A stretch of DNA of 36,673 nucleotides from the IMG/VR virus record IMGVR_UViG_3300024503_000006, positions 1-36,673 of that record. The stretch is one strand, 5' to 3'. The stretch comes from a virus. Shown here in pieces: positions 1 through 36,673 of this stretch (the first letter of the stretch is position 1; every line of letters begins with the position of its first letter). Below the pieces are notes generated by a model. That model worked only from the letters and a program-made list of their open reading frames with translations. It ran no database searches and was not told the origin of the DNA. A program made the translations under genes and the position numbers.

Positions 1-127
1 TTATTCTTACAGCAGAAGATTATCAAGACTATGCAGACGAATTGAGGAGAGACTAATGGATAACTCAATTATTGCAGAAGTACGCACTATTGCTTATAAA
101 GAAGGTATTGCAGAAGGTTTTGAGATT
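1..127. repeat. Terminal redundancy, left copy
   Basis: The first 127 bases are identical to the last 127 (36547-36673). The copy holds the tail of the 91-aa gene that starts at 36327 and the head of the 64-aa gene that starts at 56. An odd length of exactly 127 is a common assembler k-mer size, so this is most simply a contig-closing overlap and not a biological terminal repeat. The true genome would then be a 36,546-bp circle or a circularly permuted linear molecule. Confidence 0.97.
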
Positions 128-250
128 GCCCGTCAGATGCTTTGTAAGTCGCTAGGTGAAGACCTTGATAGCTTTGGCAAGGCTTGCGCTCACGTTGATA
201 AATTGATATGGGAGAAAGCACGTTATGAAAAAGCTATTTTCGACGAATGA
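56..250 (+). CDS. Hypothetical protein, 64 aa, early rightward operon
   Basis: Not recognised. The product is a small acidic, probably all-helical soluble protein with no signal peptide or membrane segment. Its ATG overlaps the stop of the preceding 91-aa gene by one base (TAATG), seen at 54-58 and again at 36600-36604, so the two are probably translationally coupled. It is the second gene of the rightward operon driven from the promoter near 36262. Its last 26 bases overlap the start of the next small gene at 225. The copy at 36602-36673 is only the assembly overlap. Confidence 0.8.
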   Translation: MDNSIIAEVRTIAYKEGIAEGFEIARQMLCKSLGEDLDSFGKACAHVDKLIWEKARYEKAIFDE

Positions 251-323
251 CTGGTTTGCTAGACATCCGGTCTGCACTGGTGCAATAATGGTCTTTCTTT
301 ATCTTTTAGCCTGTTCAATATGA
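225..323 (+). CDS. Predicted 32-aa small membrane protein
   Basis: A 32-codon frame beginning ATG AAA AAG. The peptide has a short basic N-terminus, a hydrophilic stretch with WFARHPVC, then a hydrophobic run near residues 19-32 (GAIMVFLYLLACSI) that could span or insert in the membrane. GGAGAAAG at 211-218 is well placed as a ribosome-binding site, six bases before the ATG. The stop overlaps the next start as ATGA at 320-323, and the 5' end is nested in the end of the 64-aa gene. This overlap chain argues for a real gene, though it is very short. No function can be assigned; a membrane-acting early peptide is only a guess. Confidence 0.55.
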   Translation: MKKLFSTNDWFARHPVCTGAIMVFLYLLACSI

Positions 324-493
324 GTAAATCAATCCTAGATCCATCGTTTAAATATGTCTCAGCCGCTAATACAAATATTGCTAAGACGTTTGCAAAGATT
401 CGCAAGGATCAGCAAGTTAAGACTAAACCGATACCGCCTGTTCAGGAAGTTCGGCAATTCAATATTATGCAGTATAAAAAATTCAAGGGATAA
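320..493 (+). CDS. Hypothetical basic protein, 57 aa
   Basis: A 57-codon frame that starts on the ATGA shared with the preceding 32-aa frame and ends three bases before the ERF gene. The product is basic, with many Lys, Gln and Pro residues (for example TKPIPPVQEV), and has no membrane segment. No strong Shine-Dalgarno precedes it, so it probably depends on coupling to the upstream peptide. Its place directly before the ERF recombinase hints at a role in DNA metabolism, but that is position only. I do not recognise the family. Confidence 0.6.
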   Translation: MSKSILDPSFKYVSAANTNIAKTFAKIRKDQQVKTKPIPPVQEVRQFNIMQYKKFKG

Positions 494-496
494 ATA

Positions 497-1120
497 ATGT
501 CTGAATATCAAGTGTACGCAAAGCTGCAAAAAGCCAGAATGATGCTACAAGCTGCTCCATTAAAGAAGTCTGGTCATAATAAATTTGCTGGCTATCAATA
601 CTTTGAACTCGGTGACTTCCTGCCAACAATCAATCAGATATTCCATGAACTCGGACTCTGCTCAGTTGTTAGCTTTACTAAAGATTACGCTGATTTACGT
701 ATCATCGATACTGATAACGGTGGGGTTATTACATTTACTAGCCCGATGGCTGATGCTCACCTGAAAGGCTGTCATCCTATCCAGAACCTCGGAGCAGTAG
801 AAACATATAGCCGCCGTTACTTATACGTTACAGCGCTTGAGATAGTAGAACACGATGCTCTGGACGCTACAACAGGCCAAGATACGCCTAAGTCTGCAAA
901 GCCCATTACTAAAGACGTATTTGACGGTATGTCTATAGAAGATCAGGAAGCTATCCGCAGTATCGGAGTACAGGTTATCTCCCTGCTCGCTATGGACGAT
1001 GTGGAAGGTGCTGTTCAGTATATTGAACAATGCGAGTTAGATGCAGACTCTAAAACCGCCCTATGGAGTTTGTTGGATAGTAAACAACGGGCAGCAATTA
1101 AGAAATTCACTACAAGGTAA
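497..1120 (+). CDS. erf: ERF-family single-strand annealing protein
   Basis: The product (207 aa) resembles ERF-superfamily recombinases such as P22 Erf, which bind single-stranded DNA and anneal complementary strands during recombination and genome circularisation. Residues about 1-125 form the ERF core: an N-terminal helix leading to KKSGHNKFAGYQYF, then DFLPTINQIFHELGL, and the hallmark GAVETYSRRYLY near residues 98-109. The remaining 80 residues are a mainly helical C-terminal tail, probably for oligomerisation or partner binding. The next gene, three bases downstream, encodes an SSB-like protein, the usual partner for this class. No exonuclease gene is adjacent, which is normal for ERF loci. 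Confidence 0.92.
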   Translation: MSEYQVYAKLQKARMMLQAAPLKKSGHNKFAGYQYFELGDFLPTINQIFHELGLCSVVSFTKDYADLRIIDTDNGGVITFTSPMADAHLKGCHPIQNLGAVETYSRRYLYVTALEIVEHDALDATTGQDTPKSAKPITKDVFDGMSIEDQEAIRSIGVQVISLLAMDDVEGAVQYIEQCELDADSKTALWSLLDSKQRAAIKKFTTR

Positions 1121-1122
1121 AT

Positions 1123-1368
1123 ATGAGCAATTTTGACAATACTAATCGTGGGATCTTGTCTAAGAATCTCAATAAGACAGCCGATAATCATCCAGAATAC
1201 TCTGGTTCTATCAATATAGATGGTACAGATTACTGGCTATCTGCATGGATTAAAGAGTCCAGCAAAGACGGTAAGAAGTTTTTTAGCTTGTCAGTAAAAC
1301 CTAAAGATTCTGTTAAGCAGAAACCTAAAGCAAAAGACGATCTGCCTATAGATGATGTGCCGTTCTGA
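1123..1368 (+). CDS. Putative single-stranded DNA-binding protein
   Basis: The 81-aa product begins MSNFDNTNRGILSKN and has a compact beta-rich core with SGSINIDGTDYWLSAW followed by KFFSLSVKPK, consistent with a small OB-like or related fold. It ends DDLPIDDVPF, an acidic tail closing in Pro-Phe like the protein-recruiting tip of bacterial SSB. Similar small proteins lie beside annealing recombinases in many phages. It is two bases from the ERF stop, so the pair is co-translated. The single-stranded DNA-binding role is inferred from tail and neighbour; the core is shorter than a classical SSB OB domain. Confidence 0.65.
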   Translation: MSNFDNTNRGILSKNLNKTADNHPEYSGSINIDGTDYWLSAWIKESSKDGKKFFSLSVKPKDSVKQKPKAKDDLPIDDVPF

Positions 1369-1370
1369 TC

Positions 1371-1538
1371 TACGGCCTGAAAGCGGATACTGTGAAGTGG
1401 GTAGCTGGGATTTAATCACCGCCAGCCACAGACGCAGCGAGTAAGGCCACCTAATACGCCAAGCTAGGAGTGGCGCGTAACCCTAGCAGCAGGGGCTGAG
1501 TCCTCCTTCGTAATGCTCCAAAACTCAGTGACCCTGCA
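1371..1538 (+). ncRNA. Candidate structured RNA with H-type pseudoknot
   Basis: This stretch has no open frame of useful length but is rich in complementary segments. Nested helices: GGCCT 1374-1378 with AGGCC 1444-1448, GCG 1383-1385 with CGC 1433-1435, CTGTG 1390-1394 with CACAG 1427-1431, and GCTGG 1404-1408 with CCAGC 1422-1426. An H-type pseudoknot follows: CGCCA 1457-1461 pairs with TGGCG 1471-1475 while GCTAGG 1463-1468 pairs with CCTAGC 1482-1487; the connecting loops of 1, 2 and 6 nt are sterically reasonable. Last is a 12-bp hairpin, GCAGGG 1489-1494 with CCCTGC 1532-1537 and CTGAGT 1496-1501 with ACTCAG 1523-1528. No poly-U tract follows, so it is not a simple terminator. I do not recognise an RNA family. 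Confidence 0.6.
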
Positions 1539-1558
1539 CAATTTATAAAGTAAATACC

Positions 1559-1584
1559 ATATACAGCTTTATATATTTGTATAT
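1559..1584 (+). promoter_or_regulatory. Inverted repeat, candidate operator for the Cro-like gene
   Basis: ATATACA at 1559-1565 and TGTATAT at 1578-1584 are perfect inverted arms separated by 12 AT-rich bases. The site lies 14 bases before the ATG of the HTH protein, next to its AGGAG ribosome-binding site (1590-1594). The AT-rich region 1540-1585 could also hold a promoter, but no clear -35/-10 pair stands out. Autoregulation by the downstream HTH protein is the natural guess and is untested. Confidence 0.45.
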
Positions 1585-1598
1585 ACCATAGGAGATTT

Positions 1599-1793
1599 AT
1601 GAAACTGTTAGACGAACTGCAAAAACGCCTTGATGCACCTAATGACCGTCAATTGGCTGCAAAACTTAACCTATCTACGCCAGTAATTAGCCGCATTAGA
1701 ACTGGTAAAAATGGCGTTAGTGCAGAAATTATGATTCATCTACATGAACTGCTAGGTATGTCTATCGCTGAAATCAAGGAGCTTTGTAAGTGA
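1599..1793 (+). CDS. Cro-like helix-turn-helix transcriptional regulator
   Basis: A 64-aa protein that is little more than one HTH domain of the XRE/Cro type. The motif runs through RQLAAKLNLSTPVISRIRTG (residues 18-37), with the recognition helix around STPVISRIR. AGGAG lies four bases upstream of the ATG, and an inverted repeat just before it is a plausible operator. No opposing CI-type repressor or integrase is visible, so this is more likely an early/late timing regulator than half of a lysogeny switch. Its last bases overlap the next gene's GTG start. Confidence 0.85.
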   Translation: MKLLDELQKRLDAPNDRQLAAKLNLSTPVISRIRTGKNGVSAEIMIHLHELLGMSIAEIKELCK

Positions 1794-2098
1794 CTTGGAA
1801 TATTACAGAACTAGACATAATCCGATGGGCTGAAGCTAGAGGAATTATCGCTAACTCAGACTCTAAAACGCAGTTACTCAAAGCAGTATCTGAAATGGGA
1901 GAGTTAGCAGATGCCATTATTAAACGGGATCGACCTGCTATTGTTGATGGTATTGGGGATGTGCTTGTTTGTCTTATTGTGGTGGGGGCTTTAGAGGATA
2001 TAGACCTAACCCGTTGTTTAGAATCAGCCTATAACGAGATTAAAGACCGCAAAGGTTATCTTAATAAAAACGGAGTATTCGTCAAAGATGGGAGTTAA
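1790..2098 (+). CDS. MazG-like NTP pyrophosphohydrolase
   Basis: The 102-aa product has the all-alpha NTP-PPase signature: SEMGEL with E35 and E38, then IVDGIGDVLVCL with D53 and D57, which would coordinate magnesium. Proteins of this fold hydrolyse nucleoside triphosphates to monophosphates; phage versions may adjust nucleotide pools or the stringent response. The C-terminal YNEIKDRKGYL is also typical. Translation starts at GTG, overlapping the stop of the HTH gene as GTGA, with AAGGAG at 1776-1781. The exact substrate cannot be read from sequence. Confidence 0.82.
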   Translation: MTWNITELDIIRWAEARGIIANSDSKTQLLKAVSEMGELADAIIKRDRPAIVDGIGDVLVCLIVVGALEDIDLTRCLESAYNEIKDRKGYLNKNGVFVKDGS

Positions 2099-2414
2099 AC
2101 CAACCGTAGAACTCTACGCAGAATCTATAAAATATCTACTCAACAATGAAACCACAATACATCAATTTGCTGAAGCTACTGGTTTTCACATAGTAACGTC
2201 AGGCAGAATACTTAGGGTATTCCATAAATATAAGTTAGTTCACATCTCTGACTGGGAGCAGGATAGACGAGGCAGAGACTCCATAAAGATCTATAAATGG
2301 GGTACAGGAAGGGATGTTAAACGGTTTAAATTAACAGCAGCCCAACGTCAGCAAAGACGCAGGGATCTACTAAAGAAAATAAACCATCCTATTAGTCTTC
2401 TTAGACCTTTATAA
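2088..2414 (+). CDS. Predicted winged-helix-like DNA-binding protein
   Basis: A 108-aa basic protein. Residues about 10-75 look like a small winged-helix fold: ETTIHQFAEATGFHIVTSGRI resembles an HTH and is followed by a strand pair (KLVHISDWEQ to SIKIYKWG). The C-terminus is strongly basic (QRQQRRRDLLKK). It overlaps the preceding MazG-like gene by 11 bases and is the last gene of the rightward operon. Its 3' end overlaps the 3' end of the convergent phosphoesterase gene by 14 bases, so the two operons collide here with no visible terminator. The DNA-binding role is inferred from fold and charge. Confidence 0.7.
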   Translation: MGVKPTVELYAESIKYLLNNETTIHQFAEATGFHIVTSGRILRVFHKYKLVHISDWEQDRRGRDSIKIYKWGTGRDVKRFKLTAAQRQQRRRDLLKKINHPISLLRPL

Positions 2415-3357
2415 GCTGACCTCTAAAGACTACATGGTCATCATCCCAGACCTGACATAACTCTGGAGGCAACAATTCACCATCAATATAGGTTAGAACT
2501 GCAAAGCCTGATCTATGGTTCTTTGGGTTGTCTTCAGAGTATTCAAACTGATCACCACTAACGTCACAGAGTGTACCTGTATCTACACCGTATCTATCAC
2601 CCCGATAATCGCTCCAAGGCGTAACCTTCAGTGAATGTAGGTGGCCTGTAACTACGCTAATACCAGCCTTAACCGTGTTGTTGTAAACAGCATGGATGCC
2701 ATTATGATAACGATGCTTAATCATAGTATCGTCATTGACCATAATGCTTGTAGAGAATTTCCATAGCGGAAAATGGTCTGTCAGATTCATGCCTTCTACG
2801 CCTCGCCAAGTATCCCCTACCTGAGCCGCTAAACGGGCGTTAAAGCGCATATCGTGGTTTCCCCATGTCCAGTGTAGGGTAGCGCCTTTTGCGGCCTTCT
2901 CGACCTCTCCTAGACGTTCCTGACAGGCTTCTAGTTCCTGTTTTACGCTAGGAATAGTCCCCCATCCTAAGACTGGATGCCGAGAGATGCTGGCTCCGTC
3001 AAATACATCACCATTCATAACGACCATCTTTGGCTTTAAATCTTTGATGATCTTTACAAATGCACGATGAGCAGTGCTTATAATACCGGGCCAGTAATGA
3101 CAATCAGAGCCTACAACGATAACACCATTTTTTAATGTAACATTGACTCTGATATTGTTCTCTGGATATGTTACTTTGAAGTCAGGGCTGTTCTTTGCTA
3201 CACCTTTAAGAATAATCCCATACTTTTCTTCAATCTTCCTGCGTCTGAATTGAACATTTCTTTCAGATATTTGTAATATTTTTGATAACTCTACTACTGA
3301 ACCGTGTTTATTCCACAGACCTATAAACTCTTGGTCTGTGCAAGATCGCTTTTGCAT
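2401..3357 (-). CDS. HTH-metallophosphoesterase (calcineurin-like)
   Basis: The 318-aa protein has two parts. Residues about 10-45 look like a helix-turn-helix (ELSKILQISERNVQFRRRK). From residue about 78 it is a calcineurin-like phosphoesterase with the metal-binding series GSDCH (D85, H87), NGDVFD (D117), GNHD (N167, H168, D169) and, near the end, TGHLHS. The set needed for a dinuclear metal centre appears complete. Substrates in this family range from nucleic acids to nucleotides and phosphoproteins, so none is assigned. It is the last gene of the leftward operon, after the lysis genes, and converges with the rightward operon. The N-terminal HTH suggests it is targeted to nucleic acid. Confidence 0.85.
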   Translation of the reverse strand: MQKRSCTDQEFIGLWNKHGSVVELSKILQISERNVQFRRRKIEEKYGIILKGVAKNSPDFKVTYPENNIRVNVTLKNGVIVVGSDCHYWPGIISTAHRAFVKIIKDLKPKMVVMNGDVFDGASISRHPVLGWGTIPSVKQELEACQERLGEVEKAAKGATLHWTWGNHDMRFNARLAAQVGDTWRGVEGMNLTDHFPLWKFSTSIMVNDDTMIKHRYHNGIHAVYNNTVKAGISVVTGHLHSLKVTPWSDYRGDRYGVDTGTLCDVSGDQFEYSEDNPKNHRSGFAVLTYIDGELLPPELCQVWDDDHVVFRGQLIKV

Positions 3358-3365
3358 GATCCCCT

Positions 3366-3560
3366 CTAATTAGAAAATCGATGAAATTCTCCACACCAAT
3401 CATCTCTTGATGTAATTACGAAAACGCAATCGTAGTCATCGTCACCCACGTTAATCAATGCAGGTGGATAGCGTCTGCAATAGCCAACATCCTCTTTTGG
3501 CTCTACGTCAAAGAAAGAACAGGATTGACAAGCTGGCATCCAATCTTCTTTTTTCTTCAA
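3366..3560 (-). CDS. Small cysteine-rich protein
   Basis: The 64-aa product has a CxxC pair (C11, C14), then GYCRRYPP (C28), C45 and DWCGEF (C56). The spacing looks like a small metal-binding knot, zinc or iron-sulfur; similar CxxC...CRRYPP...WCGEF proteins of unknown role occur in many phages. The start shown is TTG, which overlaps the preceding stop as TTGA; an in-frame ATG at 3539 would remove seven residues and leave all cysteines. It sits between the secreted protein and the phosphoesterase, at the end of the lysis region. Confidence 0.7.
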   Translation of the reverse strand: MKKKEDWMPACQSCSFFDVEPKEDVGYCRRYPPALINVGDDDYDCVFVITSRDDWCGEFHRFSN

Positions 3561-3856
3561 GATTTATTGCCTTTAAATTCAGGTTCTTCCGTCAATAATT
3601 CAAATGAATTAGCAGGAAAAACTCTTGTATCGCCAGTTTCAAAGACCATAAAAATTGCATTATTTCTTTGTGTCCAGCAAAACCGTAGATAAATCTCGTC
3701 GCTAAAGGCATAGCCATCATTCATACCTCTAGCGCCACAATACTGACTTCTGGCAGTTATGACCGTCCAGCCACCAACATTGTTTTTGAAACCTGCTGCT
3801 TCTTGCGCGAAACTATAACAACTAATTAACGATAAGACAACAGCAAGTTTCTTCAT
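3557..3856 (-). CDS. Secreted or lipid-anchored hypothetical protein
   Basis: The 99-aa product begins with a clear export signal: MKK, a hydrophobic core AVVLSLIS and possible cleavage after YSFA (residue 17). LISC at residues 10-13 also fits a lipobox, so an outer-membrane lipoprotein is possible, although the signal would be unusually short. The mature part is small and contains RSQYCGARGMNDGYAF and FCWTQRNN, giving two cysteines that could form a disulfide. A strong AGGAGG ribosome-binding site overlaps the end of the lysozyme gene. Its place beside the lysozyme suggests a role in envelope disruption, such as a spanin, but it lacks the proline-rich look of known spanins. Confidence 0.65.
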   Translation of the reverse strand: MKKLAVVLSLISCYSFAQEAAGFKNNVGGWTVITARSQYCGARGMNDGYAFSDEIYLRFCWTQRNNAIFMVFETGDTRVFPANSFELLTEEPEFKGNKS

Positions 3857-3857
3857 C

Positions 3858-4334
3858 TTAGCCTCCTAAATAAAGGGCTTTCTCGTCATTTCGCCTCTTT
3901 ACAAGGCCCGGCAATACTTTTCCCCCACCTTTTGTGTACTTTAGGAACTCGTTAGCGGCTCCCTCATAGTCACCTCGATTGTGCTTCTGTCTCAAGGTGC
4001 TTCTCTGTAGCGTTCCTAGCCCGCAGTTAAAACTAAAGCTGACCAGCGCATCCAACTGGCCTTTACTAGCAATAACAGGACAATACTTGGATACGCCTCG
4101 TACAAACCGAGTAAGATCGGCTTTAAGAATCTCATCTATTTCCTCTTTGGAAAATATGCGGAAATCTTCAATCTTCAATGGATAGTTAAAACGGTCAGCC
4201 ATCTTCAGATTACCCTGCTCAGGATACAGAACATGACCGACACCAATCGTCCACAAGGCAGCAGGACAGCGGTAAGGTTTATTCCTTACGCCTTCATGCT
4301 TCTTAATCATTAACAGGGCTTTGTCAGAAATCAT
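3858..4334 (-). CDS. Endolysin, GH24 phage lysozyme
   Basis: The 158-aa protein is a T4/P22-type lysozyme (N-acetylmuramidase) that cuts the glycan strands of peptidoglycan. The catalytic pattern E-8-(D/C)-5-T is present as E14 in KKHEG, C23 and T29 in WTIGVGH. Having Cys in place of Asp at the second position is a recognised variant. The C-terminal half carries DALVSFSFNCGLG and PGLVKRRNDE, which are typical of the family. There is no signal peptide or signal-anchor, so it should depend on a holin for export. Its start overlaps the holin-like gene's stop by four bases. Confidence 0.95.
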   Translation of the reverse strand: MISDKALLMIKKHEGVRNKPYRCPAALWTIGVGHVLYPEQGNLKMADRFNYPLKIEDFRIFSKEEIDEILKADLTRFVRGVSKYCPVIASKGQLDALVSFSFNCGLGTLQRSTLRQKHNRGDYEGAANEFLKYTKGGGKVLPGLVKRRNDEKALYLGG

Positions 4335-4870
4335 TTACCAAACGCCCGGCCACCAAAATGAAACGCTATGATCGATGCAAACAGCGCCTGAGTCTCATCA
4401 TCCCAAAGTTGATTAGCCATCTCGTTAAATGAAACACCAGACTCAAAGCCCTTATAAGCCAGAACCGCATCCAAGGCACACAGAAGGCCAAAGAAGCCAT
4501 AAGTAATGACAGGACGTACAGAAGCCCTTAGATTCTTCATCCACTGGCTAGTGCCTTCATTTAGGCTTATATCGTGGGCATAAATAGCTTGCATCTCAGC
4601 CTGTTGAGCGCCAATCAATGCCAATCTTTCATCAGACGCAGACTGTGTACGGATCTCGTCTAACTTAACTTCCTCAATCTTCTGTTGGGCAGCAAAACCC
4701 TCTTTAGCTAAGGCTAGTTCACGTTCTGTCTGCATCCTAGCCAGTTCCAGTTCATGCTTCTTATCTGACTTATCCTGAAAGAAGTCTAAAATCTTGGGCA
4801 AACCGCCCATTAAGAACGACGTAAAAGTAGATAGTAAAGTAAGCATTAGCCCCCCAATGTAAACATCCAA
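4331..4870 (-). CDS. Holin-like protein, three-TM (GTA-type) family
   Basis: The product has a hydrophobic segment near residues 8-24, a long charged coiled coil (about 33-95), then two more hydrophobic segments (about 119-140 and 160-175) ending FASIIAFHFGGRAFGK. This layout and ending resemble the 3TM holin family first noted in gene transfer agents. It would form membrane lesions that let the lysozyme out. The reading frame opens at 4870, but an in-frame ATG at 4846 forms a TAATG junction with the preceding gene's stop and follows a G-rich stretch; I think 4846 (171 aa) is the likelier start. It directly precedes the lysozyme. Confidence 0.72.
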   Translation of the reverse strand: MDVYIGGLMLTLLSTFTSFLMGGLPKILDFFQDKSDKKHELELARMQTERELALAKEGFAAQQKIEEVKLDEIRTQSASDERLALIGAQQAEMQAIYAHDISLNEGTSQWMKNLRASVRPVITYGFFGLLCALDAVLAYKGFESGVSFNEMANQLWDDETQALFASIIAFHFGGRAFGK

Positions 4871-5403
4871 ACAATTCCTGCTATTATTGCAACAGAAACT
4901 ATAACACCTAGTGCTATAGCAAACATATCCTGAATAAACTGAACCTTCTTAGCTTTTTCTCGCCTAGCAGCCATTTCCAAAGCCTTTAGGTGCAATTTCC
5001 TATCGGTTTCTCTCTGTCTACGGTCTGCCCTCAGTTTCTCCAATCGACCCATAAATTCTTCGTATAAACCGGGTTCTTGAAACTGGTAAATAAACATCTC
5101 TTTTAGGTCTTTGTAGAACTGCTTTAACTGCCTCTCAGCGACCATCATCTCAATGACGATCTCATAGTCACTGCGGCTATCTTCTTGACCTTCAGGTGGG
5201 TTTTCTTGTAAAGCTTTAGCTTCGGCTATGCCTTCTTCAGCCTTGCCAGCAGACGAAAAAAAACTGGTAAGCGCCCCTAATGATTCATTGGCAGACTTAC
5301 CAGCCTCAGCACATTCCCTAATCTCGTCAAAAGCTTCTTTAGCGACATCAAAAGCCGCCTTAGCCCCTTTAATTACCATCAGGGCTGTAGCGACTTCAAT
5401 CAT
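4846..5403 (-). CDS. Membrane-anchored coiled-coil protein, unknown
   Basis: The 185-aa product is helical and charged for most of its length, with a probable coiled coil around residues 82-152 that includes many Arg, Glu and Lys. One strong membrane segment near the C-terminus (about 160-181, FAIALGVIVSVAIIAGIVWM) should leave the bulk in the cytoplasm as a tail-anchored protein. It lies between a small membrane protein and the holin-like gene, with overlapping ends, and is likely part of the lysis cassette. Holin regulation or an inner-membrane scaffold role are possibilities. I do not recognise a named family. Confidence 0.7.
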   Translation of the reverse strand: MIEVATALMVIKGAKAAFDVAKEAFDEIRECAEAGKSANESLGALTSFFSSAGKAEEGIAEAKALQENPPEGQEDSRSDYEIVIEMMVAERQLKQFYKDLKEMFIYQFQEPGLYEEFMGRLEKLRADRRQRETDRKLHLKALEMAARREKAKKVQFIQDMFAIALGVIVSVAIIAGIVWMFTLGG

Positions 5404-5591
5404 TTTGGCAACGTCCCGTTTCCAGCCATCCAGAACATAAGACCTAATGCACCAGCACCTACAATCCAGAATATCTTTTTAACAACAGAACGACCCACTT
5501 CCTCGTAGATCTTCTTAAATGCGACTTCAGCGGCTCTTTCTGCTATTGCCTCTATCTGATCGTCGGTTAATGGGATTTCTTTCTCAGCCAT
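5400..5591 (-). CDS. Small membrane protein, lysis cassette
   Basis: A 63-aa protein with an acidic amphipathic N-terminal half (EIPLTDDQIEAIAERAAEVA) and one membrane segment at about residues 40-57 (IFWIVGAGALGLMFWMAG). Short single-span proteins of this shape are common just downstream of tail-fibre genes in podoviruses, where some act as holins or antiholins. The gene overlaps the next by four bases. A lysis role is inferred from position and size alone. Confidence 0.68.
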   Translation of the reverse strand: MAEKEIPLTDDQIEAIAERAAEVAFKKIYEEVGRSVVKKIFWIVGAGALGLMFWMAGNGTLPK

Positions 5592-5593
5592 GA

Positions 5594-6280
5594 TTAAGCC
5601 TTCATAATGTAAGCAAGGGCATAGTAAGGAGGCAAATTAGCATTAGTACCACTAGAACCAGTTGTACTATTAGAAACAGTTATTCCAGTAGTAGATGTTC
5701 CAGTATTGTAATTTGATGAAAGATTGTAGTTTGCATTGCCAGCATAATTATCACCGCCAGCTTTATATCCTTCACCACGCTGAGATGCATGACTGTGGCC
5801 GGGATCTGTAACAGTAGCAGTGTGTGTATGGCTTACAACAATAGCGTCAGCAGAACCACCAGTGCCAGCAACAGAATATGTACTACCAGCACCAACAATA
5901 AATCTATTACGCAAGTCAGGCGTACTATTGTTACCATCACACAAATACCAGCCGCTAGGAACAGAAGCAATGGAGCCAGACCACATGACAATTACGCCAG
6001 TCGGAATAATGTCGCGTACAAATGCAGTAGTAGCAAACTTAGTGCTATCGTCTGAAACAGATGGAGTAGAACCAGTCGCAGTACCAGTTACAACTAAGTT
6101 ACCACCAACAGTAAAATTATCACCATCAGTACCGTCTTGCTGGTCTTTAAGCTGTGCCATTAGCTCACGGATAGCGTTATTGATGCCACTAGGAGCGCAT
6201 CCCTCAGCTATGTTAATGCCAGCAATATCGGTATTATTTGCTGGTGTAGAGCTAAACTCGCTAATCTTGTTCTTTGCCAT
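5594..6280 (-). CDS. Tail-collar-domain protein / short tail fibre
   Basis: The 228-aa product carries the phage collar domain found in microcystin-dependent-type proteins: PTGVIVMWSGS, PSGWYLCDG and TPDLRNRFIVGAG near residues 92-131, followed by His-rich VVSHTHTATV and DPGHSH, and a closing NLPPYYALAYIMKA. The histidines may bind metal along the fibre axis, as in T4 gp12. The N-terminal part (GINIAEGCAPSGINNAIREL) is a common phage fibre motif. It follows the ejection-protein genes and precedes the lysis cassette. Confidence 0.88.
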   Translation of the reverse strand: MAKNKISEFSSTPANNTDIAGINIAEGCAPSGINNAIRELMAQLKDQQDGTDGDNFTVGGNLVVTGTATGSTPSVSDDSTKFATTAFVRDIIPTGVIVMWSGSIASVPSGWYLCDGNNSTPDLRNRFIVGAGSTYSVAGTGGSADAIVVSHTHTATVTDPGHSHASQRGEGYKAGGDNYAGNANYNLSSNYNTGTSTTGITVSNSTTGSSGTNANLPPYYALAYIMKA

Positions 6281-6282
6281 GA

Positions 6283-7827
6283 TTATCTACCCATCAATAG
6301 GTTAATATCTTCTTCAGTAACTGGTTGTTGTGGAGAGATAAGGCCACGAGTCATCAATGCTTTAGTAGCAGATGTCTGAGGAGGATATAGCCCACCTTTA
6401 CGCATTGTATCTGCGAGATTCTCAATAGATTGTCTACGCATATTTGTTGCACCAATCCTAGCTCCAGTTGTTCCAATAGCCAAAGGAACACCAATCAACG
6501 GATTAGCAATAGTAGCTCCACCAGCAAAAATACTACTTACAGGGCCAGTAGGGGCAAATCTACCAAAGAATTTAAGCAAATTCTGTGTAGTTGATCCTTT
6601 AGCTGCAGCCCTAATTTCTTCTTGTTCTGCTTGTGTAAACAACCTCATTTTATTTTGATTCTTAGCTAAATTTCTAAGTTGTTGAGCCATAGAATTTTCA
6701 GCGCCAGACTGAGTGAATTTACTTTTATCTAATTGTGCATTAGCAAGCATTTCTTCAAATACATCAGCCTTCATCATGCGAGAATATGTATTCTTTGCCT
6801 CATTCCATGCAGCAAGTCCAGTTTTATTTCCAGCACCGACAATATCAGTGCTACTTGCATTGATAATATAGTTATCAAAACGATCTTTAAGTATAGATGC
6901 TAAACGACGCTCAGAAGGATCAGAACTTGCTTGAGCATTTTGAATCATTCGACGCAATGCCTGAAGTTCAGTAAAATCTTTAGGCATTTTTACATCAGTT
7001 AATTCTTTTACAATTCCTTCAAGTTTAGGATATCCAGTAGGCGTATATCCTTCTTGCCGCATATCAGCAACTACTTTATTCATCCCTTGACTAAATTTAG
7101 TCGGGTTAAATGCAATGCCAGATGTTTTAGCAGCTTCATAAGCAGCAGTAGATTGTGCTGCCAAGGTTTCTCTTGATGGGCCTGATGGACGAGTACCAAT
7201 GCCAAATGGCATACCAGTAACCATGCCAGCCAACATACCAGCTATAGGGCTTCCAGTTGCTTCAGCAGTATATTGAGCAGCAGCAGTAGAAGGAACAGCA
7301 GCCATAAACTGACGTTCTGGAGACTTAGCCATTTCTCCAGCAATATTTCTACCTAGTTGACTTTGAGCAGTTTTACTAAGCGTCTGTGCTGTTAGTGTTT
7401 GTGCAGCAGTTGCAGGTAAAACGCCACCAGAAGCCTGAATAATTCTTTCTTTAGTTGTTTCTGGAACAGGAAACCCCATACTAGTCAAAAGACCTTCAAC
7501 TCCAGATGTAGGTGATGGTATTTGATAGTCTTTAGGCAAAACAACATTAGCCGCTTGTGTACCAAGTTCAGCTAATGGTAGTGCCAAAGTACCAACGCCA
7601 GCACCAAAAGGCCCACCTAATGCAAAACCAACACCAGCACCAGTAGCTACAGGAGCCATTCCTCTAGTTACAAGACCCAATCCACGAGCAAATTCCTCTC
7701 CAGCAGATCTAGGTTGAGCATATTGTTTTGCATACTCGTAGGCTTCCATGTCTGTTAATGCTCGATCAGACCTAACCTCTTGTTCTGCAAAGCCGGGGAT
7801 TTTTACCTTATAAACAAAATCTGCCAT
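6283..7827 (-). CDS. Candidate ejection/internal virion protein, 514 aa
   Basis: No clear homology by eye. Residues about 50-95 form a Gly/Ala-rich weakly hydrophobic stretch, and a similar one lies near 425-455; between them is a long helical region with many Gln, Ala and Lys residues. Gly/Ala-rich segments flanking helical domains are seen in podovirus proteins that are ejected ahead of DNA and insert in the envelope. Its ATG overlaps the previous 709-aa gene's stop by one base, and that gene has the same style, so both probably belong to one ejection module. It could also be a structural tail protein. Confidence 0.6.
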   Translation of the reverse strand: MADFVYKVKIPGFAEQEVRSDRALTDMEAYEYAKQYAQPRSAGEEFARGLGLVTRGMAPVATGAGVGFALGGPFGAGVGTLALPLAELGTQAANVVLPKDYQIPSPTSGVEGLLTSMGFPVPETTKERIIQASGGVLPATAAQTLTAQTLSKTAQSQLGRNIAGEMAKSPERQFMAAVPSTAAAQYTAEATGSPIAGMLAGMVTGMPFGIGTRPSGPSRETLAAQSTAAYEAAKTSGIAFNPTKFSQGMNKVVADMRQEGYTPTGYPKLEGIVKELTDVKMPKDFTELQALRRMIQNAQASSDPSERRLASILKDRFDNYIINASSTDIVGAGNKTGLAAWNEAKNTYSRMMKADVFEEMLANAQLDKSKFTQSGAENSMAQQLRNLAKNQNKMRLFTQAEQEEIRAAAKGSTTQNLLKFFGRFAPTGPVSSIFAGGATIANPLIGVPLAIGTTGARIGATNMRRQSIENLADTMRKGGLYPPQTSATKALMTRGLISPQQPVTEEDINLLMGR

Positions 7828-9956
7828 TATGGAACCTTCCTAACAGTTACGCCTCTAGGTGGTTTATTTTGTGTTGGTGTAGGTTTAACAACTTCACTAG
7901 CAAAAATATCATCAAATTCGCCGTTATAACCATAAACTTTGCTGTATTGGTTAGGAATGGTTTTTAATGATCTATCTGATCTATCAACATAAGATTGAAG
8001 TTGTTTAATAAATTCTGCTTTATTCATACCTAATTGCAAAGCAGCGCCAATATTTGATAATGTCTGCATTTCAGCAACAGCAACATTGCCAACAGCCCCA
8101 CCAGTAGGACTATTTGCTCTCATCTCTTGAATTTCGTTAATAAAAGAGCGACCTTGAATATTTTTTAATATCTCATTAGCTGTATAAGTAGTTTGATCTA
8201 AAACAATACCAGCAGGAGCTTCTGCATACAATTTTGCAGTACGGCTAGTTAAAGCATCAATATACGCAGGATTATCAAGCAAAGCCTTTGCAGAATTACG
8301 AGCATCTATAATATTTTTCATTGAATATTGATTAGCTGCTATAAATCCAGATTGTTTTTCAAGAAGTTCTTGTCTGCGTTTAATTGGAAGATCAATTTCG
8401 CGTTTATTGATTAACGGATTTTTTTCAACTTTAAAATAAGGAGATTCAACAATAGGTTGTCTTTCTGTAACATTTGCAGATGGCTGCGTAGCAACTTGTG
8501 GTTGAACATTAGTATCGACACGAACAGGTGCTGTTGTAGGTTGAGTTACAGGCTGAGTTGTTGTTTGTGCTGTTGGCTGAGTAGTAGTTTGTGCCGCTTG
8601 AGTTTGAGTTCTTGGGGCAAAAAGCATTGACTCACGACCAGCAGGAATAGGTGCTTGCAAACCTGTTTCAGAGCGAAGTCTAAGAGACTCTCTATTCAAT
8701 TGAGCAAGCTGATCTGCTGTAGGAGCATTTTCAAAACGCAATATTTCTGCAAATTGTGGCCCTGTAAGTTTTGCAGAATCATCTGTTCCAAATTTCATTT
8801 TGGCAAATAATGATGAATTACCTGATAGCTTTCTGCCTTTTTCATCTTCTTGCAATCTTGTATATAACTTTTCAATAGACGAACGAAGGCCAGTAGAATC
8901 AAGTGTTCCTTTTTGCGCTTGATTTTCAATTTGAGCTATTTCACTACTATATTTAGCAGGGAATTCTTTTTTAAGATTAGCAAAGTCATATTCCATTACA
9001 GATAAACGATCTAGATCTTTTTGTAGACCATCTCTTATTTTTGAAAGATTATCTATTGTTTCTCTAGCGCCTTGTGTCCTAATTCCAGATAACCGATTTA
9101 TTTCTGAATTTATATTATCAATCTTCAACTGAGTTTGACCAATTCTTCCTCTATCAGCTACAACTGGTTCAGTCGTTATAGTTTTTATTGTTCCATCAGT
9201 AGGAACTTGTTGTACTTGTGGAGAAACTTCCTGTGTTATTGGCGCTGTTGGAGGCTCAAGTTCTCTACGAGAAGCAAGATCATTCAATTGGTCAGCAAGT
9301 GGCTTATTACCATATGCAGCAGCAGTATTTGCAAGGTTACGAAGTTCAGAAGCAGATTCTTTGCCAGTAATATTTGACAACTTTTGGAATCTAAGTTGTT
9401 TTGCCTGTTCCATATAGGCATCACCAAGAGCCTTGAAATTAGGCCCGGCTGCATAATATTTTTCTGCCAATGCTTGAAATGCCTCTGGAGTTGTTGGTTT
9501 TTCTGGTGTAGAAACTCCCTTAATTCTTTCTCTAAGAGCAACTTCTTCAGCAAATTTACCGGGATCAATATCAGCCAAAGGAGCAAGATCTGGATAAGTA
9601 AGTTTAGCTTGTTGAATAGCTTTTAATCGATTAGCCGTTTGCTGTTGAGTTAGGGCAGCACTTTGCAATTGCTGTTGCTGTACGATATTCTGCAATCCCT
9701 GTTGGTAAGCACCACCAGCAGCACCAAAACCACCAGCCAATGCACCCAATACATTCTCAGCAGCAGAACGACGAGGCCCAATCTTGCTCATGCCCTGAGC
9801 TAGTGCCAATCCAGCACCTAGCAAACCCTGAATATTGGCTGTCTTTTGAGTCTGAGCCATTTGTTCAGGCGTAATCAAACCCATGCCAAGCAATCCTTCA
9901 TAAGTAGAAGGAGTGGCAGTACCAAATACGTTAGGGATGTAATTTGTAATATCCAT
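7827..9956 (-). CDS. Candidate ejection/internal virion protein, 709 aa
   Basis: The product is Gln-, Ala- and Thr-rich. Residues about 41-85 are Gly/Ala-rich and hydrophobic, followed by a Gln-rich helix (IVQQQQLQSAALTQQQ). The middle (about 270-345) is predicted coiled coil. Residues about 449-500 are a low-complexity Thr/Gln/Pro linker with repeats of TTTQP. The C-terminal 200 residues are helical again. This resembles the DNA-ejection proteins of P22-like and T7-like phages in size, position and composition, though not in a motif I can name. Confidence 0.6.
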   Translation of the reverse strand: MDITNYIPNVFGTATPSTYEGLLGMGLITPEQMAQTQKTANIQGLLGAGLALAQGMSKIGPRRSAAENVLGALAGGFGAAGGAYQQGLQNIVQQQQLQSAALTQQQTANRLKAIQQAKLTYPDLAPLADIDPGKFAEEVALRERIKGVSTPEKPTTPEAFQALAEKYYAAGPNFKALGDAYMEQAKQLRFQKLSNITGKESASELRNLANTAAAYGNKPLADQLNDLASRRELEPPTAPITQEVSPQVQQVPTDGTIKTITTEPVVADRGRIGQTQLKIDNINSEINRLSGIRTQGARETIDNLSKIRDGLQKDLDRLSVMEYDFANLKKEFPAKYSSEIAQIENQAQKGTLDSTGLRSSIEKLYTRLQEDEKGRKLSGNSSLFAKMKFGTDDSAKLTGPQFAEILRFENAPTADQLAQLNRESLRLRSETGLQAPIPAGRESMLFAPRTQTQAAQTTTQPTAQTTTQPVTQPTTAPVRVDTNVQPQVATQPSANVTERQPIVESPYFKVEKNPLINKREIDLPIKRRQELLEKQSGFIAANQYSMKNIIDARNSAKALLDNPAYIDALTSRTAKLYAEAPAGIVLDQTTYTANEILKNIQGRSFINEIQEMRANSPTGGAVGNVAVAEMQTLSNIGAALQLGMNKAEFIKQLQSYVDRSDRSLKTIPNQYSKVYGYNGEFDDIFASEVVKPTPTQNKPPRGVTVRKVP

Positions 9957-9963
9957 ATTCCAC

Positions 9964-10494
9964 CTAGATCAGCGAAACTTTAGGTACTCCAACCTGATAC
10001 TGTGGAGCTTGTACCTGCATTTGATTCCCACGCATTAGGCCAGCAGGAGATAATGTAGGCTGCTGTTGGCTTAATAGACTTTGGCCTGTTTGTGCAGCCA
10101 TCTGAGTAAGAACAGGATTCTGTTGAGCATATTTTCCAACATCACTAAATCCAATCTTTACGGTATCTGCAAAGCTAGGAGAAAACGACTGTCCAGCCAA
10201 TGATGCAACATTTCCACCACTACCCATAGCAGCAGTCATTCCAGCAGTATTAGTAGGGATTATTGCTGGTACAGCTTGACCAAACCCACCAACAGCACCC
10301 GGCATAAGACTAGTGCCAGCAGTAGGAGCAGAAGCCAAAGCACTAGATGCACCAAGAGTTGAACCAGCACCCATTAAAGTAGCACCACCATAACCGCCAG
10401 CAGCACCAAGCAAAGCGCCTTTAAGCGGGTCTTTCTTATTCATCATAGCGCCAGCAGAAGCGCCAATAACCGCCATAGTTACCGGATCACCCAT
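9964..10494 (-). CDS. Gly/Ala-rich candidate ejection protein, 176 aa
   Basis: The first half is unusually rich in Gly, Ala, Met and Ser (for example MAVIGASAGAMMN and GALLGAAGGYGGA), a composition that suits membrane insertion. The second half is Gln-rich and ends MQVQAPQYQVGVPKVSLI. It is the first of the three candidate ejection proteins after the 234-aa Gln/Ala-rich protein, with which it shares a one-base TAATG-type junction. By analogy with P22 gp7/gp16/gp20 it may help form the DNA conduit through the envelope. The assignment rests on composition and gene order. Confidence 0.58.
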   Translation of the reverse strand: MGDPVTMAVIGASAGAMMNKKDPLKGALLGAAGGYGGATLMGAGSTLGASSALASAPTAGTSLMPGAVGGFGQAVPAIIPTNTAGMTAAMGSGGNVASLAGQSFSPSFADTVKIGFSDVGKYAQQNPVLTQMAAQTGQSLLSQQQPTLSPAGLMRGNQMQVQAPQYQVGVPKVSLI

Positions 10495-11198
10495 TATTTA
10501 CCCCCTTGAGGAGTAGCTGTAGTCTTGGTCTCCAAAGGAGCGCCATAAAAGACATTAGCAGCCTGTTGCAATCTTTGCATTGGTATCTCTTGAGCAGCCA
10601 ACTGACCTTGGATAGCCTGTTGACCATAAGCCTCTTGAGCTTGACCTGCTTGGAGAAGCCGCTGAATATCAGCATAGTCAGCCTGAGCCATCTGTGGAGC
10701 AGCAGCCGCAGCAGCCATTTGGCGTTGACGTTCAGCCTCAGCAGATTGATATGCCAGTTGACCGCCCTGTTCTGCCATAGCGCGAGCAAAGATGTCCTGA
10801 GCTTGTCCAGTCTGTTGACCTTGAGCAGCAGAACCATAGCGACCCATCGAGGAAGCCTTGGACTGAAGATTCTGGATATTACGGGTATATTGCTCACCAG
10901 CTAGACGGTTAGCCTGTTCCAAAGCACCCGCTAGGAATGGATTAACGCCTCGTCCTTGAATCGTAGCCAGTTGCTCTGCCTGTGCTGCACCTACCAGTGG
11001 AGAACCAGCCTGAGCGCGTTGAGCGGCCTGTTGGATAGCAGCCTGAGAGAAGGCCGATTGTTCTGGAGCCAGCGTAGCAGGAGCCTGTGGCATACCCTGA
11101 TACAGCCGTTGAGCCTCGCCTAAACTGTACGTTATATACGGTTTAAACTCTGGTGCTATTTCTGTTTTGGTCTCTTGTTGACCGCCGCCACCACCCAT
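10494..11198 (-). CDS. Gln/Ala-rich virion protein, 234 aa
   Basis: I place the start at the ATG at 11198 (MGGGGGQQETKTEIAPEFKP), because GAGGTG lies just upstream and the preceding gene ends at 11200. The frame stays open to 11279, but those extra 27 residues would lie inside the upstream gene. The protein is helical, with long Ala/Gln runs (RQRMAAAAAAPQMAQADY) and few charged patches. MGGGGGxxxxxTxxxxPE at the N-terminus is seen in podovirus proteins encoded before the ejection proteins. Probably a virion or ejection component. Confidence 0.65.
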   Translation of the reverse strand: MGGGGGQQETKTEIAPEFKPYITYSLGEAQRLYQGMPQAPATLAPEQSAFSQAAIQQAAQRAQAGSPLVGAAQAEQLATIQGRGVNPFLAGALEQANRLAGEQYTRNIQNLQSKASSMGRYGSAAQGQQTGQAQDIFARAMAEQGGQLAYQSAEAERQRQMAAAAAAPQMAQADYADIQRLLQAGQAQEAYGQQAIQGQLAAQEIPMQRLQQAANVFYGAPLETKTTATPQGGK

Positions 11199-11199
11199 A

Positions 11200-11601
11200 T
11201 CACACCTCACATATCCATTTACGAGGCCTGAATCCGTAAGCCTTAGCCCTACGATTCCACCCCGGTCTATGACTAGCAAATGTTAAATATTTGACATTAG
11301 CATCTCTAGCCATATTTTTGATAAATTGTAAACCTTTTTGCACTACTTGATAATCATTTTCTAACGTCCATGCAGCCCAAACGTGCAATTCCTCGCCCAT
11401 TGGTTGCAAGATAAAGAAGCCATAAAAATGGTTATTCTCTAGTATCACCCACAGCATTGCCTTTTGGTTCCAGCAATCTGTATATACATCTTCAGTAATC
11501 CAGTTCTCAGGACTTCTGCCCTTAATCTTCTCAAGACCCGGCTTAATGCTAGGCCACCATTTGCGGAGATCATCCACAGGAATATATTTAAATTCTGTCA
11601 T
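11200..11601 (-). CDS. GNAT-like acetyltransferase-fold protein
   Basis: The 133-aa protein has the order of a small GNAT domain: an N-terminal helix pair, QKAMLWVILENNHFYGFFILQ as the first strands, EELHVWAAWTLEN as the central strand, then QKGLQFIKNMARDANVKYLTFAS and GFRPRKWICEV at the end. No classical acetyl-CoA loop (Q/RxxGxG/A) is clear, so activity is uncertain. Similar proteins are often found among podovirus tail genes, where the target is unknown. It overlaps the neighbouring structural gene by four bases. Confidence 0.6.
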   Translation of the reverse strand: MTEFKYIPVDDLRKWWPSIKPGLEKIKGRSPENWITEDVYTDCWNQKAMLWVILENNHFYGFFILQPMGEELHVWAAWTLENDYQVVQKGLQFIKNMARDANVKYLTFASHRPGWNRRAKAYGFRPRKWICEV

Positions 11602-12386
11602 CCAACAATTATATAGCCATAGGTTTTATTCGCAGTATTATTAGCCCAATGAGTTACCGTAGCTTGACCTTGTTGCTGTGTTGAAACATATAGATTCGTT
11701 GTGGCAGCAGGAGCTACATAAGCTACCGTTACGATAGCACTAGGAATTGCTGGTCTCGTTGGAGTTGTACTGGTTCCATAAGCCTCTATAGAAACCCCAA
11801 TATCGCTAGGTCTCCACATAATCTGAGCATAGTCTCCAGCGTTCATCTCAATAAAATAATTCATTGCCACAATGACATGAGATGGATCGCCAGAACTTTT
11901 CCTAGCTTGCATACCAAAACGGCTATTGGATTTAGCTACATCAGAGCCATTTTTCCTAAACCAAATATCTACATCTTGAGTATCGTTAGTTGTATTCTTA
12001 AATTGCAATGAAAACTGAATATTGTAAATTCCGTAATTTCTTACATTCAGCCTAGAACTATTAGATAGATATATTCCGTTTTCGTAATCTGTTGTATCAA
12101 ACGTAATTGTGTAGGCTGTAGTTGTATTGGCAGCCGTTTGATCTGTAGAATCCTGAAACGCCCCATAAGGCGCTGAATCATTTTCTGCTGCTGTGGATAG
12201 CGGGACAAAGAAAATCAGGCTGTCGTAGCCTATACGCTCGTCGTAGAGCGTAGTTGTAGTGGCATTGCCAGTGGCTAAGGTAAGTTCTCCAGTATTATTG
12301 GTCTTACCATCCATAATTCCACGGACAACCTCAGCAACGGATCGCTGATCGCCTCCAAATGGCGGTAATGTGCGAAATTGCCTCAT
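11598..12386 (-). CDS. Virion structural protein with beta-sandwich C-terminal domain
   Basis: The 262-aa product is beta-rich. Residues about 1-80 seem to form an attachment region; residues about 90-225 look like a jelly-roll of the C1q/TNF type seen in phage surface proteins, with YNIQFSLQFKN, DVDIWFRKNGSDVA and VAMNYFIEMNAGDYAQIMWR as successive strands. The C-terminal tail (NLYVSTQQQGQATVTHW) is separate. Its start overlaps the gp10-like gene by four bases. Probably a tail or capsid decoration protein; the C1q-like call is by pattern. Confidence 0.65.
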   Translation of the reverse strand: MRQFRTLPPFGGDQRSVAEVVRGIMDGKTNNTGELTLATGNATTTTLYDERIGYDSLIFFVPLSTAAENDSAPYGAFQDSTDQTAANTTTAYTITFDTTDYENGIYLSNSSRLNVRNYGIYNIQFSLQFKNTTNDTQDVDIWFRKNGSDVAKSNSRFGMQARKSSGDPSHVIVAMNYFIEMNAGDYAQIMWRPSDIGVSIEAYGTSTTPTRPAIPSAIVTVAYVAPAATTNLYVSTQQQGQATVTHWANNTANKTYGYIIVG

Positions 12387-13801
12387 CGAGTACCCTGTTT
12401 CACCAGATCAACTTCAACGCCTACTGCTGTTTTCCAGTTTGAGCCAGTTGGAGTCAGATTTAGACGGTGATATTTGCCATTACTCCGCAAACTCACACGA
12501 TTTTCGCTATCAGCAGCCGTACTTGTGCCAAATTCAACCTGATCTGAGAGATTATTACGGCTTGCAATGGCTACAGAACCACTACCCTTGTCCACAATCG
12601 GCTTTGCCAGAGTAACAATTGACTGTCCTACGCTAATATCACCAGTGGAAATGCTCGCAGTCTTAGGCTGACCAGAAAAAGCAATGATCTTTTGACCAGA
12701 AACACCTGCAAATAGAAGCTGACCACCTGCAAATACACGAGAATCCAACGAAATATCCAGCGCATCAATGCTCGTATTGTAATTATCTACCTGCTCTAAC
12801 GTAGCTGAAGGAGTTAATACATAAGCAATAGATGTCGCAGTAGTCTCAGCATAAGACCATCTACCTAAATCAATGGAATAAATCAGCAAATACTTACTAC
12901 CAAACGTATTATTAAACTTCCATATTATCAATTTATTAACTGGATCAACCGTAGCACTCATTCCTGAGTATATTTCGTTAGGAATGGCATTATCAAAGAA
13001 CCAGCGGTTTACTTTTTCAGTGCCGATATTCTTGGTAGATTGCCCATCACAAGCATAAAAACCATCATCAGCAAGGAAATAAGTCAGGTTGCCATACTGA
13101 GCTATGGAGCCATTAGAAATACAGCCTAAAGACCTAGAAATAGCGTCAAATTGGAAGAAAAACGGAGAGCCTGTATAACTCATCCGATAGATAGCTCGTT
13201 CCAAGAAGATCAGACCATATTCACCACCAGCCAAGCCAGTAATATCACCACCATCAGGAAGTATCTGGGTATCTGACTGAGATGCAGCACTAGGAGTCCA
13301 GTCTGTTTCATCGTTAATATCAGACCAGTAAACCTTACTTGTGTCTGTACCGTCATTAGCCGCAACCACAAAGTCACGGACTACGGTTACATATTTAGCC
13401 GTAGGAGCAGCAGCAGCGAGATTGGCAAAGCTAGTTGATGAATTCAGCGTCCATGCCTGTAACTTATCCTGACCATTAGCCAAAATCATCTTTGCGCCAA
13501 ATTGAGTTACATCCCAACCTTCTACAGCCGTATATCCAGTAGTCGTAGCAGCATCCAAACTAGCATCACTGCTATCAAACTTGTAAATCTGTGTAGCACT
13601 AGCTGCAAATAACGTACTTGCACCACCAAACTTACCAGCAAATGTTACCAATAACGTAGCACCAGCAGCATCTGAATAATCAGCTTCACTCTTAATAGGA
13701 GCATACCCGTTAGCAACTGGATAACAGTTCTTAGCGTCTGTTACCGCGCCTGTTACGCCGGGTTGATCTGGGAGCCACTCACCAAAAGCTATTTTCTGCA
13801 T
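12383..13801 (-). CDS. P22 gp10-like tail hub/stabilisation protein
   Basis: The 472-aa protein starts FGEWLPDQPGVT...KNCYPVANGYAP, typical of the gp10-like family that plugs the portal and carries fibres in short-tailed phages. Beta-propeller-like repeats follow: LFAASATQIYKF, KMILANGQDKLQAW, DFVVAANDG, VYWSDINDETDW, LIFLERAIYRMSYTG, TYFLADDGFYACDG and IWKFNN. Total length is close to P22 gp10. It stabilises packaged DNA by closing the portal channel. The start overlaps the stop of the 48-aa gene as TAATG. Confidence 0.85.
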   Translation of the reverse strand: MQKIAFGEWLPDQPGVTGAVTDAKNCYPVANGYAPIKSEADYSDAAGATLLVTFAGKFGGASTLFAASATQIYKFDSSDASLDAATTTGYTAVEGWDVTQFGAKMILANGQDKLQAWTLNSSTSFANLAAAAPTAKYVTVVRDFVVAANDGTDTSKVYWSDINDETDWTPSAASQSDTQILPDGGDITGLAGGEYGLIFLERAIYRMSYTGSPFFFQFDAISRSLGCISNGSIAQYGNLTYFLADDGFYACDGQSTKNIGTEKVNRWFFDNAIPNEIYSGMSATVDPVNKLIIWKFNNTFGSKYLLIYSIDLGRWSYAETTATSIAYVLTPSATLEQVDNYNTSIDALDISLDSRVFAGGQLLFAGVSGQKIIAFSGQPKTASISTGDISVGQSIVTLAKPIVDKGSGSVAIASRNNLSDQVEFGTSTAADSENRVSLRSNGKYHRLNLTPTGSNWKTAVGVEVDLVKQGTR

Positions 13802-13947
13802 TATTCCTCCGCTGGCTCCGGTACGTTGCCTTCTTCAAGCCACTTTAAATACGCTTGGTAATCCGTGTTGGCTGGATCGAATGGGATAAAAGCGTTGTCG
13901 GCTAGACGCTGCACAGAATCGTAATTTGTAAGTTTGTACATAGTCAT
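13801..13947 (-). CDS. Small phage protein, 48 aa, tail-fibre region
   Basis: A 48-codon frame filling the gap between the gp10-like gene and the 371-aa fibre. It reads [20 protein letters not shown], then [20 protein letters not shown] and an acidic end. Both ends overlap neighbours: ATGA with the fibre stop at 13944-13947 and TAATG with the gp10-like start at 13801. A second ATG at 13941 is possible. Short proteins with the pattern I-P-x-D-P-x-N-x-D-Y-x-x-Y-x-x-W-L recur beside tail fibres in many phages; their role, possibly assembly or fibre capping, is unknown. Confidence 0.75.
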
Positions 13948-15059
13948 AACTCAATAGAAGCAGTCCAATTTACATAAGCAGGGTCACCACTAGCCCCACC
14001 ACTATTTGTTGTACCCTGAACTTCCATTCCACTATCCAATGTGTTTACCGCAGTTGTCCCAGAATAATCTGCTGATGCCGTAGTTATTTGGGATGCTGTA
14101 CCGCCAGACCTTGGGTTATAGAAGGTAATGGTAGGTTGCGCTCGTTTTGTTACAGCCCATTTAAGCGGGTATCTCATTAAAAGAGATGAGCCTCTAAAGT
14201 TGGAACCAATAAAAAAGTATTCTGCTGTACCGCCAGCAACCGCTGATCCTTGTGGTTGGCTTTTCTCAAAGTACCGCTGACACAACGCCAACTCCGTACC
14301 ATACGGCCTGTAGTCAAAGCTGGTGGCTGTGCTGCCTTTTTCGAGTTGTACGCCGGTGATGTAGAAGGTGGCTCCGTTGGTTCCCACTACGCTGGTTGCG
14401 CCTGTGGCTGAACTAAAGTTTGACCCGGCCCACGCACCTGCTGTTCCACTGTATGTTGACCCCACACCAAGACCAAAATATACGTTTACCCCAATACCGT
14501 TTGTAGTCAGCCAAGTACCTGTCGTATCGCCGGGGATGGTGACAGATTTTTGCTCCCAAGTATTTGCCACAGAAATTGTGTATGTAAATGGATATGATCT
14601 ACTTCCTGCTTGGTTGCCTAAAGCACCACCAAACGTCCCAGTTAATGAACTACGAACCCAGAATGACAATGTAACGGTAGCCGCACTTGCAGTACCCCAA
14701 GCTAAATCGGCAACATTAAGCCCTTCAATTCGTTGGTCAATAAAAAATATATCACTAGCAACAATAGAGTATGCCGATAAAGATGTAACCCCAAGATAAT
14801 TTGTGAACCCTGTTGGCGGGGTTACTGACCCCGCGTTTTGCTGTACAGAATATTTACTAGCCTGAGTTAATCCAGCAAACCACCTATCTACCAAATACTG
14901 CCCGTTCGTTGGAGTCACACTCGCACCAGCGTTCCTCTGGTCGATGACCATCGCGCCGTTGATAATGCGGTTCTTAAAGCCAAAACCTGTCGCAGCAGTA
15001 TTCTGAGTGCTGGCATCGTTAAACGTAAGGCCGTTAGTGCCGTTAATGGTGACGCTCAT
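13944..15059 (-). CDS. Tail fibre protein with carbohydrate-binding-like domain
   Basis: The 371-aa product opens with the fibre tether [18 protein letters not shown], then a beta-sandwich region: [38 protein letters not shown] and later [20 protein letters not shown] and [11 protein letters not shown]. This composition is shared by many phage fibres whose jelly-roll domain resembles carbohydrate-binding modules, consistent with binding to surface glycans. The C-terminal 90 residues vary in such proteins. It overlaps neighbours by 1-4 bases and shares the [MP]xxxNG start with the two S74 fibres upstream. Confidence 0.82.
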
Positions 15060-15901
15060 TATTTGGCCTCCAATGCGGCTACTTTGGCCTGTAATGTTTC
15101 AATCATTTGCTGTTGTTCTTGGATGGCTGCTGTCAGGGTTGCAACCAAGAACGATGTATCGATGCCCTGTGGCTTGATGCTGCCGTCTTCGTTCACTGCA
15201 TCCTTCTCGCCACCTACCGCTTGAGGAACAACCTCCGCTAACTCATGCGCGATAAATCCTTCACCCAACGAACCGTCAAGTTTCCATGTGTATGTCACGG
15301 GTTTAAGCGCAGCTACTTTAGCCAACGCGCCAGTCATTGGCTGTATGTTTTCTTTTAAGCGGTAGTCGGACGAAGTGTTATAAGCCGTGGTAGTACCAGT
15401 TACTTGAATAGTGCCTGTGCTAGTAGTGTTTCTATAAAACACCACCGAGTTTTGAGTCGTTGAGCCAGCGGCGGTTTGCTGAATTACCAACGGCACTGCT
15501 GAAGCACTTGATGATGAGATGCCGATCTTTGCTGCTTCAGGCATACTCGTCGCACCGACTGTCAAATTACCGCTGGAGTCGATAACTGCACGGTAAGAAC
15601 CCGCCGTATCATCAAATATTGCAAGCGAACCCACAGTAGCAGCACTGCTGTTAGTAGAAAAAATACTGTATGAGCGGCCTGATGTTCCTGAATTATTTAA
15701 ATTTACACCAACCGCAGCATTTGATCCGCTGACATTCAAATTGCGGGTCATAGTAGTCGTACCAATCCCCACGTTGCCGCTGCTATTAGCATAGATCATC
15801 GTCCCGTCATCAGCAGGAACCGTAATCGTCTTATCCGATGCTGTATTAGCACCAGTTAGTATTACTCCACCACCAGAAGCTGTGTTTAACTTGATTGGCA
15901 T
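15059..15901 (-). CDS. Tail fibre with S74 self-cleaving chaperone domain
   Basis: The 280-aa fibre begins MPIKLNTASGGGVILTG and has short beta repeats of the SSGNVGIGT type (residues about 40-48 and 109-116). The C-terminal region from about 174 is an S74 intramolecular chaperone: SDYRLKENIQP with the Ser178/Lys183 dyad, GFIAHELAEVVP, and a final coiled coil (QEQQQMIETLQAKVAALEAK). S74 domains fold the trimer and then cut themselves off, so the mature fibre should end near residue 177. It is a close relative of the next gene. Confidence 0.92.
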   Translation of the reverse strand: MPIKLNTASGGGVILTGANTASDKTITVPADDGTMIYANSSGNVGIGTTTMTRNLNVSGSNAAVGVNLNNSGTSGRSYSIFSTNSSAATVGSLAIFDDTAGSYRAVIDSSGNLTVGATSMPEAAKIGISSSSASAVPLVIQQTAAGSTTQNSVVFYRNTTSTGTIQVTGTTTAYNTSSDYRLKENIQPMTGALAKVAALKPVTYTWKLDGSLGEGFIAHELAEVVPQAVGGEKDAVNEDGSIKPQGIDTSFLVATLTAAIQEQQQMIETLQAKVAALEAK

Positions 15902-16830
15902 TATGCTGCACCTTTCAGTATTGCTATTTCTGCTGCTTGTGCTTCGACTTTGGCGTTGAGTTCTTGTATAGCGGCAGTCAGGGTTGCGACCAAAAATGAT
16001 GTATCGATGCCCTGATATACAGGGTTGCCGTCAGCATCGACAGCGTCTTTGTCTCCAGTAACGCAGCCCGGTACTACTTCAGCCAATTCATGCGCGATAA
16101 AACCTTCGCCGTCAGAGCCATCAGTTTTCCATATATAGGTACAAGGTTTCAGCGCAGAAATCTTTGCCAATGCACCAGTCATTGGTTGTACATTCTTTTT
16201 TAGCCGATAGTCGGAAGATGTATTGTAAGCAGTTGCGGTTCCGCTAGTTGTTATTGACCCAACAGCACCATTTGTGTTTCTGAAAGAGCAAGCAGTACGA
16301 GCGCTGGTAACGTCTGCTGTTACAGTCACGCCATTGTAAGTAGAATCACATACGGTTGTGATGTAAGAGCTTCTTGATGTCGTAGTACCTACATAAAAAT
16401 TACCGATAGAGTCGATACGGGCGCGTTCTGTTGGCGTTGCCCCGTTTCCAGTACCAAAAGCTAAATAGGTTGATGAGCCGCCACCTGATTGAACGTACGC
16501 ATACCTGTTGCCTGAAATGTCAAACGCGCCGCTAATAAAAGCAACTTCAGAAATAGGTGTGCCGGAACCGTTTCGGTTTTGAATTATCGCCCTAGTCGTT
16601 CCGTTTTGATCTTCTCGTACTTGCAACCTTGCTGTTGGCGAACTCGTACCAATCCCCACGTTACCGCTGGAGTCGATACGCATACGTTCTGTGCCGCCAG
16701 TCGTAATAGCAGCCGTATCCGCAGCAGGAAAAAATACACCTGTATTAGTATCAGAACCTTGAATAGACGGAGTTCCAGCAGATCCATCTACGCCAGAAAT
16801 CCCTGTTGTGCCGTTAATGTTTATTGGCAT
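15901..16830 (-). CDS. Second tail fibre with S74 self-cleaving chaperone domain
   Basis: The 309-aa product has the same plan as its neighbour: tether MPININGTTGISGVDG, GVFFPAADTAAITTGGTERM, then SSGNVGIGTSSPTARLQV, and from about 203 an S74 domain with SDYRLKKNVQP (Ser206, Lys211), GFIAHELAEVVP and a terminal coiled coil. The two S74 domains are almost identical while the middle parts differ, which indicates gene duplication followed by divergence of the binding region, or exchange of domains. It ends one base before the neighbouring start (TAATG). Confidence 0.92.
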   Translation of the reverse strand: MPININGTTGISGVDGSAGTPSIQGSDTNTGVFFPAADTAAITTGGTERMRIDSSGNVGIGTSSPTARLQVREDQNGTTRAIIQNRNGSGTPISEVAFISGAFDISGNRYAYVQSGGGSSTYLAFGTGNGATPTERARIDSIGNFYVGTTTSRSSYITTVCDSTYNGVTVTADVTSARTACSFRNTNGAVGSITTSGTATAYNTSSDYRLKKNVQPMTGALAKISALKPCTYIWKTDGSDGEGFIAHELAEVVPGCVTGDKDAVDADGNPVYQGIDTSFLVATLTAAIQELNAKVEAQAAEIAILKGAA

Positions 16831-16831
16831 C

Positions 16832-17542
16832 TTATTGCCTCATCCAATTATCAGAACCTGCGTTTACATTCGTCCAAGTATTCGATCCAGCAGAAACTGG
16901 TGTCCATGTATCGCTACTTGTTCCTACATTCGTCCAATCATTACTACCTGCACTCTGCTCAGTCCAATTAGTGGCTTCTGGAGTTAAATCCGACCACTCC
17001 TCACCAATAATCTGACCATTCGCACTAATTATTGCCAGAGCATTAACATAACCAACACCAGCAAATATCGCATTAGCATTACACGTTACTGTTGCCAGAG
17101 CGTTAATACTTGCATCACCCTGATAAACAACACCACCATTAGCTACTACAGTGGCAGTTCCAGTAATTGATCCAGCGCCAAACCGAATCCTAATTCCTGT
17201 CGCTGTAACCGTTGCTGTACCACTTACCGCAGCATTGCCAAATTGTACTCTTGTTGCATTAGCACTAACAGTGGCCGTTGCATTTATTGCACCTGCACCA
17301 CTGAATATTGCCTTGCCATCTGCTGTTACTGTTGCATTGCAAAATATGGATCCAGCACCATAATTTAATTTACCGCCATTAGCCGTTACCGTAGCAGCAC
17401 AGTTAATTGATCCTGCCGCCATTCTCTGCCGTATACCTACAGCAGATACTGTTGCTAAAGCGTTAATACTCGCAGCACCGAATAGTATTGCTCCACCTAA
17501 TGAAGCATACGGAGACTGTGCATAAGTATTGATGCCAAACAT
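16832..17542 (-). CDS. Repeat fibre: eight 20-aa repeats plus 10-aa Trp repeats
   Basis: The 236-aa product is almost wholly repetitive. After 17 residues come eight back-to-back 20-residue units (18-177) with consensus xxxxGAGSIxxxATVTANGx, for example KLNYGAGSIFCNATVTADGK. From residue 183, tryptophan recurs exactly every ten residues (183, 193, 203, 213, 223, 233) in units like WTNVNAGSDN. The 20-residue beta unit suits a beta-solenoid or triple-beta-spiral shaft, and the Trp repeats may form a tip or binding face. It sits between two fibre genes, so a tail-fibre role is likely. I recognise no named family. Confidence 0.75.
   Translation of the reverse strand: MFGINTYAQSPYASLGGAILFGAASINALATVSAVGIRQRMAAGSINCAATVTANGGKLNYGAGSIFCNATVTADGKAIFSGAGAINATATVSANATRVQFGNAAVSGTATVTATGIRIRFGAGSITGTATVVANGGVVYQGDASINALATVTCNANAIFAGVGYVNALAIISANGQIIGEEWSDLTPEATNWTEQSAGSNDWTNVGTSSDTWTPVSAGSNTWTNVNAGSDNWMRQ
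17012..17491 (-). repeat. Eight tandem 60-bp coding repeats
   Basis: The DNA encoding residues 18-177 of the repeat fibre. Each unit is exactly 60 bp with no indels. The units are diverged at the nucleotide level, so this is a protein repeat under selection and not a recent slippage array. A second array of 30-bp units (Trp repeats) follows on the 3' side of the gene at about 16838-16996. Confidence 0.85.
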
Positions 17543-18042
17543 TAGACAATCGTCCAGTTAGCGCCAGATGGCACAGTAACCGTCACCCCACTGGCAATCG
17601 TCGTATTCTTGCCGCTAATGCCCTCATAGCCGCTTGGAAACGTCATAGACGTACCTACAGTCTGGTTGGTCAGCAAAATGCCGTTAGAAGCCGCTAAATG
17701 CTGTGCATAGGCCACATCGCTAGCATCCTCGTGAACAGACTTATCAGACGGATAGGTTACGAATACGTCCTTGCTATTAGCTGCAAAGTTAATCGCAGAC
17801 GTAGTACCAGAGGAATTAGATAAAATCGTATCTCTGGATAGAGTCGTTCCAGACGATGTATAAGTGCCAATACCGACTTCCCAAGTACCAGCAGTAGAAT
17901 CGACAATGGCGTAATAGGTGGTGTTGCCATTACCTATGTCTGCAAATGAGCGAAAGCCAGCAGAAGCGCCAGCTAACGTCAATGTACCTGTACCGGATGT
18001 TGTACTGGTCTCTTTTATCCTATCTTTAACGACCAGAGGCAT
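17542..18042 (-). CDS. Tail fibre-associated protein, virion-attachment type
   Basis: The 166-aa product begins MPLVVKDRIKETSTTSGTGT, followed by TLAGASAGFRSF, IGNGNTTYYAI, TAGTWEVGIGTYTSSGTTLSRD and SSGTTSAINF. This order is widespread in phages as a virion-attachment domain at the start of tail fibres or as a short stand-alone protein. Its residues about 1-100 are likely attached to the tail hub, with the rest beta-rich and ending VTVPSGANWTIV. It overlaps the start of the repeat fibre by one base, as TAATG, and may anchor it. Confidence 0.82.
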   Translation of the reverse strand: MPLVVKDRIKETSTTSGTGTLTLAGASAGFRSFADIGNGNTTYYAIVDSTAGTWEVGIGTYTSSGTTLSRDTILSNSSGTTSAINFAANSKDVFVTYPSDKSVHEDASDVAYAQHLAASNGILLTNQTVGTSMTFPSGYEGISGKNTTIASGVTVTVPSGANWTIV

Positions 18043-18052
18043 TTTCTACCCC

Positions 18053-18439
18053 TTACGCCAAGGTTACACTCAAGCTACCAGACGCTATCTTAAAGATGTC
18101 TCCAGATGCAATGGTCTTGGACGCATCTAGTGGGGTGTGATACAGCAGATTACCACTCGTAGAAGCATCCAAAATACCGATCCAACCTACAGTTCCCCAT
18201 GATCCCGTTGCTTGTGGGAACTCAACCGCAGCACTATTGGTAGTAACGCCATCGCTTGGCGAGCCAAAAGTAACAGAAGTACGAGCATAAGAACCACCAG
18301 AAACTTCTGTACCAGTATTAGCATCGGTAGGATCGGAAGTGTAAAGACCAACATAAACAGTCGCAGGACTCGTATAGCTCGTATTACGCAGGGTAGCGTT
18401 AATCAGAGCGTTTTCCAGATAATTCGACATTTCTGCCAT
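18053..18439 (-). CDS. Tail protein, phage fibre-type beta-sandwich
   Basis: The 128-aa product matches a pattern common in phage tail modules: SNYLENALINATLRNTSYTSP, TVYVGLYTSDPTDANTGTEVSGGSYARTSV (shown here as landmarks only), WGTVGWIGILDAS and SGNLLYHTPLD. Predicted as all-beta except for the first helix. The start at 18439 has GAGGTAA just upstream; a second ATG three codons in is possible. It lies between the adaptor gene and the fibre genes. It may be a fibre-anchoring or decoration protein. Confidence 0.78.
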   Translation of the reverse strand: MAEMSNYLENALINATLRNTSYTSPATVYVGLYTSDPTDANTGTEVSGGSYARTSVTFGSPSDGVTTNSAAVEFPQATGSWGTVGWIGILDASTSGNLLYHTPLDASKTIASGDIFKIASGSLSVTLA

Positions 18440-18442
18440 GAT

Positions 18443-19063
18443 TTACCTCACGTTATAAGACATTGCCATCGGTTGACCGCTGTACTCACTTGACTGGTCA
18501 GCAGTAGAAATAGACGCTATCGCCCGGTCATACAGAGAAGCCCAGACCTGCAATCTCGCATCGTTCATCAGATACGGTTCAGCCTCAGCCAAAGACGCAT
18601 ACAGCAAAGCATCTGGGCAGTTAGCCAAGAATACATTGCTAGTATTGCTATCACTTAGAAGCGTGGGCTTTGCGTAATACAGCATCTGAGCCGTATATAC
18701 AGCGTCAGGAATAGGCGAAAATTGAAGCTCTGAGGCCAAAACCGTATAAGTCTTAGGTAGACCAGCTTCAGTCGCTCTAGTGCTTGCGTAGAAGGCGTTA
18801 GGAGCCTCGTAAGCCAGAGAAGTAATCGGAGTCGTATTCAGGTGAATATCCCGCATCTCCAAGAAGTCTGTAGGCAGACCAACCGTAGAGTCACCAGCCG
18901 TAGTATTAGCCGTAGCAACGACCAACATCTGACGGATTCTCAAGTCTCTACGCAGACGCTCCTCAGCCAACCGGATAAAGTCAGGTATAACTGAAGTCAG
19001 ATCACTACGAGCTAGGTAGTTCGCTATCGTAGTTTTTAGTTCGCTATAGCTCGTAAATGCCAT
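18443..19063 (-). CDS. Head-tail adaptor, gp4/gp6-like
   Basis: The 206-aa product opens with SYSELKTTIANYLARSDLTS and DFIRLAEERLRRDLRIRQM, the helical start of phage adaptor proteins that bind the portal base after packaging. VGLPTDFLEMRDIHL and AQMLYYAKPTLL follow, with a C-terminal helical region (CPDALLYASLAEAEPYLMND). Members serve as the first tail component in short-tailed phages, like P22 gp4 or T7 gp11. An AGGAAA ribosome-binding site precedes the ATG. Gene order supports the call. Confidence 0.85.
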   Translation of the reverse strand: MAFTSYSELKTTIANYLARSDLTSVIPDFIRLAEERLRRDLRIRQMLVVATANTTAGDSTVGLPTDFLEMRDIHLNTTPITSLAYEAPNAFYASTRATEAGLPKTYTVLASELQFSPIPDAVYTAQMLYYAKPTLLSDSNTSNVFLANCPDALLYASLAEAEPYLMNDARLQVWASLYDRAIASISTADQSSEYSGQPMAMSYNVR

Positions 19064-19065
19064 GT

Positions 19066-19746
19066 CTATTTCCTGTTATTGTGCGCCTCTATAGCGCCTT
19101 CCTCTACATCATCCCATCGATACTCGTAAGTGCCAATGTGACCAATGTGCTTTGAAAGACTGTGATCTACATGAGTCTGAATCCCGGCATCCAAAGCCTT
19201 GATACAGAAATGCACATCCTCGCCAATGATTCCCTTCGATCCCCAACCCACATCAAACCAAGGCTTAGGAACCTTCTCAAAGACTTCCCTACGAATCATC
19301 ACCACACCAAAACCAACCGCTGTAACAGGCTCTATGCCCTCTTTATCCATCGAATCTATCTTATGCCAAGCATGATGAATGATCTTGCCATTCTCATCCT
19401 TCTCAATCTGAAGATTCAACGCAGTAGGCAGTGTTGGCTTCCTTCTCGTTACCGCATTAACCCCAACAATCGGTACTTCACGGCTTAACAAAATATCAAT
19501 AGTATCAGCCGGGAACCTCATGTCTGAATCAATAAACACAATCGCATCACATCCTTCAGCCAGAGCAGCATCTACTAGCTTCTCTCTCTGATCGAATATC
19601 AGCGTTCCTGCCATCGTGTAGAGTTTTAGCCCGTTGCCTTCTTTAGAACACCGATGCTTAGAATCCCTGCCAACCATCTTGGCGAAATCAAAAGCAAACG
19701 ATGTGTGAACTTCATCCCTAGCTGGTACACAAACTCCAACGATCAT
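19066..19746 (-). CDS. GT-A fold glycosyltransferase
   Basis: The 226-aa product has the signature of a family-2-like GT-A transferase: IVGVCVPARDEVHTSF at the nucleotide-binding start, IVFIDSDMRFP with the DxD-type metal site (D73, D75), VGFGVVMIRREVFE and GIIGEDVHFCIKALDAG as the acceptor-side region, and HIGHIGTYEY at the end. It should transfer a sugar from a nucleotide donor. It is encoded between head-completion and adaptor genes, an odd place for an enzyme, so a virion protein may be the acceptor. The alternative is modification of host surface. Confidence 0.82.
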   Translation of the reverse strand: MIVGVCVPARDEVHTSFAFDFAKMVGRDSKHRCSKEGNGLKLYTMAGTLIFDQREKLVDAALAEGCDAIVFIDSDMRFPADTIDILLSREVPIVGVNAVTRRKPTLPTALNLQIEKDENGKIIHHAWHKIDSMDKEGIEPVTAVGFGVVMIRREVFEKVPKPWFDVGWGSKGIIGEDVHFCIKALDAGIQTHVDHSLSKHIGHIGTYEYRWDDVEEGAIEAHNNRK

Positions 19747-20039
19747 ATGGTTCCCCTATAGACTTTCCATTGTGCATTATCGGAACTATTGAGCCAACGA
19801 GCAAAAGCAACGTCATCAATGATATTAAAGCCCTTCATAATTCCCTTTTTATTCAAGTCATCAATGACCGTAAAAGGGATACGAGCTACATGGTGCATTT
19901 CATTAAGATGTCCGGTTCTTTGCTTGTCTGCCTCCAGAATTTGCTTGTTACTTTCAAGAATGTCAGTAACGTCCTGTTTAGTTTCGATGACGATACCACC
20001 ATCACCGTCCGAATGTACAACCTGTTGTCTATAGTCCAT
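19743..20039 (-). CDS. Conserved virion-module protein, 98 aa
   Basis: Start set at the ATG at 20039 (MDYRQQVVHSDGDGGI), because AGGATTT precedes it; the frame stays open to 20063, but that part overlaps the capsid-gene terminator hairpin. Residues about 18-45 form a helix with many charged residues; the second half (HVARIPFTVIDDLNKKG, FARWLNSSDNAQWKV) is a small mixed fold. Similar proteins follow the capsid gene in several podoviruses. It may be a head-completion or linker protein; that is inferred from position. Confidence 0.75.
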   Translation of the reverse strand: MDYRQQVVHSDGDGGIVIETKQDVTDILESNKQILEADKQRTGHLNEMHHVARIPFTVIDDLNKKGIMKGFNIIDDVAFARWLNSSDNAQWKVYRGTI

Positions 20040-20050
20040 AAATCCTCGTA

Positions 20051-20080
20051 GAAAAGCCCCCAACCATAAGGTCAGGGGCT
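20051..20080 (-). terminator. Intrinsic terminator after the capsid gene
   Basis: On the minus strand the sequence forms an 11-bp stem: AGCCCCTGACC with GGTTGGGGGCT around a four-base loop, including two G-U pairs, and is followed by TTTTC. It lies eight bases after the capsid stop and ends near the next gene's ribosome-binding site. Read in the plus direction the G-U pairs become mismatches and no T run follows, so the minus orientation is the functional one. It would lower transcription of downstream tail genes relative to capsid. Confidence 0.8.
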
Positions 20081-20087
20081 ATTTCAA

Positions 20088-21038
20088 TTACAGCGACATA
20101 TTCAAGTCAGCAACGATACCGTGAGCAGCTTCGTTCTTGACTTCCAGCGTAACTTCGACCAGAACCTGAGTCTTGTCAGCATCGCCAGCTTTCGCCAGTT
20201 CGATAGTCTGGAAAGGACGCAGATAGGCCAGAGCAGCGTACTCAGGATCAAGGATCAGAGCATCGCGGGTACGCATGAAGCGGTTAGGAACAACCGACAT
20301 ATTGCCGAAGTCCGACACATAGATGTCAGCAGCACCAACGATGGCAGCAGGAGCAGCCGAACCGTTGACGTTGTAACGATATGCCGAAATACCAGTGAAG
20401 CTAGATGCCTTCTGCTTACCAGCAGCACCGACCATCAGGACTTTAGGCGAACCACCCGAAGTAAAGACTTCTGCCACGACTTCTTTCAGCAGAGCTTCAG
20501 TAAAGGTACGGGTATTACCGTCAGTACGAGTCGAAACACCGATAGTCGTAGGATCGCCACCGTTTGTCTGAACAGACGAGTTGGTTTTGATCCATGACAG
20601 CAGCGAACCCATCTTACGGGCTGTAGAGTTGCTAGAACCAGCAGAACGGCCTTGGTTAGACAGCAGGATGGTTTCTAGATCGCGCTTCAGCTCTTGTGAA
20701 GCCTTAGCCAACTGGTAAGCCTTTTCCGACTTACGACCAGCCTTGTTTACTGCGTCCAGAGTGCCAGAGACTTTGATAGTCTTTTGCAGGATCTGGGTGT
20801 AGTTACCAAGACGAGTAGTCGGAGACAGAGTAGCGTCGGAAGCGTCAGCACCTTCAACAGCAGCGTTGTTGGTGGTAGCAGCAGCCAGAGAGTCAGTCTG
20901 CCATTCGTGGTAAACAGCAGTAGCTTTGGTCTTACCAATCGAACTCATGAATGGAGTCTCGGTAGGCGAGATGTCATAGATTACGTCGGTCAAATCTTCG
21001 CGCTGACCGATTGCGTCGTAGGCGTTATAAATTGCCAT
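20088..21038 (-). CDS. Major capsid protein, HK97 fold (DUF5309/SU10-like)
   Basis: The 316-aa protein starts MAIYNAYDAIGQREDLTDVI with YDISPTETPFMSSIGK, AVYHEWQTDSLA and LGNYTQILQKTIKVSGT, a series characteristic of the DUF5309-type capsid proteins related to phage SU10. Later landmarks are ELKRDLETILLSNQ, VLMVGAAGKQKASSF and IYVSDFGNMSVVPNRF. It follows the scaffold gene by 11 bases, with AAGGA before the ATG, and is followed by an intrinsic terminator. No N-terminal delta domain is fused, consistent with the separate scaffold. Confidence 0.92.
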   Translation of the reverse strand: MAIYNAYDAIGQREDLTDVIYDISPTETPFMSSIGKTKATAVYHEWQTDSLAAATTNNAAVEGADASDATLSPTTRLGNYTQILQKTIKVSGTLDAVNKAGRKSEKAYQLAKASQELKRDLETILLSNQGRSAGSSNSTARKMGSLLSWIKTNSSVQTNGGDPTTIGVSTRTDGNTRTFTEALLKEVVAEVFTSGGSPKVLMVGAAGKQKASSFTGISAYRYNVNGSAAPAAIVGAADIYVSDFGNMSVVPNRFMRTRDALILDPEYAALAYLRPFQTIELAKAGDADKTQVLVEVTLEVKNEAAHGIVADLNMSL

Positions 21039-21049
21039 GATTCAATCCT

Positions 21050-22021
21050 TTATAAAAAGCGTTCAAATACACTTGCCGCATCCTTAATACTTCCTGTGGA
21101 CTTAGCTCGTGACTTCAGTTTCCTAATTTCCTCAGAATTACTATCTCTAGGCTTAGAAACACCGGGCTTAATCGCCTTTGGAGCCTCCGCAACCTTCTTA
21201 GTAATCCCCGGCTTTGCAGACTGCAACTTGTCGTACTGCATCGCCTTGTATAACGTCAGAACGGCTCTGGAATCAAACACATTAGCCAATTCTTCATCAG
21301 AGAACCCCATCTGCTTACCAAAAGTGCGGATTTCCTTACGGATTGTCTCGCCCTTCTCAGGATCAGCATACTCAGGGATCGCAGAAACTAGCTTCTCGGA
21401 CTCAGCAGCAATCGTCTGCCTCATCTGTTGTTGCCTGTCATATTCCTGCTGTTGCGAGATTCTTTCCCGTTCAGCACGAACCTGCGCTAACTGTTTCTCC
21501 TTCTGAGACATCTCAGCGACCTTCACGGCATAACCGATAGGGTCAGTCTCTTTCAGATAATCCAGATCCTCTGCTTCTTGTGGCTGGTTCAACATCTGCT
21601 CGATGATCTCCAACCGCTGCGCGTATTGATCGCGCATAGCCTTAGCCTCTTGAACCGCTTGGCGCTCGGCCTCAACCGCCTTGCGTTCCTCAGCTACAGC
21701 TTGCGATTTCTTGGTGTAATCAGTGCCAAGTTGATAAGACTTGATAAGCTCATCAAGGGTGACCTCTCGTTCTTCGCCAGCGGCTTTGACACGGAATTTC
21801 TGAGGTTCCTCTTGCTCACCATCGTCATCTTCTTGTTCTACCTCTGATTCCTCTCTCGATTCCTCAGATTCGGCCTCGCTTTCGTTAGCTTCTGAAACGG
21901 ATTCTGGTTGTTCCTGTTCGGAGCCATCCTCACGATTCATCATGCTCAAGAAAGCGTTAGCTGCACCTTCTACCGTTAACTCACCACTACCCTCAGGTGT
22001 CGTGTTTTGAGTATCGCTCAT
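21050..22021 (-). CDS. Capsid scaffolding protein
   Basis: The 323-aa product is built for scaffolding: residues about 32-75 are extremely acidic (SEEEs and EDDD runs), the middle (about 100-205) is a long Gln/Glu/Arg coiled coil, and the C-terminal 40 residues are basic (EEIRKLKSRAKSTG), which would contact the capsid shell. Residues 76-95 (FRVKAAGEEREVTLDELIKSY) form a small conserved helical motif seen in related scaffolds. Its place directly before the capsid gene agrees. No protease motif was seen. Confidence 0.85.
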   Translation of the reverse strand: MSDTQNTTPEGSGELTVEGAANAFLSMMNREDGSEQEQPESVSEANESEAESEESREESEVEQEDDDGEQEEPQKFRVKAAGEEREVTLDELIKSYQLGTDYTKKSQAVAEERKAVEAERQAVQEAKAMRDQYAQRLEIIEQMLNQPQEAEDLDYLKETDPIGYAVKVAEMSQKEKQLAQVRAERERISQQQEYDRQQQMRQTIAAESEKLVSAIPEYADPEKGETIRKEIRTFGKQMGFSDEELANVFDSRAVLTLYKAMQYDKLQSAKPGITKKVAEAPKAIKPGVSKPRDSNSEEIRKLKSRAKSTGSIKDAASVFERFL

Positions 22022-22032
22022 AAGTTTCCTAA

Positions 22033-22054
22033 ATTATATCGGGAACCGCCCGAT
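22033..22054 (-). promoter_or_regulatory. Hairpin and TATAAT before the scaffold gene
   Basis: On the minus strand, ATCGGG and CCCGAT form a 6-bp perfect inverted repeat with a five-base loop (22038-22054), running straight into TATAAT (22033-22038). This lies in the short gap between the 76-aa gene and the scaffold ATG. TATAAT is a perfect -10 hexamer but no good -35 sits 16-18 bases upstream. It could be a weak internal promoter for scaffold and capsid, or an RNA hairpin setting their expression. Low certainty. Confidence 0.35.
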
Positions 22055-22059
22055 GCGGG

Positions 22060-22290
22060 TTACAAAATCTTCATCCTTTTCTCGTCAATCATCTTCTGAG
22101 CAGCGACGCTTTCAAGATAGGATTCAACGGATTCCAAGACTCGGAGGCGAATATACGCTTGTTCCCTAATCTCAGTCTCACCATAATTACTATTAACAAA
22201 TTTATTAAGCTCTGTGCCTCGGAGATCTTCCATCATCTCCTGCCACATGGGTTCCCTAAGCAGATTCGTAGCCCACTGTGCTTTATCCAC
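22060..22290 (-). CDS. Conserved hypothetical protein, 76 aa
   Basis: The product is helical and charged: MDKAQWATNLLREPMWQEMM, then ELNKFVNSNYGETEIREQAY and a final basic helix (AAQKMIDEKRMKIL). Small proteins of this kind sit between portal and scaffold in several marine and freshwater podoviruses. The start overlaps the portal stop by eight bases. A role in head assembly is likely from the position; I cannot assign a specific one. Confidence 0.75.
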   Translation of the reverse strand: MDKAQWATNLLREPMWQEMMEDLRGTELNKFVNSNYGETEIREQAYIRLRVLESVESYLESVAAQKMIDEKRMKIL

Positions 22291-24385
22291 CAGTCAGGCT
22301 CCCCAGTTCCTTAATCGTCTTCAGGACAATCTCAGCCTGTTTTGTACGGCTGGCCTCGTCTGCAATGTCCATAGCCAAAATAGCTTGCAATTGCTGGACT
22401 GCTAACTGAGCCTCTTTAATCCGAATATCGGCCTGATCCTTCTGGTTCTTCATCTGCATCTCAATGCCCTTACGGGTGAACTCAGCCTCTAACGTCTGAC
22501 GCTCCAGATCCAACTTAGCAGCATCAATCTGAGCCTTTGCCTGAGTCTTCTCACGCTCTACCTGCGCCAACATCTGCGCTACTTCTGCCTGTGCATCAGG
22601 AGCAGGAGGCTGTGGCTGCGACAACATCTGGTCTTGCTCAGGCGTAATCTCATTCATGAAGGCGTTAGCATCCTTGAAACCTGCTGCCTCAATGAACTTA
22701 GCCAATGTGTTCCGATATTGACCAACCGATACCAATGGGTTCGATGGGCCATACTGCTGAATAATCTGTTCCTGCTTGGCAAGTACCATCTGGAGCATTG
22801 CCAGCTTCTGATCCCGATCACCAGAACCAAGGCCAACATTGACCGATACATCGTACTCATTTGACCATGTACGAGGATCAAACTGGACGTACTTGCCACG
22901 CATACGGACGATCTTTGGCTTGTCCTGATACTTGCCCAACAGATGCAAAATACCCCTAAACAGGCTCTTAACGCCTGTCTCAGCAAAGATACGGGCAATC
23001 AACTCCAGCTTTCCAGAGTTAGACTTCATCATCGCAGCAACAGCCGCAGCCGTTACATTGGACAGCACATCAGGATCAAGACCTTGTTGCGCGTCATTAA
23101 CACCAGTACGCTTAGTCTGGATCTCGTCCATATACTGGAGCATTGGCATAGCCTGACCAAAGGTAGACTGAACCTGAAGCGGAACCAGAGCGTTAGGATT
23201 CTTGAGTCGGACGATACCGCCGGGAGTAGCGTTCAGCAGGTCATCGAGGTTCACCTGACCGTCTACAGCACCAACCCGGTTATTGTTCGTCAGATAGAGA
23301 TTATCGAGAGACTGACGGGTAACAGTGGACTTGATAAGCTGGATGTCCATAACCCGATCTGCCAGCGACTGACCGAAAAACTTATGAGGAATAGGGATAG
23401 GACAGATGCTGTGGAACGGAATAAAGTCGCAGTCTTCATCTTCTAGTATTTCCGATCCGCAATAAACAATCCTACGCAACTCAGCGATTCCGTCATCGTT
23501 CTCGTCAATGCGTATATAGCACTCGTATACCTCGACCGTCTGCATGGCAGGATCGATGGCCTGAGTTTGATCTGGCTGCTCACCTTGGTTAAATCGAGCC
23601 ACTCGCTCAGGAGAGAAGGATAGATCGTCATAAGAAGGTAGCGCATCTACGATGTCTTTGTCGTAGCCCATTGCAATCAATTCTGACCGCTGCATGAGCT
23701 TTCGATGAGCTACAAAAGGAGAATCCTCAATATTCCTAGCAGCCTTGGAAATCAGGAACTCCTCGGGAGGAACATTCTCAATCTTGACTTGACCGTACTT
23801 GTTCACCCGCTTGACCGTAACGTCGTAGGACGGAGCCATGACAGGCTGACCCATCATATCCGTACCAGCAGGGATCATCTCTACCTTCTGACGGACAACC
23901 TCTAGCGACTCATCAGACAGGAGTAGCGCCAGTTCATCCTCAGTTAGGTTCTTGTATTTCTCTTTGGTAACGTCTTCCTTGGCATCCCAATAGGACTTAA
24001 CGACACCAACCTTCTGGAGCAGGGCATCCTTGAACCAGTTGTGCAGGATCAATAGACCGTCATTCTCACGGTAAAACACCCAGTTAGAATAATCTGTGGC
24101 CTGTTTAGCAGACTCCTCGTCTTCAGCAGTCTTAGGCTCAAAATAGACAATATCCTCAGTAGTCGTAAAGACTCGGATAAGTTGTGGCAGCGCACCATCA
24201 ATAGCCTCGGCAACCTCACCAGTGACAATCTGGCTACGTCCTTCTACCTCATTGCCATAGGGATTACGGAGATAATAATCTAGCGCCTTACGACGTTCTT
24301 CAGTGGTTTCAGTGTCAAGATAGCCGATAGAGTCATCTATCTCGGCTTCGACAATGCTCTTAATCTGGCCTTCATCCATCTTCAT
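22283..24385 (-). CDS. Portal protein, P22-like
   Basis: The 700-aa protein forms the DNA-entry dodecamer. Landmarks: YYLRNPYGNEVEGRSQIVTG, DYSNWVFYRENDGLLILHNW and DALLQKVGVVKSYWDAK in the first 150 residues; then VKIENVPPEEFLISKAARNI, HKFFGQSLADRVMD and DGIAELRRIVY; then FAETGVKSLFRGILHLLGK. The C-terminal 140 residues are a Gln/Ala/Lys coiled coil (EREKTQAKAQIDAAKLDLER), comparable to the long C-terminal barrel of P22-type portals. Length and order beside the large terminase agree. Confidence 0.93.
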   Translation of the reverse strand: MKMDEGQIKSIVEAEIDDSIGYLDTETTEERRKALDYYLRNPYGNEVEGRSQIVTGEVAEAIDGALPQLIRVFTTTEDIVYFEPKTAEDEESAKQATDYSNWVFYRENDGLLILHNWFKDALLQKVGVVKSYWDAKEDVTKEKYKNLTEDELALLLSDESLEVVRQKVEMIPAGTDMMGQPVMAPSYDVTVKRVNKYGQVKIENVPPEEFLISKAARNIEDSPFVAHRKLMQRSELIAMGYDKDIVDALPSYDDLSFSPERVARFNQGEQPDQTQAIDPAMQTVEVYECYIRIDENDDGIAELRRIVYCGSEILEDEDCDFIPFHSICPIPIPHKFFGQSLADRVMDIQLIKSTVTRQSLDNLYLTNNNRVGAVDGQVNLDDLLNATPGGIVRLKNPNALVPLQVQSTFGQAMPMLQYMDEIQTKRTGVNDAQQGLDPDVLSNVTAAAVAAMMKSNSGKLELIARIFAETGVKSLFRGILHLLGKYQDKPKIVRMRGKYVQFDPRTWSNEYDVSVNVGLGSGDRDQKLAMLQMVLAKQEQIIQQYGPSNPLVSVGQYRNTLAKFIEAAGFKDANAFMNEITPEQDQMLSQPQPPAPDAQAEVAQMLAQVEREKTQAKAQIDAAKLDLERQTLEAEFTRKGIEMQMKNQKDQADIRIKEAQLAVQQLQAILAMDIADEASRTKQAEIVLKTIKELGSLTGG

Positions 24386-24412
24386 AGCAAGCCCTTACAG
24401 GAATTTTGCTTA

Positions 24413-25687
24413 TTATACAACCCATTTGGCGTTGATAGGCAAATCTGTTGACCATGAATCGTCGCTCTCGTCAAGCCCAATTGCCAAGTATCTGAAGGCA
24501 TCTGAGTAATGGCTAGACCAGTCGTGCAGTGGCTTATCGTAGAACACCTGCTGTTTCTCGTTATATTCCCGCCGATAGTTCCTCAAGGCATCCAGACCAG
24601 CCTTGGTTTTGTGGTCAAACCAGCAACGTGGCAGCAAGCGTCTGACAGCCTGAATCCCGTCAGCTATAGACAGTCTGGGCGCAACCGTAATCTCTAGTCC
24701 TGCCTCCTCTAAGACCTCCTTACGGCTCTTGCCAGTGCCTAGCTCCCTTACCTCAACGTCATGCGGAAGTATTTGCGAGAAGCCCTCGTACCTGTTCTCC
24801 CTGAGCCATGATACGTACCAATCCAGACCGACTCCGTGGTTTTCGATGCAGTCGATAAGCCTGATTTCCTTGCCAGCCAGTTGAGCCACCCATAGGCAAG
24901 TAGAGTCACCCATACCAAGATCCCAAGCAACAAAAGACTTGCAAAGGTCATCCCGGTCAATAGTCGTGATCCTAGACTTGGCTTCGAGATCGTTAATAAT
25001 CTGACCATAGTAACTACCCTCAACCGCTGCGTTAAAGGAACACTCAAACTCCTGAGCGTACTTGTCTTCGCCCATCTCCTTACGAGCAGCCCAGAGTTCT
25101 TTCTCGTTAAGAATCCCTGTCTCGCTGGCCCTGAACTCCAGTAACGCCCAGCCTTCTGCTGTCTGCGCCCTATCTCTAAAGTCAGCAAAGTGGTTCTTTC
25201 CCTTAGGCGTACCAATGAATAAGCACCACGTAGGAGCCTCGTCAGTGTTGCGGTCTGCTAATGCTGGTCTAATGACTTCGTTCCAGATCTTTGGGTTTTG
25301 GTCTCCGATTTCGTCAAGGACAACTCCATCAAAATACTGCCCCCTAAGGCTATCAGCATTATCAGACCCGTAAAGACTAATGCGCCGACCCCAAAAATCA
25401 ACCCTAAGTTCCGAGATATTAGCCACAGCCCCAAGAGGACGAGTAAATTCAAGTAAGTAATCCCACGCCACCCTTTTGGACTGAGCATAAGTCGGAGCAA
25501 TATAGGCAAATCGTGGGTTTGGTTTCTTGCACTCAATTGCAGCCTTTATGAGATGGTTAATGGCAGATACAGTCTTGCCCATACGACGATGAGCTACTAC
25601 AACCGTAAACCTGTGGTTATCTACTGCCTCATGGATCTTTAGCTGCTGCTCACGAGGCTTATAAGCAATCTCGATTACTTCTGCCAT
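24413..25687 (-). CDS. terL: Terminase large subunit
   Basis: The 424-aa packaging motor has an ATPase with Walker A AHRRMGKT (residues 32-39), Walker B FDGVVLDE (D125, E126) and coupling motif FIGTPKGKNHF. The C-terminal nuclease shows SFVAWDLGMGDST (D256), LPHDVEVRE (D310) and HDWSSHYSDAFRYLAIG at the end. All catalytic positions are present. It overlaps the small terminase gene by 13 bases. The packaging strategy cannot be told from sequence alone; the closed contig with no fixed ends would fit either headful packaging or cohesive ends joined by the assembler. Confidence 0.95.
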   Translation of the reverse strand: MAEVIEIAYKPREQQLKIHEAVDNHRFTVVVAHRRMGKTVSAINHLIKAAIECKKPNPRFAYIAPTYAQSKRVAWDYLLEFTRPLGAVANISELRVDFWGRRISLYGSDNADSLRGQYFDGVVLDEIGDQNPKIWNEVIRPALADRNTDEAPTWCLFIGTPKGKNHFADFRDRAQTAEGWALLEFRASETGILNEKELWAARKEMGEDKYAQEFECSFNAAVEGSYYGQIINDLEAKSRITTIDRDDLCKSFVAWDLGMGDSTCLWVAQLAGKEIRLIDCIENHGVGLDWYVSWLRENRYEGFSQILPHDVEVRELGTGKSRKEVLEEAGLEITVAPRLSIADGIQAVRRLLPRCWFDHKTKAGLDALRNYRREYNEKQQVFYDKPLHDWSSHYSDAFRYLAIGLDESDDSWSTDLPINAKWVV

Positions 25688-25974
25688 GTAACCACGTGTT
25701 CCTGTGGCCCACCACCAGCGCCTGTTACCTCAGTCCTAGCCAGCTTAGGAATATGGTACTCAGATAGCTTCTGGATAATGTCCAATGCCTTATGAGGATC
25801 TTTATCAGCCACCTCATTAAGCCATCTATCCATGTTAGGAGCATTGCGCTCTAATAGCTCTGCAATAGCCTCTCTGACCTTGCTAGTGGCCTTATTAGGC
25901 ATTCCTTTAGGTCTACCCGGCCCTGCTAGTCCTTTGCCGATTTCTGGCGTTTCTTTAACGTTATTTGTTTCCAT
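25675..25974 (-). CDS. terS: Terminase small subunit-like protein
   Basis: The 99-aa product has an N-terminal AT-hook-like basic patch, GPGRPKGMPNKATSKVREAI, and a helical region (ELLERNAPNMDRWLNEV, HKALDIIQKLSEYHIPKLAR) followed by a Gly-rich tail (GAGGGPQEH). This arrangement is usual for small proteins directly before the large terminase and annotated as small terminase or DUF5681-like. It would recognise the packaging start site. It is shorter than classical small terminases, so the call is supported mainly by position and motif. Confidence 0.78.
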   Translation of the reverse strand: METNNVKETPEIGKGLAGPGRPKGMPNKATSKVREAIAELLERNAPNMDRWLNEVADKDPHKALDIIQKLSEYHIPKLARTEVTGAGGGPQEHVVTWQK

Positions 25975-25995
25975 AATTGCATTACCTTTCAGGTG

Positions 25996-26181
25996 TCATG
26001 CCTTACCACTTGCTTTGTCAAACATATACTCAAATTGACTAGCAACAAATATTGCATCTTCGTCACTTAAGCTATCTAGCAATATATCCCTGCCTGATGA
26101 TGTTTTTACAAAATCAACGCCTTTTGGCAAATGGTTGTTTCTGAACCATGTAATAAATGCTCTAGCTTCTGTTTGTGTCAT
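25996..26181 (-). CDS. Hypothetical protein, 61 aa
   Basis: A short soluble protein, mainly helical (TEARAFITWFRNNHLP, DEDAIFVASQFEYMFD), with a small beta turn (FVKTSSGRDILLDSL). It sits between the polyvalent-type protein and small terminase, in the same transcript, with short gaps on both sides. No motif or family is recognised. It is kept because it fits the gene spacing and the strand of the operon, not because of a match. Confidence 0.65.
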   Translation of the reverse strand: MTQTEARAFITWFRNNHLPKGVDFVKTSSGRDILLDSLSDEDAIFVASQFEYMFDKASGKA

Positions 26182-26205
26182 TGCATTATCCTTTGGATGT
26201 CATGC

Positions 26206-28488
26206 TTACTTACGATCTTGTTGGCTACCTAATAGTCCTGTTCCAATTATAGGTGCTGCTTGGAATAGTGGCTGGCCTTTAGATACTCCTGCTCTCATCT
26301 CTGGTGTTATGTCTATGTAACGAACTCTTGCCATTCCGCTATTACTAAACTTGCTTCTATCTTCACCTAATTGCTCTAGCAAATCTAAATCTTCTTGGAC
26401 TTGTTTATCTGATTGAGTTCGTATCTTAGTCTCCCCTACCTTAGCTCCCCACTTCTTACCGTACTTATCTAGGAACTTAGGATATATCTCGTCGTAATAC
26501 TTCTTCATTCCTTCGCCGCCAATTTTCAAATCACCACCAGAAAGTTCTGTCATGTATTGCTTACTTGATGTCATTGAAACAGGATCATACTTTCCTGCAA
26601 CTTCTGTTTGCTTACCAGTACCTTTAGACATCTTTTCAGCAATTTCTTTACCAACGTAATCAGCCAATTTGCCTTCTGGTATTGCTTCACCAATCATTTG
26701 ACCACGGCCTTGGACTTGTGCGCTAACTCTATAAGTACCGTCAGCATTTTTGCTGTATAACAAATTATCAACTTGCTTACTCAAGTCAAACCTAGCTGCT
26801 TGCTGGCTACCTGTTGTCAATCCGATACGATCATAACCATTCTCGGCTGCGTGCTGTATTGCTCTCTTTAGGGCTAGTTGATACCAAGTATCTTTAAATG
26901 GAGCATCTGGTACTCCACCTTTTGATGCAGTCCACGCAGACTGTAATTGCTCATATTTAGCCACTTCTTCCGGCTGCATACGCTTCAACGTTGCATACAT
27001 AGAAAGATTTTGCTCAGGATTAAGGTCATATTTTGCAGCCAATTCTTTAGAATAATCTCTAAATTGCTTTTCAGCATCCCTTGATGCCGCCGATATATAG
27101 CCCTTATCTCTACCTGCCTGATGCCAGTCGCTCTGCACTTCCTCAATAAGCAACATCTTCTTACCATCAGCGTCTACTCTGTCATTGACTCGTAAATGGG
27201 CTAAAACATTCTTTTGCGGGAAATGCGGTGAACTATATTGCTGTACTGTATTATTTAGCGCATCAAAATTTGCTAACTCATCTGGCGTCATCAAATTTCT
27301 GAATGTAGGGGTTCCATATTTCTCATACATCTGACGAGCAAATTCTTCTGCTTGTCTTGTTGTCCCCCTATCTGGCATCGTCAGCAGCAACTCACGGTAA
27401 TTCTCACCCCCCGGCAATTGCCATTTACCAAATTTTGGTGGTGTAGTTTCTGGAATTTGTATACCAAGTTTCTGCTGAACCTTTTCAACAGCGTCAAACA
27501 TCTTACCTAAACCTAACAACTCATATTGTCCGTCAGGAGTTCTCCAAGCGTAACCAGATGACGTATCTCGTATTTCTCCTATTGGTTTATTATCAACAAT
27601 TAAGGAGTTACCCTCCCATCTTGTTGGGCTTGTACCATATTGCACTTCCTGAACATCTACACGGTTATTAGCAATATAGTCCTGAACTTCCTGCTTAGTA
27701 ACATTCTGCTTACCCTTCAGGTAATCATCCAGACCCATCCACTTAATCTCGTCAGCCCGTACATCCTGACCCTTCATAATGTCATTCAGGAATGCCTGAC
27801 CAGCACCTTGTTTACGAGGACTTGCTATTGCAGCTTGCTCAACCGCACTGTAAAAGCCAATGTCTGACTTAGGAGCCGTTTGCAATAGCCCGGGAGCATT
27901 CTGAATACTTAAGCCTACTGGCATACCTTTAGTAGCCTTTAATCCAGCCTTACCAGCACCATATCCAACAGCGCCAAGAGTAGCCATATCCAATACATCC
28001 ATTGGATTTGGAGCCTTGCCCATACCAATATCAGTATAAGCCTGTTGCGCTCCAGTAACTCCAAGCACATCTGCTGGCTTAATTGCGCTTAGTAACTGGT
28101 TTAAATTAACCTGATTAGTCTGCAATCCACCGGGAAGAACCTCACCAGTAGGCTGTTGCTTAGGTGCAAAATTAAATCCTGTAGGTATCGTTACTTGAGC
28201 AGGAGCAGTTGTTGTAGGAAACAAAGCCTCAAGATTCAATGGGTTAGCAGTAACTACTTGCTGTGCATTAGGAAGAATCTGATTTAGAAATTGACCTACT
28301 CGACCAGCACCAGCAGCGGCTAATTGTGCAGGATTCTCTGCTACAGGCGTGATTGTTCCATATGTTCTTTGCTGAAGATTTTGAATAGAAGGCATTGGAA
28401 CTCGACCTCTAGGATCAAGCCCTTTACTCTGATTAAACAGAATCCTGTCTATCTCAGCTTGCGTTAGTTGTCTGGGCATCTCAGCCAT
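26206..28488 (-). CDS. Large polyvalent-type protein, 760 aa
   Basis: Residues 1-205 are Gln/Pro/Ala-rich and low in structure. From about 208 a folded region begins with IGFYSAVEQAA and EIKWMGLDDYLKGK, followed by LTKQEV-like KQEVQDYIANN. Later blocks are HFPQKNVLAHLRVNDRVD (about 422-439), EEVQSDWHQAGRDKGY (449-464), FKDTWYQLALKRAIQHAAEN (531-550) and a GYDRIGLTTGSQ block. These blocks recur in large phage and plasmid polyvalent proteins that are carried into the cell with DNA. No catalytic activity is established from them; the charged EEVQSDWHQ is the best candidate site. It may be a virion-borne effector acting at entry. Confidence 0.65.
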   Translation of the reverse strand: MAEMPRQLTQAEIDRILFNQSKGLDPRGRVPMPSIQNLQQRTYGTITPVAENPAQLAAAGAGRVGQFLNQILPNAQQVVTANPLNLEALFPTTTAPAQVTIPTGFNFAPKQQPTGEVLPGGLQTNQVNLNQLLSAIKPADVLGVTGAQQAYTDIGMGKAPNPMDVLDMATLGAVGYGAGKAGLKATKGMPVGLSIQNAPGLLQTAPKSDIGFYSAVEQAAIASPRKQGAGQAFLNDIMKGQDVRADEIKWMGLDDYLKGKQNVTKQEVQDYIANNRVDVQEVQYGTSPTRWEGNSLIVDNKPIGEIRDTSSGYAWRTPDGQYELLGLGKMFDAVEKVQQKLGIQIPETTPPKFGKWQLPGGENYRELLLTMPDRGTTRQAEEFARQMYEKYGTPTFRNLMTPDELANFDALNNTVQQYSSPHFPQKNVLAHLRVNDRVDADGKKMLLIEEVQSDWHQAGRDKGYISAASRDAEKQFRDYSKELAAKYDLNPEQNLSMYATLKRMQPEEVAKYEQLQSAWTASKGGVPDAPFKDTWYQLALKRAIQHAAENGYDRIGLTTGSQQAARFDLSKQVDNLLYSKNADGTYRVSAQVQGRGQMIGEAIPEGKLADYVGKEIAEKMSKGTGKQTEVAGKYDPVSMTSSKQYMTELSGGDLKIGGEGMKKYYDEIYPKFLDKYGKKWGAKVGETKIRTQSDKQVQEDLDLLEQLGEDRSKFSNSGMARVRYIDITPEMRAGVSKGQPLFQAAPIIGTGLLGSQQDRK

Positions 28489-29188
28489 AGAAAACCTCGT
28501 ACATATCCGGCCTGTTAGCCTTTATCCACTCTCGTGGCTCCTCATGGCATTTCTTGTAGTCAATCCCTACTGTTTGGCTTCCTGCATGATGCACATAAGC
28601 CCTTGATACGAAATGCCTAAATCCTGCTTCTTGCAGGTCATGGCATATTATATTATCGGAATACCAATTAGTGCTAGGAAACTTAGACGCATCCCATGCC
28701 TTTTTGCTTATGCTGGCAAATATCGGAGCGATTACCTCTGTCTCCTTAATATTGCCCTCACTTGCCCATCTCAAACCCTCTTGACGGTCATCATAAACAG
28801 GGAATCTAATGTTTTGGTCATGCAATACATAATCCGATCTGGCTCCCAAGAATCCGAAATTTACGGACTGTGATTCCAGAATTCCCGCATCATGCGTCAT
28901 TAACCTGATCGTGTAAGGATTCAGCACCACATCGTCATTGCTCAGGATTACTGAGTCGTACTTCCCATGCTCAAAAGCGTAGTCTGTAGCTACATTGTAG
29001 GCATCCCCAAAGTTATTAGCCTGATTCGGCCTCCAGACCAGATTCGGCAGGATACTCTTAGCCCTATGCCAAAGATCTAAGCTATTCCCAAATAGGTATA
29101 CAGGCATCGTGGGCGCATAGACTCTGATGCTCTCAAGCAATATCGTAATGCCCGGATTATTCACAGTACATATAACTATAGCTTGCAC
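28481..29188 (-). CDS. GT-A fold glycosyltransferase-like protein
   Basis: The 235-aa product starts QAIVICTVNNPGITILLESI and has SVILSNDDVVLNPYTI (N84, D85, D86), the acidic metal site of GT-A transferases, then APIFASISKKAWDAS and NIICHDLQEAGFRHFVSRAY for the acceptor part. It overlaps the methyltransferase start by 13 bases and the polyvalent gene by eight. With the neighbouring methyltransferase it may make or attach a modified sugar; the acceptor is unknown. It is distinct in sequence from the 226-aa glycosyltransferase near the capsid gene. Confidence 0.75.
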   Translation of the reverse strand: MQAIVICTVNNPGITILLESIRVYAPTMPVYLFGNSLDLWHRAKSILPNLVWRPNQANNFGDAYNVATDYAFEHGKYDSVILSNDDVVLNPYTIRLMTHDAGILESQSVNFGFLGARSDYVLHDQNIRFPVYDDRQEGLRWASEGNIKETEVIAPIFASISKKAWDASKFPSTNWYSDNIICHDLQEAGFRHFVSRAYVHHAGSQTVGIDYKKCHEEPREWIKANRPDMYEVFYG

Positions 29189-29697
29189 AAAATCACCTTC
29201 ATAGAATCTACTGCGCGAGGCGTTCTGAGGATTTCCTGATCGGTAAATTTATTCTCGGACATCTCTGTCCCTAGCACTGATAAGTTAAAACGCAACTCTG
29301 TTAACTTAAACCCTTTATCCCACCCCAGATACCAGCACCAGTCTGTGTAGTACAGCCAGCTATTCTCATTGAAAGCCCGTACATGAGTCGGATCCTGCCA
29401 AGCACCTAGACTTAGCTCATAAGGAACAGAAATTACGAATTCGCCACCAGTTTTTAATAAGTCACGACAGTTCCTCATGGCGCTAATTAAGTCTGGAATA
29501 TGCTCTAAAACGTCATTTGCGACGATTTTTTCAAACATATCAGGCTTAATCTTGATCTGTCCGAATCGGGTTTCTATTACCTCACCCCATTGAACTTTAG
29601 AAATGTCGCAACACCAGTCAGGTTTTACCCTTGACTGAATGTCGGAGTTTAGACAGTCTTCTCTCCAGTCTTTGCCGGAGCCTAGATTTAATATCAC
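29176..29697 (-). CDS. SAM-dependent methyltransferase (class I)
   Basis: The 173-aa product has a compact Rossmann methyltransferase: motif I LNLGSGKDW (residues 3-11), an acidic residue at LNSDIQ, DVLEHIPDL (62-70), and CRDLLKTGGEFVISVPYE. These match the type 11/12 small-molecule methyltransferases often found beside glycosyltransferases in sugar gene clusters. DPTHVRAFNENSW resembles a substrate loop of that group. DNA methylation is unlikely since no NPPY/DPPY motif is seen. It is tightly coupled to the glycosyltransferase gene. Confidence 0.85.
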   Translation of the reverse strand: MILNLGSGKDWREDCLNSDIQSRVKPDWCCDISKVQWGEVIETRFGQIKIKPDMFEKIVANDVLEHIPDLISAMRNCRDLLKTGGEFVISVPYELSLGAWQDPTHVRAFNENSWLYYTDWCWYLGWDKGFKLTELRFNLSVLGTEMSENKFTDQEILRTPRAVDSMKVILCKL

Positions 29698-29993
29698 TTT
29701 TTCTTGTTTCTAGCGGAAATGGCTGCAGCTTTCTTCTTGGCATCGGCCTTACTGCTGGCTCCCCATGCTCGTAAAGACAATAGCAAACGAGTAGGCTCAC
29801 CATTAGGTTTCTTCTCCGGGCCGGGCATATTACCCATACGCGCCAAAAAGCTAGCTCGACGGGGGTTGTCACCTGCTTTGACTGGAGCCTTCAGGTTAGA
29901 ACCGGGATTCTCAGCCTCGTAAGACTTGCGACCCTTCTCGTTCAATCCACCTTTAGGATTCTTCCCCGCCTTCTTCGTCCATGCTGCTGCCAT
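29694..29993 (-). CDS. Basic phage protein (DUF6321-like)
   Basis: The 99-aa product is very basic: AAAWTKKAGKNPKGGLNEKG, RKSYEAENPGSNLKAPVK, NPRRASFLARMGNMPGPEKK and a final Lys-rich helix. The GKNPKGGLNxKGRKSYExENPGS-type string is widespread in phages. Basic patches suggest binding to DNA or RNA, but no role is known to me. It overlaps the start of the methyltransferase gene by four bases and the end of the Cys-rich gene by 41 bases. Confidence 0.8.
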   Translation of the reverse strand: MAAAWTKKAGKNPKGGLNEKGRKSYEAENPGSNLKAPVKAGDNPRRASFLARMGNMPGPEKKPNGEPTRLLLSLRAWGASSKADAKKKAAAISARNKKK

Positions 29994-30429
29994 ATTCTTC
30001 CTTCATCTCCATTTTTGCCATTCTGAGCATATTCTTCTGCTTCTCAGTCATCGGCTTAGTAATCGGGCCTCCAACAAGCCATGCAGAACAAGTACGGTCA
30101 GCAGCACACTTAAACTCAAACAACTCACAATAGCCTAGTTCTGCACTAGCAACAACCTCGTTAGCATAGGTCTCGCTATCTGATTCCTCACCCTGAATAC
30201 CCTTGATAATGCAATCCATCATCTCAGGAGTCTGGATAAATGCAGAGCAATTACCACAGTGCATTGTCTGTGCATTATCTGGAGTCGTAGCCCATTCCTC
30301 AGCACGTTTATTCCAGAAATCACCCGGTTCCTCTGGGTTTGCAGGGCCATAGCCTACATTCTTAAATGCCCAATCCCGATTCTTCAGGTTAAGCTGGATG
30401 TCTGAGCAGACTTTAGGACAAGGTTTCAT
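29953..30429 (-). CDS. Cysteine-rich phage protein, 158 aa
   Basis: The product starts MKPCPKVCSDIQLNLKNRDW and has two further cysteine clusters: HCGNCSAFIQTPEMMDCII (about 57-75) and LGYCELFEFKCAADRTCSAW (about 98-117). Eight or more cysteines and the CGNC/CAADRTC spacing suggest an iron-sulfur or zinc site, as in a family common in podoviruses and siphoviruses. WLVGGPIT is also conserved in it. The C-terminus is acidic and Met-rich. The start overlaps the preceding 49-aa gene by four bases. Its function is not known. Confidence 0.8.
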   Translation of the reverse strand: MKPCPKVCSDIQLNLKNRDWAFKNVGYGPANPEEPGDFWNKRAEEWATTPDNAQTMHCGNCSAFIQTPEMMDCIIKGIQGEESDSETYANEVVASAELGYCELFEFKCAADRTCSAWLVGGPITKPMTEKQKNMLRMAKMEMKEEYGSSMDEEGGEES

Positions 30430-30575
30430 TTCTTCTTCTTTGCAGTCTTGGCTGCTTGTTTAAAGTCAGCCTTGGTTGGAGCGCCTTTAGTACCCGGTTT
30501 ACGCATCTTCTCGCCAGATCCTTCAGCAATACGTTTCCGTTTAGCAGCAATATTGGCGTAAAGACCGGGTTTCAC
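30426..30575 (-). CDS. Small basic phage protein, 49 aa
   Basis: A 49-codon frame starting at GTG 30575 and ending with the ATGA shared with the Cys-rich gene. It reads MKPGLYANIAAKRKRIAEG, then SGEKMRKPGTKGAPTKADF and a Lys-rich end. This is a well-known short basic phage protein, often beside the next small basic gene. The GTG overlaps the upstream stop as GTGA and AAGGG lies a few bases before. It may bind nucleic acid; no experiment is known to me. Confidence 0.8.
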   Translation of the reverse strand: MKPGLYANIAAKRKRIAEGSGEKMRKPGTKGAPTKADFKQAAKTAKKKK

Positions 30576-30736
30576 TTCTTACCCTTTTTCTTAGCCATGC
30601 CAGCTTGACTTAGTGCAATTGCTATCGCCTGTTTCTGAGACTTGACCACTGGGCCGCCCTTACCACTATGCAGCGTTCCCTTGCCAAATTCTGTCATTAC
30701 TTTGGCTACTTTCTTCTGGCCTTTGGTCTTCTTCAT
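30572..30736 (-). CDS. Small basic phage protein, 54 aa (DUF6496-like)
   Basis: A 54-codon frame starting ATG AAG AAG at 30736, with AGGAG nine bases upstream. The product is basic and includes KVAKVMTEFGKGTLHSGKGG and QAIAIALSQAGMAKKKG, the pattern of the DUF6496 family. The 5' end overlaps the end of the HNH-like gene by 71 bases in another frame, and the 3' end overlaps the next gene by three bases. It lies in a run of small basic proteins. Function unknown. Confidence 0.75.
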   Translation of the reverse strand: MKKTKGQKKVAKVMTEFGKGTLHSGKGGPVVKSQKQAIAIALSQAGMAKKKGKK

Positions 30737-31013
30737 TGAGCAATTCTCCTAGTTGGTATTGCAATTCTTGTTCTGTAACACCATAGGCTTTTTCAAAGGC
30801 TTTACGGCCTAAACCGTGATAGCCTGAGTTTCCTCGGTGATGCTCTGGACATAAAGGCAGGACGTTATCGTGAGAGTTTCTGACTCCCATCCCTAAACCC
30901 AAACCCCTGATATGGTGAATCTCGGCTGGAGTACCGGGATAACCTGCCCTATAGCAGATTATACAACCAATGTCAGCAACTTTTGACAAGTATTGTGCTT
31001 CTCTTTTACGCAC
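30666..31013 (-). CDS. HNH-type endonuclease-like protein
   Basis: The 115-aa product has the treble-clef pattern GCIIC (C17, C20), AEIHHIRGLGLGMG (H33, H34), NVLPLCPEHHRGNSG (C55, H58, H59). HHI and PLCxxHH are the core of HNH nucleases of the small recombination type, which nick or cut DNA. The last 35 residues are acidic and low in structure. Start is GTG at 31013, overlapping the preceding frame by eight bases. It may act in genome resolution or packaging; a location in the replication region rather than by the terminase favours the former. Confidence 0.82.
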   Translation of the reverse strand: MRKREAQYLSKVADIGCIICYRAGYPGTPAEIHHIRGLGLGMGVRNSHDNVLPLCPEHHRGNSGYHGLGRKAFEKAYGVTEQELQYQLGELLNEEDQRPEESSQSNDRIWQGNAA

Positions 31014-31188
31014 GATTTTTACCCTCTAATCGCCTGTGAACCAGTTTTACTAAGTCTTTTATCTGGTCTGGGTAGTAGTACCAAAGGTTGCCGAATGACT
31101 GCAACCCTATTTCCTCAATGTCCTGATCCGTTAACTTTCGCAAGGTTAGCGGCAATTCGCTGCTGTCGAGCAAGGTTCGTTGGATCAT
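31006..31188 (-). CDS. Hypothetical protein, up to 60 aa
   Basis: Not recognised. The C-terminal 40 residues (LTDQDIEEIGLQSFGNLWYY, PDQIKDLVKLVHRRLEG) look like a real helical domain. The ATG at 31188 lacks a ribosome-binding site and lies deep in the preceding zinc-ribbon gene; a TTG at about 31100 after GAGGAAATAGGG is a plausible alternative start. The coding end is well fixed because it abuts the HNH gene. Treat the start as uncertain. Confidence 0.5.
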   Translation of the reverse strand: MIQRTLLDSSELPLTLRKLTDQDIEEIGLQSFGNLWYYYPDQIKDLVKLVHRRLEGKNRA

Positions 31189-31348
31189 AGTCGGCGAATC
31201 CGTCTACGTCACCGCACTCTGGACACTCAGTAAGAGTATCCTCTGTAAATTGACAGCGCCCACGAGGTATTTCATCCCAATCGTCAATAAATCCACAGAA
31301 GCAACATTGTGCCAAATTGCTATCATCAACTATGTATTTGTCATCCAT
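31115..31348 (-). CDS. Zinc-ribbon-like protein, 77 aa
   Basis: The product has two cysteine pairs, QCCFCGFIDDW (CxxC) near residues 15-18 and LTECPECGDVDGF (CPEC) near 42-45, spaced as in a small zinc ribbon. The remainder is acidic, with a helical C-terminus (NLARQQRIAANLAKVNG). AGGAGG lies just before the ATG at 31348. It resembles many phage zinc-ribbon proteins that bind DNA or proteins. No specific partner can be inferred. Confidence 0.72.
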   Translation of the reverse strand: MDDKYIVDDSNLAQCCFCGFIDDWDEIPRGRCQFTEDTLTECPECGDVDGFADYDPTNLARQQRIAANLAKVNGSGH

Positions 31349-31357
31349 ATTATCCTC

Positions 31358-31687
31358 CTATTGAGTTGATCTATCTATAGCCCGATTAGAGGCTTCCTGT
31401 GACCGCCAGACATCGATTCTGGCCTGTGCTGCTACCAACATCCACCTAAGCGTTTCTGCCTTCTCTACGGCCTCTTTAAGCCCGTCCAGAACCGCTAAAT
31501 ACTCTGGATGACTGTAGGCGTAGTTATCCTTGTCGGCAATAGTGTTGCCTATTGCTACAGAGAACAGCATTGCTTTCTTGCTTTTGCGGAATTCTTCTAG
31601 GTAAGTAACCTGAGCCTTGGCTTGTGCGTATTCAGCAGAGTGCCGGATCATGTAGTTGATTGCTTCGTGAGGATCTATTGAGTTCAT
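31358..31687 (-). CDS. Conserved phage protein, 109 aa, coiled coil
   Basis: The product is helical and of a type frequent in phage recombination or replication regions: NSIDPHEAINYMIRHSAEYA, QVTYLEEFRKSKKAMLF, YAYSHPEYLAVLDGLKEAVE and RWMLVAAQARIDVWRSQE. The final WR/RW helix pair resembles the helical tails of SSAP-associated proteins, but no activity is known. A palindrome (31701-31713) lies 14 bases before the start, and no good Shine-Dalgarno is seen there. It belongs to the replication block. Confidence 0.75.
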   Translation of the reverse strand: MNSIDPHEAINYMIRHSAEYAQAKAQVTYLEEFRKSKKAMLFSVAIGNTIADKDNYAYSHPEYLAVLDGLKEAVEKAETLRWMLVAAQARIDVWRSQEASNRAIDRSTQ

Positions 31688-31700
31688 ATTGGTAACCCGG

Positions 31701-31713
31701 GTTTCGCCGAAAC
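31701..31713 (-). promoter_or_regulatory. Perfect palindrome GTTTCGCCGAAAC
   Basis: GTTTCG and CGAAAC flank a single central base, in the 31-bp gap between the 66-aa gene and the 109-aa gene. Related half-sites, GCCGAAAC at 36181-36188 and GGCGAAA at 36202-36208, overlap the main leftward promoter. This suggests a binding site for one regulator. A short RNA hairpin is the alternative, but the 6-bp stem around a single base could not close. Confidence 0.35.
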
Positions 31714-31718
31714 TTTTA

Positions 31719-31919
31719 TTAAGAAAATGTAGCTATTTGTTTTTCAGCACGTTCTACAGCTTCATTCCAATTGGAAACCCACTTAAATGACAAAGTTTCA
31801 ATGTCGTGGGCTTGATAACTTCCTTTGTATCCACGAGCAAAAGTAAATGTTTTAGCCTTGTTATCACGAGTAATTTTTAGCCACTGAGTTTCATTGCGGA
31901 CATATTTTTCTGTGTTCAT
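31719..31919 (-). CDS. Hypothetical protein, 66 aa
   Basis: A small soluble protein, mixed alpha/beta in appearance (TQWLKITRDNKAKTFTFARG, DIETLSFKWVSNWNEAV), with no cysteines or membrane segment. AGGAG lies seven bases before the ATG, and a candidate promoter sits just upstream (31960-31987), so it may head its own transcript. The family is not recognised. Confidence 0.7.
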   Translation of the reverse strand: MNTEKYVRNETQWLKITRDNKAKTFTFARGYKGSYQAHDIETLSFKWVSNWNEAVERAEKQIATFS

Positions 31920-31944
31920 ATTTGGCTCCTAGTTATTGATATTG

Positions 31945-31989
31945 TGTTGCGTCAGAAGAATATTACCACGATATTTTGATAGCGCAACA
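31945..31989 (-). promoter_or_regulatory. Internal promoter with flanking inverted repeat
   Basis: On the minus strand TTGCGC (31982-31987) and TAATAT (31960-31965) are 16 bases apart, a fair sigma70 promoter for the 66-aa gene and those below it. TGTTGCG at 31945-31951 and CGCAACA at 31983-31989 are perfect inverted 7-base arms, one on the -35 and one near the predicted start point. A repressor bound to both would block transcription. The promoter strength is not known. Confidence 0.5.
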
Positions 31990-31990
31990 A

Positions 31991-32416
31991 TTATTTAGCA
32001 GCGTGTTGCCAGACATAATCAATAGCCTGAGCAAATTGCTTTCTTGTCAACGATAGCTGTAAGTTATCGGTCAGGACTAGCCCATCGCCTACCTGCTTTA
32101 AATCGCTACCAGATAAGCCCCATTTACCAGACTTCTTATGTCTTTCATCTACCTTCAACATAGCATCTAGCCCTATCCTAATATCTTTGGCCTGATCTTC
32201 CTTGCCAGCAGCGTTAGCAGCCACTAACCCGATATTGAGCCTTGCGACTATCGTATTCCAGCTACCCTCGTCTCCATATCCCTCCCTTAGCTTCATAAGT
32301 TCAGCATGAGGCGCTAGTTGCAGGGCTGTTTCTGATTCCTCGTTATGCCTAATAGTTAGTGGTAGTGCTTTTGGTATGTACTTTCTAGGCTTTCTTGGTT
32401 TCTTGTTTGATGGCAT
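31991..32416 (-). CDS. Hypothetical protein, 141 aa
   Basis: The product has a basic N-terminus (NKKPRKPRKYIPKALPL) and a helical core (HAELMKLREGYGDEGSWN, IVARLNIGLVAANAAGKED, GLDAMLKVDERHKKSG, RKQFAQAIDYVWQHA). It ends directly before the internal promoter. It overlaps the nuclease gene upstream by 32 bases. Similar basic-headed helical proteins are known from phage replication regions; the role is not known. Confidence 0.7.
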   Translation of the reverse strand: MPSNKKPRKPRKYIPKALPLTIRHNEESETALQLAPHAELMKLREGYGDEGSWNTIVARLNIGLVAANAAGKEDQAKDIRIGLDAMLKVDERHKKSGKWGLSGSDLKQVGDGLVLTDNLQLSLTRKQFAQAIDYVWQHAAK

Positions 32417-32666
32417 TTATTGCTTCTTCTGCTGTTGTAATTATATTAACTTGACCTTGCCAGTTGTGATGCCAGATAACCTGATCTGGTGTCAGCTTGG
32501 CTGCTTTATCCCGCTTAATCTCAAACATATAGTTTTTGCCCTTGTATCCAACCACAATGTCAGGACATCCACCATGCACACCATGTAAGTGCTGAACCGT
32601 CATTCCTGCGGCTCGGAGTTCCTTCACAATCTTGGTCTGATTATCGTCTACCCGTTTAAAGGTCAT
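32385..32666 (-). CDS. PD-(D/E)XK nuclease, VRR-NUC-like
   Basis: The 93-aa product has the compact nuclease core GGCPDIVVGYKGKNYMFEIK (D36, E49, K51) followed by AKLTPDQVIWHHNW (Q62), the same order as VRR-NUC and Holliday-junction-type enzymes. N-terminal ERRD/E helix is reduced to DNQTKIVKELRAAG. Such small nucleases cleave branched or single-stranded DNA in phage replication. It overlaps the preceding gene by four bases. Confidence 0.85.
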   Translation of the reverse strand: MTFKRVDDNQTKIVKELRAAGMTVQHLHGVHGGCPDIVVGYKGKNYMFEIKRDKAAKLTPDQVIWHHNWQGQVNIITTAEEAINAIKQETKKA

Positions 32667-33064
32667 TTAACCACACTCCATTGATTAGTACGTTTTTGAG
32701 CATCCCAGTTTTCAGCCAAAATTCCACCCTTTTTTCTATCTGCATTTGATTTTTTCTTTAACGTCTGACGTTCAGATAAAACCTTATCATTTATGAAATG
32801 ACACTCAATGTTACTCATCCAATCTAATGTTTTTATGTCTTGGGTTTTATCTGTATCCCATAACCTATTCGCTAAAGGTTTCATATTATTGGCAACCATA
32901 ACCCTTACCTGTTCTGCCCATGCAATTTTTTTAGGTATGCGCTTTAGTTTTCTATCCATCAATTTAATTTCATAGGGAGTAAGCCATTTTTCAAGTTCCG
33001 TCATACGGATACCAGCCCTGAAAGCCTTAATTAACATTGCGTCATATATTCTTTGCTTATCCAC
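32663..33064 (-). CDS. Hypothetical protein, 133 aa
   Basis: I place the start at GTG 33064 (MDKQRIYDAMLIKAFR), because AAAAAGGAG precedes it and the upstream gene ends at 33057; the frame stays open to a GTG at 33085. The product is helical and basic (RMTELEKWLTPYEIKLMDRK, KRIPKKIAWAEQVRVMVANN) and the last 40 residues are Lys-rich. No motif is recognised. It lies between the nuclease and helicase, so a replication role is possible. Confidence 0.7.
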   Translation of the reverse strand: MDKQRIYDAMLIKAFRAGIRMTELEKWLTPYEIKLMDRKLKRIPKKIAWAEQVRVMVANNMKPLANRLWDTDKTQDIKTLDWMSNIECHFINDKVLSERQTLKKKSNADRKKGGILAENWDAQKRTNQWSVVK

Positions 33065-33266
33065 GCCAATCTCCTTTTTCCCCACGATTTCCTCTAGACC
33101 ACTGTTCTCTAGTGTCGCGTTCTAGCTTGTTTGCAGCCGCCTCATCCCGTTTTTGTCGTACTTTATTAAGATAACTCACTGCTTTGTCGCGGTTTTCTGC
33201 TCTCCATCTTAGAACTTGTCTAACCTCGCACTGGTGTCTGTATTCCTCAGATGAATGAAAATTCAT
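33057..33266 (-). CDS. Hypothetical charged protein, 69 aa
   Basis: Start set at ATG 33266 (MNFHSSEEYRHQCEVRQVL), just past the helicase stop at 33274. The frame remains open to 33392, but that part would lie inside the helicase gene. The product is strongly charged and helical (RWRAENRDKAVSYLNKVRQK). A tandem 11-bp repeat covers the start region. It ends overlapping the next gene by eight bases. The family is unknown. Confidence 0.65.
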   Translation of the reverse strand: MNFHSSEEYRHQCEVRQVLRWRAENRDKAVSYLNKVRQKRDEAAANKLERDTREQWSRGNRGEKGDWRG

Positions 33267-33277
33267 TGAAAATTCAT
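33256..33277 (-). repeat. Tandem 11-bp repeat at a gene junction
   Basis: On the minus strand ATGAATTTTCA occurs twice in a row. The first copy holds the helicase stop as ATGA and opens a four-codon frame, MNFQ-stop; the second copy holds the start of the 69-aa protein, MNFH. The mini-frame's stop overlaps the second ATG. The duplication therefore links the stop of one gene to the start of the next through a relay of two starts. Confidence 0.8.
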
Positions 33278-34242
33278 GCAGATTTAAACTTGCCTCTATT
33301 ATCGTAGTCACTCGGCTGACCCTCAAATCTCTCAATAAACTGGCTAGAATCTCGGTGGAACCAGAACGGATACCAGTCTGTACTTTCCCCATTCCGCTGC
33401 TTCTCGTTCATCAAAATCATATCTGGACTCTGAGGATCTATCTCCTGACCCTTCTGGATATCGTTCTCTTTCTTTTTGTTGCGCCACACAATAAACACGT
33501 TATCTACCTGATCCGTAATCGAAGACGAGCCTCGCAGGTCATTCTTGTTCGGCATTAGCTCATCAGATTGCAGCTTGCGGATATGGTGGATCAAGTGGAT
33601 ATGGCAGTCGTGATCCCTAGCCAAAGCAGTCATCTCATCTACAAATTTCTTTTGTCCGTTGTAGTCATCCTCACCGGCAACTACCTTCATCAGGCTATCC
33701 ACGAAGAAATGCTGAACACCTAGTTCTACAGCGCAATATCTTGCCACTGAGATAATCTGTTCCGCAGACGTAGTTCCTTGCTGGTCATAGAACCAAAGAT
33801 TACCTTGAGCAAAAGCCTTAAAACGGGCGTATAAGGCGCGTTTGTAGGGTTCCCCTTGTCTTGATGCCTCCCAGTCGATGTTTTCGCCTGCAAACTGCCT
33901 TAAAAGCCGTTTAATCGATACTCTAGGTTTCATCTCAAAGCTGGCAATACAGCATTTCTGCTCAGACTTGATTAAACCCAGTGCAACCTGACCTGTCAGC
34001 AAGGACTTACCGCCACCATTGGAACCTGCCCAAACCGTTACCTCACCCGGCCTGAAAGCAAACGACTTTGTGGCTTCCCAGACCATAGGAACAGACCGAT
34101 CTACCAGCGGGTTATCAATCTGGTCTTCAAGCTCATCAATCCAGACCGAAGCGTCCTTGACTAGGTACTTGTGGTCTGTAGCGTGTAGGTAAGCAGAGAA
34201 ATCAATATTGTCAGTCAGGTACATAGTCATCATATTCCTCAA
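33274..34242 (-). CDS. DnaB-like replicative helicase
   Basis: The product has the RecA-fold motor of DnaB/gp4 helicases: Walker A GSNGGGKS (residues 73-80), SFEM with a catalytic Glu (E103), Walker B HFFVDSL (D182), HIHLIHHIRK as motif H3, then RGSSSITDQVDNVFIVWRNK and LMNEKQRNGE with the arginine-finger region. It lacks a primase domain and the DnaB N-terminal collar, so it would use host primase. In-frame ATGs at 34242, 34233, 34230 and 34224 make the start unclear; 34230, with GAGG six bases upstream, is best. It follows the DUF1376 gene block. Confidence 0.9.
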   Translation of the reverse strand: MRNMMTMYLTDNIDFSAYLHATDHKYLVKDASVWIDELEDQIDNPLVDRSVPMVWEATKSFAFRPGEVTVWAGSNGGGKSLLTGQVALGLIKSEQKCCIASFEMKPRVSIKRLLRQFAGENIDWEASRQGEPYKRALYARFKAFAQGNLWFYDQQGTTSAEQIISVARYCAVELGVQHFFVDSLMKVVAGEDDYNGQKKFVDEMTALARDHDCHIHLIHHIRKLQSDELMPNKNDLRGSSSITDQVDNVFIVWRNKKKENDIQKGQEIDPQSPDMILMNEKQRNGESTDWYPFWFHRDSSQFIERFEGQPSDYDNRGKFKSA

Positions 34243-34552
34243 GATTATTTATCAATATTTGTCTACACACTGTGTGTACGCGTAATGCCTTGGCCTTCAG
34301 AAAAGCGTTATGCAGTGCCTTGACCTTTTGGTATGGCTCACGGCTTGTTATGTGTATTGGTAAGCCTACAGCAAACCTGAGATCCAGAGCATTGATATTT
34401 TCTATCGGCAATATTTCTACATCAGCAAATTCTATGGAATGACGATGCCAGATGGCCCATGACTTTGTTTTGTCTTCACCGTAATGTACGAAAATAGCTT
34501 TAGGAGCAACCCTATCAAGACGCATCTTGATAATCTCTTGATGGCCTTTCAT
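34211..34552 (-). CDS. Hypothetical protein, 113 aa
   Basis: A mixed alpha/beta protein with beta-like strands (APKAIFVHYGEDKTKSWAIW, DVEILPIENI, RFAVGLPIHIT) and a helical end (HNAFLKAKALRVHTVCRQIL). It sits between the DUF1376 protein and helicase and overlaps both. No motif is recognised. The location hints at a loader or primase-accessory role; that is position only. Confidence 0.65.
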   Translation of the reverse strand: MKGHQEIIKMRLDRVAPKAIFVHYGEDKTKSWAIWHRHSIEFADVEILPIENINALDLRFAVGLPIHITSREPYQKVKALHNAFLKAKALRVHTVCRQILINNLEEYDDYVPD

Positions 34553-35181
34553 TTGATTCTAAGTTTCCACTCAGGAATATTGTTCTCAGGCATTGCAGGT
34601 TTCTGGAACCGCTGATTTCGTACCCAGTTACGCCAAGTAGCGTCCCAGTCTTTCTTCACACCTTTAGCACCAGCAACGCTAATCCAGTAATCCTTGAAGC
34701 CAGCAGAGACTTTAACTGGATCTAGGTCTGGTCTTTCCTGCTTGCAGAACTGCTTTTGGTCTTCAGACAATTCCCAGTCTTGAGATAAACGAGTTCCACG
34801 AGTGCCTACTATATTGGTTATTGGTTTATGGTTATTGGTTAGGATCTGATCCGTATCTGATTTCAGATCCTTTTCTGATCCCCATCTTATCTGATTCGCT
34901 CTACGTGCGCTATCCGCTTTGCTATGATACTTACGTATTTCAGAGTCACATCTGGTGTGAATCCATCCATCAACAGATACTTTGAACATATCTTTAAGGA
35001 CGTTTTCAACTACATCTTGTCCAAGTCTCAATCTACGAGAAACCCAATCTATATCAAGTGGGATAGGAGTTTCTGTATCGTAATACATATCAAGTAATCT
35101 TCTATAAGCAAGATCTTCATCATTGCTTAAATGAGCCGTTGCAGCCCTGTAATCACCAATGTGAAATTGATAATAATGCAT
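34549..35181 (-). CDS. DUF1376 replication initiation-like protein
   Basis: The 210-aa product opens MHYYQFHIGDYRAATAHLSN, then DEDLAYRRLLDMYYDTETP and DWVSRRLRLGQDVVENVLKD, the clear pattern of DUF1376 (YdaU-type) proteins. Residues about 155-195 (FKDYWISVAGAKGVKKDW, ATWRNWVRNQ) match the C-terminal motif of replication/DnaT-like proteins that contact the helicase. It is followed by a DnaB-like helicase, so origin binding and helicase loading is the likely role. Its leader carries a striking structured RNA (35193-35293); GGAAAA before the ATG is a weak ribosome site. Confidence 0.82.
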   Translation of the reverse strand: MHYYQFHIGDYRAATAHLSNDEDLAYRRLLDMYYDTETPIPLDIDWVSRRLRLGQDVVENVLKDMFKVSVDGWIHTRCDSEIRKYHSKADSARRANQIRWGSEKDLKSDTDQILTNNHKPITNIVGTRGTRLSQDWELSEDQKQFCKQERPDLDPVKVSAGFKDYWISVAGAKGVKKDWDATWRNWVRNQRFQKPAMPENNIPEWKLRIK

Positions 35182-35192
35182 AGCTTTTCCAT

Positions 35193-35293
35193 AAAAAAAG
35201 CCCTAGGAGAGACTCTCACCAATTAAGGTGTTGGCAGACTGGCGGGTAACCAGCAGAGTCCCTTCTAGGGCTTACCCATAAACGCGCTGCCAA
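35193..35293 (-). ncRNA. Candidate pseudoknotted attenuator / riboswitch-like leader
   Basis: Minus-strand RNA upstream of the DUF1376 gene. Terminator form: AAGCCCTAG 35273-35265 pairs with CTAGGGCTT 35206-35198, GGGACTC 35262-35256 with GAGTCTC 35215-35209 (one G-U), then a run of seven U. Inside are hairpins CTGG/CCAG (35253-35250 with 35242-35239) and CACC/GGTG (35230-35227 around AATT with 35220-35217). Two further perfect pairings cross this: TTGGCAG 35293-35287 with CTGCCAA 35237-35231, and GGGTAA 35277-35272 with TTACCC 35249-35244, which is the loop of the CTGG/CCAG hairpin. The first could form a pseudoknot with the terminator; the second shares two bases with the terminator stem and competes with it. 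The G-U pair favours the minus strand. Confidence 0.65.
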
Positions 35294-35304
35294 GCACGTT
35301 TTAA

Positions 35305-35403
35305 TTATACGGACTTGTTTCTAATACTACAAGACCGACAAACTTCACTGTTCTCAAACTGGATTCCACTACGGGAACGCTTACACTTTGGACAAACCCT
35401 CAT
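35305..35403 (-). CDS. Predicted 32-aa zinc-finger-like peptide
   Basis: A 32-codon frame starting at ATG 35403 inside the end of the preceding gene (23-base overlap). The peptide reads MRVCPKCKRSRSGIQFEN, then SEVCRSCSIRNKSV; the two CxxC pairs (C4/C7 and C22/C25) are spaced like a small zinc ribbon. The Shine-Dalgarno is weak, so coupling to the upstream gene is likely. It lies just before the structured leader RNA. The CxxC pairs are unlikely by chance, so I regard it as probable. Confidence 0.6.
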   Translation of the reverse strand: MRVCPKCKRSRSGIQFENSEVCRSCSIRNKSV

Positions 35404-35752
35404 TCCGAAAAAATGTGTCTTTGACGTTGCTAACACACGTTTTAAATGATCTTTCGGCAATTTGTTGTCCACGGGGAGAAACCTTTGGTAAAAATGTCTT
35501 TAACGGCTTAAATTCTGGCTGATATTTAGCTGGCACTATGTCCATTACAACAGCCATTTTTTCAGGCTGTCCGACAGGGAAGTATACATTACCTATCTTT
35601 CGGAGTTTCTGATAATTAACTAAAGTCTGTAGTTCACTCTTTAAATCATAGGTTTTTTCAAGGCCAAATAGCCCAAAATTCATCAGGAACGACTCAGCAG
35701 TCATCCCGCCAAACTTATGGAATACTTCTAGGATACGTTCCCTACGGCTCAT
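35381..35752 (-). CDS. Winged-helix-like early protein, 123 aa
   Basis: Start set at ATG 35752 (MSRRERILEVFHKFGGMTAE), which has AAGGAG upstream and overlaps the previous stop as ATGA; the frame is open to 35797 but that is inside the upstream gene. Residues about 3-62 look like a winged helix (SFLMNFGLFGLEKTYDLKS, LQTLVNYQKLRKIGNVYFPV). The C-terminal half is basic and low-complexity. It is the third gene of the leftward operon, so early DNA-binding regulation is plausible but unproven. Confidence 0.7.
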   Translation of the reverse strand: MSRRERILEVFHKFGGMTAESFLMNFGLFGLEKTYDLKSELQTLVNYQKLRKIGNVYFPVGQPEKMAVVMDIVPAKYQPEFKPLKTFLPKVSPRGQQIAERSFKTCVSNVKDTFFRNEGLSKV

Positions 35753-35982
35753 TGTTTTCTCCTTGCGCGGATAGCGTTTGCAACACCACTGGGACAACTG
35801 TCACAACGCGGCTCATATGATTCAGCCACCTTCTCACACGCCTCATTCTCATCCTTGCAACCTGCTTCATAGGCGAGTGTGGAAAGGCGGTCAATCTCAG
35901 GCATAAAGTCACGGAACAATCCCCAATCATCACCCCCCGCTTCCCGCGCCCATGCTATGACTTGCTCTTGTGTTGGTTTCAT
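35749..35982 (-). CDS. Conserved early phage protein, 77 aa
   Basis: The product has MKPTQEQVIAWAREAGGDDW and LAYEAGCKDENEACEKVAES, then RCDSCPSGVANAIRARRKQ, the order found in a common small phage protein: an N-terminal helix with AREAGG, an ExxACxKV helix, and a final C...xAIRAR. The conserved cysteines may bind metal. It follows the 59-aa membrane protein with a four-base overlap at the start of the leftward operon. Its function is unknown. Confidence 0.82.
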   Translation of the reverse strand: MKPTQEQVIAWAREAGGDDWGLFRDFMPEIDRLSTLAYEAGCKDENEACEKVAESYEPRCDSCPSGVANAIRARRKQ

Positions 35983-36158
35983 AGTCTATGACCTCTCATA
36001 ACCCGGCATTTCTCACGATCCTGCTGGCTAAAGTCAGGGCTTATCTCTGATACAGAACAAGGCATCCTGACTACGTTATGAGCCTTAATACCCCAGTAAA
36101 TAGCCAATCCACCACATATAAATGTAAATATCAAAATAGCAATTTCAGCAACTTTCAT
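35979..36158 (-). CDS. Small membrane protein, 59 aa, first leftward gene
   Basis: A 59-codon frame, the first gene after the leftward promoter. An N-terminal membrane segment (about 5-24, EIAILIFTFICGGLAIYWGI) is followed by a 35-residue soluble tail with MPCSVSEISPDFSQQD and EKCRVMRGHRL. The C-x16-C pair around SEISPDF recurs in early proteins of other phages. CGGAG lies six bases before the ATG; the stop overlaps the next start as ATGA. The tail is probably periplasmic, with a disulfide. Confidence 0.8.
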   Translation of the reverse strand: MKVAEIAILIFTFICGGLAIYWGIKAHNVVRMPCSVSEISPDFSQQDREKCRVMRGHRL

Positions 36159-36188
36159 AGTTTTCTCCGTTAGTTGTGCTGCCGAAAC

Positions 36189-36217
36189 ATAATGCTGCTT
36201 TGGCGAAATCCTGTCAA
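36189..36217 (-). promoter_or_regulatory. Leftward sigma70 promoter
   Basis: On the minus strand TTGACA (36217-36212) and CATTAT (36194-36189) are separated by exactly 17 bases. The -35 is a perfect consensus. The start point would be near 36182, about 25 bases before the 59-aa gene's ATG. GCCGAAAC (36181-36188) and GGCGAAA (36202-36208), 21 bases apart, flank the -10 and may be operator half-sites. This promoter drives the long leftward operon. Confidence 0.78.
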
Positions 36218-36261
36218 TAGAATTTCTATATCGTAATATTCCACTTGATTAAAATTATTCA

Positions 36262-36290
36262 TTGACATAGTTATTGCATTGGTGCATTAT
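36262..36290 (+). promoter_or_regulatory. Rightward sigma70 promoter
   Basis: TTGACA (36262-36267), then 17 bases, then CATTAT (36285-36290). The hexamers and spacing are the same as in the leftward promoter. The predicted start near 36297 falls on the palindrome at 36298-36309, and the first gene starts at 36327 with AGGAG upstream. This promoter drives the ERF operon across the contig junction. Confidence 0.78.
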
Positions 36291-36297
36291 TCCTATA

Positions 36298-36309
36298 CCG
36301 CAATTGCGG
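36298..36309 (+). promoter_or_regulatory. Perfect 12-bp palindrome CCGCAATTGCGG
   Basis: A perfect palindrome directly at the predicted start of rightward transcription. A protein bound here would block the promoter, so it is a natural operator candidate. Its centre AATT and flanks differ from the TTTCG half-sites of the leftward promoter, suggesting a separate regulator. Confidence 0.55.
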
Positions 36310-36326
36310 ATTACTAGGAGATCAAT

Positions 36327-36602
36327 ATGAATAAATATGAATTGCAATATTACTATCTTAATGAGATACAAACAGGCCATCCAGACGATTTCCTGTGCGA
36401 CCTAAGTGCTGAAGTAATACAGGAAGAATTCAGCAATCTACTGTCAGTCTGGGCTAATAACCGTCTTGATGCAAATAAGTTGCGTCAGGCTTTTAGCAAT
36501 GAAATAGGAGCAATGATCTGTCGTGCTACCAAGTCAGCACCAGACGTTATTCTTACAGCAGAAGATTATCAAGACTATGCAGACGAATTGAGGAGAGACT
36601 AA
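36327..36602 (+). CDS. Hypothetical protein, 91 aa, first rightward gene
   Basis: Not recognised. The product is acidic and helical, with many Asp, Glu and Gln residues (YYYLNEIQTGHPDDFLCDLS, EFSNLLSVWANNRLDANK) and no membrane segment. AGGAG lies six bases before the ATG. It heads the rightward operon, downstream of the promoter and palindrome. Its end is duplicated at bases 1-56 by the contig overlap. Acidic early proteins of this size are sometimes anti-host inhibitors, but nothing here shows it. Confidence 0.8.
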   Translation: MNKYELQYYYLNEIQTGHPDDFLCDLSAEVIQEEFSNLLSVWANNRLDANKLRQAFSNEIGAMICRATKSAPDVILTAEDYQDYADELRRD

Positions 36603-36673
36603 TGGATAACTCAATTATTGCAGAAGTACGCACTATTGCTTATAAAGAAGGTATTGCAGAAGGTTTTGAGATT
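36547..36673. repeat. Terminal redundancy, right copy
   Basis: Exact duplicate of bases 1-127. It contains the last 56 bases of the 91-aa gene (36327-36602) and a truncated second copy of the start of the 64-aa gene, which is complete at 56-250. Confidence 0.97.

Follow-up and report, generated by a model that had tools for sequence, protein, structure and literature searches.

To our knowledge, few structured regulatory RNAs have been described in phages, and very few systems are known in which a phage replication initiator is under RNA control. The put RNAs of phage HK022, which consist of two simple hairpins, are leaders that bind RNA polymerase and make it resistant to later terminators of the early operon, and the int-alpA RNA (Rfam RF02996), whose own role is unexplained, precedes the replication gene in phages related to the one considered here. 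The window analyzed here is the whole 36,673-nt stretch of IMG/VR virus record IMGVR_UViG_3300024503_000006, and the minus strand of its positions 35299-35193 carries a compact leader RNA of about 105 nt. It lies between a zinc-ribbon-like ORF upstream and a replication gene (DUF1376) directly downstream, the neighbors that an earlier note on this DNA had named. In its fold (Table 1), a 5′ hairpin is followed by a closing helix of 19 positions, which encloses two inner hairpins and leads into seven U; two pseudoknots complete the structure. The RNA is neither int-alpA, nor any Rfam riboswitch, nor an HDV-like ribozyme; it represents a family not described before and distinct in fold, of the structured leader RNA kind.

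Table 1. Features of the leader RNA locus (window coordinates)
Feature	Positions	Strand	Evidence or remark
Small zinc-ribbon-like peptide ORF (CPKC...CRSC)	35305..35472	-	ORF list; 3′ end overlaps the promoter-like sequence
Sigma-70-type promoter-like sequence, TTGTAG-17 nt-TATAAT	35304..35332	-	predicted start close to base 1 of the RNA
P0, 5′ hairpin, ACGTGC-loop-GCGCGT	35282..35299	-	96.6% paired; compensatory changes in 4 of 5 pairs
PK1, 5′ strand, TTGGCAG	35287..35293	-	pairs with 35237-35231
PK1, 3′ strand, CTGCCAA	35231..35237	-	between P3 and P4
PK2, 5′ strand, GGGTA	35273..35277	-	adjoins the terminator helix; last A common to both
PK2, 3′ strand, TACCC	35244..35248	-	within the P3 loop
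P1, 5′ strand, AAGCCCTAG (lower closing helix, terminator stem)	35265..35273	-	9 bp, AAGCCCTAG/CTAGGGCTT, with 35206-35198; sequence varies with compensation, length constant
P2, 5′ strand, AGGGACTCT (upper closing helix)	35255..35263	-	AGGGACTCT/AGAGTCTCT, 9 pairs including one G-U; follows the mismatch at 35264
P2 and P1, 3′ strands, AGAGTCTCT-C-CTAGGGCTT	35198..35216	-	closing helix, covariation
P3, hairpin, CTGG-TTACCCG-CCAG	35239..35253	-	99.6% paired; 3 of 4 pairs changed on both sides
P4, hairpin, CACC-TTAATT-GGTG	35217..35230	-	loop length variable; 99.2% paired; 3 of 4 pairs changed on both sides
U-tract (seven T), tail of intrinsic-terminator type directly 3′ of P1	35193..35199	-	sequence; in nearly all copies
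Shine-Dalgarno-like GGAAAA of the downstream gene	35185..35190	-	sequence
DUF1376/phage primosomal (replication initiation) protein, 210 aa	34549..35181	-	PF07120, 1.3e-24; PHROG 3992, 1.5e-35
DnaB-like replicative helicase, same operon	33274..34242	-	PF03796, 3e-16; PHROG 239 and 19

Inspection of the sequence located on the minus strand all of the pairings that had been named. The 9-bp stem followed by seven U stood as described, the supposed 7-bp stem turned out to be part of the nine-pair P2, and of the element bounds first given (35193-35293) the core was retained while the 5′ end moved to 35299 with the inclusion of P0; the promoter-like sequence and a fourth hairpin, P4, were added. The P0 loop TTGGCA(G) is itself the 5′ strand of PK1, P3 is flanked by an invariant G.U (35254/35238), and PK2 may take in a sixth pair (GGGTA(A)/(T)TACCC, 35277-35272 with 35249-35244). 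Folding of the single sequence gave -51.4 kcal/mol (-34.4 ± 3.8 for shuffled sequences, z = -4.4), an energy that none of 200 shuffles reached.

To compare homologues, 59 distinct copies of less than about 90% identity were aligned with MAFFT without use of structure (alignment A1), and a structure of 42 pairs including both pseudoknots was read from A1 and the window sequence. Standard pairs occupy 96.8% of the pair cells in the 59 copies, compared with 84.3% after shuffling, a control that leaves relatedness in, and 35-47% after sliding the partners, which removes it. Compensatory changes on both sides were found in 31 of the 42 pairs, and 0 of 500 shuffles attained any of the covariation measures. 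In PK1, 99.7% of cells form pairs and three pairs have changed on both sides (TTGGCAG/CTGCCAA, TTGGCGG/CCGCCAA, TTGACGG/CCGTCAA and TTGGAGG/CCTCCAA); in PK2 the figure is 96.6%, with all four pairs changed on both sides, and the P3 stem occurs as CTGG/CCAG, CCAG/CTGG and CAGG/CCTG. The very divergent copy of MW202462 has a closing helix almost wholly different in sequence that still pairs. Chance pairing is excluded because of both the shuffle folding and the conservation of pairs among homologues relative to these controls, and the two extra pairings that the earlier note had suggested are real pseudoknots, covarying in homologous leaders, an outcome it had counted as support. Loss of both pairings beside unchanged neighbors, which it had regarded as fatal, was not encountered: existing copies keep both pairings, and relatives without the element carry another RNA.

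Conservation extends beyond the helices. In the P0 loop, TTG and the closing C-G are invariant in the 59-copy alignment, and the junction has an invariant core (CUCUGC..., GUC..., CAAC and GAGAG) that exceeds the needs of pairing, suggesting that something reads the junction; this invariance was partly imposed by the DNA search patterns and holds also in loci fetched via proteins. The conserved loops are all consumed by internal pairing, and the free stretches vary in length and sequence. A single position of the closing helix (A1 columns 41/108, window 35264/35207) is an A.C, U.U or C.C mismatch, unpaired in 55 of 59 copies.

The earlier note had further proposed a fold competing with the terminator, which the homologues do not support, as each of them conserves the terminator helix alongside PK1 and PK2. 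The closing helix spans 19 positions without a gap in A1 columns 32-50 or 99-117 in 59/59 copies, whereas a free terminator stem is not expected to be constrained to one length, and one joint architecture is therefore indicated. P0 and the linker from P3 to P4 are also fixed in length; the P0-PK2 linker and the P4 loop are variable, as is, slightly, the P3 loop. These features suggest a tertiary architecture that includes the closing helix, with PK2 folded back alongside it. PK2 and P1 conflict directly in pairing at only two shared bases, both A, to which any competition would be confined. In a coarse rigid-body model with A-form phosphates, crude enough to serve only against a claim of mutual exclusion, full coexistence of PK2 and P1 is strained (15 Å needed, 6.5 Å available) and becomes possible once the lowest three pairs of the terminator helix are open, PK2 needing no more than three. 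Outright mutual exclusion of PK2 and P1 is weakened by this test together with the fixed helix length. No antiterminator pairing with covariation was found; a pairing of the terminator tail with the ribosome site (GCUUUUU/AAAAAGC), seen by eye in many copies, is explained by U- and A-rich composition.

Both ends of the RNA bear transcription-type signals. Of 60 diverse copies, 42 have a -10-like hexamer 5-6 nt 5′ of P0, frequently accompanied by TTG... at a spacing of 17 nt; the mean best -10 score is 4.9 of 6 (3.85 in shuffles, highest shuffle mean 4.03). The -10 box is retained where the upstream sequence is unrelated (L091 and L107); the -35 often falls within the coding end of the zinc-ribbon ORF, an ORF matching nothing in Pfam or PHROG, so that its conservation may be partly coding. 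The window promoter was not listed by a stricter consensus scan. At the 3′ end, the G+C-rich P1/P2 stem is followed at once by seven U, an arrangement of intrinsic-terminator type present in nearly all copies; a simple terminator scanner reported none for the window element because the stem encloses a junction instead of a loop of 3-8 nt.

The position before the next gene is nearly constant. An ATG behind a Shine-Dalgarno-like site follows the U-tract by 8-16 nt (11 nt in the window) in 137 of 145 copies, compared with 110 of 1,450 random positions (7.6%), the same-strand placement characteristic of a cis-acting leader. By BLAST linkage, 88 of the downstream genes form one large cluster in which replication initiators dominate; the others include 30 small ORFs (65-84 aa), nine ParB-like genes, and HNH or GIY-YIG-like endonuclease families, and Pfam searches with ten cluster representatives returned HNH, ParB-like, T5orf172 or no domain. 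Control of helicase and replication gene expression, which the earlier note had put forward as a possibility, is plausible; in some phages the element stands before a gene of another kind. The 30-member small-ORF cluster is frequent directly behind the RNA (e.g. L287, 84 aa, MLKFQATEGCEAFINDAGCLVIKQ...) and matches nothing in Pfam. Homing-type endonuclease genes directly behind the RNA were observed in L247, L308, L303 and L305 (HNH or HNH-like) and in L325 (T5orf172/MUG113), as though genes were preferentially exchanged or inserted where the RNA meets the ATG.

Relatives without the element carry a different conserved RNA in the same slot. Loci L008 (40.9 bits) and L021 (39.4 bits) passed the RF02996 gathering cut-off of 35.8 bits and L014 fell just below it, and a loose pattern found int-alpA-like RNA in 45 of 80 DUF1376 loci; many of the remaining loci show degenerate versions. 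Of the 58 helicase-linked loci whose upstream sequence was long enough, 34 carry the window element alone, 21 carry the int-alpA-like RNA alone, one carries both (by the loose pattern) and two carry neither, so that the slot is filled in 56. Even phages with helicases at least 95% identical differ, six carrying one RNA and one (L089) the other. In the int-alpA-like RNA, the loop of the second hairpin has its complement in the 3′ flank, close to the ribosome site, and the pairing covaries (e.g. UCGUUAC/GUAACGA and UAGUCAC/GUGACUA); the mean longest match of loop and flank is 5.5, versus 4.24 ± 0.19 across loci, a few of the 26 pattern hits being false positives in coding sequence. RNAs of this type, RF02996 or its relatives, are widespread as leaders of phage replication initiator genes; in L003, L008, L009, L011, L014, L021, L027, L032, L053 and many others they precede the DUF1376 start by no more than about 120 nt. 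L049 and L070 share a third sequence (GTGAGAAGCGCAT...GAATTCTCACC) in the same slot, about 130 nt before the DUF1376 start (3001), which is possibly yet another leader RNA. The slot is optional, since in L460 and L461 the replication gene stands close behind cro and neither the window model nor the Rfam int-alpA model matched.

Loci were fetched from IMG/VR via the DUF1376 protein, the DnaB-like helicase and DNA patterns, and nhmmer over the fetched phage contigs gave at least 220 matches representing at least 147 distinct sequences. The family is sharply bounded, a locus showing either a strong match (about 70-115 bits) or none. In 30 longer contigs there was one strong match each, on the coding strand, and the weaker matches were the opposite strand of the same place except for one 24-bit match elsewhere in G003. 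Among annotated phage genomes, only two environmental Manatee Spring records carry the element: queries with the conserved core and a diverged copy found an identical stretch only in these two, and DNA similarity searches found no copy in named phage isolates. A 24-base terminator pattern was absent from 84,980 bacterial and archaeal genomes, and 116 stretches obtained from that genome collection with a shorter pattern were chance hits, nhmmer finding the element in none. Rfam searches at the gathering cut-off (window) and to E ≤ 10 (element) yielded nothing credible, in agreement with the earlier statement that no family was recognized, and no description of the motif was found in the open-access journal literature covered.

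The environmental phage MW202462 has a lambda-like layout of cro, RNA, replication gene and ninB, the RNA being flanked by a Cro-like ORF and the replication ORF. The depositors of MW202462.1 left this replication ORF (L458:1027-1728) unannotated, and an annotated minus-strand 'hypothetical protein' (L458:817-1059) that spans the RNA itself is probably spurious. The terminase large subunit of the window (24413-25687, minus strand) is closest to those of Methylophilales phage Venkman (65%, OM43 host) and a Manatee Spring podovirus, suggesting a host of betaproteobacterial type.

We interpret the element, with moderate confidence, as a member of an undescribed phage leader RNA family that acts in cis as a transcription attenuator. 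The layout is best read as riboswitch-like and gating early and replication operons, and the RNA most likely sets the amount of replication genes made. Since only a Shine-Dalgarno site fits between the U-tract and the ATG, transcription of the downstream genes must run through the element; the terminator lies within the fold, and therefore the element would set how much transcription passes. Transcription would start at its own promoter or arrive from upstream early genes. As the RNA emerges, P0 would form first, followed by docking of P3 on the 5′ linker via PK2, then PK1, which would join the P0 loop to the junction, then P4 and finally P2/P1. The closing helix and U-tract would end transcription near 35193 and release a free RNA of about 105 nt, while polymerases that do not terminate would proceed to the ribosome site and the ATG 8-16 nt on, allowing expression of the replication genes. 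An effector, such as a small molecule, a phage or host protein, or RNA polymerase, probably reads the invariant core formed by junction and PK1 and would shift the balance of termination and read-through and thereby turn the replication genes on at the right time. Attenuation is supported by covariation throughout the helices and both pseudoknots, by the -10 box at its fixed place, by the covarying pseudoknot that the alternative int-alpA-like RNA has of its own, by the position of the RNA in MW202462, by the use of all conserved loops in internal pairing, by the spacing of U-tract, Shine-Dalgarno site and ATG, kept although the downstream gene families differ, and by the presence of exactly one of two RNA families in the slot of 55 of the 58 helicase-linked loci. 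On the other side, the spacing could persist through mosaic exchange at the ATG with no regulation involved, a terminator helix of strictly fixed length fits a stand-alone RNA as well, and both the lack of a covarying antiterminator and the L460 and L461 arrangement count against it.

The main rival, itself rather doubtful, is an autonomous small non-coding RNA gene made up of promoter, 105-nt knotted RNA and terminator, which would act in trans, for example on a host or phage protein or RNA polymerase, with the next gene using read-through. The signals at its two ends, the fixed length of all helices, the compact fold that is complete when transcription ends, and the rigid-body test, which permits PK2 and nearly all of P1 together, fit such a gene, and Rfam classes int-alpA, the occupant of the same slot in relatives, as a small RNA gene. 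However, the ATG nearly always at the same distance downstream, whatever the gene, is needless for a trans-acting RNA, there is no free conserved seed for base pairing, and the one-for-one swap with a different RNA speaks against it. A put-like RNA, loaded on RNA polymerase to confer resistance to later early-operon terminators, is unlikely: the place between an early promoter, which it closely follows, and the replication operon, the strong, protein-free fold and the gene order of MW202462 would suit it, but put RNAs are simpler and the element RNA itself ends in a terminator. That the locus is a DNA-level or R-loop replication origin element only resembling RNA structure is very unlikely, since for all its location at the head of replication genes the G-U pairs and model scores (109 bits on the minus strand, the strand assigned in the earlier note, vs 36 on the plus strand) favor one strand, pseudoknots are typical of RNA, and ParB-like and HNH genes are headed by it too. 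The notion of a merely strong intrinsic terminator between two genes with incidental extra pairings accounts for the stem and U-tract and is scarcely credible, as plain terminators would not conserve the features seen in the 59 copies, namely covarying pseudoknots, P0 and P4, a fixed helix length and invariant junction bases.

It is possible, though we advance it tentatively, that the RNA is a new phage class of riboswitch-type sensor, a nested double pseudoknot in which the closing helix would be both aptamer stem and terminator and which would respond to a signal and so time replication. If so, at least two unrelated RNA families have been swapped by evolution in one 'replication gate' slot. 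A well-supported fold absent from Rfam is present in more than 100 contigs of uncultured aquatic phages. It nearly always immediately precedes a gene of the early or replication type, and the int-alpA-like RNA is its alternate. The pairing of the two families leads to the concrete hypothesis that they are interchangeable regulators of replication onset, and makes the new family a test bed for seeking effector and mechanism.

Among known systems, the c4/P4 CI antisense RNAs have an Rfam family (c4) that matched nothing in the window; in the element the conserved loops are taken by PK1 and PK2 and the free stretches are variable, the search for targets having been partial. Type III toxin-antitoxin RNA (ToxI) shares the order of promoter, pseudoknotted RNA, terminator and gene, but the element has no tandem repeats, and none of the downstream genes that were examined belongs to a toxin family of the ToxN type; this candidate was rejected on the single strong match per record (30 records) and the downstream HNH, ParB-like, T5orf172 and Pfam-negative genes, with DUF1376 in the window. 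An HDV-like ribozyme resembles the element in being a nested double pseudoknot and in strand order (P1 5′, P2, P3, P1 3′, P4, P2 3′, with PK1 read as P1), but the element encloses its P1 5′ strand in a hairpin, pairs L3 with the 5′ linker and lacks the J4/2 linker carrying the catalytic C; it was rejected because P4 adjoins the closing helix (columns 98/99) in 59/59 copies, and Rfam gave no match. Like the put RNA of HK022, the element is a structured leader just behind an early phage promoter and ahead of replication genes, with a far more elaborate fold. A riboswitch on a terminator platform has the same succession of promoter, conserved junction core, sequence-variable terminator, ribosome site and gene, although the element matches no riboswitch family described in Rfam and has no metabolic gene downstream, no antiterminator found and no known ligand. 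The RF02996 model matched neither the window at the gathering cut-off nor the element to E = 10, and the bases conserved in int-alpA RNA (CUAG, CGAAAAG and CCUG, in order) are absent from the window element and from A1; int-alpA RNA also has two inner hairpins, no P0 or PK1, and a pseudoknot that reaches to the 3′ flank, where the window element uses the 5′ flank. Yet the two RNAs share a closing stem that encloses hairpins, a pseudoknot from loop to flank and, in related phages, the same slot of promoter, RNA, ribosome site and replication gene.
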